64,000 nt of DNA from Phototrophicus methaneseepsis (GTDB lineage Bacteria > Chloroflexota > Anaerolineae > Aggregatilineales > Phototrophicaceae): NCBI RefSeq assembly GCF_015500095.1, contig NZ_CP062983.1, positions 3,968,001 through 4,032,000 of the forward strand, read 5' to 3'. A model generated the notes under the pieces. That model saw only the letters and a program-made list of their open reading frames with translations, searched no databases and was not told the DNA's origin. The position numbers and the translations under genes were made by a program. Each line of letters begins with the position of its first letter. Within the stretch, counting starts at the first letter, position 1. Positions 1-64,000 of the stretch are shown in pieces.

Positions 1-273
1 GCAGGGCGTGGCTTTGATATACGCGAGAACATCATCAGCGAACATATCCTGACGCCATTGGATTTACAGGTTATGTCTGGTGCGTGGCGCGGCGCGCTCT
101 ACGGTCCCTCTGCCAATAAAACATTCACGGCCTTTTTGCGGCCGCATAACCGCAGCCGAGATATTCAGCGACTTTACTTTGTGGGCGGCACAACCCACCC
201 TGGGGGCGGCATCCCGATGGTGACGCTCTCCGGTAAAACAGTCGCCCAGATGATTATTGATGATATTGTGTGA
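1..273 (+). CDS. CrtI-family carotenoid/phytoene desaturase, C-terminal fragment
   Basis: The reading frame is open from base 1 and stops with TGA at 271-273, so only about 90 C-terminal residues are present. The motif YFVGGTTHPGGGIPMV followed by LSGK is the C-terminal FAD-binding signature of the CrtI family, which desaturates or isomerises carotenoids (phytoene desaturase and relatives). The preceding stretch, with an NRS segment just before this motif, fits the family. The N-terminal Rossmann dinucleotide motif lies outside the window, so the exact reaction (desaturase, ketolase or retinol-saturase-like) cannot be told. The next gene starts 16 bases downstream on the same strand and may be co-transcribed. 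Confidence 0.85.
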   Translation, partial: AGRGFDIRENIISEHILTPLDLQVMSGAWRGALYGPSANKTFTAFLRPHNRSRDIQRLYFVGGTTHPGGGIPMVTLSGKTVAQMIIDDIV

Positions 274-289
274 ATGACTATAAGAAATA

Positions 290-1192
290 ATGAAAGCCTA
301 CTACACCGACGTTTTTGTCCTGCCACTGCCAGAGGGGCATCGCTTCCCTATGGCGAAATATCATCGTCTAAGGGAACGCATCCTGGCTACAAACACGCTC
401 CCGGCAGAAAATCTCATCATCCCAGACGCAGCCACCGACGAAGATATTCTGCGCTGTCACACCCGTGATTACCTCGAAAAAGTGAAAAACGGGACGCTCA
501 GCCATCAAGAAGTGCTGCGGATTGGCTTCCCATGGACGCCAGAAATGGTCGAACGCTCAAGACGGTCTTCTGGTGCGACGATCTGCGCGAGTATGACCGC
601 TCTAGAAGAAGGCGTTTCTGCCAATCTTGCAGGGGGCACGCATCATGCAGGCCGGGACTTCGGGGCGGGGTTTTCCGTGTTTTGTGATGCAGGCATCGCA
701 GCACGGGCCTTACAAGCCAGGAAGATGGTCGAACGCGTGCTGGTTGTGGATTGTGATGTGCACCAGGGGAATGGCACAGCAGATGTCTGCCAGGGCGACC
801 CCAGCATTTACACCTTTTCTATCCATGGGGAGAAGAACTTCCCCTTTCGTAAAATACCCGGAGACCTAGACCTCGGCTTGCCCAATGACACAGGAGATGA
901 TCCTTATCTGGAAACGCTGGAATTCGCCCTGGAGCGGATATTAAGCGTCTTCGACCCGGACCTGGCCATTTACCAGGCAGGGGCAGATCCTTACATTGGC
1001 GACCGTTTAGGTAAGCTCGCACTCAGCAAAGAAGGCTTGGCGCGTCGTGATCGGCTGGTTATGGAGATGCTGCGAAGTGAGTCGATTCCTGTTGCTGTGA
1101 CAATGGGCGGCGGTTATGCCCCAGAGATCGAGCATATTGTGGATATTCACCTGCAAACGATCCGCATTGCCGCCCAATATGCCACAGGCTGA
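290..1192 (+). CDS. histone deacetylase superfamily (AcuC/HDAC-like) amidohydrolase
   Basis: 300 residues, the usual size for a bacterial class IV/AcuC-like member of the arginase/deacetylase fold. The active site is legible: a His pair (H118-H119, in GGTHHA), zinc ligands D156 and H158 (in DCDVHQGNG), D233 in QAGADP, and the GGGY motif near the C-terminus carrying the transition-state Tyr. The family removes acyl groups from lysine side chains, polyamines or acetoin-related substrates; the substrate here is unknown. The gene follows the CrtI-type gene by 16 bases and ends 1 base from the convergent MaoC gene. All catalytic positions appear intact, so an active enzyme is expected. Confidence 0.9.
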   Translation: MKAYYTDVFVLPLPEGHRFPMAKYHRLRERILATNTLPAENLIIPDAATDEDILRCHTRDYLEKVKNGTLSHQEVLRIGFPWTPEMVERSRRSSGATICASMTALEEGVSANLAGGTHHAGRDFGAGFSVFCDAGIAARALQARKMVERVLVVDCDVHQGNGTADVCQGDPSIYTFSIHGEKNFPFRKIPGDLDLGLPNDTGDDPYLETLEFALERILSVFDPDLAIYQAGADPYIGDRLGKLALSKEGLARRDRLVMEMLRSESIPVAVTMGGGYAPEIEHIVDIHLQTIRIAAQYATG

Positions 1193-1193
1193 A

Positions 1194-1676
1194 TTATGAC
1201 GAGGCTTCTTCCTGAGGTGCAGATGCCATCAGTAAGGTTAAATTCCCCTTCTGTACCGTTTTTCCATCCTGGTTGACGATCTTCATATCAAGCGTGACGA
1301 CCCCGCCACCCAAACGACGCGCTTCTTTTTTGTCGCTAACGACGATCTCAGCATGGATCGTATCACCAATATAGACAGGCACGCTGAACTTCATCTCTAG
1401 GCCACGGAAACCCAACACAGTCCGTTCCAGAATACCGAGCTGGTACGCCTGCCCAACGGCATAGCTAATCGTCAGCATCCCATGAGCAACACGCTGCCCC
1501 ATAAAGGAGGTTTTGCAATATTCGGCATCCGTATGCATGGGGTTAAAGTCGCCCGTCAGGGCAGCGAATTGCACAATATCCGCTTCTGTAATCGTACGTC
1601 CCCGCGTCATCATCTGGGAACCGACTTCAAATTCTTCAAAATAAAGGCCACGTGGGGGCTGGAGCTCTGCTGCCAT
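1194..1676 (-). CDS. MaoC-like (R)-specific enoyl-CoA hydratase / hotdog dehydratase
   Basis: Hotdog-fold protein of about 160 residues. The hydratase signature is visible as FAALTGDFNPMH followed by VAHGML, which supplies the catalytic Asp and His of (R)-specific enoyl-CoA hydratases. I place the start at 1676 because GGGAGA (about 1683-1688) sits six bases upstream. An upstream ATG at 1712 would add 12 residues but has no ribosome-binding site. The likely role is hydration of 2-enoyl-CoA in fatty acid, PHA or acyl-CoA metabolism; the substrate is unknown. It is convergent with the deacetylase-like gene and stands alone on its strand. Confidence 0.85.
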   Translation of the reverse strand: MAAELQPPRGLYFEEFEVGSQMMTRGRTITEADIVQFAALTGDFNPMHTDAEYCKTSFMGQRVAHGMLTISYAVGQAYQLGILERTVLGFRGLEMKFSVPVYIGDTIHAEIVVSDKKEARRLGGGVVTLDMKIVNQDGKTVQKGNLTLLMASAPQEEASS

Positions 1677-1807
1677 AATAGGTCTCCCTAATGTGGGTGA
1701 ATTCTGGTTCATCTTATCAAAAGCAAAATAAAACTGAACGCCTATCTTAACACCACAAGTCTGATGAGGATGCTACTACCGAGGAATACAGATATGGCAA
1801 AGGGCAC

Positions 1808-2203
1808 TTAATCCGCACGATGCTTTTCGATGACAGACATAAGCTGGTCAATCAGATTATTTGTTTCAAGCGGCTTCGACAAATAAGCATCGAAGCCAGC
1901 ATCATAGGCATCCTGCTCCACACTGACTGAGTGATAAGCAGTAATGGCCACAACGGGAAGATGTGCCAGGTCACTACGAGCGCGTATTCTGGATAATGTT
2001 TCCCATCCATCCATCTGTGGCATGGCTAAATCCATAATCACAAGCGTTGGTTGGTAACTTTCCAGGACGATTAAGCATTCGTAGCCATCACGCGCGACAC
2101 GCACTTCTGCGCCATGATGCAGTAAAATTTTAGTGACCATTTGCAGGCTATCAAACTCATCCTCGACGAGCAAGACATGCCAGCCGTCTATCCGATCCGT
2201 CAT
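1808..2203 (-). CDS. single-domain response regulator (receiver only)
   Basis: 131 residues forming one CheY-like receiver with no output domain. Acidic pocket E14-D15-E16 (in LLVEDE), phospho-acceptor D58 (in IMDLAMPQMDGW), switch T88 and K110 (in LSKP) are all present. It is the third gene of a minus-strand cluster: LOV histidine kinase, receiver, receiver, separated by 109 and 59 bases. Stand-alone receivers of this type relay phosphate or bind a partner protein rather than DNA. The likely donor is the upstream kinase, but this is inferred from position only. Confidence 0.93.
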   Translation of the reverse strand: MTDRIDGWHVLLVEDEFDSLQMVTKILLHHGAEVRVARDGYECLIVLESYQPTLVIMDLAMPQMDGWETLSRIRARSDLAHLPVVAITAYHSVSVEQDAYDAGFDAYLSKPLETNNLIDQLMSVIEKHRAD

Positions 2204-2262
2204 TGTTGTGCCTCGTTAGACTTGCATTGCCAGGTTGCTCTACTTAGGCGACTTGAACGTGT

Positions 2263-2658
2263 TTAATCACAAAATTCGTCCAGGCAGCGATGAATCTCTT
2301 CCAGGAAAGAATCAATACGAAAAGGCTTGGAAATATAGCCGTTAAATCCCGCGTCCAGGGCTTTTTCACGGTCACCAGCCATTGCGTGTGCAGTCAGCGC
2401 GATAATCGGCACACTATTGAGCGAGGTCTCATGACGTACGGCTTCCAGCATTTGCCAACCATCCATATTTGGCATCGACAAATCCAAAAGGATGAAGGTC
2501 GGCACAACGGTCTGTAGGACGCTCAGGCCTTCAATGCCATCGCGCGCCACATGGACTTTGGCCCCGCCAAAGCTGAGCACTTTGCGCGCCACATTGAGGT
2601 TATCCAATTCATCATCGACGATCAGCACCAACCAGTCTTTCATCTCTTTGCTAATCAT
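2263..2658 (-). CDS. single-domain response regulator (receiver only)
   Basis: 131 residues, receiver domain only, paralogous to the gene just downstream. D15-D16-E17 pocket, D59 (in LLDLSMPNMDGW), T89 and K111 (in ISKP) are intact. A purine-rich AAAGG sequence lies upstream of the ATG. Having two receivers after one kinase suggests either a branched pathway or a phosphate sink. It carries no DNA-binding or enzymatic output domain. Confidence 0.93.
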   Translation of the reverse strand: MISKEMKDWLVLIVDDELDNLNVARKVLSFGGAKVHVARDGIEGLSVLQTVVPTFILLDLSMPNMDGWQMLEAVRHETSLNSVPIIALTAHAMAGDREKALDAGFNGYISKPFRIDSFLEEIHRCLDEFCD

Positions 2659-2767
2659 GACGTTGCCTTTCCCCCTAAGTCCTTACTCGTTCTTCTTGCA
2701 AGGAGCTTACTACCGTTACAAGAAAAGTCACCAAAGTATTCATCCGCATTATATTAGGCGTAACGCG

Positions 2768-4651
2768 TTAATCCGCAGGCTGTAAAGGTAAGATGATGGT
2801 AACTGTCGTCCCCTTACCAAGCTGGCTCTGCAGACGGATATTCCCCCCCATCATCAGGCACAGCTTGCGAACAATCGTCAGGCCCAGGCCAGACCCACCT
2901 TGCTTACGGCTGGATGAATCATCCACCTGGCGGAATTCTTCAAAAATTGTCTCCTGCATATGCGACGGAATACCAATACCTGTGTCGCTGACGATGAGCT
3001 TCCAGGCATCATTCCCGTGCTTTTGAATCTGCATAGTTACCCTGCCCTCGTCCGTGAACTTAATCGCATTCGAGAGAAGGTTAATGGCAATTTGCCGTAA
3101 GCGCGATTCATCGCCCATCAAAGCGGTCGGCATACGCTCATCCAGTATATGCCGGAAGGCTATTTGTTTTTGTTCAGCGAGTCCTTCCACCTGAGCGACA
3201 ATATCTTCCATCCATTCTTTGATCACAAATGGCTTGATGATCAAATCCATACGGCCAGCCTCAATCTTAGAGAGGTCCAGCACATCATTGATGAGCTCTA
3301 GCAGATGTTTGGCGTTAACCAGAACACGATCCTGGTAATAAGTCTGCTCATCAGTCAGGTCACCGGCCATACCAGCGAGTTGAATATCCGTATAGCCAAT
3401 AATCGCATTAAGCGGCGTACGCAACTCATGAGACATCGTCGCCAGAAACTGGCTCTTGAGCCGAACAGCTTCTTCAGCCTGCCGCCGCGCAATCGACAGC
3501 GCACCATTCGCTTGAATGAGGGCTTCCGTCTGCTCCTGGATTTTTTCCTCAGTATGGACACGCTGCGTCACGTCCGTACTAATGCCCACAAAGTGCGTCA
3601 ATTCGCCACGTTCGTTTGTAATCGGCGCAATACGCAGCTCGTTATAGAACAACGTCCCGTCCTGGCGATAATTGCGTATAACAACCGTGCAGCTACGGGC
3701 CTCTCGCAGCGCAGCGCGGATTTCATGCACACCGGGCTGGTCACGGTCATCATTCTGCAAGAAGCGGCAATTGCGGCCAATCACGTCAATGGCAGAATAG
3801 CCCGTCATCTGTTCAAAGACAGGGTTTACATAGATCAGGGGCATATCTGGTAACTGAGCATCTGCAATCGAAATGCCGGATGGGCTGGCCTCAATCGCCT
3901 GGTTGCGCAGCAAAAGCTGCATCTCAACCTGTTTCTGGTCAGTGATATCGCGCGCGATGAAATAGGTTCTCTGCTCTTCTGGCACCGTTGTGGACTTCCA
4001 GGAGAGCCAACAGTAGGTACCATCATAACGCCGATAGCGGTTCTCAAATTCCAACACATGGCGTCCGGTCACTGCATGGGCGGCGATTTCTTGAATGCGT
4101 TCCATATCTTCAGGATGGACGTAATCGAGAAAGTTCGTCCCGATCATTTCCTCCGGCTTATAGCCTAATATCGGCAGGACAGCAGGATTGAGCCGGACAA
4201 ATGTGCCATCAAATTCCTTAATACCAACGATGTCCTGGGATAAATCGAAGATGCGATCCATTTCAGATTTACTGGATCGCGGGGAGGTTACATCCTGCCA
4301 AACACCCGTGACCGTCTCTAAACCTTCTTCATTGACATGCATCATGCAGGTGCCTTCCAGGACACGCAGCGCGCCCGTTTTAGTGCGGACAGCAAACTGC
4401 AGAGATCCACATGGGCCCTCACCCAACTGGAGTTTTTCTACATGTTGATGCAGGGAGCCATCTGCTTGCAGCGAAAAAGAAACATCAAATAGATTGAGCG
4501 ACATGACTTCATCAGCATCATAACCCAGGGTGCTTAAACATAACGGGTTGGCATAAAGGACATCGCCGGATGCTGCCATGACACAAACCAGACAATTGAT
4601 GTTAGCCAGCAGAGCTTCCAGAGATACACCAACCTCCTGAAACGCCTTCAT
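2768..4651 (-). CDS. PAS-PAS-LOV sensor histidine kinase (blue-light receptor type)
   Basis: 627 residues, apparently cytosolic (no membrane segment seen). Order: PAS about 10-120, PAS about 130-245, LOV about 250-365, HisKA with H408 in TMSHELRTPLN, then HATPase_c (N-box NLLSNAIKF, G1 DTGIGIP, G2 GSGLGL). The third PAS unit carries the flavin-binding LOV signature GRNCRFLQ with adduct-forming C295, plus the two chromophore-contacting Asn, N327 (in RNYRQDG) and N337 (in FYNEL). The usual Gln in the last strand (FVGxQ) is Ser here (S358, in FVGIST). Known LOV kinases form a flavin-cysteinyl adduct in blue light and change kinase activity; activity here is inferred. The two receivers downstream are the natural partners. 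Confidence 0.92.
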   Translation of the reverse strand: MKAFQEVGVSLEALLANINCLVCVMAASGDVLYANPLCLSTLGYDADEVMSLNLFDVSFSLQADGSLHQHVEKLQLGEGPCGSLQFAVRTKTGALRVLEGTCMMHVNEEGLETVTGVWQDVTSPRSSKSEMDRIFDLSQDIVGIKEFDGTFVRLNPAVLPILGYKPEEMIGTNFLDYVHPEDMERIQEIAAHAVTGRHVLEFENRYRRYDGTYCWLSWKSTTVPEEQRTYFIARDITDQKQVEMQLLLRNQAIEASPSGISIADAQLPDMPLIYVNPVFEQMTGYSAIDVIGRNCRFLQNDDRDQPGVHEIRAALREARSCTVVIRNYRQDGTLFYNELRIAPITNERGELTHFVGISTDVTQRVHTEEKIQEQTEALIQANGALSIARRQAEEAVRLKSQFLATMSHELRTPLNAIIGYTDIQLAGMAGDLTDEQTYYQDRVLVNAKHLLELINDVLDLSKIEAGRMDLIIKPFVIKEWMEDIVAQVEGLAEQKQIAFRHILDERMPTALMGDESRLRQIAINLLSNAIKFTDEGRVTMQIQKHGNDAWKLIVSDTGIGIPSHMQETIFEEFRQVDDSSSRKQGGSGLGLTIVRKLCLMMGGNIRLQSQLGKGTTVTIILPLQPAD

Positions 4652-4810
4652 TAACTAGAGTTCTCCAACACAAAACATATTTCATGGTCGCTATTCTAGC
4701 GATGGTGCATGTGGAATACATGAGTAAAGCCCACCGACCATACAAAAACCAGTTTAAAAATTGAATAGCAAACCCGAGAATAATAGCTCAATCCATATAC
4801 AGCAGTTAGC

Positions 4811-4848
4811 AAAATAAAAGCAGCGGAACCGATCAAGGCACCGCTGCT
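4811..4848 (-). terminator. Rho-independent terminator of hppA
   Basis: Inverted repeat AGCAGCGG (4819-4826) and CCGCTGCT (4841-4848), with an inner CC/GG pair. Read on the minus strand it is followed by the T-rich run TTTTATTTT (4811-4818). It lies 34 bases beyond the hppA stop. Confidence 0.85.
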
Positions 4849-4881
4849 TCGCCATTCAACTTGTAGCGTTAGAGCCCAGCC

Positions 4882-7191
4882 TTAGCCTTCTTCGGTGGCT
4901 TCAGGCGTCACGTCGACATCGGCATCTTCTGTCGCTTCAGCGGCTGCCTCATCTTCAGCAGCTTCTTCAGTGACTTCCTCGGTAACTTCTTCAGCCGTGT
5001 CCGTTGCAACAACTTCTTCTTCAACTGTCGCCGTCTCATCAATCGTTTGCTCGATGGCGGTATCCGTTGTGGTATCCAAAGGTGCAGCAGCGGTCGGATT
5101 GGCAATCATCGGCGCAATCACGAGGGAGACAATTGCTAGCAGTTTCAGCAGGATGTTGAGGGATGGACCGGAGGTATCCTTAAATGGATCGCCAACAGTG
5201 TCGCCGACAACAGCAGCCTTATGAGCATCGGAGCCCTTACCGCCGAACTGTCCGGATTCGATGTATTTCTTGGCGTTATCCCAGGCACCGCCTGCATTCG
5301 CCATCATCACAGCCAGCATAAAGGCCGAAACGAGGGAACCCATCAACACACCAACGAGTGTGTATTCATCAACGAAGTGGCTCAGGGCGTTGCCACGACC
5401 GACAACGGTCAGGATTGCCAGCACGACCGGAACCGCCACAGCAATGATACCTGGCAGCAGCATTTGACGAATCGCGCTGTTGGTGCTGATCGCTACACAG
5501 GTTTCATAGTCAGGGTCGTTCTTACCTTCCATGATGCCCGGAATTTCTTTGAACTGGCGGCGGACTTCCATCACAATGTCCTGGGCCGCATTACCAACAG
5601 CAACCATGGTCAATGCGCTGAAGATATAAGGCAGCAAAGCCCCAATGAACAAACCGGTAATCAAGGTCGGAGAAAGCAGAATTTCCGAAATCACGACAGC
5701 TTCGCCACCAGCATCCAGGCCAAGAGCCGTAATAAAGGCGGCGCTGAGTGCCAACGCGGTCATCGCAGCACTACCAATCGCGAAGCCCTTACCCGTTGCA
5801 GCCGTCGTGTTACCTAGGCTATCCAGGGCATCGGTACGATCACGAACTTCGTCGGGCAGGTCGGACATTTCCGCGATACCACCCGCATTATCAGCAACCG
5901 GGCCATAAGCATCTGTCGCCAGGGTGATGCCGAGCGTCGCCAACATACCGACAGCCGCCACAGCCACACCGTACAGGCCAGTTGCCCAGGTGGCGATCAA
6001 GGTCACCAGGACGACGATGATTACAGGCGCCAGCGTACTCATCATACCCAGGGCCAAGCCACGAATGATGACGATACCCGCGCCACCTTCCGCACTTTGC
6101 GAGAGGGCCTTGGTCGGGCCGTACGAAGCCGCTGTAAAGTATTCCGTGAAGTAACCAATGGCAACACCACCAGCAAGGCCGCTGATCGTTGCAATCGCAA
6201 TCTCAAACGGCAGTTCCAGGAGCATTGTCAGCAGCACAACGACGACTGCTACAGCTACAGAAGCGCTGTAGGTACCACGGCGCAGGCTGCCCAGCAGCAT
6301 TTCCTGTGTGGCGCCTTCCTGCGTCTGAACGAGGAAGGTTGCGAGAATGCCAATGATGACACCGGAAGCAGCGACCAGAAGCGGGAAGATTTGGGCTGAA
6401 ACACTGTCGGAAGCCACACCTGCACCCAGGGTCGCCAGCGAGATAGCCGCGATGATAGAGCTGGCATAACTCTCGAACAGGTCGGACCCCATGCCCGCGA
6501 CATCACCGACATTATCGCCCACGTTATCCGCGATGGTTGCCGGGTTCCGCGGATCATCTTCTGGGATGCCAGCTTCTGTCTTACCAACGAGGTCAGCACC
6601 AACGTCAGCAGCCTTGGTATAGATACCGCCACCAACGCGAGCGAAGATTGCGATTGACGTCCCGCCAAAGCCGAAGCCAGCCAGCGCGCTCGCTGCTGTT
6701 GCTGCATCCCCAAGCTGGTTGAGGAACAACACAAACAGCACGCTCACACCCAGCAATGCCAGTGATACCACTGTGGTCCCCATGACGGTGCCGCCAGAGA
6801 AAGCCACGCGCAAGCCCTTATTCAAACTTTCTGAAGCAGCCTGTGTGGTACGGACATTAGCGCGAACAGCAATATACATACCGACATAGCCTGCGATGCC
6901 CGAAGCCAACGCACCCAGCAAGAATGCCAGCGCCGTCCAGGAAGAAATACCCGAACCCGCAACGTTGCTCAGGATGAACAGGATAATTGCCACGACGATG
7001 ACAAAAACCGTCACAGCAGTATATTCGCGGCGCAAGAAAGCCTGTGCGCCACGCTGAATAGCTTTCGCAATACGCTGCATGGTTTCATTACCAGCAGGCT
7101 GCGATAAGACGAAATTACCCTGGTAGATGGCAAAGGCCAGCCCGATGAGGCTGGCAACAACGCCAATACCACCAGCTAAAGTTACATCCAT
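4882..7191 (-). CDS. hppA: membrane-bound ion-translocating pyrophosphatase, K+-dependent type
   Basis: Polytopic protein of about 769 residues that couples PPi hydrolysis to H+ or Na+ export. Family motifs: GGGIYTKAADVGADLVGK, the Asp-rich IADNVGDNVGDVAG, DAYGPVADNAGG, and near the end GDTVGDPFKDTSGPS. The sequence GNTTAATGKG has Ala where K+-independent enzymes have Lys, marking the K+-dependent subclass. The semi-conserved Glu is in DLFESY, the placement of Na+-pumping members; this is inference. I chose the start at 7191 because GGGAGT sits about six bases upstream; an earlier in-frame ATG at 7242 lacks this. The last 60 or so residues are an unusual acidic Thr/Glu/Ala-rich tail with no family counterpart that I know. 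Confidence 0.96.
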   Translation of the reverse strand: MDVTLAGGIGVVASLIGLAFAIYQGNFVLSQPAGNETMQRIAKAIQRGAQAFLRREYTAVTVFVIVVAIILFILSNVAGSGISSWTALAFLLGALASGIAGYVGMYIAVRANVRTTQAASESLNKGLRVAFSGGTVMGTTVVSLALLGVSVLFVLFLNQLGDAATAASALAGFGFGGTSIAIFARVGGGIYTKAADVGADLVGKTEAGIPEDDPRNPATIADNVGDNVGDVAGMGSDLFESYASSIIAAISLATLGAGVASDSVSAQIFPLLVAASGVIIGILATFLVQTQEGATQEMLLGSLRRGTYSASVAVAVVVVLLTMLLELPFEIAIATISGLAGGVAIGYFTEYFTAASYGPTKALSQSAEGGAGIVIIRGLALGMMSTLAPVIIVVLVTLIATWATGLYGVAVAAVGMLATLGITLATDAYGPVADNAGGIAEMSDLPDEVRDRTDALDSLGNTTAATGKGFAIGSAAMTALALSAAFITALGLDAGGEAVVISEILLSPTLITGLFIGALLPYIFSALTMVAVGNAAQDIVMEVRRQFKEIPGIMEGKNDPDYETCVAISTNSAIRQMLLPGIIAVAVPVVLAILTVVGRGNALSHFVDEYTLVGVLMGSLVSAFMLAVMMANAGGAWDNAKKYIESGQFGGKGSDAHKAAVVGDTVGDPFKDTSGPSLNILLKLLAIVSLVIAPMIANPTAAAPLDTTTDTAIEQTIDETATVEEEVVATDTAEEVTEEVTEEAAEDEAAAEATEDADVDVTPEATEEG

Positions 7192-7468
7192 TGCAATACT
7201 CCCTATGTTGAACCCGATAGAATGGTCAATTTTACGATGCAAATAGAATATTCGTTAACAACTGACAAATCTTAACTGACGGACTCCCGATTGTGTACAC
7301 CAAATTCTACCTTGTTGGGGAGACGTAACAAAAGATTATAACGCTAAATAAGGCAGAATTGGGAACGATTTGCATCCGGTGAGTGTCTATACTCACAGGG
7401 TTGAGGAAGCCCACACTAGAGTCTATCATTAATTATCTTACATTGATAACGGCACATAATAGGGATCT

Positions 7469-7828
7469 ATGCCGAGCCATACAAGTCAATTAGGCCTCTA
7501 CGGAGAACAAGCTGCCGTCGCACATCTGCGTGAGCATGGCTATACCATTCATGAAACAAACTGGCATTGCCGTACGGGTGAGATCGATATTATTGCCCAG
7601 CAAGATGATATGCTCGTCTTTGTAGAAGTCAAAACACGTCGCACATCTGGCACAGCCCTGGCAGCGATTACACCAACAAAACGAGACCGCATCATCAGCG
7701 CCGTTTACGCTTATCTTGATGCGCAAGAACTGGATGATGCAGCATGGCGGATTGATGCCATCAGCGTCACCATCAAACCTCACGAAGCGCCCATGATTCA
7801 ACATGTGGAGGATGCCCTTGACTGGTAA
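7469..7828 (+). CDS. yraN: YraN / UPF0102 family endonuclease-like protein
   Basis: 119 residues with the UPF0102 pattern: GEQAAVAHLREHGY, then CRTGEIDIIAQ and LVFVEVKTRR, an Asp/Glu-x-Lys restriction-endonuclease-like core. The family is small and widely conserved; the biochemical role is unclear but a Holliday-junction or DNA-processing nuclease is often suggested. It overlaps the miaA reading frame at its 3' end by up to 26 bases, so the two are translationally coupled. Confidence 0.92.
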   Translation: MPSHTSQLGLYGEQAAVAHLREHGYTIHETNWHCRTGEIDIIAQQDDMLVFVEVKTRRTSGTALAAITPTKRDRIISAVYAYLDAQELDDAAWRIDAISVTIKPHEAPMIQHVEDALDW

Positions 7829-8768
7829 TGTGTCAAGCACAGAAAAGCGGCCTCTGGTGATCATCCTGGGCGCAACAGCAACAGGCAAGACCCACCTCGC
7901 AATAGAGATTGCCCAGGCACTGAATGGCGAAGTCGTCGGCGCAGACAGCCGACAGATTTATCGCTATATGGATATTGGCACAGCCAAGCCAACACCGGAA
8001 GAACGCGCCGCGGCTCCCCATCATCTTGTGGATTATGTGGAACCCGATGACCATATTTCACTAGCACAATATCAGGCATCGGCTTATGCAGCGATTGATA
8101 ATATCCATCAGCGCGGTAAGTTGCCTTTACTGGTTGGGGGGACGGGCCAATATATCACCGCTGTTGCAGAAGGCTGGTCAATACCGGAAGTCCCGCCCAA
8201 CTGGCCCCTGCGCGATGAGCTAGAGCACTATGCTGCACAAGAAGGCGCAGACGCTTTACATGCCCGTCTGACTGCGCACGATCCCGTATATGCGGCTAAA
8301 ATACATCCTAACAACATTCGCCGGGTGGTACGCGCGCTGGAAATTTGCCTGACAACAGGCGATACCGTGACCAATTTACAGCGCAAGCAACCGCCACCCT
8401 ATCGCATGTATACAATTGGCCTGCAAATGGATCGAGAAAACCTTTACGCACGCGCAGATCATCGCTTCGATATGATGATGAAAGCAGGATTTTTAGATGA
8501 AGTACAAGCCCTACTTAATAGAGGCTATGAGCGCCATCTGCCCGCTTTTAGCGCAGTGGGTTATGCGGAGCTACTTGCTTTGCTCTGTGACAATGCAAAC
8601 CTGGAGGAGATGATCGCCCAGGCAAAAAATAACACCCATGATTTTATCCGCAGGCAAGAGATATGGTTTCGTGGGCACGATCATGGCATCCTGTGGCATA
8701 ATACGGATCAGAATAAAACGCAATCTATCGTGCAGTCTGTTGCACGCTGGTATGAGGAGCAAGGCTAA
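7803..8768 (+). CDS. miaA: tRNA dimethylallyltransferase
   Basis: Adds a dimethylallyl group to N6 of A37 in tRNAs reading UNN codons. The P-loop GATATGKT, the GADSRQIYRYMDIGTAKP segment and VGGTGQYI are diagnostic; length 321 residues is normal. Start is uncertain: ATG at 7803 and 7812 sit on or against the GGAGG at 7807-7811, while TTG at 7818 is spaced six bases from it and may be the real start, giving 316 residues. It overlaps yraN and abuts the next gene (TAA then GTG). Confidence 0.95.
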   Translation: MWRMPLTGNVSSTEKRPLVIILGATATGKTHLAIEIAQALNGEVVGADSRQIYRYMDIGTAKPTPEERAAAPHHLVDYVEPDDHISLAQYQASAYAAIDNIHQRGKLPLLVGGTGQYITAVAEGWSIPEVPPNWPLRDELEHYAAQEGADALHARLTAHDPVYAAKIHPNNIRRVVRALEICLTTGDTVTNLQRKQPPPYRMYTIGLQMDRENLYARADHRFDMMMKAGFLDEVQALLNRGYERHLPAFSAVGYAELLALLCDNANLEEMIAQAKNNTHDFIRRQEIWFRGHDHGILWHNTDQNKTQSIVQSVARWYEEQG

Positions 8769-9521
8769 GTGGGTTTATTCCTGCGGACGGATGGCGATAC
8801 ATCAAATACAGTCATCGGCATTATTTTGCTGGTGATGCTGCTCGTCTTCGTCGGGCCAACGGTTATCCCCCGCGCCCTTTCTGAAACATTCGCCTTTGTA
8901 GACGAAGCGATTCCCTGTGAAAGACTGCGAATGGCTGAAGATCGGGGACGTCACCAATCTTTGATTGGCGTCTCGTCAGAAAACCCGCTCTCAATTCGCG
9001 TGATCCCCGATGCGGTCCCCCCGCCGAATGAAGTCAATTCGACATGGCGCATTCGCATTATCCTTAGCAATGATACGATTGGCACAGTACCCATTGTTTA
9101 CGGCCCTGACGAAGTGATCGTCGGTGATGCAACGAACCGCAGCGGTATGGGGCTCATTGTTTTTGATAACGCCAATCAGGAAGTCCGCTTTGATATCCCT
9201 GGCAACTTCCCGGCCAATATCGGCGTGAACAGCTACCCGAATACGTCAATCCGTCTGCTAGGGCCACATCAACGCTGCGTGCATACAGAGCGCATCCCTT
9301 ATAGTGCCATCCCGCAAAATATCCGCGGCGGCGCAAATGTTGCCGCGTACTATCGGATCACAACCGATGGTGTGGTCCCGGCTGTTGGCGGCATGACACC
9401 GCAGATTTACGTCAACCAGGGTTTAGATGTTATCGACCCAGCTTCAACGGGTGGCGTCCTGGTATCGGAGTCTGTCATTGTACCTGTACGCGCAGGCAGC
9501 GCACCTGCAGAAACATCCTAA
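8769..9521 (+). CDS. membrane-anchored protein of unknown function
   Basis: 250 residues, GTG start immediately after the miaA stop, with GAGGAG about ten bases upstream. A single hydrophobic segment at about residues 15-34 would anchor it with the bulk outside the cytoplasm. The remainder is predicted beta-rich (many short Val/Ile runs, Pro/Gly turns) and contains a few Cys. I do not recognise a family. It may be co-transcribed with yraN-miaA upstream and the FHA regulator 56 bases downstream. Confidence 0.8.
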   Translation: MGLFLRTDGDTSNTVIGIILLVMLLVFVGPTVIPRALSETFAFVDEAIPCERLRMAEDRGRHQSLIGVSSENPLSIRVIPDAVPPPNEVNSTWRIRIILSNDTIGTVPIVYGPDEVIVGDATNRSGMGLIVFDNANQEVRFDIPGNFPANIGVNSYPNTSIRLLGPHQRCVHTERIPYSAIPQNIRGGANVAAYYRITTDGVVPAVGGMTPQIYVNQGLDVIDPASTGGVLVSESVIVPVRAGSAPAETS

Positions 9522-9577
9522 TTCGTTGACGACCTATTTACTCGCTACACTGACTGAAACAGAAAGGTGTTGCATCA

Positions 9578-10252
9578 ATGTCTAAGCCATCAGAATACCC
9601 GGCAGTTGTGATCCTGGATGGAGATATGGCCGGGCAGCACTGGATACTCGAAGACGAAGTAACCACTGTCGGACGAGATGACATATGCACCATCGTGATC
9701 CCAAATCGGCGTATTTCGCGGCAGCACATCGCGATTAAGCGGATGCCCGATGACCGTTATATTGTCGAAGACCTGGAAAGCAAAAATGGCACCTGGCACA
9801 ACGGCAACCGCCTGGAAGGCAGCCGCGATCTGGCCGATGGTGACGAAATTCATCTCGCTCTCTCCGTCCGGCTGAGATATATCGGGTCCGGTATTACCGC
9901 CCCTGTGACCCAGGACCTGCCCGATGTCATCCCATCTGCTGCGTTCCGGGGCCGCCTGAAAATTGATACCGAAGCAAGGCGCGTCTTCATCAATGATGAA
10001 GAGTTAGACCCACCCCTCAGCCTACCCCAATATCGCCTGCTAGAAATGCTTTATATGAACTCTCACCGTGTGTGCACGCGTGAAGAAGTCGTTGAAAAAG
10101 TTTGGCCAGAAGCAATGGGCGAAGGTGTCAGCGAACAGGCGATTGATGCGCTGGTGCGCCGTCTGCGGGACCGCTTGGCCGAGGCTGACGAAGATTGGCA
10201 GTATATCATTACTGTACGTGGGCATGGCTTCCGTCTGGATAACCCAGACTAA
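9578..10252 (+). CDS. FHA domain fused to OmpR-type winged-helix DNA-binding domain
   Basis: 224 residues. Residues about 8-105 are a forkhead-associated domain: VGRDD, then RISRQHIAI and KNGT are the Gly-Arg, Ser-x-x-His and Asn of the phosphothreonine pocket. Residues about 125-224 are a trans_reg_C winged helix (LPQYRLLEMLY, CTREEVVEKVWP, then TVRGHGFRL). The FHA domain takes the place that a receiver has in OmpR regulators, so DNA binding may respond to Ser/Thr phosphorylation of itself or a partner. No Ser/Thr kinase gene is nearby. AAAGGTG precedes the ATG. Confidence 0.92.
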   Translation: MSKPSEYPAVVILDGDMAGQHWILEDEVTTVGRDDICTIVIPNRRISRQHIAIKRMPDDRYIVEDLESKNGTWHNGNRLEGSRDLADGDEIHLALSVRLRYIGSGITAPVTQDLPDVIPSAAFRGRLKIDTEARRVFINDEELDPPLSLPQYRLLEMLYMNSHRVCTREEVVEKVWPEAMGEGVSEQAIDALVRRLRDRLAEADEDWQYIITVRGHGFRLDNPD

Positions 10253-10288
10253 TTGCACCATCTATAGGCTTGTAAACGAGCCATCTAA

Positions 10289-10323
10289 AGGGCGGCCAGA
10301 GCACATTTTCACCCTGCCGCCCT
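10289..10323 (+). terminator. possible terminator after FHA regulator
   Basis: AGGGCGG (10289-10295) pairs with CCGCCCT (10317-10323) across a 21-base loop, 37 bases after the stop. The downstream T content (TATATTTCC) is weak, so this is tentative. Confidence 0.4.
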
Positions 10324-10506
10324 ATATTTCCCCTTCTACGCCACAGATAGAAACGATACAGTTCGTAATATTCCTTAATTACGTGTTGCTGCGTATTTAG
10401 TTCGTCACTTTTAAGTCTTAAAATTCAATATAACAATGAGCATTGTCTTAAACTGCATCTACACTCTCTTTATCCTTGTTTTACTCCAACATAGACGCAG
10501 GCGTTT

Positions 10507-10512
10507 TATAAT
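10507..10512 (+). promoter_or_regulatory. -10 hexamer next to the start of a histidine kinase gene
   Basis: A perfect TATAAT lies seven bases before the ATG at 10520. I find no -35 match at 17 bases. Transcription from it would begin at or beside the ATG, giving a leaderless message, or a 24-base leader if the in-frame ATG at 10544 is used. Confidence 0.4.
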
Positions 10513-10519
10513 CTAGCAA

Positions 10520-12763
10520 ATGTCCATAATACGGGATCGTCGTATGCCGACACAGAATTCCAATGAGGGTTTGACAAAAGGCACTAATCCAACTCAATCA
10601 GCCCACAATGAAGATGCACTTGTTGATCGCATAACCGATACAATGACGAAGATTGAATCTCGTTCAGACGTTTCCTCTGTCGAGATGGATATGCTTAGCG
10701 ATATCATCCAGGAAATTCAGGCATCCAGGAAAAACCTCAAACGGCTTCACCAAGTCAGTGTGAAGACATACGATTCGATTGAAGAGATGTTCCATGAATA
10801 TCTCAAAATTGGATGCGAAATTCTCCAACTAGAACTGGGTATCATCAGCAAGGTAACCACCGACGAAAACAAATATGTTGTTAAGAGCGTCTACCCGGCT
10901 AACAAGGGAATCCTTAAAGAAGACATTTTTGAGCTTAATGCAACATATTGTGCAACGGTTATCCAGAATCGGGAAACCATCACCTATTCTGAAGTCGGCG
11001 CTATAGAAAGTATGGCGACCCATCCCGTATATTTGAATATGGGGTTAGAAGCCTATATTGGCACTCCCATTATGGTTGAAGGCGAGCTCTACGGCACGCT
11101 CAACTTCACCTCTCGCGCACCGAGAAAAAATCAGTTTGGCAATCTAGAAGCCGAATTTGTGGAAATTATGGGGCAGCAAATTGCCTCAGCCATCGTTAAT
11201 GAGCGAGCCGCAAGGCGCAACCGGGAAGTCCAGACTTATCTGCAAAATAACGAAGAACTTCTACGGATGTTCGTCAAACATACGCCAGCAGCGATTGCGA
11301 TGTTCGATAAAAATGTTCAGTATCTCATCTGCAGCGACCGCTGGAAAGTGGACTATAACATTGAAGACCAGGAAGTCATCGGCAGAAGCCATTATGACGT
11401 CTTCCCGGAAATTGGTGAGGATTGGAAAGCCATTCATCAGCGTTGTTTGCGCGGTCACGTTGAGCGCTGCGAAGAAGATCGCTTCCTGAGAGTGGATGGC
11501 TCTGTCACATGGCTGCAATGGGAAGTCAGGCCCTGGTATATTGCCGGTGAAATTGGTGGGATCATCATGTTCACCGAAGTCATCACGCAGCGAAAAGAAG
11601 CGGAACTGGCTCTAGAGCAGCAAAAAACGCTCTATCAAACCCTGGTATCTCATCTGCCTGATATATCGACCATTCTCTATGATAAAGCGCTGCGTATTTC
11701 CATCGCGGATGGTGCTTATATAAAGCGGCTCGGCTACGATTTAGAGGCTATTCTTGGGAAGACCTTACTTGAAATCGTACCAGAAAGAATCGTGAGCACA
11801 TTGGAACCGTTATACCGGCGCGCACTCGACGGAGAAAGCATCCAGCTCGAGAATAAAGCTACGGATGGCTCTATCTACGATGCACATTTCGTCCCAATAC
11901 GCGATCCTGAAGGCGATATTACGCATGCGCTCATCACGGTACAAGATATTACCGTCAGGAAGAAAGCCGAGCTTGAGCTCCAGAGCCTGAACCGCAAACT
12001 CGTGCGTATGAATGAAGAAGTCCAGCAGTTTGCGTATATCGTATCGCATGACATGCGCGCGCCGCTGGTGAACCTGAAGGGCTTCGCCAGTTTATTGCTT
12101 GAATCCACTGAGAAGATTCAAGAAGTGATGTCAGGTGTTGAGCTTGAAGACGAACAACAAAAAGAGGATTTAGAACAAGCTCTGACAGACCGAATCCCAA
12201 CAGCGGTGAAATTTATCTTCTCGTCTGTTGATCGCATGGATCGCTTCTCACAATCCATCCTTGAGCTTTCTCGGATTGAACGCCGTTCTGTGCAGTACCA
12301 TAACATCGAAGTCCAACCGATTGTGCAACAAATCGTATCTTCTTTGAGCCATGAGTTGCAGAATAAATCAATTGATATTGCCATTGATGAGTTACCAGCT
12401 ATCTATGGCGATGAAATTTCCGTTGACCAGATTTTTGGTAACATTATCAGTAACGCTGTGAAGTATCTACCGAAAGACCGGACTGGTCATATCAAGATTG
12501 GCGCGGAGATCAAAGACAACAAGGTCCTCTTTTCTGTGAAGGATAACGGTGTTGGCATCGCAGAAAAAGATTATCAAAAGGTATTTGCCCCCTTCCGGCG
12601 CATTGGTAGGAATACAGTAGAAGGCGAAGGCATGGGGTTGGCCTACGTACAGGCCCAGGTCAGGCGACATGGTGGCGAAATCTGGTTCGAATCAGAAGTC
12701 GATAATGGGACAACGTTCTATTTCACGCTGCCCAGTAAAAACCTCAATGAGGATAATCCTTAG
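10520..12763 (+). CDS. GAF-PAS-PAS sensor histidine kinase
   Basis: 747 residues without membrane segments. A coiled lead-in (about 30-78) is followed by GAF (about 80-232), PAS (about 245-360), PAS (about 368-482), then a HisKA variant with H510 in YIVSHDMRAPL, typical of phytochrome-like kinases. HATPase_c follows: N-box IISNAVKYL, G1 DNGVGI, G2 GEGMGLAYV. A helical insertion of about 40 residues (530-570), rich in Glu and Gln, lies between the phosphoacceptor helix and the second helix. The GAF domain lacks an obvious bilin-binding Cys motif, so the ligand is unknown. ATG at 10544 is an alternative start. No Shine-Dalgarno sequence is evident. A REC-kinase lies 211 bases downstream. Confidence 0.92.
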   Translation: MSIIRDRRMPTQNSNEGLTKGTNPTQSAHNEDALVDRITDTMTKIESRSDVSSVEMDMLSDIIQEIQASRKNLKRLHQVSVKTYDSIEEMFHEYLKIGCEILQLELGIISKVTTDENKYVVKSVYPANKGILKEDIFELNATYCATVIQNRETITYSEVGAIESMATHPVYLNMGLEAYIGTPIMVEGELYGTLNFTSRAPRKNQFGNLEAEFVEIMGQQIASAIVNERAARRNREVQTYLQNNEELLRMFVKHTPAAIAMFDKNVQYLICSDRWKVDYNIEDQEVIGRSHYDVFPEIGEDWKAIHQRCLRGHVERCEEDRFLRVDGSVTWLQWEVRPWYIAGEIGGIIMFTEVITQRKEAELALEQQKTLYQTLVSHLPDISTILYDKALRISIADGAYIKRLGYDLEAILGKTLLEIVPERIVSTLEPLYRRALDGESIQLENKATDGSIYDAHFVPIRDPEGDITHALITVQDITVRKKAELELQSLNRKLVRMNEEVQQFAYIVSHDMRAPLVNLKGFASLLLESTEKIQEVMSGVELEDEQQKEDLEQALTDRIPTAVKFIFSSVDRMDRFSQSILELSRIERRSVQYHNIEVQPIVQQIVSSLSHELQNKSIDIAIDELPAIYGDEISVDQIFGNIISNAVKYLPKDRTGHIKIGAEIKDNKVLFSVKDNGVGIAEKDYQKVFAPFRRIGRNTVEGEGMGLAYVQAQVRRHGGEIWFESEVDNGTTFYFTLPSKNLNEDNP

Positions 12764-12974
12764 TCAGATGAGGTCGTCTCATATGGCTTCAAGGGGAACA
12801 AAAGAACCTGTAGCGCTTAACCTGAATGAGGGGCATTGCACCTAAAAGCAGGATTCTGCGCCTAGAGTCCATACATCATTGATAAACTCATCTAGAGTGT
12901 ATTATTCGCTCGTACATAAACTCTATAGCAATACGAACAAGGATGCCCGAGAGCGTTCACGAGGTATGCAATAA

Positions 12975-14087
12975 ATGACTGAAACGCCAGAAAAAGTACG
13001 TGTACTCTATATGGAAGATGACGCTGGTATTGCGTATCTTTTGCGTCGAGAGTTGGAAAAGAATAATTACGACGTCACGATTGCGACCAATGGTGCTGAC
13101 GGCATGGAAGAAGTGCAGAATAATACTTACGATATTCTGCTGGTCGATCATCAAATGCCTTATGTGACGGGCATCGAAGTCATTCGGCATCTATCCAATG
13201 AAGAAGATATGCCACCTGTGATCGTCCTGACAGGTGCTGGCAGTGAAGAAATCGCCGTTGAAGCGATGCGTTACGGAGCGGAAGATTACATCGTCAAAGA
13301 TGTGGATCAACGTTTTTTACACCTGCTGCCGACCTTGATTCAGCGTGTTTTGCATAATCGAGAAGTGCAGGAAGCCCAAAAACGTGCCGAACTCGCACTA
13401 CAGGTTGAGCAAGAACGCTCTCGCCTGCTAGCGACATTCATTGAGAATGCATCCCATGAATTCCGCACGCCCTTGACGATCATTGCTACCAAGCTGGACC
13501 GCCTCAAGCGCATGTTTGACGATCCCCAGGCAAACAAACAATTTGATGGCATCCAACGTCAGGCCGATAATATCTTGATGCTGGTCGATAACCTGATCAC
13601 TATGGCCCAGCTCGACCGCACAATGACACTTGAACGAGAACTGATCGACATCAATAAGATCGTCATTCAGGCGCTGTCACAGTTCGAAGAAGAAAATCAT
13701 AGTAATCTGACAATAGAACTTCACCTGGCAGACGAACCCTTAAACCTCCAGGCGAACAATTATTACCTGTACCTGGCGTTGACGCAGCTCATGAATAATG
13801 CGGCCTCATTCTCAAGAGAAGAAGGCTCGCAGTTGAGGCTCTGCACAGGGTCAGATGGCAATCGCGTCGTCGCAAGGATACAGGATACTGGCATTGGCAT
13901 GAGCAAAGACGATCTGTCCCGTATTTTTGAACGCTTCTATCGCATCAACAAAGCCCACACGACAAGGGGCTTCGGTCTGGGGCTTCCCATCGTCCAGCGC
14001 ATCATCCAACTGCACGATGGGACGATTGACGTTCAAAGCGAAATCGACAAAGGGACGACGGTTACAATCTCATTCGCAAAAGCATGA
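12975..14087 (+). CDS. response receiver fused to histidine kinase (REC-HisKA-HATPase)
   Basis: 370 residues. The N-terminal receiver (about 8-125) has E14-D15-D16, phospho-acceptor D58 (in LLVDHQMP), T86 (in VLTGAG) and K108. A helical linker leads to HisKA with H161 (ENASHEFRTPL) and HATPase_c (G1 DTGIGM, G2 GFGLGLPIV). The receiver precedes the kinase, the reverse of classical hybrids; such proteins usually act as intermediates receiving phosphate from another kinase. The GAF/PAS kinase just upstream is the likely partner. GAGGT lies about ten bases before the ATG. Confidence 0.93.
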   Translation: MTETPEKVRVLYMEDDAGIAYLLRRELEKNNYDVTIATNGADGMEEVQNNTYDILLVDHQMPYVTGIEVIRHLSNEEDMPPVIVLTGAGSEEIAVEAMRYGAEDYIVKDVDQRFLHLLPTLIQRVLHNREVQEAQKRAELALQVEQERSRLLATFIENASHEFRTPLTIIATKLDRLKRMFDDPQANKQFDGIQRQADNILMLVDNLITMAQLDRTMTLERELIDINKIVIQALSQFEEENHSNLTIELHLADEPLNLQANNYYLYLALTQLMNNAASFSREEGSQLRLCTGSDGNRVVARIQDTGIGMSKDDLSRIFERFYRINKAHTTRGFGLGLPIVQRIIQLHDGTIDVQSEIDKGTTVTISFAKA

Positions 14088-14093
14088 GGCTTA

Positions 14094-14939
14094 TCATGGG
14101 CGGTTAGCAAGCTGCCAGCTACGCCCTGGCGTATCTGTTCTGAATACCTCAATATTCCCTTGGTCAGCCACAGTGACATAACAGTTACACCCATCGTCCC
14201 CACCAAAAGCAATATTGGTACAGTTTTTGCCATGTAACGTCACTTCTCTGAGAACCTCCCCCGACGGAGAGAGTATCGCCACGGTCCCTTTACCAAATCG
14301 CGTTACATAGAGGCGACCTTCAATATCCGTGCGCATGCCATCCATGCCATAATCCGGGAATTCAATGAGCAAGCGTTTATTGCTCACCTCTCCATGGGAG
14401 GATAAATCATAGGCCCAGATGCGCCTTTGGACCGTTTCATTCACATAAAGGGTCGTCTCATCCGGGCTGACCTCAATGCCATTCGTTGTACCCATGTCTG
14501 TTTCCAACAATGTCACTTGGCCGTCTGTGTCGATTCGCCATATTTGCCCATTGTCCTGGCTCCAATTGGGGTCGCTGGCATAGATGATGTCATTGGCACC
14601 CATGGCGATGTCATTGGGCTGGTTCATAGTCGGTTCATGGGCGAAAATGCTGATCTCACGCGTTTGCATATCCACTTTTAAAATATTGTGGTTGACGTAA
14701 TCCGCGATGAACATCTCGCCAGCACGATTAAAACGAATACCATTCCCAATACTGCCGTTGGCTAGTTCCAGGAAGATGCTAGCCTGCCCCTCTGGCGTCA
14801 CCTTGCCGATTGTGTGCTGCCGCTCAAAATTAACGGCATAAAGATTGCCTGCCCTATCACAGCCAGGGCCTTCAATACCCTCTGTAAAGCTCCCCTGAGG
14901 TGTGAATACGCGGCTTACGAACAATGATTCTTCTGTCAT
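14094..14939 (-). CDS. SMP-30/gluconolactonase-like beta-propeller hydrolase
   Basis: 281 residues. A six-bladed propeller of the SMP-30/Gnl/LRE family is suggested by repeated NG-I and D-x-x-G-x-L/I-Y motifs. Candidate metal ligands are Glu in GIEGPG, Asn in TTNGIEV, and Asp in YGMDGM. Enzymes of this family hydrolyse sugar lactones or related esters; the substrate here is unknown. No signal peptide. It lies 10 bases downstream of the Pycsar-effector-like gene, so the two form a probable operon, and it is convergent with the REC-kinase gene. Confidence 0.85.
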   Translation of the reverse strand: MTEESLFVSRVFTPQGSFTEGIEGPGCDRAGNLYAVNFERQHTIGKVTPEGQASIFLELANGSIGNGIRFNRAGEMFIADYVNHNILKVDMQTREISIFAHEPTMNQPNDIAMGANDIIYASDPNWSQDNGQIWRIDTDGQVTLLETDMGTTNGIEVSPDETTLYVNETVQRRIWAYDLSSHGEVSNKRLLIEFPDYGMDGMRTDIEGRLYVTRFGKGTVAILSPSGEVLREVTLHGKNCTNIAFGGDDGCNCYVTVADQGNIEVFRTDTPGRSWQLANRP

Positions 14940-14949
14940 TCCAACTCAC

Positions 14950-15519
14950 TCAGCCTAAGAATATGGGTAAAACAGTCACAGCAGCCCAGCCAACTGCCGC
15001 CATAAACAACGAAACCAGGCTCAGCCGGACCTGCTCAAACTTCGTCATGACAATATCTGACTTCGCATGGACCTGCGCGAGGATTGCTTCTTTCAGTTCA
15101 TCGTCCGATGAAGTTAAATAGCGCTCGATATAATCCTTCTCTTTGAACTTGACAATATCCGCGAAGAAAAACAAATTTGCCGAGCCCCGCGTCCCAGAGC
15201 GAATACGCGGCATAATCGTCATCAGCGCAAATATGAGGGAGAGCAAAATTGCCCCAACGACGAGCACTTCGAGCAGTAACACCCCTCTTTCAGCAATCGA
15301 AGCACTGCCATTCAAGATCAGGCCGAACTCATTCAAAGGGAAGTTCGCCACAGCTGCTAAAAGAATAGCATCGACACCCAGGATAAGCTGCGCTTTGAGA
15401 TCCGCATGGCGAATCGCACCGTCCATCTCCGTACCCAGACTATTGAGGATACGCGTGTAATCGAAAGTTGCAGAAGCTGAATTTTCCGGAGGCAAAACCT
15501 CATGGTCTAACGGCTGCAT
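14950..15519 (-). CDS. Pycsar effector-like (DUF5706 type) two-TM protein
   Basis: About 189 residues from ATG 15519; an upstream TTG at 15582 would add 21. Layout: a short cytosolic lead, an amphipathic helix with HADLKAQL entering a first hydrophobic segment, a second hydrophobic segment, then IMPRIRSG, NLFFFADIVKF, a Tyr-rich helix and a third C-terminal hydrophobic segment. The D-x-KA at the first membrane helix, the P-R after the second, and N-x-x-FF-x-D-I fit the Pycsar TM-effector family, in which cCMP or cUMP binding drives membrane damage during phage defence. I recognise this by pattern only. No pyrimidine cyclase is in the window. An SMP-30-like gene follows 10 bases downstream. 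Confidence 0.7.
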   Translation of the reverse strand: MQPLDHEVLPPENSASATFDYTRILNSLGTEMDGAIRHADLKAQLILGVDAILLAAVANFPLNEFGLILNGSASIAERGVLLLEVLVVGAILLSLIFALMTIMPRIRSGTRGSANLFFFADIVKFKEKDYIERYLTSSDDELKEAILAQVHAKSDIVMTKFEQVRLSLVSLFMAAVGWAAVTVLPIFLG

Positions 15520-15619
15520 AGGCTGACTCACTTCACGACTAGGCGATGAAATGGTTATACTGATAAATATTAAATTGCACAAACAAATAACGAGTTTCAG
15601 CTAACTAAGTCCACATATT

Positions 15620-15647
15620 TTGCTTACGTCCCTAAATTCACTATACT
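15620..15647 (+). promoter_or_regulatory. candidate promoter of TIGR04076-LLM operon
   Basis: TTGCTT (15620-15625), a 16-base spacer, TATACT (15642-15647), 56 bases before the ATG at 15704. The -10 is a 5/6 match; the -35 only keeps TTG. Confidence 0.5.
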
Positions 15648-15703
15648 TGCCCCGTCCTGCAAAAATGACCCATCCACACGAATAGGTGTGTGAAGCAATC
15701 CCT

Positions 15704-16021
15704 ATGAGTAATCTCTTTGAACTATACGACCTGCGCATCACAGTAGAAGCCATAGAAGGCCGTTCCGTTTGCGATATGCAAGTGGGCGATACATTTGAAG
15801 TCACAGAAAGCTGCAAAATTCGCATTCCTGAAGGGAAGCACTTTTGCATGTACGCGCTCAGCGCTGTGCTGCCCATGCTGGCCGCAAAACAGCGCGAATT
15901 GGCCGAAAATGATTGGATGGCGCGGGATTCACTCGTCGCCTGCCCGGATCCTGAAGAACGGCTCATTATGCGCATTGAACGCATTCAAAAGCGCACGATG
16001 GATAGTGATGAACTCACGTGA
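15704..16021 (+). CDS. TIGR04076-like small protein
   Basis: 105 residues, built of an N-terminal strand pair (YDLRITVEAI), CDMQVGDTF, CKIRIPEGKHFCMYAL, LPMLAAKQRE and a C-terminal CPDPEERLIMRIER. This resembles TIGR04076, a small Cys-containing family of unknown function. Five Cys could bind a metal. An upstream GTG at 15686 is possible. The stop overlaps the GTG start of the next gene (GTGA), which indicates translational coupling to the LLM oxidoreductase. Confidence 0.75.
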   Translation: MSNLFELYDLRITVEAIEGRSVCDMQVGDTFEVTESCKIRIPEGKHFCMYALSAVLPMLAAKQRELAENDWMARDSLVACPDPEERLIMRIERIQKRTMDSDELT

Positions 16022-17043
16022 CAGCGCAAACCTCTATGCACGAAATCAGCATTGCATTCCAAACAGATAAACGCGCCTCAGACTACGTCGCTCTGGCAAA
16101 GTTGGTGAATCCATACGCCTTTGATGCCGTCAGCGTCTACTGCGATGCGCCATATCATCCCAGCTACGGGCCGCTGATGCTGATGGCACCCTATATCGAA
16201 CATGCACGCCTCGGCCCGGCGGCTGTCAGCCCATCGCGTATTCATCCGCTGGATGTTGCAGCACAGGCTGCCCTGTTAGCGGATATTGCCCAGGCTGGCA
16301 CATATATTGGCTTTGCACGCGGCGCATGGTTGGCAGATCATAGTATCAGCGAGACAAAACCCGCTGTACAAGCTATCCGAGAAGCGGTCGAAGTCGTACA
16401 GCAACTGCTCAGGGGTGGCGCAGGCTATCATGGCCGTGTTTATGACCTGGCTGATCACGTCAAAGCACCGTATCCGCTCCCAGAACAGCCAATCCCGATA
16501 TTAATTGGCACATGGGGGCAAAAACTGTGTGCTGTCGCCGGTGAACTGGCTGATGAAGTCAAAGTTGGCGGCTCCGCAAACCCGGATATTGTACCCGTGA
16601 TTCAGGATTATATTGCTGTTGGCGAAAAAGCCACTGGACGAGACATAGGCTCAGTCGGTGTGGTGATGGGCGCTGTCAGCGTCATTGATGACGATCGTGA
16701 ACAAGCCCGGCAGGCCGCTCGCCGCTCAGTTGCGCTCTATTTACCTGTCGTCGCCGGATTAGATCCGACCGTCAGCGTTGAGCCGGAGCAAATGGCTCGC
16801 ATACAACGATATGTGGAGCAAGAATCCTTTGATGAGGCAGCAGCGCTTATCTCCGATGATTTATTGGAACGGTTCGCTTTTGCAGGCAATGCTCAGGATA
16901 TTATTGAGCACTGCGAGCGGCTCTTCGACGCTGGCACACGCCGCATCGAATTCGGCACACCACACGGGTTGCAATCAGCAACGGGCATCCGTATCCTCGG
17001 CGAACAGGTCCTCCCGGCGCTGGCAAACTGGCGCGATTCGTAA
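16018..17043 (+). CDS. LLM-class flavin/F420-dependent oxidoreductase
   Basis: 341 residues, luciferase-like monooxygenase TIM-barrel family. Typical segments: DAVSVYCDAPYHPSYGPL, a RIHPLDVAAQAALL helix, YIGFARGAW, and PIPILIGTWGQK followed by ADEVKVGGSANPDIV. Members use FMN or coenzyme F420 to reduce or oxygenate diverse substrates; this one resembles the F420-dependent methylene-tetrahydromethanopterin reductase branch, but cofactor and substrate cannot be read with certainty. GTG start overlapping the previous stop. A second LLM enzyme follows after 37 bases. Confidence 0.88.
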   Translation: MTAQTSMHEISIAFQTDKRASDYVALAKLVNPYAFDAVSVYCDAPYHPSYGPLMLMAPYIEHARLGPAAVSPSRIHPLDVAAQAALLADIAQAGTYIGFARGAWLADHSISETKPAVQAIREAVEVVQQLLRGGAGYHGRVYDLADHVKAPYPLPEQPIPILIGTWGQKLCAVAGELADEVKVGGSANPDIVPVIQDYIAVGEKATGRDIGSVGVVMGAVSVIDDDREQARQAARRSVALYLPVVAGLDPTVSVEPEQMARIQRYVEQESFDEAAALISDDLLERFAFAGNAQDIIEHCERLFDAGTRRIEFGTPHGLQSATGIRILGEQVLPALANWRDS

Positions 17044-17080
17044 CAACGCCTAATAAAAGAAAGCAGCAAAGAAGGCAACT

Positions 17081-18073
17081 ATGAAATTCAGTTTACGGCT
17101 GAACAATGATCTCCCCGTGCAGACGTACGTCCGGCTAGCCCAACAAGCCGAAAAAGCGGAATTTGATCAATTCTGGGTGAGCGATGACCTCTTCCTACGC
17201 AGTGCCCCGGTCATCTTGAGCGCCGTCGCGGTCGCAACAACGAAGATTGAAATTGGCTCCTGCATCCTGAACCCTTATACGCTCAACCCAGGCGAAATGG
17301 CGATGATTGCCGCCACCCTGGATGAGCTTTCTGGCGGTCGCTTCAACTTGGGGCTGTCATCTGGCTCAGCGGATTTTCTGAAATGGGTCGGCATTGATCA
17401 AAAATTACCGCGTACCGCCGTCTTAGAGACGATTGACGTCTTTAAACGGCTGATGCGCGGTGAAAGAGCCCCCCTGGATGGGCGAGCGCTGAAATGGACT
17501 GAAGAAGCTTATCTACGCTTCGAACCACTGCGAGAAATCCCTATCTACATCGGTGCAACCAGTCCCAAAATGGTTACAGAAATTGGGCGTCATGCCGATG
17601 GCGGGTTGCCCCTGTTGCTGCCACCAGAACACATCAGCAATGTCATGCCATACATCCAACAAGGCGCACAGGAAGCGGGCCGCGATATGGACGAGATAGA
17701 CGCAGCGGCGTGCATCTGGGTATCTATTTCGGACGATCAAGCGGCGGCGGAAGACGTGCTCAAAGAGAAAATTGCCTATTATGGTCACGCTTTCAGCGAG
17801 ACGATCCTGGCACAGATCGGCCTTACGCCGGATGACTTCATTGATATTGATCGCGCTGTGGCACAGGAAAATGATATTGAAAAAGGTAAGTCGCTGGTCA
17901 CAGACCAGATGCTGCAAATTGGCATCGCAGGCACCGCGAAATCCATCATTCCGCGCCTGGAGCACCTGGCCGACCTGGGGGCCAAGCATATTAGTTTTGG
18001 CCCACCCTTAGGCCCGGATTTAGAAGCAGCACTGGACGAACTCAGCCGTGAAGTGCTGCCCTATTTTCGGTAG
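17081..18073 (+). CDS. LLM-class flavin/F420-dependent oxidoreductase
   Basis: 330 residues, second luciferase-like enzyme in the operon. FDQFWVSDDLFLRSAP, IGSCILNPYTLNPGEMA, DELSGGRFNLGLSSG and IPIYIGATSPKM are the standard family segments, with a better match to the F420-dependent MER-like group than its neighbour. The two paralogues share the fold but have clearly diverged, so they probably act on different or successive substrates. AAGAAGG precedes the ATG. It ends 9 bases from the convergent amidohydrolase gene. Confidence 0.9.
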   Translation: MKFSLRLNNDLPVQTYVRLAQQAEKAEFDQFWVSDDLFLRSAPVILSAVAVATTKIEIGSCILNPYTLNPGEMAMIAATLDELSGGRFNLGLSSGSADFLKWVGIDQKLPRTAVLETIDVFKRLMRGERAPLDGRALKWTEEAYLRFEPLREIPIYIGATSPKMVTEIGRHADGGLPLLLPPEHISNVMPYIQQGAQEAGRDMDEIDAAACIWVSISDDQAAAEDVLKEKIAYYGHAFSETILAQIGLTPDDFIDIDRAVAQENDIEKGKSLVTDQMLQIGIAGTAKSIIPRLEHLADLGAKHISFGPPLGPDLEAALDELSREVLPYFR

Positions 18074-18082
18074 ATCAACGTT

Positions 18083-20065
18083 TCAGAGCGTTTCTTGCAT
18101 ATCCAGATAATCTTCGCTGACGACATGATTGGTATCGACACCGAGGATATGCATCATCTGGCGGATGTCGTCGGCTTTGTGCTCGGCATCCGTCTGTGAC
18201 CATGTGCGCGCCTTGATCTCCACAAAGAGTTGATCAACTTCAGGATCAATCAGGCGATCCAGATTAACGTAATAGAGCGTCCCCTGGTAATGAATATGCC
18301 AGCGGCGGCGCTCTTTTTGGAGATGACGCTCATCCGTTGCTTTAAAGAACTCTTCGTAAAAGCGTAGTGGATGGCTGGCCGGGGCAATAAAACGCGAATG
18401 TGAGAGCAAAATGGAATCGTGGAAGCTGCGTTCTTTCTCACCGCTGGTATACGTCAGGCGCATTCTGACGGATGTGACGTTGCCATCTGCGTCAATGCCA
18501 TCATCTTCACGATAGCGAACGCGGCTGTTATCCTGGTCGTTAAACAGGAAGTACGTGTCATATTGACGATAGTGAACAGCACGAATCACCTCGACATCTT
18601 CGTGACTGAGCAAATCCTCAATCTTTGAGGGATCGTTTAGCACGGCTTTCGTCTGTACTTCGAAGCTTTCCGCCCGTTCAACATCAATACCAACCGCAAT
18701 GAGTTTACTGAGGGTATTTTCTTCCCGCTGAGACAGGAACGTGCCAACTTCGCTGGCATAAGCCGCTGCCTGTTGGGCAATCTGCGCTTCGTCTAAGGTG
18801 GTTAGCTGGCGATCTCGCATCAAAAACTGACCATGACAGATCGTGTGCCGGACATCGGTCGATTTGCAAGCATAAACCAACTGCGAATATACCGCAGTCG
18901 GGTTATGTTCAAAGTGCGGCATGTTGTGGGTGTTATTGGCATCGACGACGATAATATCCGCGAGCAAGCCTTCGGCCAGGATGCCGGCTTTGCCCTCCAG
19001 ACCAAGCGCCTTAGCCCCATTACGCGTCGCCATCGCCAGGGCTTGCTGCGCAGGAACAGCCGTCGGGTTATGAGGAGCTACCTTCGCGAGCAAAGCCGCC
19101 AGACGCATCTCCTCGAACATATCGAGATCGTTATTACTGGCCGGGCCATCCGTACCAATCGCGACGTTCACACCGATATCCAACATGTGGGAAACCGGCG
19201 CGATACCGCTCGCCAGCTTGAGATTGGCTGATGGGCAGTGCGCTACAGATACATTATTTTTGTGCAGGATATGTATCTCTTGATCTTCGACATGGACACA
19301 GTGTGCCGCAATCGTTGGCACGGAAAACACGCCCACTTCTTCCACCCAGGGCATGACGCGCATACCATACTCAGCGACATTGTCATCCACTTCGCGCTTC
19401 GTCTCGGAAAGGTGAATCATTAGCGGCATGTCGAATTCCTGGGCCAGCGCGGTACACTTTTCCAGCGTTTCGCGCGTGTTAGAATACGGCGCATGCGGGG
19501 CCACAGTCGGCGTAATACGCGGATGTGCCCGCCAGTCTTCAATAAACTGGCGCGTATAAGCGAGGCTATCTTCATACGTGGGGGCATCTGGCGATGGGAA
19601 CTTGAGCACAGATTCGCACAGCATGGCACGCATGCCAACTTCATCCACGACTTTAGCAATATCTGCCTCAAAATAATACATGTCGGCAAAACTAGTCACA
19701 CCGCTGCGGATCATCTCCGCACAGGCAAGCTGCGTCCCCAATCGACAGAACTCCGGGCTGACAAACTCGCGCTCCACGGGCATGATGTACCCCATCAGCC
19801 AGACATCCAGGCGCAAGTCATCCGCGAGGCCGCGCAATAAGGTCATGGGGACGTGCGTATGGGCATTGACCAGGCCCGGCAAAATATATTGGTCCTGGCA
19901 GTCGACAACAGTATCGGCAGTGTAGCGTGCTTCTAAAATATCGCGGGGGCCAATGGCGACAATCGTCTCATCTTTGATGGCGACGGCCCCATTCTGGATA
20001 ACCTCCATAGCGTCGTTCATCGTAATGACGGTACCACCTATGAGTAAAACACTGACGTGTTCCAC
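18083..20065 (-). CDS. MtaD-like amidohydrolase fused to a CYTH-like domain
   Basis: 660 residues, about 220 longer than an ordinary deaminase. Residues 1-435 are an amidohydrolase of the 5-methylthioadenosine/S-adenosylhomocysteine deaminase group: metal ligands H69 and H71 (in NAHTHVPM), H218 (in IHLSE), H255 (in AHCVHV) and D306 (in GTDGPASNNDL). Residues about 465-650 look like a CYTH / triphosphate tunnel domain: EVQTK (469-473) where the family has E-x-E-x-K, then YDTYF, RVRYRED, VRMRLTY, RRRWHI, and FVEIKA (614-619). The second Glu of the signature is Gln. The amidohydrolase should be active; the CYTH part could be catalytic or only bind nucleotide or polyphosphate. No frameshift separates the parts. 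Confidence 0.85.
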   Translation of the reverse strand: MEHVSVLLIGGTVITMNDAMEVIQNGAVAIKDETIVAIGPRDILEARYTADTVVDCQDQYILPGLVNAHTHVPMTLLRGLADDLRLDVWLMGYIMPVEREFVSPEFCRLGTQLACAEMIRSGVTSFADMYYFEADIAKVVDEVGMRAMLCESVLKFPSPDAPTYEDSLAYTRQFIEDWRAHPRITPTVAPHAPYSNTRETLEKCTALAQEFDMPLMIHLSETKREVDDNVAEYGMRVMPWVEEVGVFSVPTIAAHCVHVEDQEIHILHKNNVSVAHCPSANLKLASGIAPVSHMLDIGVNVAIGTDGPASNNDLDMFEEMRLAALLAKVAPHNPTAVPAQQALAMATRNGAKALGLEGKAGILAEGLLADIIVVDANNTHNMPHFEHNPTAVYSQLVYACKSTDVRHTICHGQFLMRDRQLTTLDEAQIAQQAAAYASEVGTFLSQREENTLSKLIAVGIDVERAESFEVQTKAVLNDPSKIEDLLSHEDVEVIRAVHYRQYDTYFLFNDQDNSRVRYREDDGIDADGNVTSVRMRLTYTSGEKERSFHDSILLSHSRFIAPASHPLRFYEEFFKATDERHLQKERRRWHIHYQGTLYYVNLDRLIDPEVDQLFVEIKARTWSQTDAEHKADDIRQMMHILGVDTNHVVSEDYLDMQETL

Positions 20066-20385
20066 GACAGTTCCCTTCTAATAATCGTATTGTTAAGTCG
20101 TTTAACGGCTTTATCTGATCACGGTTGAATTGAGCATTTGATCGTATGAACGCAATCCATCATCGAGATGCAATAGGGATGCAGTCCGGCGATCATCCTA
20201 TGGCCTCTGCCCCGGCGTTGAATACCACGCACAGATTGATGATAATAGGGGCGGCACAGTTGATTGAAGTGCCAGCAGGCCGGGCATAAATTTGCGCGAT
20301 TATAGCGCTGATGTATAGTTTGTGCAGGCTTTTTATTATCATTTCATGCTATCACAACCTGATTCACCAACCAGACGGATTGATC
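20066..20385. other. divergent intergenic region
   Basis: About 320 bases between the divergent amidohydrolase-CYTH and EEP membrane-protein genes. I find no gene or RNA. It contains a weak plus-strand promoter-like pair, TTGAAG (20264-20269) and TAAATT (20287-20292), 17 bases apart. I found no convincing minus-strand promoter. Confidence 0.4.
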
Positions 20386-22548
20386 ATGCTGAAACGTATG
20401 CGCAATATTACCAACTTCTTTCCCTCAATTGAGGTTGGTTTAGCGGGGCTTTTATTCATCTCAGCCCTGCGCTTTATTATTGGTGAACTCTACAGCCGTA
20501 CAGCCAGCGCCAGCCTGATTACACAACTCACTGCAAGCGGCTTTACAGTTGACCCAACGCTAGCAGGATTCAGCAATCCATCTGCTGTCAGTGGTGATAT
20601 TGCTTGGTTAGGGCTCGTTATTGCCCTACCGCTGCTGACGCTGTTCGTTGGCCGCATACGTGTGCTATTTGTACCAGCAGCGCTCATGCTTGCGATTGGC
20701 CGCTTACTCATGGGCGGCGATGGCATGGTCATTAGCCACTTGCTCGCAGCGGAGATCGCTGTCAGTGGTGGCCTGCTCTACCTGGGTCTGCTCATCCGCA
20801 ACCGAGCAACGCTGGTACCCCACTTCTTTATATTAGGCTTTGTCGGAGATCAACTCTTGCGGGCCTGGGGCAATACGCTCGACCCAACATGGTCCCTAGA
20901 AAGTGCTGTCCGCTTCTTCATCACACCCAGCACACTCATAGAAATTCCAGTATTGCCCGTACTGGCTATCCTTCTATTTAGCTTCAGCTTCATCAACATT
21001 TTGAGGGCACGCAATGGAGCCCCGGTCGTTCAAGGCGATATCGACCCTGAACATGGCGAATTGACTTTCTGGGGTGGAATCGGCCTGGGAGCGATGTTGT
21101 TTTTACAACTGGCCCTGCTGGCAACACCAAATGCAATCGCCAGCCGTACCGACGCCGATTATACGACCTTCGTCCCGGCAGTGCTGGCCGCCACAGCCCT
21201 ACCGCTCATACCCTGGGTTCGTTACCGAGCGCGTAACCTCATCGCGCCATTTGATACAAGCACCCGTGGCTGGATCTGGCTCGTCGGCATGATTTTGCTG
21301 ATCGTCATCGGCACCCGGCTGCCTCATCTGAGGCTGGCGGGGCTTTCCTTCCCGATAGGCGCGACAGCTCTTGTCATTGCTCAATTAGGCGTCAGCTTGC
21401 TGTGGTGGTGGCTTGTACGCCCCAAAGCACCACGTGGGCCAAACCTCAGTGGGGTCTGGTTGGTTATGAGCACGATCATCTTCGGCTTGTTTGTCGTCTG
21501 TGATCTGTTTACTTATGAATATGCTTTTGTGCGCCCCCTGGCTGCACCTTTTGCGCAATTCAACGATATTGTGCTGCCGATCCTACAGGGTTTCCGTGGT
21601 TTGGGCCTGGGTGTTTTGGTTTTGGCGATCCTATTTGCCTTACTGCCTATGATTCAATCTTCTCCACGCATCCCCTGGCGGAATGGACCCACAATGCATA
21701 CGCTTGGCGGATTCATCTTCGTCATCATCGTGAGCGCTGCCGGGGCCTTTTTGGCACGCCCACCTGCAATTGTCCCTGTTGTGAACGTCAGCGATCTCCG
21801 CATTGGGACTTATAACATTCACGGAGGCTATAGTGAGTTCTATGCATTCAGCATAGAGGCACAGGCTGCGACAATCGCTGGCAGTGGTGCTGATGTGATG
21901 CTGCTACAAGAAGTCGAACGGGGACGGCTCACCAGTTATGGGGTTGATCAAGCGCTGTGGCTGGCACGTCGACTGAAGATGGACACACGCTTTTATGCCA
22001 CCAATGAGGGCCTGCAAGGGCTGGCTGTGCTCTCTAAAGTGCCGATTGTCTTCGATGATGGGGTTTTACTGCCCAGTATTGACCAGCAAACAGGCTTACA
22101 ACGCGTGCAGATTCAGGATCAACCAGGGGGCGCTATCACCATTTACAATACGTCCCTGGGCTTGCTCGTAGAAGATGGCAATCTGGAAGATCAGGAAAAT
22201 AACCAGACCACCCAACTCAGAGCGATTCTGGATACCATCGCTTTCCATATACAGAATGATTATGATGGACAGCTAGGGCGTGCAGTCCTGGGAGGCACGT
22301 TCCACAACATACCGGATTCGCCCTTGTTGCAAGATTTGGCGCGCACCGGGTTTGTTGATCCGTTTGCAGGGTCCAATCTGGAGCTTTCAGCAACGATCCG
22401 GCGCGTAGGCATCCCACCAACACGATGGGATTATATCTGGCTGTGGAGCCAGACGCTGCGTTCTACAGGGACCGTCGTCATGAGCGATAGCCAGGCCTCC
22501 GACCATCGTCTGGCCGTGGTTGGCGTACAAATCCGGCGCGATCAGTAA
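20386..22548 (+). CDS. polytopic membrane protein with C-terminal endonuclease/exonuclease/phosphatase domain
   Basis: About 720 residues from ATG 20386; an upstream ATG at 20311 would add 25. The first 480 residues hold roughly a dozen hydrophobic segments. The last 250 are an EEP-fold domain: IGTYNIHGG (metal-binding Asn), LLQEVERG (Glu), GLAVLSKVPI, and SDSQASDHRL with the Asp-His catalytic pair at the end. The domain would lie on one face of the membrane and could cleave a phosphodiester in lipid, nucleic acid or a small molecule; the substrate is unknown. The usual GD-N motif in the middle is not clear (GGTFHN is the nearest), so catalysis is not certain. Confidence 0.8.
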   Translation: MLKRMRNITNFFPSIEVGLAGLLFISALRFIIGELYSRTASASLITQLTASGFTVDPTLAGFSNPSAVSGDIAWLGLVIALPLLTLFVGRIRVLFVPAALMLAIGRLLMGGDGMVISHLLAAEIAVSGGLLYLGLLIRNRATLVPHFFILGFVGDQLLRAWGNTLDPTWSLESAVRFFITPSTLIEIPVLPVLAILLFSFSFINILRARNGAPVVQGDIDPEHGELTFWGGIGLGAMLFLQLALLATPNAIASRTDADYTTFVPAVLAATALPLIPWVRYRARNLIAPFDTSTRGWIWLVGMILLIVIGTRLPHLRLAGLSFPIGATALVIAQLGVSLLWWWLVRPKAPRGPNLSGVWLVMSTIIFGLFVVCDLFTYEYAFVRPLAAPFAQFNDIVLPILQGFRGLGLGVLVLAILFALLPMIQSSPRIPWRNGPTMHTLGGFIFVIIVSAAGAFLARPPAIVPVVNVSDLRIGTYNIHGGYSEFYAFSIEAQAATIAGSGADVMLLQEVERGRLTSYGVDQALWLARRLKMDTRFYATNEGLQGLAVLSKVPIVFDDGVLLPSIDQQTGLQRVQIQDQPGGAITIYNTSLGLLVEDGNLEDQENNQTTQLRAILDTIAFHIQNDYDGQLGRAVLGGTFHNIPDSPLLQDLARTGFVDPFAGSNLELSATIRRVGIPPTRWDYIWLWSQTLRSTGTVVMSDSQASDHRLAVVGVQIRRDQ

Positions 22549-22582
22549 ACCACCAAGCCAGCATCCCTGGCAACCGGGTTAT

Positions 22583-23425
22583 TTACTCAGCAGGTAAATT
22601 CTCGGCATCATCGTGGGAAGGAGACGCTTCTGCAAGCGTCTCGCTCTCTTCAGAGAGGATGTTCACTTCTAGCGTCGCCCCCTCTGCAACCTGAATGCTA
22701 GCCATTTCGACTTCAGCAGGCCAGCCGTTATCTTCCACAAGCTGTAAGGCCGTACGCGCAGCCGATTGAGCAGCACCGCGTTTGCTGGCTCCGCTCCCAC
22801 GCCCAAGGACAACCCCACCCACGAGCACTTCGACGATGAATTCTTTCTCGTGCTCCGGGCCTTCTGTATCAACAACACGATAAACAGGCGTGAAGCGCAG
22901 TTCCGCCTGACTGCGCTCTTGCAGCATACTCCGAGCATCCAGATGGAGCTTATTCTTGAGGATATACGCCAGCAAGTCATTCAAGCGTGGTAACACAAAA
23001 GCCTTGACCGCATCAACACCCTGGTCAATGAACAATGCGCCAATGACCGCCTCGAAACCACGGCACAGGTTCGTCACGCGCGAACGCCCGCCACTGTTGA
23101 CTTCGCCCCGCCCCATCAACAGGTAATCACCCAGGTTACAGTTATCGGCAAGGATGGCGAGTGATTCCGTCCGCACCAATGCCGAACGCAGCAACGTCAG
23201 CCAGCCTTCAGGTTCGTTCGGATAGAGGTGGAACAGCATCTCGGCAGTGATGAAGCCCAGGACCGCATCACCCAGGAATTCAAGGCGTTCGTTATCGGGC
23301 ACATCACCTTCGACTTCATTCACATAAGAACGATGCGTCAGGGCTTTTGTAAGCAGCATTTCATTGCTGAATGACACGCCCAGAATTTTCATTAAATCTT
23401 GCTGTGGGGCTGCGTTTTCTGTCAC
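22583..23425 (-). CDS. rnc: ribonuclease III
   Basis: 280 residues: nuclease domain (about 10-155) and double-stranded RNA-binding domain (about 165-235), then an acidic tail. The signature NERLEFLGDAVLG is intact and E125 (in GFEAVIGALF) is present. The metal-ligand Asp of the second motif, D114 in E. coli (ADTVEA), aligns with Arg here (R122, in CRGFEA). This was checked in the DNA (codon CGT). RNase III processes rRNA precursors and structured mRNAs. It lies downstream of fabF. Confidence 0.93.
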   Translation of the reverse strand: MTENAAPQQDLMKILGVSFSNEMLLTKALTHRSYVNEVEGDVPDNERLEFLGDAVLGFITAEMLFHLYPNEPEGWLTLLRSALVRTESLAILADNCNLGDYLLMGRGEVNSGGRSRVTNLCRGFEAVIGALFIDQGVDAVKAFVLPRLNDLLAYILKNKLHLDARSMLQERSQAELRFTPVYRVVDTEGPEHEKEFIVEVLVGGVVLGRGSGASKRGAAQSAARTALQLVEDNGWPAEVEMASIQVAEGATLEVNILSEESETLAEASPSHDDAENLPAE

Positions 23426-23463
23426 GTTAGTCGGTCACCAGCTCACATATTTACAGATGGAGG

Positions 23464-23486
23464 ATGTAGGGGGCAGCCCCCTACAT
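23464..23486. other. perfect inverted repeat between fabF and rnc
   Basis: ATGTAGGGGGC (23464-23474) and GCCCCCTACAT (23476-23486) flank a single A. As RNA this would be a ten-pair stem with a three-base loop on either strand. No U-tract follows on either side, so it is not a normal terminator. It sits in the 103 bases between fabF and rnc and could be a processing or stability element. Confidence 0.6.
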
Positions 23487-23528
23487 AAGCGGTTCAAGTA
23501 CGAGAATGACTCGAGAGAGCCTGCGCAC

Positions 23529-24773
23529 CTAGCCCACAAAGCGCCTAAAAGCCAGCGAGGCATTATGCCCACCAAAGCCGAAGGCATTACTCACGGCAAC
23601 GTCAATTTGCATCTCACGCGCGGTATTTGGCACATAATCCAGATCACATTCTGGGTCTGGCGTTTCATAATTGATGGTTGGCGGAGCCACCTGGTCACGA
23701 ATCGCCAGAGAGCAAAAAGCGGCTTCCATAGCTGCCGTTGCACCCATCGCATGACCTGTCATACTCTTAGTCGAACTCATAGCGACTTCATAAGCGTGCT
23801 CACCCAGGGCGCGCTTGATTGCTCGCGTCTCCGAAGGATCATTCAATGAGGTAGCGGTACCATGCGCATTGACGTAATCGACGTCTGTTGCATTAAGGCC
23901 GCCATCTTCCAATGCAGCTATCACGGCCTTCGACGCACCAATTCCCTCTGAATGAGGCGCTGTCCGATGATAAGCATCGGTTGTAGAACCATAGCCAATT
24001 AGCTCAGCGATGATATTGGCACCACGTGCTCTGGCGGATTCCAATTCTTCCAGCACCAACACGCCAGCACCCTCACCAAAGACCATACCCGTCCGATTTT
24101 TATCAAAAGGACGTACCGAGCCGGCTGGATCATCATTATTGCGGGAGCAAGCACCCACACGGTCGAAGGCTGCAATGCCCAGGTTGATAATGGGATAATC
24201 ACCTGCACCAGCGATAGCACGATCAATTCGCCCCATCTTGATTAATTGGAAGGCGTACCCAATGGTATCTGCCCCGGTTGCACAAGCGGATACTAATGGT
24301 GCTGAGGGTCCGCGCGCTCCAACCGTAATCGCCACCACATCACTGGCCCCATTGGCAACCAGCATAGGGATAGCGAACGGCGTCATTTTGCGCGGATTGT
24401 TCGTTTCATAGATCAGCGTGCTATATTCCTGGAAGCTCTGCATCCCCCCGGTCGCACTGCCAAGCAATACGCTCGTACGGTCCGCGATGTCATCCGTCAC
24501 TTCCAAGCCAGCATCTGCCACAGCCTCAGCCGAAGCTGCAATTAAATAGTGCTGATATGGGTCATGGCGGCGTATTTCTTTGTGCGGCATATAATTTGCC
24601 GGGTCAAAATCTTTGACCTGTGCCGCTATTTTGACTTCATAGTTTGTCGTGTCAAAGTACGTTATCGGCCCAACACCGCTAATACCATCGACGATATTCT
24701 TCCACGATGTTGGCACATCATTGCCCAGCGGCGTCACCAAGCCCAGGCCGGTAACGACGACTCGCCTGTTCAT
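23529..24773 (-). CDS. fabF: beta-ketoacyl-ACP synthase II
   Basis: 414 residues from ATG 24773, chosen because GGGAGT lies four to five bases upstream; an ATG at 24785 is less well placed. Condenses malonyl-ACP with acyl-ACP in fatty-acid elongation. The active-site Cys is in SACATGAD, the two His in NAHGTATSLND and STKSMTGHAMGA, and the C-terminal glycine-rich loop is SNAFGFGGHN. No acpP, fabG or fabD lies beside it. It is followed by rnc. Confidence 0.95.
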   Translation of the reverse strand: MNRRVVVTGLGLVTPLGNDVPTSWKNIVDGISGVGPITYFDTTNYEVKIAAQVKDFDPANYMPHKEIRRHDPYQHYLIAASAEAVADAGLEVTDDIADRTSVLLGSATGGMQSFQEYSTLIYETNNPRKMTPFAIPMLVANGASDVVAITVGARGPSAPLVSACATGADTIGYAFQLIKMGRIDRAIAGAGDYPIINLGIAAFDRVGACSRNNDDPAGSVRPFDKNRTGMVFGEGAGVLVLEELESARARGANIIAELIGYGSTTDAYHRTAPHSEGIGASKAVIAALEDGGLNATDVDYVNAHGTATSLNDPSETRAIKRALGEHAYEVAMSSTKSMTGHAMGATAAMEAAFCSLAIRDQVAPPTINYETPDPECDLDYVPNTAREMQIDVAVSNAFGFGGHNASLAFRRFVG

Positions 24774-24938
24774 AGGCACTCCCAATCATGGTGCATTAAG
24801 TACAAGTTACTCGGTTCACTTCGCCCAATGTAGTGATAATTGTTGTACCATAGGGCTTGCGCATTTACTAGCGCATCTCTCCGTGCATGGTGCCTGTAGG
24901 CGTGCAAATAGAGGTCCAAATAGATATGTGCAAAGCGG

Positions 24939-25664
24939 CTACTCACTATTGGCTCGGTCGGCTTCATTGGGCTTATAATCGCCTTCGATCCACGTAGCAC
25001 CGTTCGCGCCGACTTCCTTCTTCCAAACCGGGACAATTTGCTTCAGGCGATCAATACCATAGCGCGCAGCCTCGAAGCAGCCATCATCCCGATGCGGTGA
25101 GGAGCAAGCAATCAACACCGTATTCTGCCCGACTTCCAGCTTGCCCAATCGTTGAGCTATGGCAATGCCCTCTACCAGGGGCCAGTGCTCGCGGATTTCA
25201 GCGGCCACCTGCTGCATCTTCGCCAGGGCCATAGGCTCATACGCTTCATACTCAAGGAACTGGGTCTGCGGCAGATGTCCCTCGCGCTGCGTTTCGCCCC
25301 GGACCATACCACTAAATAAACACACAGCCCCCGTCGCCGTTGTGGTGATAGCATCAATCAGGGCGTCATGGTCAATGGGTTCTGTTGGCAGTAAGAAGAG
25401 TTCCGGCTTATCGCCACTACCCCCGCTCACAGGTGGGAACAGGGCGATAGCGTCTCCATCTTTGATCGCTTCCGCATCAAAGGCGAACTCTTCATTAACA
25501 GCAACCGATGCCGCTTTGATGTTTTCCGCCATATCCGGGTAGCGTTCAATGAGATCACGACGCAAATCCGCCACGGTCATCTGCTCTGGCGAGAAGTGTA
25601 GTGTGAGACTGCGCGTCCCTGCCATATCGCGCAAGGTTGCGAAAAATAGGACGTTAACCTGCAT
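24939..25664 (-). CDS. MoaD-MoaE fusion, molybdopterin synthase
   Basis: 241 residues from ATG 25664 (GAGGTG five bases upstream). Residues 1-82 are MoaD-like ubiquitin-fold ([12 protein letters not shown] ... [10 protein letters not shown]); residues about 90-235 are MoaE ([39 protein letters not shown]-type segment, PVWKKE). Together they form molybdopterin synthase, converting cyclic pyranopterin monophosphate to molybdopterin. The thiocarboxylated Gly-Gly is internal (SGGSG), not C-terminal, so proteolytic release would be needed, as described for MoaX-type fusions. It overlaps moaC by 11 bases. Confidence 0.92.
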
Positions 25665-26151
25665 TGGACACCTCATCTGCCACGTAATCCCCATGAGTAC
25701 CGCCGTGCTTTTCCAAAAGGCGAATGTCACCAATACGCATAGCACGATCAACAGCCTTCGCCATATCATAGATGGTTAAAGCCGTCACGCTCACCGCCGT
25801 TAATGCCTCCATTTCAACGCCTGTTTTACCCATTGTCCGGGTCCGTACCCAGATACGAACAGCGCTCTTTTCCTTCACAAGCTCAAGCTGCACATCAATC
25901 TTCGTCAGGGGTAGTGGATGGCAAAGCGGGATCAGATCAGACGTTTTTTTAGCCCCTATAATGCCAGCGATGCGGGCTACCGTCAGGACGTCACCTTTTT
26001 TAAGGGAACCTTCTTCAATTAGGTGCAGCGTCTCCGGGGCCATATAGACATACCCTTCCGCCACAGCAATACGATCCGTTTCCGGCTTATCGCCTACATC
26101 GACCATATTGGCGCGTCCCTGAGCATCTACGTGGGTTAGTTTTTGCGTCAT
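25654..26151 (-). CDS. moaC: cyclic pyranopterin monophosphate synthase
   Basis: 165 residues. MoaC signatures: [42 protein letters not shown], and [21 protein letters not shown]. Converts the MoaA product to cyclic pyranopterin monophosphate in molybdenum cofactor synthesis. It is the first gene of the moaC-moaDE pair and overlaps the fusion gene by 11 bases. moaA is not in this window; moeA lies about 17 kb away on the other strand. A TATAAT on the minus strand (26213-26218) lies about 60 bases upstream without a clear -35. Confidence 0.97.
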
Positions 26152-26233
26152 GATGCTTTATACTCACTTTCTATTGGCAACCGACTTGCTCCATTGTTCC
26201 TGTATGAAATCCATTATAAACAGGCTCGCCCGC

Positions 26234-26262
26234 TTGTAGTGCCCCATTGTGGCATGTATACT
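26234..26262 (+). promoter_or_regulatory. candidate promoter of ftsY operon
   Basis: TTGTAG (26234-26239), 17-base spacer, TATACT (26257-26262), 60 bases before the ftsY start. The spacing is ideal, the -35 is only a 3/6 match. Confidence 0.45.
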
Positions 26263-26322
26263 GCCAGACTAACATAAGAATGACTATAAAATGGACAAAC
26301 CACGCACAGGGGAGTAGCAGCG

Positions 26323-27222
26323 TTGGGTATTTTTAAACGCGGTTTATCGCGCACGCGACAGTCACTTGTTGGCCGCATCTCGCAGATGCTTGGCAATACG
26401 GAGATTGACGAAGATACATGGGACGATCTTGAGGCATCATTTATTCAGGCCGATCTCGGGCTAGAAACAACCGAAACAGTCCTGGATTACCTCAAAGAGA
26501 CAACAGCGCGCGAAGGTATCACCCGAACAAACCAACTTGATAAGGTGCTTAAAGAATCCCTTTATGCCCTATTAGACCCCCCACCGCCGTTAAATATCAC
26601 CGGGCGTGATTTATCCATCATCCTGATCGTCGGCGTCAACGGCTCCGGCAAGACAACATCTATTGCAAAGCTAGCGAACCGCTTTAAAAAAGAAGGTCGT
26701 AACGTCATGCTGGCGGCTGGCGATACCTTCCGCGCTGCTGCCATTGAGCAGCTCCAGACCTGGGGAGAACGTGCAGGCGTGCCTGTCATCGCCAACAAGC
26801 CAGGTTCTGACCCTGGTGCGGTCGTCTATGATGCCATCCAGGCAGCCCAGGCCCGTAATGCAGATTTGCTCATTATCGATACCGCAGGCCGTTTACACAA
26901 CAATTACAACCTGATGCGCGAACTGGAAAAAATCCGCAATGTCATCAGCAAAGCGGTGCCAGATGCCCCCCATGAAGTGCTGCTGGTGCTGGATGGCACG
27001 ACAGGGCAAAATGCGCTCAAACAAGGGCAAAAGTTCGCAGAAGCAACAAACGTCACAGGCCTCATCATTACGAAGCTAGACGGGACCGCACGCGGCGGCA
27101 TGATCTTCTCTGTCTTTACAGAGGTCGGTGCGCCGGTGCAGTTCATTGGCCTGGGCGAAGGCATTGACGACCTAGTACGCTTCGATGTGAAGCAATTCGT
27201 AGACGGCTTGTTCGAGTTTTAA
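26323..27222 (+). CDS. ftsY: signal recognition particle receptor
   Basis: 299 residues, NG core without a long acidic A domain. GTPase motifs: [15 protein letters not shown] (G1), DTFRAAA (G2), DTAGRLHN (G3), [10 protein letters not shown] (G4). FtsY docks the SRP-ribosome complex at the membrane. TTG start with GGGGAG about nine bases upstream. The stop TAA shares an A with the ATG of the next gene (TAATG), so the two are coupled. Confidence 0.96.
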
Positions 27223-28022
27223 TGCCTTATACACCCATCACCAGCACCCAGAATAACAAAGTCAAGCTCGCTGTAAAGCTGCGTGGCAAGCGAGGGCGCG
27301 ACCAGGAAAGCCGTTTCCTCGTCGATTATCATCGAGATATGGAGCGCGCCCTCCATCATGGCTATCAGCTTGATTTCGCCCTGTACTGCGAAGCCCTTGC
27401 CAGTGAGGATGATAATGTGTTGGTGACGGCCCTGCCGAATCATCGCGTCTACGAAGTGCCGGAAAGCGTGATGCAAAAGGCAGCCTACCGCCAAAATCCT
27501 GGCGGCATTCTCGGCGTGATGCATCAAAAAGCCGTGCCACACATTCAGCAGATGACAGCCCATGACAAGCCACTCCTTGGCTTAGTGAATTTGCAAAAGC
27601 CTGGGAATATCGGCGCGCTGTTGCGCACAGCCGATGCAACTGGCTTTACCACCCTGCTGATAGATACCACGCTGGATTTATATAATCCGAACATCATCCG
27701 CAGCAGCACGGGAACTTGCTTCCTGGATACGATCTATCACGCGACAACCCAGGAAGCAATTGACTTTTTTAGGCAAAATGCGTATCGTGTGATCTCAGCG
27801 CATTTGGATGGCACAACGTCCCTTTTCGATACCATCTTAACCGGGCGCAGCGCCATCATTCTTGGCACAGAAGATATTGGACTGGATGCAATATGGGTCA
27901 GCCATTGTGACACCCTCGTAAAAATCCCCATGATTGGGCACATTGCAGATTCTCTCAATGTGTCTGTGTCGGGTGCTGTATTCATGTACGAGGCCCTACG
28001 TCAACGCCTCGCGACCACCTGA
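27222..28022 (+). CDS. TrmH/SpoU-family RNA 2'-O-methyltransferase
   Basis: 266 residues. An N-terminal RNA-binding substrate domain (RFLVDYHRDMERALHHGY) is followed by the SPOUT knot motifs: NLQKPGNIGALLRTADATG, ILGTEDIGLD, and IPMIGHIADSLNVSVSGAVFMYEA. These enzymes methylate 2'-OH of rRNA or tRNA nucleotides with SAM; the exact target cannot be told. ATG overlaps the ftsY stop; prfB begins 61 bases downstream. Confidence 0.92.
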   Translation: MPYTPITSTQNNKVKLAVKLRGKRGRDQESRFLVDYHRDMERALHHGYQLDFALYCEALASEDDNVLVTALPNHRVYEVPESVMQKAAYRQNPGGILGVMHQKAVPHIQQMTAHDKPLLGLVNLQKPGNIGALLRTADATGFTTLLIDTTLDLYNPNIIRSSTGTCFLDTIYHATTQEAIDFFRQNAYRVISAHLDGTTSLFDTILTGRSAIILGTEDIGLDAIWVSHCDTLVKIPMIGHIADSLNVSVSGAVFMYEALRQRLATT

Positions 28023-28083
28023 CGACCGCATCTATGAATCACACGCAATAGCTATTCACAACGATAGACGAGGACAAAGCCAC

Positions 28084-29178
28084 ATGGACGGTTTAATAAC
28101 GCGCCTGATTGAAATGCGCGATGAGATTAACAATCTGATGAGCCGCCTGAAGATTGACGAGAAAGCCGCGCAAATCAGCGATATTGAATCACAGGCCAGC
28201 GCCCCAACCTTCTGGGATGACCCTGAAGCTGCTCAGCAGCTCATGCAGAAGATGTCCCGGCTAAAAGCACAGGTTGAACGCTGGCAGAAGATGCACCAGC
28301 GCGCAAGCGATGCGCTTGAACTGGCTGAGCTGGGCGACGATATGCTCGATGAGCTGACAGTTGAGACAGACGCCCTGGCGGCTGAACTCGATAAGATGTC
28401 GCTGCAAGCCATGCTCAGCGGTGAATACGATGACGAAGATGCCATTCTATCGATCCACGCAGGAGCGGGTGGCGTTGATGCGCAGGACTGGGCAGAGATA
28501 CTGGAGCGTATGTATCTGCGTTGGATGGAACAAAGCGGCTATAAAGCGGAAGTCATCGAGCGCAGTGTAGGCGATGAAGCAGGCGTGAAGAGCGTCACGA
28601 TTGCCGTCAAGGGCGATTACGCTTACGGCTACTTACAGAGTGAACAGGGCGTGCACCGCTTGGTGCGCATCAGCCCGTTTGATTCCAACGCTCGCCGTCA
28701 TACGTCATTTGCCAAGGTCGAACTATGGCCTGATATCGCGGAAGAGATCGACATTGAAATCAAAGAAACGGATATTCGCGTCGATGTATTCCGCAGCAGC
28801 GGCCCCGGAGGCCAGAGCGTGAACACAACTGATTCCGCTGTGCGCATCACCCACCTACCAACGGGCCTCGTCGTCAGCTCCCAAAACCAGAAGAGCCAGC
28901 ACCAGAACAAAGACCGTGCCCTACAGGTGCTAAAAGCCCGCCTCTTTGACCTGGAACGTCAAAAGCAGCAGCAAGAGCTGGCAGCACTGAAAGGCGAAAA
29001 TGTCGATGCTGGATGGGGCAATCAGATCCGTTCATATGTGATGCACCCTTACCAGATGGTCAAAGATCATCGCACAAATCACGAAACAGGCCAGGTCAAC
29101 GCCGTATTGGATGGCCGCCTGGATGAATTCATGGAAGCTTATTTGCGTAGTAAAATCGTCTCAACAACCAATGAATAG
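28084..29178 (+). CDS. prfB: peptide chain release factor 2
   Basis: 364 residues from ATG 28084 (GAGGA upstream). Decodes UGA and UAA: the anticodon-like tripeptide SPF is in RISPFDSNARR and the GGQ catalytic loop is in SSGPGGQSVNTTDSA. The frame is continuous through the region where many prfB genes have an in-frame UGA and a +1 frameshift, so the autoregulatory frameshift is absent. It is likely co-transcribed with ftsY and the TrmH gene. Confidence 0.96.
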   Translation: MDGLITRLIEMRDEINNLMSRLKIDEKAAQISDIESQASAPTFWDDPEAAQQLMQKMSRLKAQVERWQKMHQRASDALELAELGDDMLDELTVETDALAAELDKMSLQAMLSGEYDDEDAILSIHAGAGGVDAQDWAEILERMYLRWMEQSGYKAEVIERSVGDEAGVKSVTIAVKGDYAYGYLQSEQGVHRLVRISPFDSNARRHTSFAKVELWPDIAEEIDIEIKETDIRVDVFRSSGPGGQSVNTTDSAVRITHLPTGLVVSSQNQKSQHQNKDRALQVLKARLFDLERQKQQQELAALKGENVDAGWGNQIRSYVMHPYQMVKDHRTNHETGQVNAVLDGRLDEFMEAYLRSKIVSTTNE

Positions 29179-29272
29179 CTAAATACGGAGATGCTTTCAT
29201 TTGACATTCATCAGAAATGTCGTTACCATAGCGATACAATCTCCAACCTACCCTATCCTCCCTGACAAAATC

Positions 29273-29301
29273 TTGACAGAGAACGTCCGGGTGGATATAA
29301 T
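29273..29301 (+). promoter_or_regulatory. consensus sigma-70 promoter of rpoC
   Basis: TTGACA (29273-29278), exactly 17 bases, TATAAT (29296-29301): both hexamers perfect. It directs a leader of about 200 bases to rpoC. A weaker upstream pair TTGACA/TACCAT sits at about 29201-29230. Confidence 0.9.
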
Positions 29302-29352
29302 TGTGTTCCTATGAGAATTTTCTCTTTCCGCAATTCATCTTTACCGTGACGG

Positions 29353-29388
29353 CGTCAAATACAGAAGTCGTATTTGGCGTTGTTTTTG
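29353..29388 (+). promoter_or_regulatory. hairpin plus T-tract in the rpoC leader, attenuator-like
   Basis: CGTCAAATAC (29353-29362) pairs with GTATTTGGCG (29370-29379; one G-U pair) over loop AGAAGTC, followed at once by TTGTTTTTG (29380-29388). It looks like an intrinsic terminator placed between the rpoC promoter and its start, so it could set rpoC expression by premature termination. Confidence 0.6.
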
Positions 29389-29508
29389 TCGTTATGTTGC
29401 GCCTGTGTGTTATTTCAACCATCTCATCATGGATGGCTTACCAACATAGAGGTGCCAGCATCCTGTGTACCCACAAAAAACAGCAGCTAGCTCAGAGGAG
29501 GATGCGCC

Positions 29509-34080
<4,572 letters not shown>

Positions 34081-34105
34081 GCCTTACGGCTTCAGTGCTA
34101 CATAC

Positions 34106-34137
34106 AAAAAAGCGGTGCCAAATGGCACCGCTTTTTT
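34106..34137. terminator. bidirectional terminator between rpoC and a convergent gene
   Basis: AGCGGTGCC (34111-34119), loop AAAT, GGCACCGCT (34124-34132), flanked by A5 on one side and T5 on the other. It can terminate rpoC on the plus strand and the lipoprotein gene on the minus strand. Confidence 0.95.
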
Positions 34138-34173
34138 ATTGTCTAATCTCGGTCTATGACCAGATGGATTATC

Positions 34174-35712
34174 CTACTGGGGACGGGACACAAGCGCGTT
34201 ATACAATGGACGGATAGGCACGCCCGGTATAAACAGGCTGTACGCTGATAATTCGACACGATTTTCAATCAGCACGTCATTGGCAAAGTTCATATTCCAC
34301 AGAATCATCGGGCCGAGTTCTTCGCGTTCCTGGCCGATTTCAAAGGCGCGGATAGCATACTCAGCCTGCTCTAGGGCGGTATTCTGCCCCATCCATTCAT
34401 AAGGTGGCGGGTCGGGCAAGCCATCCCATGTCGGCCAGCCAAACTCGGTCGCCCACATCGTCAGGTCACCATGCCCATTCTGCTGCATGATTTCGTGCAA
34501 GTCCTCAACATTATCCAAGAAGAAGAACTGTGGCTGATCGTCGAAGCCAGCACCAGAATTGGTACAGCAATTCACATCCGGCGGATTATTCCAGCTAAAC
34601 GGATGGATACCGATGTTGATATCCGAATAATTGCCCAGGCCAGCCGCATACATCTGCTGCAAATAATCACGATCCGGGATCGTCTCCCCCGGCACAATGC
34701 CCGTCGGGGCTAAGCCAGCCGTGATAATTTCGATATTCGGTGAATAGGCACGGATAGCATCATACGCGGGCCCAAATAGCTGCATATAGCCTGCCCCGCT
34801 GAATTCCAGCCCACCACGCCATTCGCGTGCGAGATTCGGCTCATTCCAGATTTCAATGGCATCTATAGATTCCCCCATCTCTTGCAGCAGCAGGGAGATG
34901 AAGTTAGCATAATTCTGCGGGTCACTGGGGGCGCCATCTTCGTCAAAGTTCACACCATCAGGCCTGGCCCAGCCAGGGGCCTTTGCAATGCTCAAAATCG
35001 TCTTAAAATCGTTGCGCTTAAGCCGCTCAATGTAGAGCTCCAAGCGGCGGAAAGTCACACCCGGCTCACCCGTTGGGGCTTCTGGCTGTACGAAGCTCCA
35101 ATCAACCTGAATCTTCACCCAGGTGACGTTCATCGGCTTAACCCATTGTACCCACTGGTACCATTCATCCTCGGTGACGTTCCAATCAAGCTGGACGCCC
35201 ATGTCGCGGCCATCAAGATAAGGCACATCGAAGGGCAATGTCGCGACAGCCTCTTCCGTTGGGATGGTTGCCTGCGGCTCCGGCGTAAAAGTCGGACGCG
35301 GTGTACTCGTTGGAGGCAAAGTATAAGATTCGTCGATAATCGCCCCGCTCAGCCCAGTTTCACCTGGCCTTGTAGGCAAAGGCGTTGCCGAAACAACAGG
35401 TCCCTCACCATCCGGCTGGCTGCTGGTCGTCGTCGGCAAGCTTTCCGACGTCGGCATATTTTCAGTCGTTGCCAGGGCTGTCGGCGTTGCCTGATTTGCC
35501 AGTGTGGATTGCATATCAAGCGTCGCCTGGCTGGCTGCTGTCGCTTGACTAGCAGAGGTAGCCTCAATAATCGCCCCGATTGTAGCATCGGGTGTGCCTA
35601 AGTCTGGCTGAGGCGTCCGCGTGATATAAATGAGAACCGGCTCTTGTGGCGTACAAGCTGCCACCAAGAGTAAGAACAATATGGGTAGGATTCTCGGTAG
35701 GATTCGACGCAT
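34174..35712 (-). CDS. secreted lipoprotein with glycoside hydrolase-like TIM barrel
   Basis: 512 residues. Lipoprotein signal peptide with LVAAC lipobox, then a Thr/Ser/Pro/Gln-rich linker (about 40-170), then a clan GH-A-like barrel. The acid/base Glu is in IEIWNEPN and the nucleophile Glu is in MWATEFGWPTW, the strand 4 and strand 7 positions. The domain suggests a beta-glycosidase acting on surface polysaccharide, but family and substrate cannot be assigned. It is the only carbohydrate-active-looking enzyme in the window. Confidence 0.85.
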   Translation of the reverse strand: MRRILPRILPILFLLLVAACTPQEPVLIYITRTPQPDLGTPDATIGAIIEATSASQATAASQATLDMQSTLANQATPTALATTENMPTSESLPTTTSSQPDGEGPVVSATPLPTRPGETGLSGAIIDESYTLPPTSTPRPTFTPEPQATIPTEEAVATLPFDVPYLDGRDMGVQLDWNVTEDEWYQWVQWVKPMNVTWVKIQVDWSFVQPEAPTGEPGVTFRRLELYIERLKRNDFKTILSIAKAPGWARPDGVNFDEDGAPSDPQNYANFISLLLQEMGESIDAIEIWNEPNLAREWRGGLEFSGAGYMQLFGPAYDAIRAYSPNIEIITAGLAPTGIVPGETIPDRDYLQQMYAAGLGNYSDINIGIHPFSWNNPPDVNCCTNSGAGFDDQPQFFFLDNVEDLHEIMQQNGHGDLTMWATEFGWPTWDGLPDPPPYEWMGQNTALEQAEYAIRAFEIGQEREELGPMILWNMNFANDVLIENRVELSAYSLFIPGVPIRPLYNALVSRPQ

Positions 35713-35806
35713 CTTACTCGCTAGCTACTATGGTAAGTACGCGCGCATACTACCATAGCGCACACGGACTTTCTATGTAGATTGCCATAATCAGCTCGGA
35801 AGTAGG

Positions 35807-35835
35807 GTGATAGTTGGCTAGTTTTATGATAAAAT
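35807..35835 (+). promoter_or_regulatory. weak promoter candidate for gyrA
   Basis: GTGATA (35807-35812), 17-base spacer, TAAAAT (35830-35835); 4/6 and 5/6 matches, 166 bases before the start of the topoisomerase gene. Confidence 0.35.
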
Positions 35836-35919
35836 AGAACTGATGTTTTATGTTTGCGTGTAGCCAGTGACTCTTATACAATCAAAGTCAGCCTTCTTAT
35901 GAAAGCTTTTTTGCAGAGG

Positions 35920-35942
35920 CTCTCTGACACAGAGAGTTTCTT
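35920..35942 (+). promoter_or_regulatory. hairpin with T-rich tail in the gyrA leader
   Basis: CTCTCTG (35920-35926), loop ACA, CAGAGAG (35930-35936), followed by TTTCTT. Resembles a weak terminator or attenuator 60 bases before the start codon. Confidence 0.4.
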
Positions 35943-36001
35943 GCCGCAGCACGAACCCAAAAGATAAACAATCGTCATTTTTGCGATCTTGAGGAACAGC
36001 C

Positions 36002-38461
36002 ATGACAGTGGGTGATATTCAACCTGTAAATATTGAGCAGGAAATGCGCAATGCCTATCTCGATTACGCCATGAGCGTTATCGTCAGCCGCGCCCTGCCA
36101 GATGCACGAGATGGCTTAAAGCCGGTGCATCGTCGCATTCTCTATGCGATGCATGATATGGGCCTGCGTCCGTCGACAGCCCATAAAAAGAGCGCCCGTA
36201 TTGTGGGTGAGGTACTCGGTAAGTACCATCCGCATGGTGACAGTGCGGTCTATGATGCTATGGTACGCTTGGCGCAGGATTTTTCCATGCGCTATATGCT
36301 CGTCGATGGTCAGGGGAACTTCGGCAGTATTGATGGCGATGGCGCAGCAGCCATGCGTTATACAGAAGCGCGTATAGCAAACCTAGGGTCAGAACTCCTG
36401 ATTGACATTGAAAAAGATACGGTCGACTTCACGGAGAACTTCGACGGGAGCCTCACAGAGCCATCTGTCCTACCTGCAAATTTGCCGAATTTGCTGATTA
36501 ATGGGGCTTCTGGTATCGCTGTCGGCATGTCGACAAGCATCCCGCCCCATAATATGGGCGAAGTTGTCGATGCTCTGGTGTATATGCTCAGCCATTGGCA
36601 GCATATTGACGACATCACAATAGATGATTTGATGCAGTTCATCAAAGGGCCGGACTTCCCAACAGGTGGCGTCATTTATGGGCACCAGGAAACCGAAGAC
36701 GAAGAAAACCCCCTGCTGCAAGCCTATGCCACAGGGCGAGGCAAGATTACCGTCCGCGCCAAGGTCCATATTGAAGACATGGGCCGTGGTAAGCAGCGTA
36801 TTATCGTCAGCGAACTGCCCTATCAGACCAACAAGACCACCCTGATTGAACGTATTGCGACGCTCGTCACCAGCAACAAACTCGAAGGTCTCTCTGATCT
36901 ACGCGACGAAAGCGACCGACAGAACCCGGTGCGTCTGGTCATCGAGTTACAACGCGGTGTAGAAGCAACAGACGTTTTACATAACCTCTTTAAGCTGACG
37001 CCACTGCAAGAGACATTCAGCATTATCATGCTGGCCTTAGTGGAAAATCAGCCGCGTTTGCTGACGCTCAAACAGGCATTGCGTGTTTACCTGGAGCACC
37101 GCATCGAGATTGTACGCCGCCGTAGTGAATACGACCTGGCACGTGCAAAAGAACGCGCTCATATCCTGGAAGGGTTGCTGACAGCGCTCTCAAACTTGGA
37201 TGAAGTGGTTGCTATCATTCGGAAATCGCGCAATGTGGATACAGCCCGCACAAACCTCATCAAGGCCCTCTCAATCAGCGAGATCCAGGCCCAGGCGATT
37301 CTGGACATGCCACTGCGCCGTCTGGCGGCGTTGGAACGCAAGAAAATCGAAGAGGAACACAAAGAGAAGATCAAGCTGATTAACTACCTGGAAGGCTTGC
37401 TAAAAGACCCAAAGAAGGTCCGTATCCTCATTGCAGAAGAACTGACGACGATCAAAGCAGAATATAACGACCCACGCCGCACCATCATCGCCAACCAGAC
37501 AGCGGCAAAAGTCAGCGCTAGCGACTTCCTGATGCCGGAAGAAGCCACCTGGATTACGTTGACAGTCGATGGCAAGCTGGGCCGCCTCTATAGTGATGAG
37601 CCGCCGAAAGTGACGGCTAGCGACAAAAATCCGCCTCGCTTCATTGTGGAGAGCACGACAGCGCAAACGCTCTATCTCGTCACAACCAAGGGTGATTGTG
37701 CGACAGTGCCTGTGCAACAACTGCCACAAATCAATGCGCCAGAGGACGGTAATTCGTTCTACGATCTATCCACATTGACTTCTAGCGATGAGGTCGCGGT
37801 GGCTATTGCCCTGCCCGCCAATATGAGCAGCGGCTACCTCTTCTTTGCGACAGAACAGGCGCAAGTCAAGCGTGTACGGGTCGAAGATTTGCCGGGTGTC
37901 TCCGCAAAGACATTTACGATAATGAAAGTCGCGGATGATGATAAGCTCATCACAGGGTTTGTCACTATGGGCGAAGATAGTGTCTTGCTCACAACTGCGC
38001 AGGCACAAACCATCCGCTTTAGCGAAGATGACGTCCGGCCAACAGGCTTACCTGCTGGCGGTATGCGCGGTATTAAGCTGCTCGGTCAGCGCGATAAGCT
38101 CGTCGGGGCCAGCCGCGCCGTAGAAGGCCAATATGTATGGGTCATCACAGATGATGGCATCGCCAAAATTTCCCATATCGACGAATACCCCGTCCAGGGC
38201 CGTGCAGGCAGTGGTGTCATCACCATGCGCATGGAAAAAACCAGTATGGGGCTTGCCGCTGCCACGATTGGCCGCCAGGATGATAATATCATCGCCCTGA
38301 CGAATAAGAACAAGCCGCTGTATATGCGCGTTGGGCGTGCCCCCCAGATCAAGCGCGGACGTACTGGCGGCGAAAGCGTCATCGCCTTGCGCAATGGCGA
38401 AGAAGTCATCGGCGTTGTGAATTATCAGAGCAAAATCACAGCACCCGATACCGATGCCTAA
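36002..38461 (+). CDS. gyrA: type IIA DNA topoisomerase subunit A (gyrase A-like)
   Basis: 819 residues, GAGGA eight bases before the ATG. The breakage-reunion domain is complete, with catalytic Y120 in AAMRYTEAR; the quinolone-pocket residues S81 and D85 (in [11 protein letters not shown]) are the wild-type form. The C-terminal beta-pinwheel repeats are present, but a canonical Q-R-R-G-G-R-G GyrA box is not visible; the nearest is VQGRAGSGV in a late blade. It could therefore be a topoisomerase IV A subunit rather than gyrase. No gyrB or parE is adjacent. The stop overlaps the stop of the convergent gene by four bases. Confidence 0.88.
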
Positions 38462-39552
38462 CGGCCCGCAAGGGCCATCAGTTCAGCATCATATTGTGGA
38501 GCCATCATCGCCCAGTCATACTGGGCGATATGCTTTTTCAGTGCAATGGTGTCGACTTCCGGCTTTTCAGTCAGATGATAACGAAGCAGATTGACCAAAC
38601 GATCCCCATCATATAAGCAGTTTTGATGCCATGCCTGCGGCACCAGGTGCGGATAGTTAAGGCGGTTCGGCAGGATGGGTATACAACCACAATACATTGC
38701 CTCCGCAACGGCAATGCCGAAGAAATCCTGATAAGCCGCGCTAATGATATAATCCGCCTGCCACAACAAACGGGCATAATCGCTAAAATCCTCTAGATAG
38801 CCGAAGTGCACGAAACGATCACCTAGCCGCGCCTGAGCCGCATCAAATTCCGGCGCAGATTGGCGTACATTCTCACCCACGATTGCCACACGGAAATCAA
38901 AGTTTTCATCTGCTAACTGCACAATTGCTTCCAGGAAAAGCTGCGGATTCTTGTCCGGTTCCCAACGATGATTCCACAAAATAAGCGGTGAAGACTGTTC
39001 CTGCTGCGGGGGCACCTGATAAGCGTCTAATCGCCGCAAATCTAATCCTAATGGCAATACAGCGGCCTTCTCTCGCAGCGCCTCAACAGATGACAGTTCG
39101 TTAAAATCGCCAAAATGCTTGAGCATACGCGGCAGCTCATCAAAGAACCGTTCTAGATGAAAAGCGCTGTTGAAATAGACGATGTCAGCGGCCATGGCAC
39201 TCACATAATTGATGAAGCCATAGCGCCATCCATGACCCTGCCGCTTATTCAGTGGATAAGTGAGCTGATTTTCGTGGAAGTAGAGAGCAATCGGGGTTTG
39301 GTGAGTCTGCTTAAGGGTAAGAGCGCGGAACGTCGATAAATCGAACATGTCCGTTGCTAAGATCACATCAGGCTGATAAGGCAATGTCTGGTAGAGCCGT
39401 GAAATCGTCACGGCTCCACCCTGCATACGCCACTTCCAGAACTGCCCTGGCATAGAGAGCAAGTCTATATCGAGATTGCTATTACTGATCAGGCCATCCG
39501 CCCAGGCTTTATGGCTGCCCGTGTAATAAGGCTCTATGAGCAGGACACGCAT
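38458..39552 (-). CDS. QTMAN-like tRNA-queuosine alpha-mannosyltransferase (DUF3524/GT-B)
   Basis: 364 residues from ATG 39552; the longer frame upstream (to 39729) overlaps the neighbouring regulator and is unlikely. The N-terminal half matches the DUF3524 pattern: [57 protein letters not shown]. The C-terminal half is a glycosyltransferase group 1 domain ([50 protein letters not shown]). The animal homologue adds mannose to queuosine in tRNA-Asp. The same activity here is inferred; it needs queuosine, whose synthesis genes are not in the window. Confidence 0.85.
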
Positions 39553-39571
39553 GGATGTGCCATTAATTGGC

Positions 39572-40813
39572 TTAATCCGTGGGCTTGTTTTCGTCCGCCC
39601 TGCTAGCTGCACCTTCTGTTCCATCATCGTCTTCGGGTTCGTCTTGCTGTGATCCATCGAGCATGGCTGCCGCTTCGTCAGCAAGCTCACGCAGGGCACG
39701 CCCTGGTGGAATCCCATAGCGCTCAACAAGCCGCTTCTCTACGAGATTATAAGCACTCAGCGCATCAGCAGGCATACCTATCTCCAAGTATAGCTCCATG
39801 ATACGCATGATGACATCTTCACGAGCATCGTTCATAGAAAGCGCACGCGCACATAAGCCCAAAGCGGCATTTAACTGCCCTGCTTTGCGTTTGCTATCCG
39901 CCAAATCAATCAGCAAGTCACTCAGGGCATATTCTAACTGCTGCCGCCGTTCCACAATCCAGGCTTCATCCGCCGTATGCAAGAAGCGATTATGTACCAG
40001 TTGGACAGCCTGCTCTAATAAGGCGATCTTTCTATCGCCTTCTGCCACATTAGCATCCTGCACCAACTGTGTAAAATGCATCACATCGTAATAAACATCG
40101 ACATCCGGCGAAATGCGATAAAATCCATTGTTATACTTATAGATGTCAACATCATAGAGTATCTTGCGGACTTTACGCTTTGTCACATGGAAGACGTTGG
40201 TCGCTTCCTTATTCGTGAAGCCGGGCCAGAATGTGTCAAAAATATCCTGGCGCTTTACCATGCCTTTGTCAACTAAATAGAAGAATAGATTGTACGGCAG
40301 TGCCCCGCCCCAATCCTCCACAGATCGGCCATCAACCAGAACACGCCCCCCATTAAACGCATGAACAATAATCTGATGCCTTGAAGCAGATAATTCGTTA
40401 TGGCGCACATGATTGACACTGGGGAGGATCTGAGCAATAGGCTCCAGGTTAGCATCATGCAACACATCATAAGGCAACCGCCTTCCAAATAAAACAAAGC
40501 GGCCCAGAGTATTTAACTCCTGCAGGCCTGCTTTTAAAAAATGGACCAAGTCACTTTGTACAACAGAATCAATATGATCCAGCAAGATAAAGCGTATTGA
40601 TTGCAAATCTGGCAAGTGACCGTTATAGAACTCTTGAATTGCTGATGATAAGGATGTCCCTAACTCATCCAAAACACTACAGTCAAGATAAATAACGTCT
40701 TCACCGATATCCAGAAAGTTATTCAGTAACAACCTAGCATGCGTAAAATAGGGGTCTATCGCGACAATGCGACATCCCGGGTCAATTTCCCCCATCATGT
40801 TTTCTGTCTCCAT
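39572..40813 (-). CDS. BTAD/SARP-like regulatory protein
   Basis: 413 residues. The C-terminal part (about 215-390) is a winged-helix followed by a BTAD helical repeat domain: FWPGFTNKEATNVFHVTKRKVRKIL and RALSMNDAREDVIMRIMELYLEIGMPADALSAY with VEKRLVERYGIPPG. The N-terminal 150 residues resemble the Rossmann-like core of STAND ATPases (FILLDHIDSV) but show no P-loop. An acidic tail ends the protein. It probably binds DNA and responds to an unknown signal. It lies 19 bases upstream of the QTMAN-like gene, forming a likely operon. Confidence 0.82.
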   Translation of the reverse strand: METENMMGEIDPGCRIVAIDPYFTHARLLLNNFLDIGEDVIYLDCSVLDELGTSLSSAIQEFYNGHLPDLQSIRFILLDHIDSVVQSDLVHFLKAGLQELNTLGRFVLFGRRLPYDVLHDANLEPIAQILPSVNHVRHNELSASRHQIIVHAFNGGRVLVDGRSVEDWGGALPYNLFFYLVDKGMVKRQDIFDTFWPGFTNKEATNVFHVTKRKVRKILYDVDIYKYNNGFYRISPDVDVYYDVMHFTQLVQDANVAEGDRKIALLEQAVQLVHNRFLHTADEAWIVERRQQLEYALSDLLIDLADSKRKAGQLNAALGLCARALSMNDAREDVIMRIMELYLEIGMPADALSAYNLVEKRLVERYGIPPGRALRELADEAAAMLDGSQQDEPEDDDGTEGAASRADENKPTD

Positions 40814-40999
40814 CGGCTACAATCAAGCCGATTGTAGCCTGGTTGTAGATAGGCTAGTCGCCCAACTGCACTATGCGGTTGAGATTTTATTAGCATAAAA
40901 CTAAACTAATTTACTAAATACTTACAATTTCTGCCACTAATAAAACTGACGTATATCAGAATATCTCCGTATATTGCTCCAGCTTAACACTAAGTAAGC

Positions 41000-41019
41000 A
41001 AAAAAACCCTACGAGGGGT
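41000..41019 (-). terminator. short terminator after rel
   Basis: On the minus strand CCCCT (41014-41018) and AGGG (41007-41010) flank a CGT loop and are followed by a T7-like run (41000-41006). The stem is short, so termination may be partial. Confidence 0.45.
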
Positions 41020-41068
41020 ATTAATGGACGTGATTTTGTATTCAGAACGAGAAAGATTAAGCCAGTAA

Positions 41069-43294
41069 CTAAACGTGGTTCCTGCGATGTGCCTCGACAA
41101 CGTTCGGGATGCTCTCAATTTTACGGATGATACGCGCCAATTGTTGGCTATCCGCAATATCGAGGATCAGCGACAATATCGCGATGTGCTGACGAGTCTT
41201 AACGTTAACCGTCGAGATATTGACTTTCTCATCGGCAATCATAGTTGTAATATCACGCAGCAGGCCCTCGCGGTCATTTGCGATGACTTCCAGCGGCACA
41301 GAATAACGATGTTCTTCTGTGACATGACCCCAGGCAACATCTAAGAGGCGCTCCCGCTCTTTTTCAGGCAACGCGGTAATGTTGACGCAATCAGCCCGAT
41401 GGACAGTGACACCACGGCCACGCGTCACATAGCCAATGATTTCTTCGCCAGGGGTAGGATTACAGCACTTAGCAAGGCTGACAAGCAACCCACTTGTGCC
41501 GGTAATACTCACGCCCTCATCAATCGAAGCAATCGTCCGCGTGCTAGGACGCTTAACAATTTCATCGAATGTATCTTCAGTCCGCTGAGCACGACGTTCT
41601 GATTCAAGGACTTTGTTCGTGATCTGCGCGCCTGTAATATCACCAGCGCCGATGGCTGCCAGCAATTCTTCAGCATGGTCCATGTCAAATAGATGCGCCA
41701 CGCTATCAAATGAAAGCTTATCCAGCACGCCAAGGCGCCGCAGTTCGCGCTCAAGAGCCTCACGACCCAGCGAAACGTGCTTTTCACGGTTTTGTCGGCG
41801 GAACCAATGGCGTATTTTACCGCGTGCGCGCGATGTTTTGACGTAGCCCAGGTCCTGGTTCAGCCAGTCCATACTCGGTCCGCCGCGCTTTGCCGTCTGA
41901 ATTGTGACCTGATCCCCTGTTTTGAGCTGGTAATCCAGGCCAACCAGGCGCCCATGAATTTTAGCACCCCGGCAGCGATGACCGACATCCGTATGAATGT
42001 GATAGGCAAAGTCAATCGGGGTTGCCCCGACAGGCAGGTCGATGATATCGCCCTTAGGCGTGAAGGCATAAACGCGATCCTGGAAGACTTCCGTCTTCAT
42101 GCGGTCCAGGAATGTCGCTGCATCCTCACGAGAATCGACGCCGTTTTCCATCAAGCGCCGCAAATAAGCAATGCGCTTTTCGAAGGCCTCGTCGTAGACT
42201 TCTTTCTTGCCTTCTTTGTACCGCCAGTGCGCGGCAATACCGTATTCAGCGTGTTCATGCATCTCACGCGTGCGGATCTGCACTTCGAGCGTTTTACCAT
42301 GCTCGTTTAACACAGCGGTATGCAAACTGCGATAGAAATTATCCTTAGGCGCAGCAATATAATCATCGAACTCACCAGGGATAGGCCGCCACAGCCGATG
42401 CACAATACCCAACACCAGGTAGCAGTGTTCCTCGCGTTCAACGATGACACGCACAGCACGCACATCATAAATCTGGTCTAGAGGGAGGCTTTTGCGCTGC
42501 ATCTTGCGATAGATGCTGAAGATATGCTTTGGGCGTCCTGTGATCGTCACATCCTGGATATTGTACTTATCCAATTCAACGCGCAGCTTGTTAGCGACTT
42601 CTTGAATATAGCGTTCGCGGTCTGCCCTGCGCTCATCCAGGCTGGAAGCAATTGCCCGATAGGCGTCCGGCTCAAGATAGCGAAAGCTGAGGTCTTCTAG
42701 CTCCCATTTGAGTTGCCAGATACCCAGACGGTTAGCCAAAGGAGCAAAAATATCCAGCGTTTCCTGCGCAATACGCTTTTGCTTATGCAGAGGCATATAG
42801 GTCAGGGTACGCATATTATGTAAACGGTCCGCTAGTTTGACCAGGACGACACGCACATCATCGTCCATCATCATGAACATCTTGCGGAAGTATTCCAGTT
42901 CCTTATTGACGACACCCGTACGCACATGGTCCGGGTTCTGCCCCAGGTCCTTAATCGGCAAATTCGTCAGCTTCGTCACGCCTTCTACAAGCCGCGTGAC
43001 GTCAGTGCCGAATTCATCAATCAGTTCATCTTCTGTTACCTGTGTATCTTCCAGGACATCATGCAGCAAACCGGCTGCAATGGTCACAGAATCCAGGTTG
43101 AGATCAGCGAGGATACCCGCTACAGCCACACAATGCGTAAAATAAGGCTCGCCGGATTTGCGCGTCTGGCCTTCATGAGCGGCCTGAGCCTTAAAGTAGG
43201 CGTGCTCAATCATAGACACATCATGAGGTGTCGTATAAGAGAGGCGGCTCAATAAGTCCTGTAAATCAACAGGATATGCATTTGCTGCAACCAT
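41069..43294 (-). CDS. rel: RelA/SpoT family (p)ppGpp synthetase/hydrolase
   Basis: 741 residues: HD hydrolase (about 25-180), synthetase (about 235-350), TGS (about 400-465), helical/CC region, ACT (about 665-741). The hydrolase site appears intact: H54, H78-D79, E82-D83 (in LLHDVLEDT) and N160 (in LADRLHNMRT). The synthetase has E308-F-D-D (in PGEFDDYIAAPK), the EXDD form typical of monofunctional RelA, instead of RXKD of bifunctional Rel; EVQIRT is present. Makes and degrades the stringent alarmone. Confidence 0.95.
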   Translation of the reverse strand: MVAANAYPVDLQDLLSRLSYTTPHDVSMIEHAYFKAQAAHEGQTRKSGEPYFTHCVAVAGILADLNLDSVTIAAGLLHDVLEDTQVTEDELIDEFGTDVTRLVEGVTKLTNLPIKDLGQNPDHVRTGVVNKELEYFRKMFMMMDDDVRVVLVKLADRLHNMRTLTYMPLHKQKRIAQETLDIFAPLANRLGIWQLKWELEDLSFRYLEPDAYRAIASSLDERRADRERYIQEVANKLRVELDKYNIQDVTITGRPKHIFSIYRKMQRKSLPLDQIYDVRAVRVIVEREEHCYLVLGIVHRLWRPIPGEFDDYIAAPKDNFYRSLHTAVLNEHGKTLEVQIRTREMHEHAEYGIAAHWRYKEGKKEVYDEAFEKRIAYLRRLMENGVDSREDAATFLDRMKTEVFQDRVYAFTPKGDIIDLPVGATPIDFAYHIHTDVGHRCRGAKIHGRLVGLDYQLKTGDQVTIQTAKRGGPSMDWLNQDLGYVKTSRARGKIRHWFRRQNREKHVSLGREALERELRRLGVLDKLSFDSVAHLFDMDHAEELLAAIGAGDITGAQITNKVLESERRAQRTEDTFDEIVKRPSTRTIASIDEGVSITGTSGLLVSLAKCCNPTPGEEIIGYVTRGRGVTVHRADCVNITALPEKERERLLDVAWGHVTEEHRYSVPLEVIANDREGLLRDITTMIADEKVNISTVNVKTRQHIAILSLILDIADSQQLARIIRKIESIPNVVEAHRRNHV

Positions 43295-43426
43295 AGGGGC
43301 GACTCAGGATTTGTTATCGATAAAGTGCTTTCATTCTACAGCAGGACTGTCAAATCTAAAAAGGAACAACAATAGAACTTTCATAGATTGATAACAAAGT
43401 GCGCACATTTCCGTAACAAACAATGA

Positions 43427-43455
43427 GCGACACACAGGGATGGGCATGCTATAAT
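43427..43455 (+). promoter_or_regulatory. promoter of moeA
   Basis: GCGACA (43427-43432), 17 bases, TATAAT (43450-43455), about 40 bases before the ATG at 43497. -35 matches 4/6, -10 is perfect. Confidence 0.7.
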
Positions 43456-43496
43456 CCGTCCATCATCATTCGTAGTTGGATAGCTGTACAAACCAT

Positions 43497-44747
43497 ATGT
43501 CAACTCTGTTAAATGTCGATCGTGCGATTGAACTGATTCTAGAAGGCCTGAATAGCAAAGGTCCTGAAGAAATCAGCATCATGGAAGCGCTGAACCGTAT
43601 TGCGGCTTCTAACATCATTGCACCGATGAGCTTACCCCCATTTGCAAACTCAGCGTTGGATGGCTTCGCGGTCCATGCATCAGATACACAGACTGCCAGC
43701 GAAGATTCACCCATGACACTGCCCGTCTCGCTCGACATCACCGCAGGTACGCACCCGGAGCGCCCTCTTGAAATGGGCGAGGCTGCACGTATCATGACGG
43801 GCGCGCCGCTGCCGGAAGGGGCCGATGCCATCATCGCCGTAGAAGCCACCAACGTGGATTGGGAAGCAGACGATGAAGTCCCCCTGCCAGAGAGCATTCA
43901 ATTTACGAAGCCCGTCAAAGCAGGGCATGGCGTGCGTGCTATTGGTGAAAGCGTTAAAGCAGGCCAGGTCATTATCGAAAAAGGGAGCGTTTTACGCAGT
44001 GCGAGTATCGGCATGCTTGCGGGCCTGGGCTTAAGCGAAGTCAGCGTCACCCAGCAGCCGCGCGTCGCCATTATCAGCAGTGGGAATGAACTGGTCCCCC
44101 TCCACGAAACGCTGACCCCAGGGAAAATTCATGACAGCAACAGCTACAGCCTTGCCATGCTCGTCAAACAGTATGGGGGCATTCCAACCCGCCTGCCCAT
44201 TGCACGCGACAGCTTAGACAGCATCCGCCAGACGTTTCATTCTGCACTGGATAACTTCCCGGATATGATTATTAGTTCTGCCGGTGTTTCTGTCGGCACA
44301 GCCGACCTGGTACGAACGGTGCTGACAGAATTGGGTGAAGTCGATTTCTGGCGCATCAATCTGCGCCCCGGTAAACCACTGGCCTATGGTAAATTGCGTG
44401 GTATTCCCTTCTTTGGCCTGCCAGGGAACCCCGTCTCAGCAATGGTCACGTTTGAAGTGCTCGTAAGACCTGCCCTTCTTAAATTGGCAGGTACGCAAGA
44501 AGTTGAACTCCATACAACCGCTGTTGCGGGCGAGCGCATCACAACAGATGGACGCCGCAGCTACGAACGTGTTACCTTAAAGCGTGATGGTAATCATTGG
44601 GTTGCCTATCTCACAGGCACCCAGAGTTCAGGCGCGCTTATGTCGATGGTATTGGCCGATGCATTGATGATCGTGCCGGAAGATATGACTGTTGTTGAGC
44701 CAGGGACTATATTACCTATTAAATTGCTCCGGCAACCTAAGATTTAA
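43497..44747 (+). CDS. moeA: molybdopterin molybdenumtransferase
   Basis: 416 residues from ATG 43497; a TTG at 43476 would add seven. Inserts molybdenum into adenylylated molybdopterin. The MoeA fold is recognised by PPFANSALDGFAV, RIMTGAPLPEGADA, ISSGNELV, the MPT-binding GGVSVG-like SSAGVSVGTAD, and FFGLPGNPVSAMVTFE. It works with moaC and the moaDE fusion elsewhere in the window. The VKOR gene follows 54 bases downstream. Confidence 0.96.
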   Translation: MSTLLNVDRAIELILEGLNSKGPEEISIMEALNRIAASNIIAPMSLPPFANSALDGFAVHASDTQTASEDSPMTLPVSLDITAGTHPERPLEMGEAARIMTGAPLPEGADAIIAVEATNVDWEADDEVPLPESIQFTKPVKAGHGVRAIGESVKAGQVIIEKGSVLRSASIGMLAGLGLSEVSVTQQPRVAIISSGNELVPLHETLTPGKIHDSNSYSLAMLVKQYGGIPTRLPIARDSLDSIRQTFHSALDNFPDMIISSAGVSVGTADLVRTVLTELGEVDFWRINLRPGKPLAYGKLRGIPFFGLPGNPVSAMVTFEVLVRPALLKLAGTQEVELHTTAVAGERITTDGRRSYERVTLKRDGNHWVAYLTGTQSSGALMSMVLADALMIVPEDMTVVEPGTILPIKLLRQPKI

Positions 44748-44801
44748 GTAATTTTTTAGTGCTATACCAACCACATTAGCAACCTTTCCGAGGGATGGTT
44801 T

Positions 44802-45299
44802 ATGAGTTCCGTATCGTATCCAGAAAAGCCCAAAAATACAGCAGGCAACAGACTGAAGTATGTGGCCTATGCGCTGATTATTGGGGGCATCATCGTCACC
44901 ACCTACCTGAGTTATCTCAAAGCGAATCAAGCGCTCGCTGTCTGCGTTCAGGGTGGCGCTTTTAACTGTAATGTCGTCCTCAACAGCGTCTATTCAGAGC
45001 TATTCGGCATTCCGATTGCTTACCTGGGCTGGCTGGTTTACATCATCTTGGGCGCCATGTTACTGTTGGAATCACGCGTTGAATTTTTCCAGAATAACGG
45101 GCGCATCCTGATGTTTGGATTGGCCTTGTTTGCCTGGGTCTTTTCGATGTATCTGGTATATTTACAGTTCTTCGTCCTACAAGCGCTGTGCCAATGGTGC
45201 CTGACGCATGAGGCCATCATGACGGTGCTGTTCTTCCTACTCGTCTGGCGGCTGTGGCAGGGGCTACAAGCTGACGACGAAGAAGTTATCGTCGAATAG
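44802..45299 (+). CDS. vitamin K epoxide reductase (VKOR) family quinone-linked thiol oxidoreductase
   Basis: 165 residues with four hydrophobic segments. Cys pair in the loop C-x7-C (VCVQGGAFNCNVV), the Ser/Tyr region after it, and the active CxxC (LCQWCLTH) are all present. Bacterial VKORs reoxidise a DsbA-like partner using quinone. Unlike many homologues there is no fused thioredoxin domain, and no DsbA-like gene is adjacent. GAGGG precedes the ATG by seven bases. Confidence 0.93.
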   Translation: MSSVSYPEKPKNTAGNRLKYVAYALIIGGIIVTTYLSYLKANQALAVCVQGGAFNCNVVLNSVYSELFGIPIAYLGWLVYIILGAMLLLESRVEFFQNNGRILMFGLALFAWVFSMYLVYLQFFVLQALCQWCLTHEAIMTVLFFLLVWRLWQGLQADDEEVIVE

Positions 45300-45314
45300 C
45301 ACACATTCTCAAAC

Positions 45315-45345
45315 AAAAAACGAGGCCGACAACGGCCTCGTTTTT
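45315..45345. terminator. bidirectional terminator
   Basis: CGAGGCCG (45321-45328), loop ACAA, CGGCCTCG (45333-45340), flanked by A6 and T5. It serves the VKOR gene (plus) and the S1-domain gene (minus). Confidence 0.95.
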
Positions 45346-45382
45346 ATTTACAGAATTTTGTTTACGCCATACGCAGCTAAGC

Positions 45383-46087
45383 TTAGTCTTCGTCGCCGTA
45401 ATGATCGCGCAGTGTGCGGCGGTAAATATCATCCTGGTCGCGGCGTGGGCGACGTGCGCCACCCTTAGACGCCTTGCGCGGAGTCGTATTGCGCTGTGCA
45501 TGCTGCTGAGCACGACGCAGAGCAATTTCCATAGCGGTCGGGATTTCTTCTTCCGGCGCCATTGCTGCTGTCACTTCTTCTTCCGGCGTGCGCATACTCA
45601 GATCAATCTGACGATTACGCCGTGACATCTTGATAACGCGGGCTTCCACTTCATCGCCAATATTGACGACATCTTCAGGACGCTCCACATAACCATCAGT
45701 CAATTCTGAAATATGAACCATACCTGGGCGTTCCGCACCAATATCTACGAACACGCCATACGGCTCAATACGCGTCACAGTACCTTTATAGGTATCGCCA
45801 CGCTTCACAGCTTCCCATGGCAGCGCAGGCGGCTTGACCATCGTCAAAGCAATGCGCTTATTCTCTTCGTCAACTTTGAGGACAAAAGCCTCAACCTCAT
45901 CCCCTAACTTGACGACTTCTTCCAGATTTTGAAAGTCTTTGCGACCAAGCTGGGAAAGATGCAGTAAAGCATCGCTTTCTGCACCAATATCCACCATGGC
46001 ACCGTACAGGCCCACGTGACGTACATGCCCTTTTACTTCATCGCCGGGCTGTAATGTAGCGATTGATGTCCCCGCATTATCAGACAT
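45383..46087 (-). CDS. protein with two S1 RNA-binding domains
   Basis: 234 residues. Two S1 domains at about 14-80 (KGHVRHVGLYGAMVDIG ... LLHLSQL) and about 97-165 (KGTVTRIEPYGVFVDIG ... MVHISEL), then a Glu-rich linker and a basic C-terminal tail with Arg and Lys runs. It resembles a shortened ribosomal protein S1 or general stress protein 13 type factor. It probably binds mRNA or ribosomes. Its 3' end faces the VKOR gene. Confidence 0.88.
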   Translation of the reverse strand: MSDNAGTSIATLQPGDEVKGHVRHVGLYGAMVDIGAESDALLHLSQLGRKDFQNLEEVVKLGDEVEAFVLKVDEENKRIALTMVKPPALPWEAVKRGDTYKGTVTRIEPYGVFVDIGAERPGMVHISELTDGYVERPEDVVNIGDEVEARVIKMSRRNRQIDLSMRTPEEEVTAAMAPEEEIPTAMEIALRRAQQHAQRNTTPRKASKGGARRPRRDQDDIYRRTLRDHYGDED

Positions 46088-46219
46088 TCCCCATAATTCC
46101 TTTCGTACTCACCTTGTGCGTCAATCCTCACGCATTTGACTTGCGTGCTACATGATCGTTGTTGTTTTATTGTGTTGCATGATTGCTTTATCTAAACGAA
46201 TCACACCGACAGGAGGGAT

Positions 46220-47011
46220 TTACCCTTCGCTGGACGCTGCATCTTCTGTCTCGGTGGATTCTGGCGTCGCTTCAGCATCGGCACTTTCGTCCGCCGTGCT
46301 ACCATCATCATCTGCGGGAATATCAATTTCTTCAATGACATCACCGCTGTCACCTTCGCCGTCAACTGTTTCGCCTACAATATCGAACTCACCGTCAAGC
46401 ATTTCTGCCAGCGGGCCGTAGCCCTCCCAATAGTACAAATCTGTGTTGAGCAGTTCATCCATATCGGCAGGATCAAGATAAATCGCACCGATAATTTCAC
46501 TTTCTGGCGTTAATTCGCCAGTCTCAACACCCGAACCAAATGCATATAGGCCCAACGGTACATCTGGGAAGATAATCAGCACAAGCGTCTGATCCGATGT
46601 GACGTCAGCCCCACTCATATATTCAGGTTCACCATAGCGCTCAATGACTTCGCCCAGGGTTATATTGGGCGCCAGCAAGGTCAATATCTGCGTCACGGTT
46701 TCGCCATCTTGCGTATAAACCTGGCAGCACTGCGGACCATCATCATCCTGAAAGACCAGCACTTGCCCGCCATCTTCAGTTTCGTTTACGGTCGGCTCCA
46801 CAAGTTGAGGATCGTCTTCAACAATAATGCGCGCATCACGCCAACTCGTCTCGCCGGGGACAATGCCACGCCAGCAAGGTGCTTCGCACGGTTCGCCCGT
46901 TAATAGGCTATCATCTGTCAAAAATTCAGGGTTACGCAGTTCTGGCGGAGGTTGACACGCTGCAGACACGATCGCTACCAGCAATGCCAGGATTATAAGG
47001 CGTAATTTCAT
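46220..47011 (-). CDS. lipoprotein of unknown function
   Basis: 263 residues. Signal peptide with lipobox VSAAC at about residue 19, an 80-residue Cys-containing region (GEPCEAPCWRGI, with CCQVY further on), and a C-terminal acidic tail of about 45 residues rich in Asp, Glu, Ala, Ser and Thr. I do not recognise a family. The acidic tail has the same kind of composition as those of HppA and the repeat protein nearby. Confidence 0.8.
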   Translation of the reverse strand: MKLRLIILALLVAIVSAACQPPPELRNPEFLTDDSLLTGEPCEAPCWRGIVPGETSWRDARIIVEDDPQLVEPTVNETEDGGQVLVFQDDDGPQCCQVYTQDGETVTQILTLLAPNITLGEVIERYGEPEYMSGADVTSDQTLVLIIFPDVPLGLYAFGSGVETGELTPESEIIGAIYLDPADMDELLNTDLYYWEGYGPLAEMLDGEFDIVGETVDGEGDSGDVIEEIDIPADDDGSTADESADAEATPESTETEDAASSEG

Positions 47012-47110
47012 GGGGATTTTTTGCTCTCACCAATTAGCTTTATTCACAACGCCGAATGGTAACAGGTTCGTGGATGAATGTACAGAGCGCTATCGGTGGA
47101 AAAACCAGAC

Positions 47111-47146
47111 GAAAAAGTAAAAGAGGTCCCTAAAAAGAGACCTCTT
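47111..47146 (-). terminator. terminator of the repeat protein gene
   Basis: AAAGAGGTC (47119-47127) and GACCTCTTT (47138-47146) with a ten-base loop. On the minus strand a T-rich stretch, TTTTACTTTTT, follows the stem. Confidence 0.85.
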
Positions 47147-47189
47147 TGGCCTTATTTTCAGACGTTTTCGGCATCTGTAGAAGGTGATA

Positions 47190-49451
47190 CTAACCCTGAA
47201 CTGTCAGGCTGTAAGCACCTATCGTCCCGCCGAACTGGATCCCATAGCGCGTGGCAATGATGATATACTGCCCCGTCTCTTGCAGGGTATAACTCGCAAT
47301 GAGTGAGTTCGTCGTGCGGCCTGTATTGGTCGTCACCAACAAAGGATCCGCATCATCATTTTCGGCGACCTGAATGCCACTCGGTGCAATCAGCAGCAAC
47401 TTTGTATCCAGCGTTTGTGAAACAGCATTCATCGCGATGCTGATTGTCTGGCCTGCGGTCCCATCGAATGCATAGACATCATATGCATTGGTCGGGGAAA
47501 TTGTCCCGGTTACAGGGCTATTCAGGCTGACACTCACGGGTGTGTCGTTGGTGTAATCCAGGCCAGTGGTGTCATTGGTAATGAAGCCACCCAAGCCCGA
47601 TGTTGGCTGACCATCTGGACCAATTGTGAACGTCACCAAAAAGTGCTGGTCCGGCAGCGGGTTCTGAACTTCCTGAATGAGCGGTACACCATTAACCAGA
47701 ACGGTCAGTGTGAATTCAACGGCTGTCGCATCATTACAGCTGTTCTGATACCAGACATCAACTTCATAAATGCCAGAGCGCAGCAAGCCTTCCGGCCAGT
47801 AGATATACGATGTGGGCGACCCATCTGAAACAGTGCAGTTCACATTACCATCATCGACTAACTGACCACCGCTTGTAATCTGAGGTGTGTCATCGAATAC
47901 AGAATCGCCTACCGGGTCACGAACCAGGAGCTGCAAGTCAGCATTGGTATTCCACGTCAGCAATACGCTGATCGCACCCACCGGGAAGCCTAACTCTGTA
48001 ATATCAGTTGGTGTGAAAGCGACACCTTCTGTCAGGCTCAGAGCAAATTCACCCTCTGTACCGCCTAGCTCCTTACCATAGCGCGTGGCGATGATGTAAT
48101 AAGTCCCGCCATCTACCAGGCGCACATTACTGATCTGAGAATTTGTCGTTCCTGGCGAGTCATCAATGACCTGGAGGATAGAACCATTCGCATTCATCAA
48201 TTGCAGCAGTGTATCCAAATTGCCAGAAACCGCACTGAGATCAATGCTGACGACATCATTTGCCTGGGCATCAAACGAATAGCTCAGGTAAGGCTGCTCA
48301 CGATATAAGGCTCCATTGAGCGTCTCGCCAAGCGTGATCGGCGTGGCATCTGCAATCAACGATTCAACAGAGGCCGGCAAGAAGTTCAGGCTGGTATCCG
48401 GGTAGGTATCACCATCATAAAGCTGTGCTGTACCGTCTGCGCTGACGTTGAAGCTAGCGATATAAACGCTGTCGATATCTTCAGACGGCGGTGGCGGCAG
48501 TGCGCCTTCGACGGTGGGCAATGCGACACCATCCACGCTGACGTTAATTGTGAATGCAGCAGGAGCGGATTCTTCACAAGCCTGGCGATAGAAAACGAGT
48601 ATTTCGTAGCTACCAGTCGGCAAAAAGCCCGGTACCCAACTGGCAGTTTCGCTCGGATTCTCGCTGATGACTTCACAAAGGCCGTTGGCGTCAAAACCAA
48701 AGCTGCCACCAATCGGGCTGGTACGACTGTCCCAATAGAGCGTGTTGCCCACCGGGTCACGCACTTCCAGGCCAAGATCAACCACAGCGTCCCAACTTAA
48801 CGTGACTTCGATACCATTTGCCAATAGAACCTGAGTCGGCTCTGTCCACGTGCTATCACTGGCTGGCTCGTCGGTATCTTCAGCTGTTGCTTCAGGGGTT
48901 GCATCAGCAGATTCTTCTGTTGGTTCTTCCGTCGCTTCTTCTGTGACTTCTTCCGTCGCCGCTATAGTCGCCTCAGAAGTTGCTTCTGGCGTAGCCTCCT
49001 CGGTTTCTTCCGGAGCAGGGGTCGCAGACGCTTCGATCTCAACCGCGCTCACAGAATAGACGACCTCAAAGCTGCCAACACTTAAATCCGAGCCTGGCGC
49101 AGCGAAAACGACCAGCGTATAGGTCCCTGCTTCCAGCGATTCGCTGATAGAGACAGAGCCCGTCACATCACTATCGACAACCTGCGCGATCGTAGCCCCA
49201 TCATCGCCTGTGAGGACGACTGCTACGGCAAGCTCATCGCTGGTCAAATCAATCTGAACATCACCCTCAACTGGCACATTCAGCCGGAAAAAACGTGCGA
49301 CTGTTGTTTCATCCAATGAACTGCTTGTGGGTTCATCAGCTACCAGCGAAACAGCATCCTGGGCCTGTACAGCTACCAGGGATAGCATCAAACAGACACC
49401 CAGCAGCAGCACAAGATGAAAACGCCGCGCGGATGAAATCTTTAAAAACAT
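47190..49451 (-). CDS. secreted repeat protein with PPC-like beta domains
   Basis: 753 residues; signal peptide ending at about 30 (VAVQAQD), GGAGG eight to nine bases before the ATG. A first beta domain is followed by a 60-residue Glu/Ala/Thr linker (about 145-205), then a duplicated module. Each module has a segment with LEVRDPVGN or LLVRDPVGD followed by conserved Cys (L-CEVISENP and N-CTVSDGSP) and a second Cys, then a bacterial pre-peptidase-like domain ending in IIATRYGKELGGTEG or IIATRYGIQFGGTIG. Probably a surface protein for adhesion or protein-protein contact. The function is unknown. Confidence 0.8.
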   Translation of the reverse strand: MFLKISSARRFHLVLLLGVCLMLSLVAVQAQDAVSLVADEPTSSSLDETTVARFFRLNVPVEGDVQIDLTSDELAVAVVLTGDDGATIAQVVDSDVTGSVSISESLEAGTYTLVVFAAPGSDLSVGSFEVVYSVSAVEIEASATPAPEETEEATPEATSEATIAATEEVTEEATEEPTEESADATPEATAEDTDEPASDSTWTEPTQVLLANGIEVTLSWDAVVDLGLEVRDPVGNTLYWDSRTSPIGGSFGFDANGLCEVISENPSETASWVPGFLPTGSYEILVFYRQACEESAPAAFTINVSVDGVALPTVEGALPPPPSEDIDSVYIASFNVSADGTAQLYDGDTYPDTSLNFLPASVESLIADATPITLGETLNGALYREQPYLSYSFDAQANDVVSIDLSAVSGNLDTLLQLMNANGSILQVIDDSPGTTNSQISNVRLVDGGTYYIIATRYGKELGGTEGEFALSLTEGVAFTPTDITELGFPVGAISVLLTWNTNADLQLLVRDPVGDSVFDDTPQITSGGQLVDDGNVNCTVSDGSPTSYIYWPEGLLRSGIYEVDVWYQNSCNDATAVEFTLTVLVNGVPLIQEVQNPLPDQHFLVTFTIGPDGQPTSGLGGFITNDTTGLDYTNDTPVSVSLNSPVTGTISPTNAYDVYAFDGTAGQTISIAMNAVSQTLDTKLLLIAPSGIQVAENDDADPLLVTTNTGRTTNSLIASYTLQETGQYIIIATRYGIQFGGTIGAYSLTVQG

Positions 49452-49608
49452 GGAGCTTGCCTCCTACAATGGTCATCAAAATAACACTCCGCTAAAATTG
49501 AGTGTAGCCGATTTTATATGGGCACGCCATGCTGGCAACCTCCGTTTAACCCGCGCTGTGAGATTCACATCAGGCGTTCATCCAGGCGGCAATGTATACG
49601 CTCTGTGC

Positions 49609-50889
49609 TTATGGGGATTCAGTCGGAACCTCTGTGGGACGTTCTTCTGGCTGCAAAACAACCCAGTTGGTCATACCTTCCAGAACTTCGAGGCGTTCGA
49701 CAACGCGCTGCCCGTTGATGATGGCGATCACATCATAAAGCCCTGTTGGCACATCAGCGACGACAAAATTCTCTTCCCAGTTGGGGTCGTCATTGATGTC
49801 TGAACCAGAATTGAGATAGATATAACTCGTGGTGGTGGCTTCTGTACGGCCATCCTGCACACGCCGGATCGTAACGGGTATATCTTGCAAAGAAGAAGGA
49901 TAATTCCCGCTGGCATCGAGTACTCGGCCAGCAATCACGCCATGGCCGACATAGGGCACCATCCATAAAACAGGATTTACCGTACTGCCGTAACGATTTT
50001 CGCCAAGGCGCACTTCAAAGTGCAGATGCGGCCCAGTTACCTGGCCTGTATTACCCACCAGGCCGATCACCTGCCCCTGCTCCACAATATCCCCGACCTG
50101 CACAAACGCCGCAGAAAGATGCCCATACAACGTGAAAAGCTTTTGCCCACGATATTGGTTGTAATGCTCGATCAAGATCACATTGCCATAAGAAGGCGAA
50201 TTCTGGAAATAATCGACTTCATCCTGGCGACCATCTGCCGACCAGATCACAACGCCAGCCGCAGCCGCACGGACGCGCTCTCCAATCCGGTTCGACATAT
50301 CAATGCCATGATGCTGGCGCAGGGGGTTCTCCTGCGATGGGCCATCCGTGCCATAAGGGTAAACTTCCAACACCCAGTTATTAGCGTTAGCATCCAACGG
50401 GCGCACAAACCAGTAATGATCATAACCCAATGGGTTCTTAGAGATCGGGGGGATGAGCGCAGGTGGCTGCCAGCTATTGGGATCGCGGGTGGCATCGACC
50501 TGTGTGGCGCTGAGTTCTTCATCATCAGATGGGGTTGCCGTTGGTGGTGGTGGCGTTGGCGTGACGACAAGCGCAACGGCCACACTGCTATCCTGGACAT
50601 CCCCTGCCCCGACGACGATGGGCGTCATGTCCTGCTCAATTGAGAGCGGCGGTATCGTCGGCATGACTTCTGGGATGGCGACCGTCGGCAAAGGCGTACT
50701 ATCTTCACCAAAGCCTTCTCGCAGCAACCTGGATATCGCGTTTTCTTCCGGCGTTGAGGTTGCCGGGTTGGGCGGAGCGATAACAGTCGGCATCGTTTGT
50801 GGCGCATTGAACCGCAGCAATACCACAAAACCAACGATGACGACTGCGACAATCAACAGCGCGGAGCAGCCACTATTAGAACGCCTCAT
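49609..50889 (-). CDS. M23 family (LytM-like) peptidoglycan endopeptidase, membrane-anchored
   Basis: 426 residues from ATG 50889, which lies just after the stop of the upstream gene (4-base gap) and follows an AGGAG. An N-terminal membrane helix (SALLIVAVVIVGFVVLLRF) anchors it outside. A linker rich in Pro and Thr is followed by the zinc endopeptidase: HHGIDMSN, YGNVILIEH, TLYGHLS and GPHLHFEV supply the metal and catalytic residues. After it comes an Ig-like or carboxypeptidase-regulatory-type beta domain (GRVLDASGNYPSSLQD). A cell-wall remodelling role is expected. Confidence 0.92.
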   Translation of the reverse strand: MRRSNSGCSALLIVAVVIVGFVVLLRFNAPQTMPTVIAPPNPATSTPEENAISRLLREGFGEDSTPLPTVAIPEVMPTIPPLSIEQDMTPIVVGAGDVQDSSVAVALVVTPTPPPPTATPSDDEELSATQVDATRDPNSWQPPALIPPISKNPLGYDHYWFVRPLDANANNWVLEVYPYGTDGPSQENPLRQHHGIDMSNRIGERVRAAAAGVVIWSADGRQDEVDYFQNSPSYGNVILIEHYNQYRGQKLFTLYGHLSAAFVQVGDIVEQGQVIGLVGNTGQVTGPHLHFEVRLGENRYGSTVNPVLWMVPYVGHGVIAGRVLDASGNYPSSLQDIPVTIRRVQDGRTEATTTSYIYLNSGSDINDDPNWEENFVVADVPTGLYDVIAIINGQRVVERLEVLEGMTNWVVLQPEERPTEVPTESP

Positions 50890-50893
50890 GCGT

Positions 50894-53059
50894 TTAAGAC
50901 TCCTGGCTATCTGCCATTGGCGTAGGCGTGGGCAAATAACCGCCGAGTTGGGCCGGCTCGTAGATTTCCAGCATCGCATCCAGCCAGCTCAGGCCATCTG
51001 GTTTATAGAACATCCAGAAGAAGCGTGTATTTGCGTTTGCACGCCAGTTACTACCCGCTGCCACGCGTTCCCAACCATAATCTGCCGCAATCTGCGTGAA
51101 ATCAACATAATAGCCAGAAGGCACCTCAGAACGTAAGCGCCCACCCTGGTTATAGGTCTCAATATCCTGGCCCAGGCTGAGGAAATCCCACGGCATCCGG
51201 CGCAGTGGCTCGCCCAATTGCCCAGACTGTAAATCATCATCAACGCGCAAGAAAACCCGCCAATACGTCTGGCCGCTGGGGTCGCTATCTTCGCGCACAA
51301 CTTCAATCTCTGGCGGGAAGCCCAGGAGCGCATTGCTATCAATCGAAAAAGCGCGCCCCGTTTTGTGCCAGTTCCGGTTATCAACGCCTGGCTCACCAAG
51401 GCGGTTAATATCCCAGAAGAGTTCGTCCATCTGTGCCAGGAAGTCCCACCCTGTTTCTTCTGCCAGGCGCTCGCGGAATGCGTTGAATGAATCATTGACA
51501 GCATCACTCAGGTAATCATTCTGCACTTGCGTATTCGGGATGGACTGTAACCCGACCAGGTCCAGGCTTCTGGGCTGTATGCGCTCTTCGTACAATGGCT
51601 CCGTGACAGCCAGATCAACACCGCCCGCATTGACAATCGCTGGTGGCAGAGCACGATCAACCCAGGTGGGATGCGATGCACCAAAGGGCACTTCGCTGAT
51701 GATCAGCGGTGCGCCGCCTGTGCCATATGGCACCACATAGATAAACGCGCGATTGCCATCAATTGAATCCGCGATGTAAGCGAGACCAAGCCCATCAGGG
51801 GACCACGTCGGCGTGCGGCCAATACTCACCACATGCCCTGCCCCTGGGGAATCCGCATCAATGACGTAAACCTGCTCACGGCCCTGTTCCCAGGCACTAT
51901 AAGCGATGAGGTTGCCATCTGGGCTCCAGGCTGGATAATCTTCATCAATTTCCGGCGTTTGGGACAGGTTGCGCGTTTCCTGGGTGTCCAGATCAAATAG
52001 GTAAATATCCTGGTTGCCTTCTCGCCAGCTCACAAACGCAATTTGCCGCCCCGTAGGGGACCACACCGGCGAAAAATCCGGTGCCGGGTCTGTGGTCAGG
52101 CGTATAACAGATGTGCCATCAATCCGCCGCGCCACAATATCGAGGTTGCCTTCCTGGTAGCTTTCGGAGACAACCCATTGCCCATCATCGCTCCAACTGG
52201 GCCGCGCCTGGAAAGCCAGGTCATACGTCAACCGCTGGACATTCGCGCTAGGGTCTGTCCCGGGTGCATCCATATCATAAAAGTAGAGTTCCCAGTTTCC
52301 ATCGCGATGAGACGCAAAGGCCATACGATTTCCCTGGAGATTCCACATTGGGTCACGGTCATCAGTCGCGCTACTAATGAGACGGATCGGGTTGCGTGTG
52401 CCGACCTCAACAGCCCAAATATCCGTTTGGGCACGCTCACGAACCGTAAACGCGATCGAACCACCCACTTGTAATACTTCCGGTACGGTCGTCGCGGTAG
52501 GGATCGGGGTTGCAATCGACGCAAGGCCAAGCCCTTCTTGCGTGGGAATTGAAGTCGCATCCAATATGAAGGCATCCGCGCCGACGCCAGCCACACTTGC
52601 AACGGGCGTGACCGTCCGAGATTGGTCTGTCGCGAAGAGAATGGCAATAACTGCCACCGCGCCCAACACCAATACCAGGAAGCTCAAGCGGCGGTTTTGA
52701 ATTTTAAGGGGGTCTTCTGTCACAATGACATCGACTTCAGCGCGGGCAGCACGCCGAGCCATCACGGTCGTTACCTGGCGAGCGCCCTGTTTGCCACCGA
52801 CGCCAACGCGTCTGGCGACATAACCAGCCCCACCAAACAGACGGATCACAAGACGATATATGCCACGTAAAAGCCACCACAGCACGCCGAAAATCGCCGC
52901 AAAGACCGCTATCACTACGCTAAATAGAGCGCCTAAAACACGGCGCACAATCACCAGTAGCGATTCACCACTGCCCAACAACCATTCATGCAGGAAATCT
53001 GCCCCTTTAAGCAGCAGCATCCCTATTCGGTCTGTTAAGCGATAAGCGCGTAGCAGCAT
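50894..53059 (-). CDS. TolB-like beta-propeller protein with N-terminal membrane anchor
   Basis: 721 residues. Hydrophobic segments at about 35-75 and 130-147 anchor the N-terminus. Residues about 200-480 form PD40-type repeats (WSPDG motifs: SYNPSWSDDGQWV-like, PVWSPTGRQIAF, PAWSPDGNLIAY, PTWSPDGLGLAY). The C-terminal 240 residues are a helical/beta region without a recognised family. It forms an operon with the M23 peptidase gene, so the two may act together at the wall. Confidence 0.85.
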   Translation of the reverse strand: MLLRAYRLTDRIGMLLLKGADFLHEWLLGSGESLLVIVRRVLGALFSVVIAVFAAIFGVLWWLLRGIYRLVIRLFGGAGYVARRVGVGGKQGARQVTTVMARRAARAEVDVIVTEDPLKIQNRRLSFLVLVLGAVAVIAILFATDQSRTVTPVASVAGVGADAFILDATSIPTQEGLGLASIATPIPTATTVPEVLQVGGSIAFTVRERAQTDIWAVEVGTRNPIRLISSATDDRDPMWNLQGNRMAFASHRDGNWELYFYDMDAPGTDPSANVQRLTYDLAFQARPSWSDDGQWVVSESYQEGNLDIVARRIDGTSVIRLTTDPAPDFSPVWSPTGRQIAFVSWREGNQDIYLFDLDTQETRNLSQTPEIDEDYPAWSPDGNLIAYSAWEQGREQVYVIDADSPGAGHVVSIGRTPTWSPDGLGLAYIADSIDGNRAFIYVVPYGTGGAPLIISEVPFGASHPTWVDRALPPAIVNAGGVDLAVTEPLYEERIQPRSLDLVGLQSIPNTQVQNDYLSDAVNDSFNAFRERLAEETGWDFLAQMDELFWDINRLGEPGVDNRNWHKTGRAFSIDSNALLGFPPEIEVVREDSDPSGQTYWRVFLRVDDDLQSGQLGEPLRRMPWDFLSLGQDIETYNQGGRLRSEVPSGYYVDFTQIAADYGWERVAAGSNWRANANTRFFWMFYKPDGLSWLDAMLEIYEPAQLGGYLPTPTPMADSQES

Positions 53060-53311
53060 ACGATCTGTATCCTAAAGATTGTCACAATGTAGGAAATTCT
53101 AAAAGACCTTACAGAATGCGATTGTACTGTCAAAAGCATTCCTCAGCAATCGTACTTCTCAGCCAGTTAAAGAGGGATTTTATAACCTGCCAGTAAGGAT
53201 TTTGTGCCAGACTGTGGCATCTTTCGCTTACCAAAGTTGTATTACGGACTATACTCTAGGGTAATGCAACCGTCATAAGAGCGATTTTATCCAATAAGGT
53301 GGGGTACAAGC

Positions 53312-54580
53312 ATGTTGGTGAAAACCCAATTCCGTCATTTGCTGCGCATAACTATCCTGGCGTTGATTGGCTTCATTCTGCCATTTAGCGCGATCGCACA
53401 GGATAATCAACTTACACACGTCGTCGAACCAGGCGACAACCTTTACCGTATTTCACTTCGCTACGGCATTGATATGGATGCTCTGGCAGAAGCCAACGGC
53501 CTGGAAACACTGCAAAATATCTATCCTGGGCAGTCACTCGTCATCCCAGGAATGGAAGCAGCAGATTCCGGCCTGGAAGTGGATAACCCACTGGTGGCCG
53601 CGACCCCCATTTTACATACCGTCCAACGCGGCGAGTCGCTGACCACTATCGCGAATAAATATGGCATTACTGTGCAGCAAATCCTGGATGCGAACAATAT
53701 CGCCAATGCCAACCGCATCAACCCCGGCGATGAGCTACAAATCTGGTCTATGGAAGTCTCGGATACAACAGCAATCGCGACAGACATCCCGGCCAGCACA
53801 AGCACGTTTACCCATACCGTACAGCCCGGCGAATATCTTTATCAGATCGCTCGCGCCTATAACGTCTCCTGGACGACCGTTGCTGAACTGAACGGCATCA
53901 CAGACCCCAACCACATCACACCCGGCACAGAGTTGCTCATCCCAGAAGCACAGGAAACAGTGGCAGATACCACAACAGATACAACCACTGAAACAATCGA
54001 AGCTGGGCCATCTGCAACCCATATCGTACAGGCAGGTGAACATCTCTCCCAGATTGCCCAACAGTACGGCGTTCCATGGACGACGATCGCACAAGCAAAT
54101 AACATTGCGGACCCCAACACTGTCTATGCCGGTATGGAGTTGACTATCCCCGGCGCGACGGAAAGCCTCAGCCTCGGCATTATCGCGGATACACTGGCAG
54201 CAACAGCACCGGGCGCATACGTAGGCACCGGGCGCGAATTGGTGGTGCGCTTAAGTACGCAAACAGCCTATGCTTATGAAGATGGCTACCTCATGAAAAG
54301 CTCGGTTGTTTCTACAGGGTTGCCCGCCACACCAACCGTACAGGGTGATTATAAAGTGTACGTGAAGTATGAATCCCAGACGATGAGCGGCCCGGGCTAC
54401 TATCTCCCTGGTGTCCCCTGGGTGATGTATTTCTACAAAGGCTATGGCTTCCATGGGACGTATTGGCACAACAATTTCGGCAATCCGATGAGCCACGGCT
54501 GCGTCAATATGAACAATGATGATGCCAAGTGGTTCTATGACTTCGCATCAGTGGGGACGCCAGTACACATCATCTATTAG
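53312..54580 (+). CDS. secreted LysM-L,D-transpeptidase
   Basis: 422 residues. Signal peptide (cleavage near AIAQD), four LysM peptidoglycan-binding domains (about 34-80, 100-147, 165-209, 235-280), and a YkuD domain (about 305-422) with HGTYWHNNFGNPMSHGCVNM holding the catalytic Cys and His. It cross-links peptidoglycan or attaches proteins to it through 3-3 bonds. A GGTGGGG sequence precedes the ATG. It is the last gene before the bidirectional terminator. Confidence 0.95.
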   Translation: MLVKTQFRHLLRITILALIGFILPFSAIAQDNQLTHVVEPGDNLYRISLRYGIDMDALAEANGLETLQNIYPGQSLVIPGMEAADSGLEVDNPLVAATPILHTVQRGESLTTIANKYGITVQQILDANNIANANRINPGDELQIWSMEVSDTTAIATDIPASTSTFTHTVQPGEYLYQIARAYNVSWTTVAELNGITDPNHITPGTELLIPEAQETVADTTTDTTTETIEAGPSATHIVQAGEHLSQIAQQYGVPWTTIAQANNIADPNTVYAGMELTIPGATESLSLGIIADTLAATAPGAYVGTGRELVVRLSTQTAYAYEDGYLMKSSVVSTGLPATPTVQGDYKVYVKYESQTMSGPGYYLPGVPWVMYFYKGYGFHGTYWHNNFGNPMSHGCVNMNNDDAKWFYDFASVGTPVHIIY

Positions 54581-54614
54581 TCGTGTTTCCCTAGTCACTG
54601 ACCCATCAAAACAC

Positions 54615-54645
54615 AAAAGCGGCAGATAGGCATCTGCCGCTTTTT
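54615..54645. terminator. bidirectional terminator
   Basis: AGCGGCAGAT (54618-54627), loop AGGC, ATCTGCCGCT (54632-54641), flanked by A and T runs. Serves the L,D-transpeptidase (plus) and the HD gene (minus). Confidence 0.95.
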
Positions 54646-54665
54646 GAGTACCTCGCCAGGACATA

Positions 54666-55235
54666 TTAAGCCAGTGAGCCGTCAAGTTCCAGTTCAGCGG
54701 CATGTTCCTGCATTGCTTTCAGCACCAGCGGCACATGAAATTCCCACAGATCCACGCCGAGCACCTCACAGCCCTGCTCCACATCCTCACGATTGACGCC
54801 AGCCGCAAAAGCCGGGGTTTTCCATTTTTTGCGAATTGATTTGATAGCGACATCCCGAATATCTTTGCTAGGACGTACCAGCGCTGTGGCGGTAATCAAC
54901 CCGGTAAGTTCATCAACAGCATAAAGTGCCTTGTCGCGCAGCGTGACGCGCATATCAGCAGCTAATGGGCCATGGCTCAGAATCGTGTTGATGTCTTCTT
55001 CGGCTAGGCCGCGTTCCCGCAAAATAGGCGCGCCATCCATCGGGTGTTGCTCCAGCGTCGGGTGAATTTCCCAATCAAAATCATGCAATAAACCCACCAA
55101 CCCCCAGGAATCCGGATCTTCGCCGTAATGCTCGGCATAAGCACGCATAGCATACTCAACAGAGAGCATATGCTTACGCAGGCTATCTGATTCCACAAAT
55201 TCACAGACAATTCCCCAGGCTGTTTCTCGGTCCAT
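54666..55235 (-). CDS. HD-domain phosphohydrolase-like protein
   Basis: 189 residues. HD-type metal site: H22 (in RKHMLSVEYAM), H51-D52 (in LLHDFDWE), a further His in TLEQHP, and SHGPLA. Resembles small YfbR/HDIG-type phosphohydrolases acting on nucleotides or tRNA ends. The substrate is unknown. It lies 5 bases downstream of the GNAT gene, so the two are co-transcribed. Confidence 0.85.
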   Translation of the reverse strand: MDRETAWGIVCEFVESDSLRKHMLSVEYAMRAYAEHYGEDPDSWGLVGLLHDFDWEIHPTLEQHPMDGAPILRERGLAEEDINTILSHGPLAADMRVTLRDKALYAVDELTGLITATALVRPSKDIRDVAIKSIRKKWKTPAFAAGVNREDVEQGCEVLGVDLWEFHVPLVLKAMQEHAAELELDGSLA

Positions 55236-55240
55236 ACCCT

Positions 55241-55693
55241 TTACTCCAATGTTTTCAGCATATGCATATAGTGAAATTCAACCTCGCCCAGCCTGAAAAT
55301 CTCAATCTCTTGCTGAACGTAGCCGAGTTGCTCATAAAATGGAATGCCATTAAGCGATGCCTCAATGCGAATCGACGGCAGCGCCTGCTCACGGGCGACA
55401 TCTTCCAGCGCAGCCATGACACGCCGACCGATCCCCTGCCGATGATAAGCCGGATCAATATAGACACGCTTAATCTCACTCTCTAACAGCATGCCCATCC
55501 CCACAACCTGCCCCTCAAGAACATCAACAACAGCCTGCCCTTTTGCGGCGTCGCTCAGGATACCTTTCGGCGTGGCTTCGTCTATCACAAACTGCATCGC
55601 AGCCGTATTCATACCCTGCATCAACGGGATACAACGCCGCACGAGGGCGGAACACGCAGTGGCATCTTCTGGTTGGAAAAATCGGATTGTCAT
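55241..55693 (-). CDS. GNAT-family N-acetyltransferase
   Basis: 150 residues, acetyl-CoA binding motif A: VYIDPAYHRQGIGRRVMAAL (Gln-x-x-Gly-x-Gly/Arg). The C-terminal part (IRIEASLNGIPFYEQLGYVQ) is the usual final strand-helix. The substrate is unknown. First gene of a pair with the HD protein. Confidence 0.88.
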   Translation of the reverse strand: MTIRFFQPEDATACSALVRRCIPLMQGMNTAAMQFVIDEATPKGILSDAAKGQAVVDVLEGQVVGMGMLLESEIKRVYIDPAYHRQGIGRRVMAALEDVAREQALPSIRIEASLNGIPFYEQLGYVQQEIEIFRLGEVEFHYMHMLKTLE

Positions 55694-55741
55694 CGTTACT
55701 ATTACCGGACTACGCGGTTACCCTGCTGCCAACGTGCTTTG

Positions 55742-55775
55742 TAATCAAAAGGGGCGTGATCATCATCACACCCCT
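55742..55775 (-). terminator. terminator of fumC
   Basis: On the minus strand AGGGGTGTGAT (55765-55775) pairs with ATCACGCCCCT (55750-55760; one G-U pair) over a four-base loop, followed by TTTTGATT. Confidence 0.8.
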
Positions 55776-55833
55776 CAGAGTATAGCTCAGTTTATGCAAC
55801 GCATTTAATGCCGTTACAACTTTTTGAAAACCG

Positions 55834-57234
55834 TTATTCGGCGATGCCGCCTTCGGTCATCTTGCGCGCATCCAAGGCCTTATCGAGTTCTTCCTCGGTC
55901 ATCAGGCCCAGTTCCAGCACAACTTGGCGGACACTCTTGCTTTCCGCCAGAGACGTCTTGGCAACCTTCGCACCATTGTTATAGCCGATGATCGGGTTCA
56001 GTGCGGTAACGAGAATCGGATTCTTGGAGAGCCAGCTCTCGGCGTTTTCACGGTTCACAACCAGACCAACCATCAATTTGTCGGTGAAGGCACGTACAGA
56101 ACCAATCACGACCTGCATCATCTCATTCAAATTGTGGGAGATGATCGGCATCATGACATTCAGCTCGAACTGCCCTGCCGCACCAGCCATATTTACAGCC
56201 GTATCATTGCCCATAACATGATACATGGACTGATTCAGCATTTCCGCTAAGACCGGGTTTACCTTGCCAGGCATAATGGAGGAACCTGGCTGAACCGTTG
56301 GGCATGTCAGCTCAGCAATACCCGTTGTCGGGCCAGCGGAAAGCAGACGAACATCGTTCGCAATACGGGTGAAGTCATTGGCAACATTGCGCAGCGCAGC
56401 GCTAAAGAACACCGGGTCCTGCATCGACTGCATGGACTCGAACAGGTTATCACTCTCATACAGTTGAATGCCCGTCAGTTCGGTGAGCTTCTTCACCATG
56501 CGGCTGTGATATTCTGGGTGAGCATTCAGACCTGTACCAGCAGCCGTACCGCCGATGCCCAAACGACGCAGACCTTCTGCGGCGAAGGTGACTTTCTCAA
56601 TCTGGCGTTCAATTGCTTTGGCCCATGCGCCGACTTCCTGCCCAAGGCGCACCGGTACGGCATCCTGCAAATGGGTACGACCCGTCTTGACGATGTCGTC
56701 CCATTCTGCGGCCTTCTGGTAGGTCACATCGACGAAATGCTGCAAAGTGTCGATGAGTTCTTCGAAGCGCCACAACACACCCAGGCGAATTGCCGTCGGA
56801 ATGGTATCGTTGGTGCTCTGTGCCATATTGACGTGATCGTTCGGGTGCACCGGCTTTTCTTTATCTTCCAGCGAGTAGCCCAGGATCTGATTCGCACGGT
56901 TCGCCATGACTTCGTTGACGTTCATATTGTGGCTGGTGCCCGCCCCTGCCTGGAACGGATCGACCACAAATTGGTCACGATGTTCGCCATTGAGGATTTC
57001 CTCACCGGCCTGAATGATGGCATCCGCAACTTGGGGGTCCAGTAAGCCCATTTCTTTGTGAACTTCGGCAGCGGCCCGTTTAATAAGCACCATGCTCCAG
57101 ATAAATGCAGGCCATGGCTTCATCCCTGTAATCGGGAAGTTCTGGACAGCACGCTGTGTCTGGGCTGCATAAAGTGCATTTTGGGGAACGCGTACTTCTC
57201 CAATAGAGTCTTTTTCTACGCGAAATTCGGTCAT
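55834..57234 (-). CDS. fumC: class II fumarate hydratase
   Basis: 466 residues, AAAGGAG about nine bases upstream of the ATG. Hydrates fumarate to malate in the TCA cycle. The signature GSSIMPGKVNPVL, TGRTHLQDAVPVRLGQE (catalytic His) and a VTALNPIIGY segment favour fumarase over aspartase, whose equivalent regions read MGRTQLQD and TYLNPFIG. An aspartase-type function is not fully excluded. It stands alone between sodA and the GNAT gene. Confidence 0.87.
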   Translation of the reverse strand: MTEFRVEKDSIGEVRVPQNALYAAQTQRAVQNFPITGMKPWPAFIWSMVLIKRAAAEVHKEMGLLDPQVADAIIQAGEEILNGEHRDQFVVDPFQAGAGTSHNMNVNEVMANRANQILGYSLEDKEKPVHPNDHVNMAQSTNDTIPTAIRLGVLWRFEELIDTLQHFVDVTYQKAAEWDDIVKTGRTHLQDAVPVRLGQEVGAWAKAIERQIEKVTFAAEGLRRLGIGGTAAGTGLNAHPEYHSRMVKKLTELTGIQLYESDNLFESMQSMQDPVFFSAALRNVANDFTRIANDVRLLSAGPTTGIAELTCPTVQPGSSIMPGKVNPVLAEMLNQSMYHVMGNDTAVNMAGAAGQFELNVMMPIISHNLNEMMQVVIGSVRAFTDKLMVGLVVNRENAESWLSKNPILVTALNPIIGYNNGAKVAKTSLAESKSVRQVVLELGLMTEEELDKALDARKMTEGGIAE

Positions 57235-57320
57235 AAAAGGGTCTCCTTTAGAAGAGAATATTGGGTTTTACCTCGCTGAAGCATGGACGCTAACGGCCTA
57301 TGCCAGCGACATTCGTAAAC

Positions 57321-57347
57321 AAAAAGGACGTTACTATTGTAACGTCC
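57321..57347 (-). terminator. terminator of sodA
   Basis: GGACGTTAC (57326-57334), loop TATT, GTAACGTCC (57339-57347); on the minus strand TTTTTGTTT follows. Confidence 0.9.
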
Positions 57348-57407
57348 CTCTGTTGTCTTGTGAATGTACTGACACTCACATGATGACAAATAGTCCGCTA
57401 GTACCTG

Positions 57408-58013
57408 CTATTTAGCAGCAGCGTACAGTTCTGCGACCTTATCCCAATTCACAACGTTCCACCAAGCATCAATGTATGCCGGGCGACGGTTCTGATAATT
57501 GAGATAGTAAGCATGTTCCCAGACGTCTAGGCCCAGGATCGGCGTCTTGCCATCAGAAAGCGGGTTGTCCTGGTTTGGTGTGCTCACGATATCGAGCTTG
57601 CCACCATCGACAACCAACCAACCCCAACCACTACCGAACTGACCACCAGCCGCAGCAGCGAACTTTTCCTTGAAGGCATCAAAGCTACCGAAAGCGCTGT
57701 TGATCGCTTCAGCGAGTTCACCAGTCGGCTCACCGCCACCATCCGGGGACATAACGACCCAGAACAGGTTGTGATTGTAGAAGCCGCCACCGTTGTTACG
57801 GACAGCCGTCTTCTTATCAGCAGGCAGTGCGTCCAGGTTGCTGAGAATTTCTTCAATGCTCTTGCTTTCGAATTCAGTGCCTGCAAGCGCATCGTTCAAC
57901 TTGGTGGTATAACCCGTATGGTGCTTTTCGTAGTGGACTTCCATCGTATCAGCGCCGATATGCGGAGCTAGCGCATCTTTCGCGTAAGGGAGTGCGACCT
58001 TCTCAAATGCCAT
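57408..58013 (-). CDS. sodA: Fe/Mn-family superoxide dismutase, Mn-type
   Basis: 201 residues. Metal ligands H27, H81, D163 and H167 (the last two in [10 protein letters not shown]). Gly before the second ligand ([10 protein letters not shown]) and Gln at the Mn-type position (STPNQDNP) point to a manganese enzyme, though cambialistic use is possible. Removes superoxide. No signal peptide, so cytosolic. It is expressed from its own short transcription unit. Confidence 0.95.
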
Positions 58014-58250
58014 ATTGTGTTACTCCTTGTGTGTGAATACTCCAAGTATTACGTCTCTTATTTTAACACATCCACCCAGACATCGGATAAAAACTGTCCT
58101 TTTGTACAATGAGAGTACTCTGAGTAATCCGTCTAAATTTCATATAAAGTCGTTGCATGCCGTTAAGTCCTCATTGAGGCGCGCTTGGGCCTATAGGATT
58201 CGTCACTGAACCGTTATACTGTCACCTGATTCGATAGCCTATTTTCTAGT

Positions 58251-59222
58251 ATGAATTGGAAGCCGCTTTTGGCATCGCAACCTGTTCCCATGACCACAAA
58301 AGCGATCCCTCGTAACCTGCCTTTTATCCTGGCGATAGGGATTTTATCTGTCTCAGCATCCGCTATTTTTATCCGCTATGCACAGGCAGAAGGCGTTCCT
58401 TCGCTGCTCATTGCGGCTGCCCGTCTCGTGATCGCAACAATCGTGTTGACGCCACCCGTCATACGGCATCATCTACCCCAAGTACGCAGCCTGCAGACGA
58501 AGGATCTGCTGCTGGCGCTGCTTGGGGGTGTTTTCCTGGCGATTCACTTCATCGCCTGGGTGACCTCGCTGGAATATACCAGCGTGATGGTCAGCGTGGT
58601 GATTGTCACCACATCACCTATCTGGGTAGCCGTATTAGAAGGCATCTTTTTACGCGTGCTGCCTTCTCGCCAGGTAACGATCGGCCTGCTGGTCGCCATT
58701 GGCGGCGGTTTGCTGATTGGCATGGGCGGCACATCATCATCAGCGCCCATACAAGCCAACCGGGAACTCATCGGCGGATTGTTATCCCTCATTGGGGCGA
58801 TTGCAGTTGCTGTGTATCTCGTGATTGGCCGCAAATTGCGCGCCACACTGCCCATTATTCCGTATATCTGGCTGGTTTATGGTTTCGGCGGCATCGTCCT
58901 GACGGCCATCCTCGTCCTGACCCAGACGCCGATTGTCGGCTATACGCCAGTCGCCTATCTACTTCTGTTGGCGATGGCCCTCTTCCCACAACTAATCGGC
59001 CATTCCTCACTGAATTATGCCGTTGGCTATCTTTCAGCAACATTCGTCGGCTTGCTCACCCAGCTTGAGCCGATTGGGAGCGCCTTATTGGCCTTCCTTC
59101 TCTTTGGAGAAGTCCCTCAACCCGTTCAGATTGTCGGTAGCGCCATCATCTTAGGTGGCGTCATCCTCGCAACGTTGGCACGTACCTCATCTGACAAACA
59201 AAAACGAGAGCCTTCAACGTGA
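58251..59222 (+). CDS. EamA/DMT-family transporter
   Basis: 323 residues, ten predicted membrane segments, two EamA repeats (GVFLAIHFIAWVTSLEYTSV in the first, LTQLEPIGSALLAFLLFGEVP in the second). Small-molecule exporter; the substrate is unknown. An ATG at 58290 could be the start instead. The stop overlaps the GTG start of a paralogue by four bases (GTGA). Confidence 0.9.
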   Translation: MNWKPLLASQPVPMTTKAIPRNLPFILAIGILSVSASAIFIRYAQAEGVPSLLIAAARLVIATIVLTPPVIRHHLPQVRSLQTKDLLLALLGGVFLAIHFIAWVTSLEYTSVMVSVVIVTTSPIWVAVLEGIFLRVLPSRQVTIGLLVAIGGGLLIGMGGTSSSAPIQANRELIGGLLSLIGAIAVAVYLVIGRKLRATLPIIPYIWLVYGFGGIVLTAILVLTQTPIVGYTPVAYLLLLAMALFPQLIGHSSLNYAVGYLSATFVGLLTQLEPIGSALLAFLLFGEVPQPVQIVGSAIILGGVILATLARTSSDKQKREPST

Positions 59223-60154
59223 CACTAAGCCATACTCAACGACAGCAAACTTCACGCTTTGGGAACCCCTATCTCTTCCTGGTCGTTACCGTCGTCGCCT
59301 TTTCCTTTGCAGCGGTGTTGGTCAGGCAAACACAAAATGCAGGCATGGATTCGCTCACTATATCAGCGGGACGACTCTTACTGACTGCACTGATCCTGAC
59401 GCCCGTCGTGCTCTCCCGCTATCTTGATGAATTGCGCGACATGCGGCGGATCGCCATTGCCGGGGCGATGCTGGCCGGGTGCTTCCAGAGCGTGCAATTC
59501 ATGGCAATGAGCATCTCGCTGGAATATACGTCCGTGGTGGTCAACCAGATGATCATCAACACAGCCCCGGTATGGATTGCCCTACTGGAAGTAACCATCC
59601 TGAAGCAGCGCTTTTCGCGCCCGCTCTACATCGGTATCGCCGTCGCTTTTGTCGGTGGCTTTATCATCGCCATCAGCAGTGGCAGCTCGACCAGCGGCCC
59701 CAACCCGGAACTCGGCAACCTCATCGCGTTTGCCGGGGCTATCGGTGCATCGTTGTATATCTTCTCTGGCCGTGTAAATCGGGCACGGATTTCAATTATT
59801 CCGTATATGTGGATGGTGAATTTAACTGGGGGGACAATCTGTCTGATGGTGGCACTCATCACGCAGCAGCCAATACTGGGCTACACAACCAACGCTTACC
59901 TCTGGCTATTGGTTACAACGCTGGTGCCACAGCTTATCGGCCATACATCAATGAATTACGTCGTGGGTTATTTGCCAGCGACGATTACATCGCTGGCGAA
60001 TCAACTTGTGGTGGTGACATCTGGCATATTGGCGTTTTTGTTCTTCAGCGAACTACCAACAGTGCTGGAAATACTGGGCATCTTCATTGTCATCTCAGGG
60101 GTGACAATGGCCATCGTGGCTCAGGCACGCTCACGGCGCAAGCGAAAGACCTAG
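59219..60154 (+). CDS. EamA/DMT-family transporter
   Basis: 311 residues, ten membrane segments. Sequence runs parallel to its upstream neighbour: MAMSISLEYTSVVV here against ITSLEYTSVMVSV there, and PQLIGHTSMNYVVGYL against PQLIGHSSLNYAVGYL. The pair is a tandem duplication; translation is coupled by a GTGA overlap. They may work as a heterodimer. Its 3' end overlaps the convergent SBP gene by 24 bases. Confidence 0.9.
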   Translation: MTLSHTQRQQTSRFGNPYLFLVVTVVAFSFAAVLVRQTQNAGMDSLTISAGRLLLTALILTPVVLSRYLDELRDMRRIAIAGAMLAGCFQSVQFMAMSISLEYTSVVVNQMIINTAPVWIALLEVTILKQRFSRPLYIGIAVAFVGGFIIAISSGSSTSGPNPELGNLIAFAGAIGASLYIFSGRVNRARISIIPYMWMVNLTGGTICLMVALITQQPILGYTTNAYLWLLVTTLVPQLIGHTSMNYVVGYLPATITSLANQLVVVTSGILAFLFFSELPTVLEILGIFIVISGVTMAIVAQARSRRKRKT

Positions 60155-61855
60155 ATACTCGGTACGCCCAGGCCAGTAGTCAAACTGTGGCATATCCTCG
60201 TCTGCAGGGAAGATGGGCTGCAACAGCGTTGAGAGCGTGCCATCGCGCTGCATTTCTTGCAGCGTATAATCGACAAGCAGGCGAAAATCGATATCGTTGC
60301 GGGGCACGGCCAACCCCATATATTCACGGCTGTACCAGCGATCCGTAAGCTCCAGCACGCCAGGGTTATTCTGTATCTGCGGCACGAGCAGCAAGCTATC
60401 ACCAAAAATCACATCAGCATTCTGCGAATCCGTCAGAACAGTGATGATATTATCGGCAAAATTCACAGTGAAGAAGCGCACCTGGACGTTGACAGAATCC
60501 GCCCATTCCTGGGCGCGTTCTTCGGCATTGCCATCTGTGGCAATCACGCCGACCCAACGCCCTCTCAAATCCAGGAAGCTGTTAATATCACGATCAGACG
60601 GGCGAAGCATACGGTCACCATGCAGCAAAACAGGCTGACTAAAATCAACGCGATCCGCGAGCGACCAATCCAGCGGCACACCAACAGCCAAGTCTGCAGC
60701 GCCGTTCTCCAGAGCTTCTATGGGGTCGCCTGGGACGAGTTCAACCCGTGCGCCCCAACGCTCCGCAATCTGGGTAATCAACCCTTGCTGGAACGCTAAG
60801 ACGCGCTTATCGCTTTCAGGCGCATCTTCCGGCAGTTCCGCCAACCCGGCAACACGCATGACGCGCTCGCCAGACATCAATACCTGGGCAGCACGATACT
60901 GTTGCGGATAAGGAATATCCGTTGAATACTGGCCCGGCTGAGGCGACTCATCGCCGATGTTATCCCAGAGCGGGATCGCATCATATGGGAAGTCCTGCCC
61001 GGGGAAATAGCTCTCGTGCAATTCAACGAGCCTATTGTTCTCAACGAGGTACTGCAATGTGCGGTTCACGAGGTTGCGCATGGCAACATCCTGGCGTGGC
61101 ACCGCAATGGCAAAGGGTTCTACAGATACCGGCTCATCCAGGATTTTGACGGCTTCTGGCTGATTGCTAGAAACGCGGCGCAAACGCTCCCATCGGCCAA
61201 CAACACCATCAATCTCACTGGCGAGGAGCGCTCTATAAGCCTGATCAATCGTGTAATAAGCCTGTGAAGTGACGCCCTGCCCGGAAGAAGCCAACCAAGC
61301 CTGGGTCGCTTGTTCCGCTTCTGTGCCGATGACATACCCGACCTTACGGCCAACCATGTTCAGCAAAGAAACAGCCCCATCATCCGCACGCAGCATCAAC
61401 GACTGGCTGCTAATACGGTAGCTGTGGCTAAATTCGACGACTTCATCCAGCTCACGACGATGAACCTGCGCTGCGATGAGCATATCAACGCGGTCTTGCA
61501 GCAAAGCTTCTATCGCGCTCTGGCGCGTCACATGGACAAATTCGACCTCTACGCTCCAGGCTTCCGCCAGCGCACGAGCAACATCTGCATCATAACCAGT
61601 GACCTCGCCGCGAATATCCAGAACGCCATAAGGTGGCTCATTGAGCAAAATCCCCACCCGCACAACGCTTTCGGATTGAATCCGCGCGACAGCAGACTGA
61701 CCTCTCAGCGCATCTTCTGATGGCTGTGCAGTCGTCGGCACGAGCGTTGGTGGGACCAACGTCGGCACGGCTTCTTGACCAATGACGGGTAAAACCATCA
61801 TCGACAGGATGAGCATAAGCATGAGGAGGAAGCTAATGAGAAGGATTCGTTTCAT
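60131..61855 (-). CDS. secreted protein with two solute-binding (SBP_bac_3) domains
   Basis: 574 residues: signal peptide (MKRILLISFLLMLMLILSM), short Thr/Pro-rich stretch, then two type II periplasmic-binding-protein domains in tandem (about 65-285 and 320-565), each with a GYDADVARALAEA- or LITQIAERWGARVEL-type amino-acid-binding motif. No permease or ATPase gene is near. It may be a receptor-like scavenger or a subunit of an unlinked transporter. Its ATG overlaps the nadD stop (ATGA). Confidence 0.85.
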   Translation of the reverse strand: MKRILLISFLLMLMLILSMMVLPVIGQEAVPTLVPPTLVPTTAQPSEDALRGQSAVARIQSESVVRVGILLNEPPYGVLDIRGEVTGYDADVARALAEAWSVEVEFVHVTRQSAIEALLQDRVDMLIAAQVHRRELDEVVEFSHSYRISSQSLMLRADDGAVSLLNMVGRKVGYVIGTEAEQATQAWLASSGQGVTSQAYYTIDQAYRALLASEIDGVVGRWERLRRVSSNQPEAVKILDEPVSVEPFAIAVPRQDVAMRNLVNRTLQYLVENNRLVELHESYFPGQDFPYDAIPLWDNIGDESPQPGQYSTDIPYPQQYRAAQVLMSGERVMRVAGLAELPEDAPESDKRVLAFQQGLITQIAERWGARVELVPGDPIEALENGAADLAVGVPLDWSLADRVDFSQPVLLHGDRMLRPSDRDINSFLDLRGRWVGVIATDGNAEERAQEWADSVNVQVRFFTVNFADNIITVLTDSQNADVIFGDSLLLVPQIQNNPGVLELTDRWYSREYMGLAVPRNDIDFRLLVDYTLQEMQRDGTLSTLLQPIFPADEDMPQFDYWPGRTEYLGLSLAP

Positions 61856-62511
61856 GATGATGTCGGCACGTAAAGCTGCTGTTCTTCGATATAGTCAAGC
61901 ACTTTTTCTGGCACGAGATAACGCACGCTCTTGCCTTCTAGCAAGCGCTGTGTCACCAATGTAGAAGAAATCCAAACACTCAACAAGGGCACATCGATAA
62001 TATCAACGTGCTCGTGCAAATCTGGGAAGATGTCCTGATGCATATCTTTAGAGATATTTTCATCAGCACGTTTCATCACAGCCAACCGGGCACGACGATA
62101 CAAATCACGGGCGCGCTCCCAGGTGGGCAAGCTGCGCAGGTTATCACCACCCATCACAAAGTAGAGCTGTGCATCCGGGTACTGCTCCTGTATCACCGCA
62201 ACCGTATCTGCTGAATAATGCGGCCCAGGGCGCTCCAGATCAACGTGGGAAATGCTAAAGTACGGGTTGCTCTCAATCGCCAGCTCTAGCATCTCCAGGC
62301 GATGTTGGATTGGCTGCCGTGTATTATCTTTTTGTGGGTGGTCACCGACTGGCACAAATAAGACATGATCCAGCGCTAAAGCTTCGCGCGTATATTCAGC
62401 CAGGATGAGGTGCCCAAACTGGGGCGGGTCAAACGTGCCGCCCAGAATACCGATTCTTTGCAAATCAGTCTGTCCATTCCAATTCGTAATCACCAATAAA
62501 GACAGTATCAC
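61852..62511 (-). CDS. nadD: nicotinate-nucleotide adenylyltransferase
   Basis: Makes deamido-NAD from NaMN and ATP. GILGGTFDPPQFGHLILAEY carries the HxGH-type nucleotidyl-transferase motif, and ISSTLVTQRL with YLVPEKVLDYIEEQQLY ends it. The start is unsure: GTG at 62511 (219 residues), GTG at 62490 or TTG at 62463 (203 residues); all have weak ribosome-binding sites. It overlaps the 3' end of obg and, by ATGA, the SBP gene. Confidence 0.93.
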   Translation of the reverse strand: MILSLLVITNWNGQTDLQRIGILGGTFDPPQFGHLILAEYTREALALDHVLFVPVGDHPQKDNTRQPIQHRLEMLELAIESNPYFSISHVDLERPGPHYSADTVAVIQEQYPDAQLYFVMGGDNLRSLPTWERARDLYRRARLAVMKRADENISKDMHQDIFPDLHEHVDIIDVPLLSVWISSTLVTQRLLEGKSVRYLVPEKVLDYIEEQQLYVPTSS

Positions 62512-63730
62512 CTGTTTCTACACCCGCTTCTTTGAGTGCCTGGGTGACACCTAACACTTCCAGAATGCGCTGGAAGCGGTTGACAGCTTCTTCATAATCC
62601 CAATAGGTCATGGCCGCCGCACGCTCGATACGCTCGCCTTTGACGATATATTCGCCCTCACCGCCTCGCACAATTTCAAAGACAGGGCCGTTGTCTTCCA
62701 GTTCATAAAGCTCGGATTCGGCTTCTGTTTCCGGGTCACGCTCTGGTAATTGGGCCATTTCTTCAAAAGCGCGCTGCACAAGCTGCTTAACGTTCTGCTG
62801 CGTCGCCGCAGAGATCGCTATCGGATCAGCGCCATTTTCCCGCAATGTTTTTTCAATTTCGGGCCAGCGCTCCTGTGCCATAGGCAGGTCCATCTTATTA
62901 AAGACGACAATTTGCGGCTTTTCCCCCAGGTCTGCGTCATACAGGGCCAGTTCTGCATTGATCTGGTTGTAATCAGCGAGCGGATCCTCCCCGGCACCAT
63001 CGAGCAAATGCACAAGCAAGCGCGTCCGCTGGACGTGCCGTAAAAAGGCATGGCCCAGGCCAACGCCCATATGCGCACCTTCAATCAAGCCCGGAATATC
63101 CGCAAAGATGAGATCCGCATCGTCATAGGTGACGACACCCAAATTAGGCTGGATTGTCGTAAAAGGGTAATCCGCAATCTTAGGTTTTGCATTGCTCACC
63201 ACAGAAAGCAACGTCGACTTACCCGCATTGGGCACGCCTACGAGGCCAACATCTGCAATGAGTTTCAGTTCCAGTGTGATCCAGCGTTCCTCACCGGGAG
63301 CGCCTTTTTCTGCCACACGCGGGGCCTTATTAGATGACGATTTAAAATGTGTGTTGCCGTGACCGCCACGCCCGCCTTTTGCAACAACGACTTCCTGGCC
63401 GGGCTTGACCATATCAGCGATCAACATTCCTGTATCGGCATCACGAACGATCGTCCCCGCAGGCACATCAATGATGACGTCATCCGCATTAGCCCCCGTT
63501 TTATTCGAGGAGCCGCCGCGCTGACCATTTGCCGCTTTATAGTGAACCTTCTTCTTAAAGACCATCAGCGTGCCCATTTTAGGGTTCACGCGCAGGATAA
63601 TATCTCCCCCGCGCCCACCATCCCCACCAGCAGGGCCGCCCAGGGGAATATATTTCTCACGACGAAAAGCCACAAGGCCGTCACCGCCGTCGCCGCTACG
63701 GACGTTTATTTTTGCTTCATCTGCCAACAT
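62465..63730 (-). CDS. obg: Obg/CgtA GTPase
   Basis: 421 residues from ATG 63730 (MLADEAKINVRSGDGG); the longer frame upstream has no family match. Obg N-terminal glycine-rich domain (GGPAGGDGGRGG), GTPase domain (GVPNAGKSTLL, DIPGLIEGAHMGVGLG, NKMDLP, SAATQQNVKQL), and C-terminal OCT domain (from about 340). Needed for large ribosomal subunit assembly. First gene of an operon with nadD and the SBP protein. Confidence 0.97.
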   Translation of the reverse strand: MLADEAKINVRSGDGGDGLVAFRREKYIPLGGPAGGDGGRGGDIILRVNPKMGTLMVFKKKVHYKAANGQRGGSSNKTGANADDVIIDVPAGTIVRDADTGMLIADMVKPGQEVVVAKGGRGGHGNTHFKSSSNKAPRVAEKGAPGEERWITLELKLIADVGLVGVPNAGKSTLLSVVSNAKPKIADYPFTTIQPNLGVVTYDDADLIFADIPGLIEGAHMGVGLGHAFLRHVQRTRLLVHLLDGAGEDPLADYNQINAELALYDADLGEKPQIVVFNKMDLPMAQERWPEIEKTLRENGADPIAISAATQQNVKQLVQRAFEEMAQLPERDPETEAESELYELEDNGPVFEIVRGGEGEYIVKGERIERAAAMTYWDYEEAVNRFQRILEVLGVTQALKEAGVETGDTVFIGDYELEWTD

Positions 63731-63856
63731 GGGCTGACTATACTCCAAGCCAAAATCGCAATAAGCATACCCGACAACATTAGGATGGCATAGGGACAAG
63801 TCCGGCGAACGGCCTGCGGCCATTCCCGGCTCGATCACGCTGTATGCTCAGGACAG

Positions 63857-64000
63857 CTAGGCGCTGTTGCTAAATGCATTTGATAGCAGGCGGGTCAATT
63901 GGGGTTGAGCAATGGGGCGCACGATGAGATTGGCCCCAGGCAGTATGGAAACGAGATATTCATCGGAGAAGACGTAGACCTTCAGGCGATCCAGCAAGCC
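63857..64000 (-). CDS. C-terminal fragment, receiver-like end
   Basis: Open from the window edge to TAG at 63857-63859, giving 47 residues. The text VYVFSDEYLVSILPGANLIVRPIAQPQLTRLL has the strand-helix pattern at the end of a response-regulator receiver, with Arg in place of the conserved Lys (VRPI). This is a weak resemblance; the rest of the gene is outside the window. Confidence 0.5.
   Translation of the reverse strand, partial: GLLDRLKVYVFSDEYLVSILPGANLIVRPIAQPQLTRLLSNAFSNSA

Follow-up and report, generated by a model that had tools for sequence, protein, structure and literature searches.

Serine in place of the flip glutamine in a predicted LOV histidine kinase of Phototrophicus methaneseepsis and its relatives

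Introduction

The flip glutamine of LOV domains was long thought to be essential for signalling. About 350 natural LOV domains that lack it (LOV-ΔQ), with serine among the residues found at this site, were described in 2022, and a natural diguanylate cyclase with a Met-LOV was reported to respond to blue light (PMC9098866). All 19 replacements of the glutamine were tried in the engineered kinase YF1 and most were light-responsive; the residues named as unresponsive are Pro, His, Trp, Tyr and Arg, so that serine, by exclusion, would have kept the response (PMC9098866). The same authors favour a water relay as the route of the signal. A named Gln-to-Ser LOV variant was not found in the literature searched for one. 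At the corresponding site of AsLOV2, Ala and Leu blue-shift the absorption, to 442 and 438 nm respectively, and slow recovery, and Asp, His and Asn make recovery faster (PMC3903614). Since these effects depend on the replacement, the kinetics of a Ser-LOV are not predictable from them.

LOV domains are also found on histidine kinases. Brucella LOV-HK (6ph2–6ph4, LOV-HWE) carries its LOV domain on what we take to be an HWE-type kinase, whereas the kinase described here is of the HisKA type. YF1 and SB2F1 (4gcz, 8a3u), engineered LOV-FixL kinases, share with the present protein a LOV domain, a helical linker and a HisKA-type kinase, and the heptad register of the linker matters in YF1 (PMC6798134). 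However, both have the glutamine, and the distance from the DVT motif to the phospho-acceptor histidine is 34 residues in 8a3u (counted from the alignment) against 46 here. The closest solved structures by fold, which are also among the closest by sequence, are those of Meiothermus ruber MrLOV (Mrub_1259, 9vf7) and PpSB2-LOV (7a6p); both have Gln and Trp where the LOV domain described below has Ser and Tyr.

That domain is encoded in Phototrophicus methaneseepsis, of which strain ZRK33 (CP051151, 5,631,885 bp) is a cultured deep-sea phototroph (PMC8941918). It resembles the catalogued LOV-ΔQ domains (PMC9098866) in keeping the pocket and the cysteine, in missing the glutamine and in having a residue, serine, reported there; the natural example tested in that work was a Met-LOV cyclase, whereas here a Ser-LOV histidine kinase recurs across genera together with a paired Trp-to-Tyr exchange.

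Materials and Methods

Relatives were sampled by overlapping searches covering 61 relatives, 98 genomes of the family, 154 of the order, 396 of the class and 400 of the phylum. The residue table holds 73 LOV-like loci among the matches listed, that is L001–L087 minus 14: L002 (the weak second match in the own genome), L003–L006 (from a scan of genome contigs) and L062–L070 (longer stretches). A contig scan with the whole kinase as query gave four distant relatives, which were left unused. Equivalent positions in AsLOV2 are given by a constant offset of 155, with AsLOV2 numbers as in PMC9098866. The LOV fold was predicted with eight LOV rows from virus contigs (pLDDT 92.5); a model from the single sequence was poor (pLDDT 50.6) and was discarded in favour of the former. 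The control for the gene neighbourhood consisted of nine genomes that had either no LOV match or Gln in the fetched LOV loci, plus G014.

Results

The window is the whole 64,000-nucleotide stretch of P. methaneseepsis DNA that was analysed, and coordinates count from its first base. The kinase gene and its predicted parts are as follows.

2768..4651, minus strand: PAS-PAS-LOV histidine kinase, 627 residues (ORF list; Pfam PAS three times, HisKA, HATPase_c; orthologues in six genomes of the family)
4289..4621, minus strand: PAS1, residues 11–121 (best Pfam stretch, PAS), little kept or almost missing in orthologues
3932..4249, minus strand: PAS2, residues 135–240 (best Pfam stretch, PAS_4; Pfam and orthologue identities)
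3563..3901, minus strand: LOV domain, the third PAS, Gln-less, about residues 251–363 (best PAS_9 stretch 268–363; structure alignment, residue table and fold model)
3428..3563, minus strand: coiled-coil-like linker, 46 residues from the DVT motif (T362) to H408; 74 residues (28 more) in four of six orthologues
3254..3457, minus strand: HisKA (DHp) domain, residues 399–466, with phospho-acceptor H408 in FLATMSHELRTP (Pfam)
2780..3115, minus strand: HATPase_c domain, residues 513–624 (Pfam)

The whole kinase matched HisKA with an E-value of 2.2e-20 and HATPase_c with 3.2e-31. The LOV domain lies N-terminal of both and the H-box is present, the layout by sequence of a HisKA-type LOV sensor histidine kinase. 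The score for the YtvA family NF052652 was 169.9 bits, short of the 250 bits set as its curated cut-off. Of the sensor domains, LOV is the best kept: 81–94 of 117 residues are identical to those of the six orthologues, against 39–68 of 116 for PAS2, and for PAS1 no more than 44 residues could be aligned in three of the six. The fold model resembles solved LOV domains, with query-normalised TM scores of 0.94–0.95 in Foldseek and LOV domains in all top five places; PpSB2-LOV, MrLOV and SB2F1 were among the top entries. A second LOV domain was not found in the P. methaneseepsis genome, where the other match (E 1.3e-4) is without the NCRFLQ motif; neither a phytochrome PHY domain (PF00360) nor a BLUF domain (PF04940) was found there.

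Five positions of the LOV domain are listed next.

3767..3769, minus strand: C295, adduct cysteine, codon TGC, equivalent to AsLOV2 C450 (invariant in 7/7 rows of the orthologue clade)
3671..3673, minus strand: N327, equivalent to AsLOV2 N482 (residue table)
3644..3646, minus strand: Y336, equivalent to AsLOV2 W491 (Tyr in 8/8 Ser-LOVs and Trp in 33/39 Gln-LOVs among the loci listed)
3641..3643, minus strand: N337, equivalent to AsLOV2 N492 (residue table)
3578..3580, minus strand: S358, codon AGT, in place of the flip glutamine, equivalent to AsLOV2 Q513 (alignments, residue table)

The initial annotation had placed C295, N327 and N337 in the third PAS domain, with the cysteine in GRNCRFLQ, and had put S358 where typical LOV domains have the Gln of FVGxQ; both assignments hold. 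The stretch FVGISTDVT aligned with YIGIQRDVT of PpSB2-LOV (7a6p; E 1.1e-37) with no gap, so that Ser occupies the place of the Gln. Ser358 again fell in the Gln column when the domain was aligned with eight relatives (two Ser-LOVs and six Gln-LOVs); neither alignment placed a Gln at the flip position. The domain thus has the GXNCRFLQ motif with the adduct cysteine and both flavin asparagines of canonical LOV domains, and has Ser358 instead of the glutamine on strand Iβ. This combination of retained LOV residues and a missing active-site glutamine is the one by which LOV-ΔQ domains were recognised (PMC9098866).

In the seven rows of the orthologue clade, N294, C295, R296, L298, Q299, R312, N327, N337, G356 and D360 are invariant, and they are nearly so in the 39 listed Gln-LOVs; we take these residues to line the flavin or to serve in signalling. 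By contrast, some pocket positions vary within the clade, among them residue 270, the equivalent of AsLOV2 N425 (M, I, T, Q or L), which counts against the reading as a Gln-less light sensor. Overall, the pocket other than the glutamine is largely intact and conserved and the model matches LOV crystal structures, in agreement with the earlier reading of the protein as a natural Gln-less LOV kinase. The initial annotation remarked that some LOV receptors work without the glutamine; it did not mention that natural LOV-ΔQ domains, Ser included, had already been catalogued (PMC9098866).

The cysteine was present in 49 of the 73 listed loci, and the flip position there was Gln in 39, Ser in 8, His in one and Leu in one. 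The eight Ser rows are the window kinase, its six orthologues (LOV domains 69–80% identical) and L025 (60%), and all eight keep the cysteine and both asparagines. The serine is encoded by AGT or AGC in six and by TCT or TCC in two of the eight, and within a single genus two species use different codons (L065 AGC, L067 TCT). Since two base changes separate AGY from TCN, the serine itself looks selected, unless it had multiple origins. Among the 24 listed loci without the cysteine, 11 keep the Gln and 13 have nine other kinds of residue. Judged from these sequences, the flip position drifts where the photochemistry is presumably gone, whereas the Ser clade shows Ser only. A close LOV relative, L013 (G030:C13:3914-4285), has Thr for the cysteine, Ser for N337 and Asn for the Gln; it is presumably a LOV-derived PAS domain that has lost its photochemistry.

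In a midpoint-rooted tree with the Ser column masked, the seven orthologous kinases formed one supported clade (97/85) among Gln-LOVs. When the Tyr column was masked as well, the Gln row L031 joined the seven in an unresolved group, which counts against our main reading. The trees set L025 apart from the other seven Ser-LOVs, but forcing all eight together was not rejected (AU p 0.197); a second origin of the serine in L025 is possible. Its kinase is of another kind, with PAS, LOV and GAF domains and HisKA, and with the histidine 551 residues after the DVT; three receiver-like stretches of 27–38% identity follow downstream, and no MaoC or pyrophosphatase match was found on its 11.4-kb contig. 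Because the Ser rows lie among Gln-LOVs on these midpoint-rooted trees, the loss of the glutamine looks derived, and here selected, rather than ancestral.

Residue 336 was Tyr in all eight listed Ser-LOVs, and in the 39 listed Gln-LOVs it was Trp in 33, Tyr in 2 (L038 and L072, which have Tyr without Ser) and another residue in 4. The equivalent W491 is a proposed electron donor to the flavin in AsLOV2 C450A (PMC12851924). In the fold model the two residues would fall on strands Hβ (90–101) and Iβ (107–116), a geometry deduced from the strand pattern. Of 14 LOV loci on virus contigs, L097/L107 (41% identical) alone has Ser, and it too has Tyr; the other 13, several of them near-copies of each other, have Gln and Trp. 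The raw association (Tyr in 8/8 against 2/39) gives a Fisher p of 1.4e-7 in a count that ignores kinship. A pair test found 2 independent pairs on supported branches and 3 on all branches, too few for significance, and with at most three origins in play kinship could be the source of the pairing. The viral Ser/Tyr protein (L097:1485-2411, on the 40.8-kb contig IMGVR_UViG_3300042520_003434) is a PAS-LOV protein with no effector recognisable by eye. Four unannotated records labelled "Listeria phage", H41–H44 (OR848423, OR847031, OR847435, OR848284), hold a LOV-like stretch that is 45% identical and possibly host DNA.

Of the seven clade kinases, three have a DVT-to-His distance of 46 residues and four have one of 74; the two lengths differ by exactly four heptads. 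By analogy, such heptad-spaced lengths fit a coiled-coil linker whose register matters, as it does in YF1. Among the loci listed, other kinases of the phylum with a directly linked LOV have linkers of 39 (three), 32 (one) and 38 residues (one), and four further listed ones have 139–430 residues between LOV and histidine. The linker here is shifted in register by +5 relative to SB2F1, and the rule stated for YF1 covers shifts of 0 and +1 only (PMC6798134). The light-repressed sign of YF1 and SB2F1 is therefore not transferable, and linker length did not yield a prediction of the sign. Two receivers are encoded next to the kinase.

2263..2658, minus strand: RR1, stand-alone receiver with a single Response_reg and phospho-site D59 (D15, D16, D59, T89 and K111 invariant in 7 sequences)
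1808..2203, minus strand: RR2, stand-alone receiver with a single Response_reg and phospho-site D58 (E14, D15, D58, T88 and K110 invariant in 7 sequences)

A linker of 46 residues is found in the Gln-LOV kinase L031 too, with receiver-like stretches of 28–36% identity downstream, so a kinase followed by receivers is not peculiar to Ser-LOVs. Within the family, RR1 has its seven best matches in the seven Ser-LOV genomes. The matches that come next include those in G022, G062, G063, G069 and G085 (56–62% identity), genomes in which homologues of RR1 and RR2 follow a related HisKA kinase. Four of these kinases (L148–L151) have an N-terminal HisKA_7TM membrane region and a PAS domain, and L152 has Cache-like and HAMP domains (the Cache match being below the Pfam cut-off); the NCRFLQ motif was found in none of the five. 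The DIT-to-His distance is 46 in 4/4 of the related 7TM-PAS kinases. From these comparisons, an existing kinase-receiver-receiver module probably acquired a LOV-bearing sensor, or the exchange ran the other way.

The genes beyond the receivers are the following.

1194..1712, minus strand: MaoC-type hydratase, the following gene on the same strand, in 6/6 orthologues
290..1192 (L069:15290-16192), plus strand: histone-deacetylase-family enzyme; the gene is convergent and separates the operon from the carotenoid cluster, in 5/6 orthologues
1..273, plus strand: 3' end (last 273 bases only) of a CrtI-type desaturase, the edge of a carotenoid and photolyase cluster beyond the window

The whole CrtI-type gene is L069:13738-15273, position 1 of the window being L069:15001. 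Kinase, RR1, RR2 and MaoC occur together at all six orthologous loci; the histone-deacetylase-family gene was not found in G014, the sole exception among the six. The cluster encodes CrtI-type desaturases, phytoene synthase, lycopene cyclase, Caroten_synth, a tocopherol-cyclase-like protein, a glycosyltransferase and DNA photolyase. The CrtI-type gene at the cluster edge, at least, occurs in 6/6 orthologues (in G026 it is cut off by the contig end); the photolyase appeared in two, L090 and L092, within fetched stretches of limited length. The initial annotation had spoken of a carotenoid desaturase upstream. A CrtI-type gene does adjoin, with the carotenoid link kept at every orthologous locus, but it is convergent and lies outside the LOV operon. 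In the control, MaoC and CrtI matches were both present in 5 of the 9 genomes and on the same contig in 0 of these 5, some of the assemblies being fragmented; in this small sample the joining of LOV operon and carotenoid genes thus goes with the Ser-LOV genomes. The CrtI-deacetylase adjacency also occurs in G003 and G008, and by gene order this pair is older than the junction with the LOV operon.

Three further observations concern neighbouring genes. That a histone-deacetylase-family gene lies beside a CrtI-type desaturase even in G003 and G008 hints at a carotenoid-tied role for it. A lactate/malate-dehydrogenase-like gene, named by sequence (L069:5678-6634), is situated between phytoene synthase and lycopene cyclase, likewise in G001 and G031. 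On the other side of the kinase (window 4882-5100), the C-terminal tail of an H+-pyrophosphatase is long, acidic and of low complexity, with abundant Glu, Ala and Thr, and the tail of the G001 orthologue is acidic too.

Discussion

The protein is probably a PAS-PAS-LOV histidine kinase that senses blue light and belongs to the Gln-less class. Blue light would lead to an adduct between C295 and FMN and to protonation of flavin N5. With no glutamine to flip, the change in hydrogen bonding would reach the β-sheet by way of Ser358, of water or of the backbone. From there it would travel via the A' and J helices and a rotation or bending of the heptad-registered coiled coil to the H408 bundle, and so shift the balance of kinase and phosphatase activities on the two receivers encoded alongside. 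From gene position alone, a connection with genes for pigments or photoprotection is plausible.

Some observations on the host fit this reading less well. Red and infrared light had large effects on growth of ZRK33, but blue light did little beyond darkness; bchG, a bacteriochlorophyll gene, rose under all lights, blue included (PMC8941918). The physiological signal could instead be carried by the two other PAS domains. A rival view, that the LOV domain is a relic which binds flavin and forms the adduct without signalling while PAS1 and PAS2 or dimerisation run the kinase, gains from the position of both PAS domains N-terminal of the LOV and from the weakened signalling of several model LOVs on loss of the glutamine (PMC9098866). 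We nevertheless consider it unlikely: the LOV domain is better conserved across the orthologues than PAS1 and PAS2, the serine is kept despite the change of codon with the cysteine and both asparagines invariant, and a relic pocket would be expected to drift as in the Cys-less paralogues.

The adduct cysteine, kept in all eight listed Ser-LOVs, also speaks against a sensor of flavin redox state or oxygen rather than light, in which photoreduction or chemical reduction of FMN to the N5-protonated state would drive signalling. This idea draws on the finding that an N5-protonated semiquinone signals without an adduct (PMC9098866) and on the anaerobic growth of ZRK33 (PMC8941918). However, Tyr replaces the Trp that is the proposed donor in AsLOV2 C450A, which disfavours the photoreduction route (PMC12851924), and the neighbourhood is light-related (carotenoids, photolyase); we regard such a sensor as quite improbable. 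An error of sequencing or assembly, or a substitution that arose by chance in a single strain, has next to no probability as the source of the serine, as the same Ser occurs at seven further loci in six other genomes, the orthologues refuting it, and CAA or CAG to AGT takes three base changes.

Within the favoured reading of a Gln-less blue-light sensor, a bolder proposal, in our view rather doubtful, is that the Ser-LOVs are a distinct two-residue photochemical class, with Ser at 513 and Tyr for the Trp491 donor. Removal of the donor would suppress photoreduction in a pocket that the missing glutamine leaves open to water, so that the adduct wins and water and Ser relay the signal. Two lineages at least would have acquired the pair, the Phototrophicaceae clade and the PAS-LOV protein of the virus contig, and such a LOV would have taken the place of a membrane sensor on the conserved kinase-receiver-receiver module beside carotenoid genes. 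No description of a Ser/Tyr LOV class was found in a literature search of titles and abstract openings, with supplements and most subscription papers outside its scope. The Ser-Tyr pairing is the newest element of this work, and it rests on two or three origins.

Natural Gln-less LOVs are a known kind, to which this protein, with photoactivity predicted, would add a well-conserved natural example. PMC9098866 argues how such LOVs signal largely from mutants made in the laboratory and a single natural Met-LOV cyclase. Seven orthologous kinases, one of them in a cultured phototroph, and an outlier LOV offer a natural experiment, since Gln-bearing relatives occur within the same family, and the clade makes the idea of a water relay testable. 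The conserved carotenoid neighbourhood suggests a possible target of the light signal.
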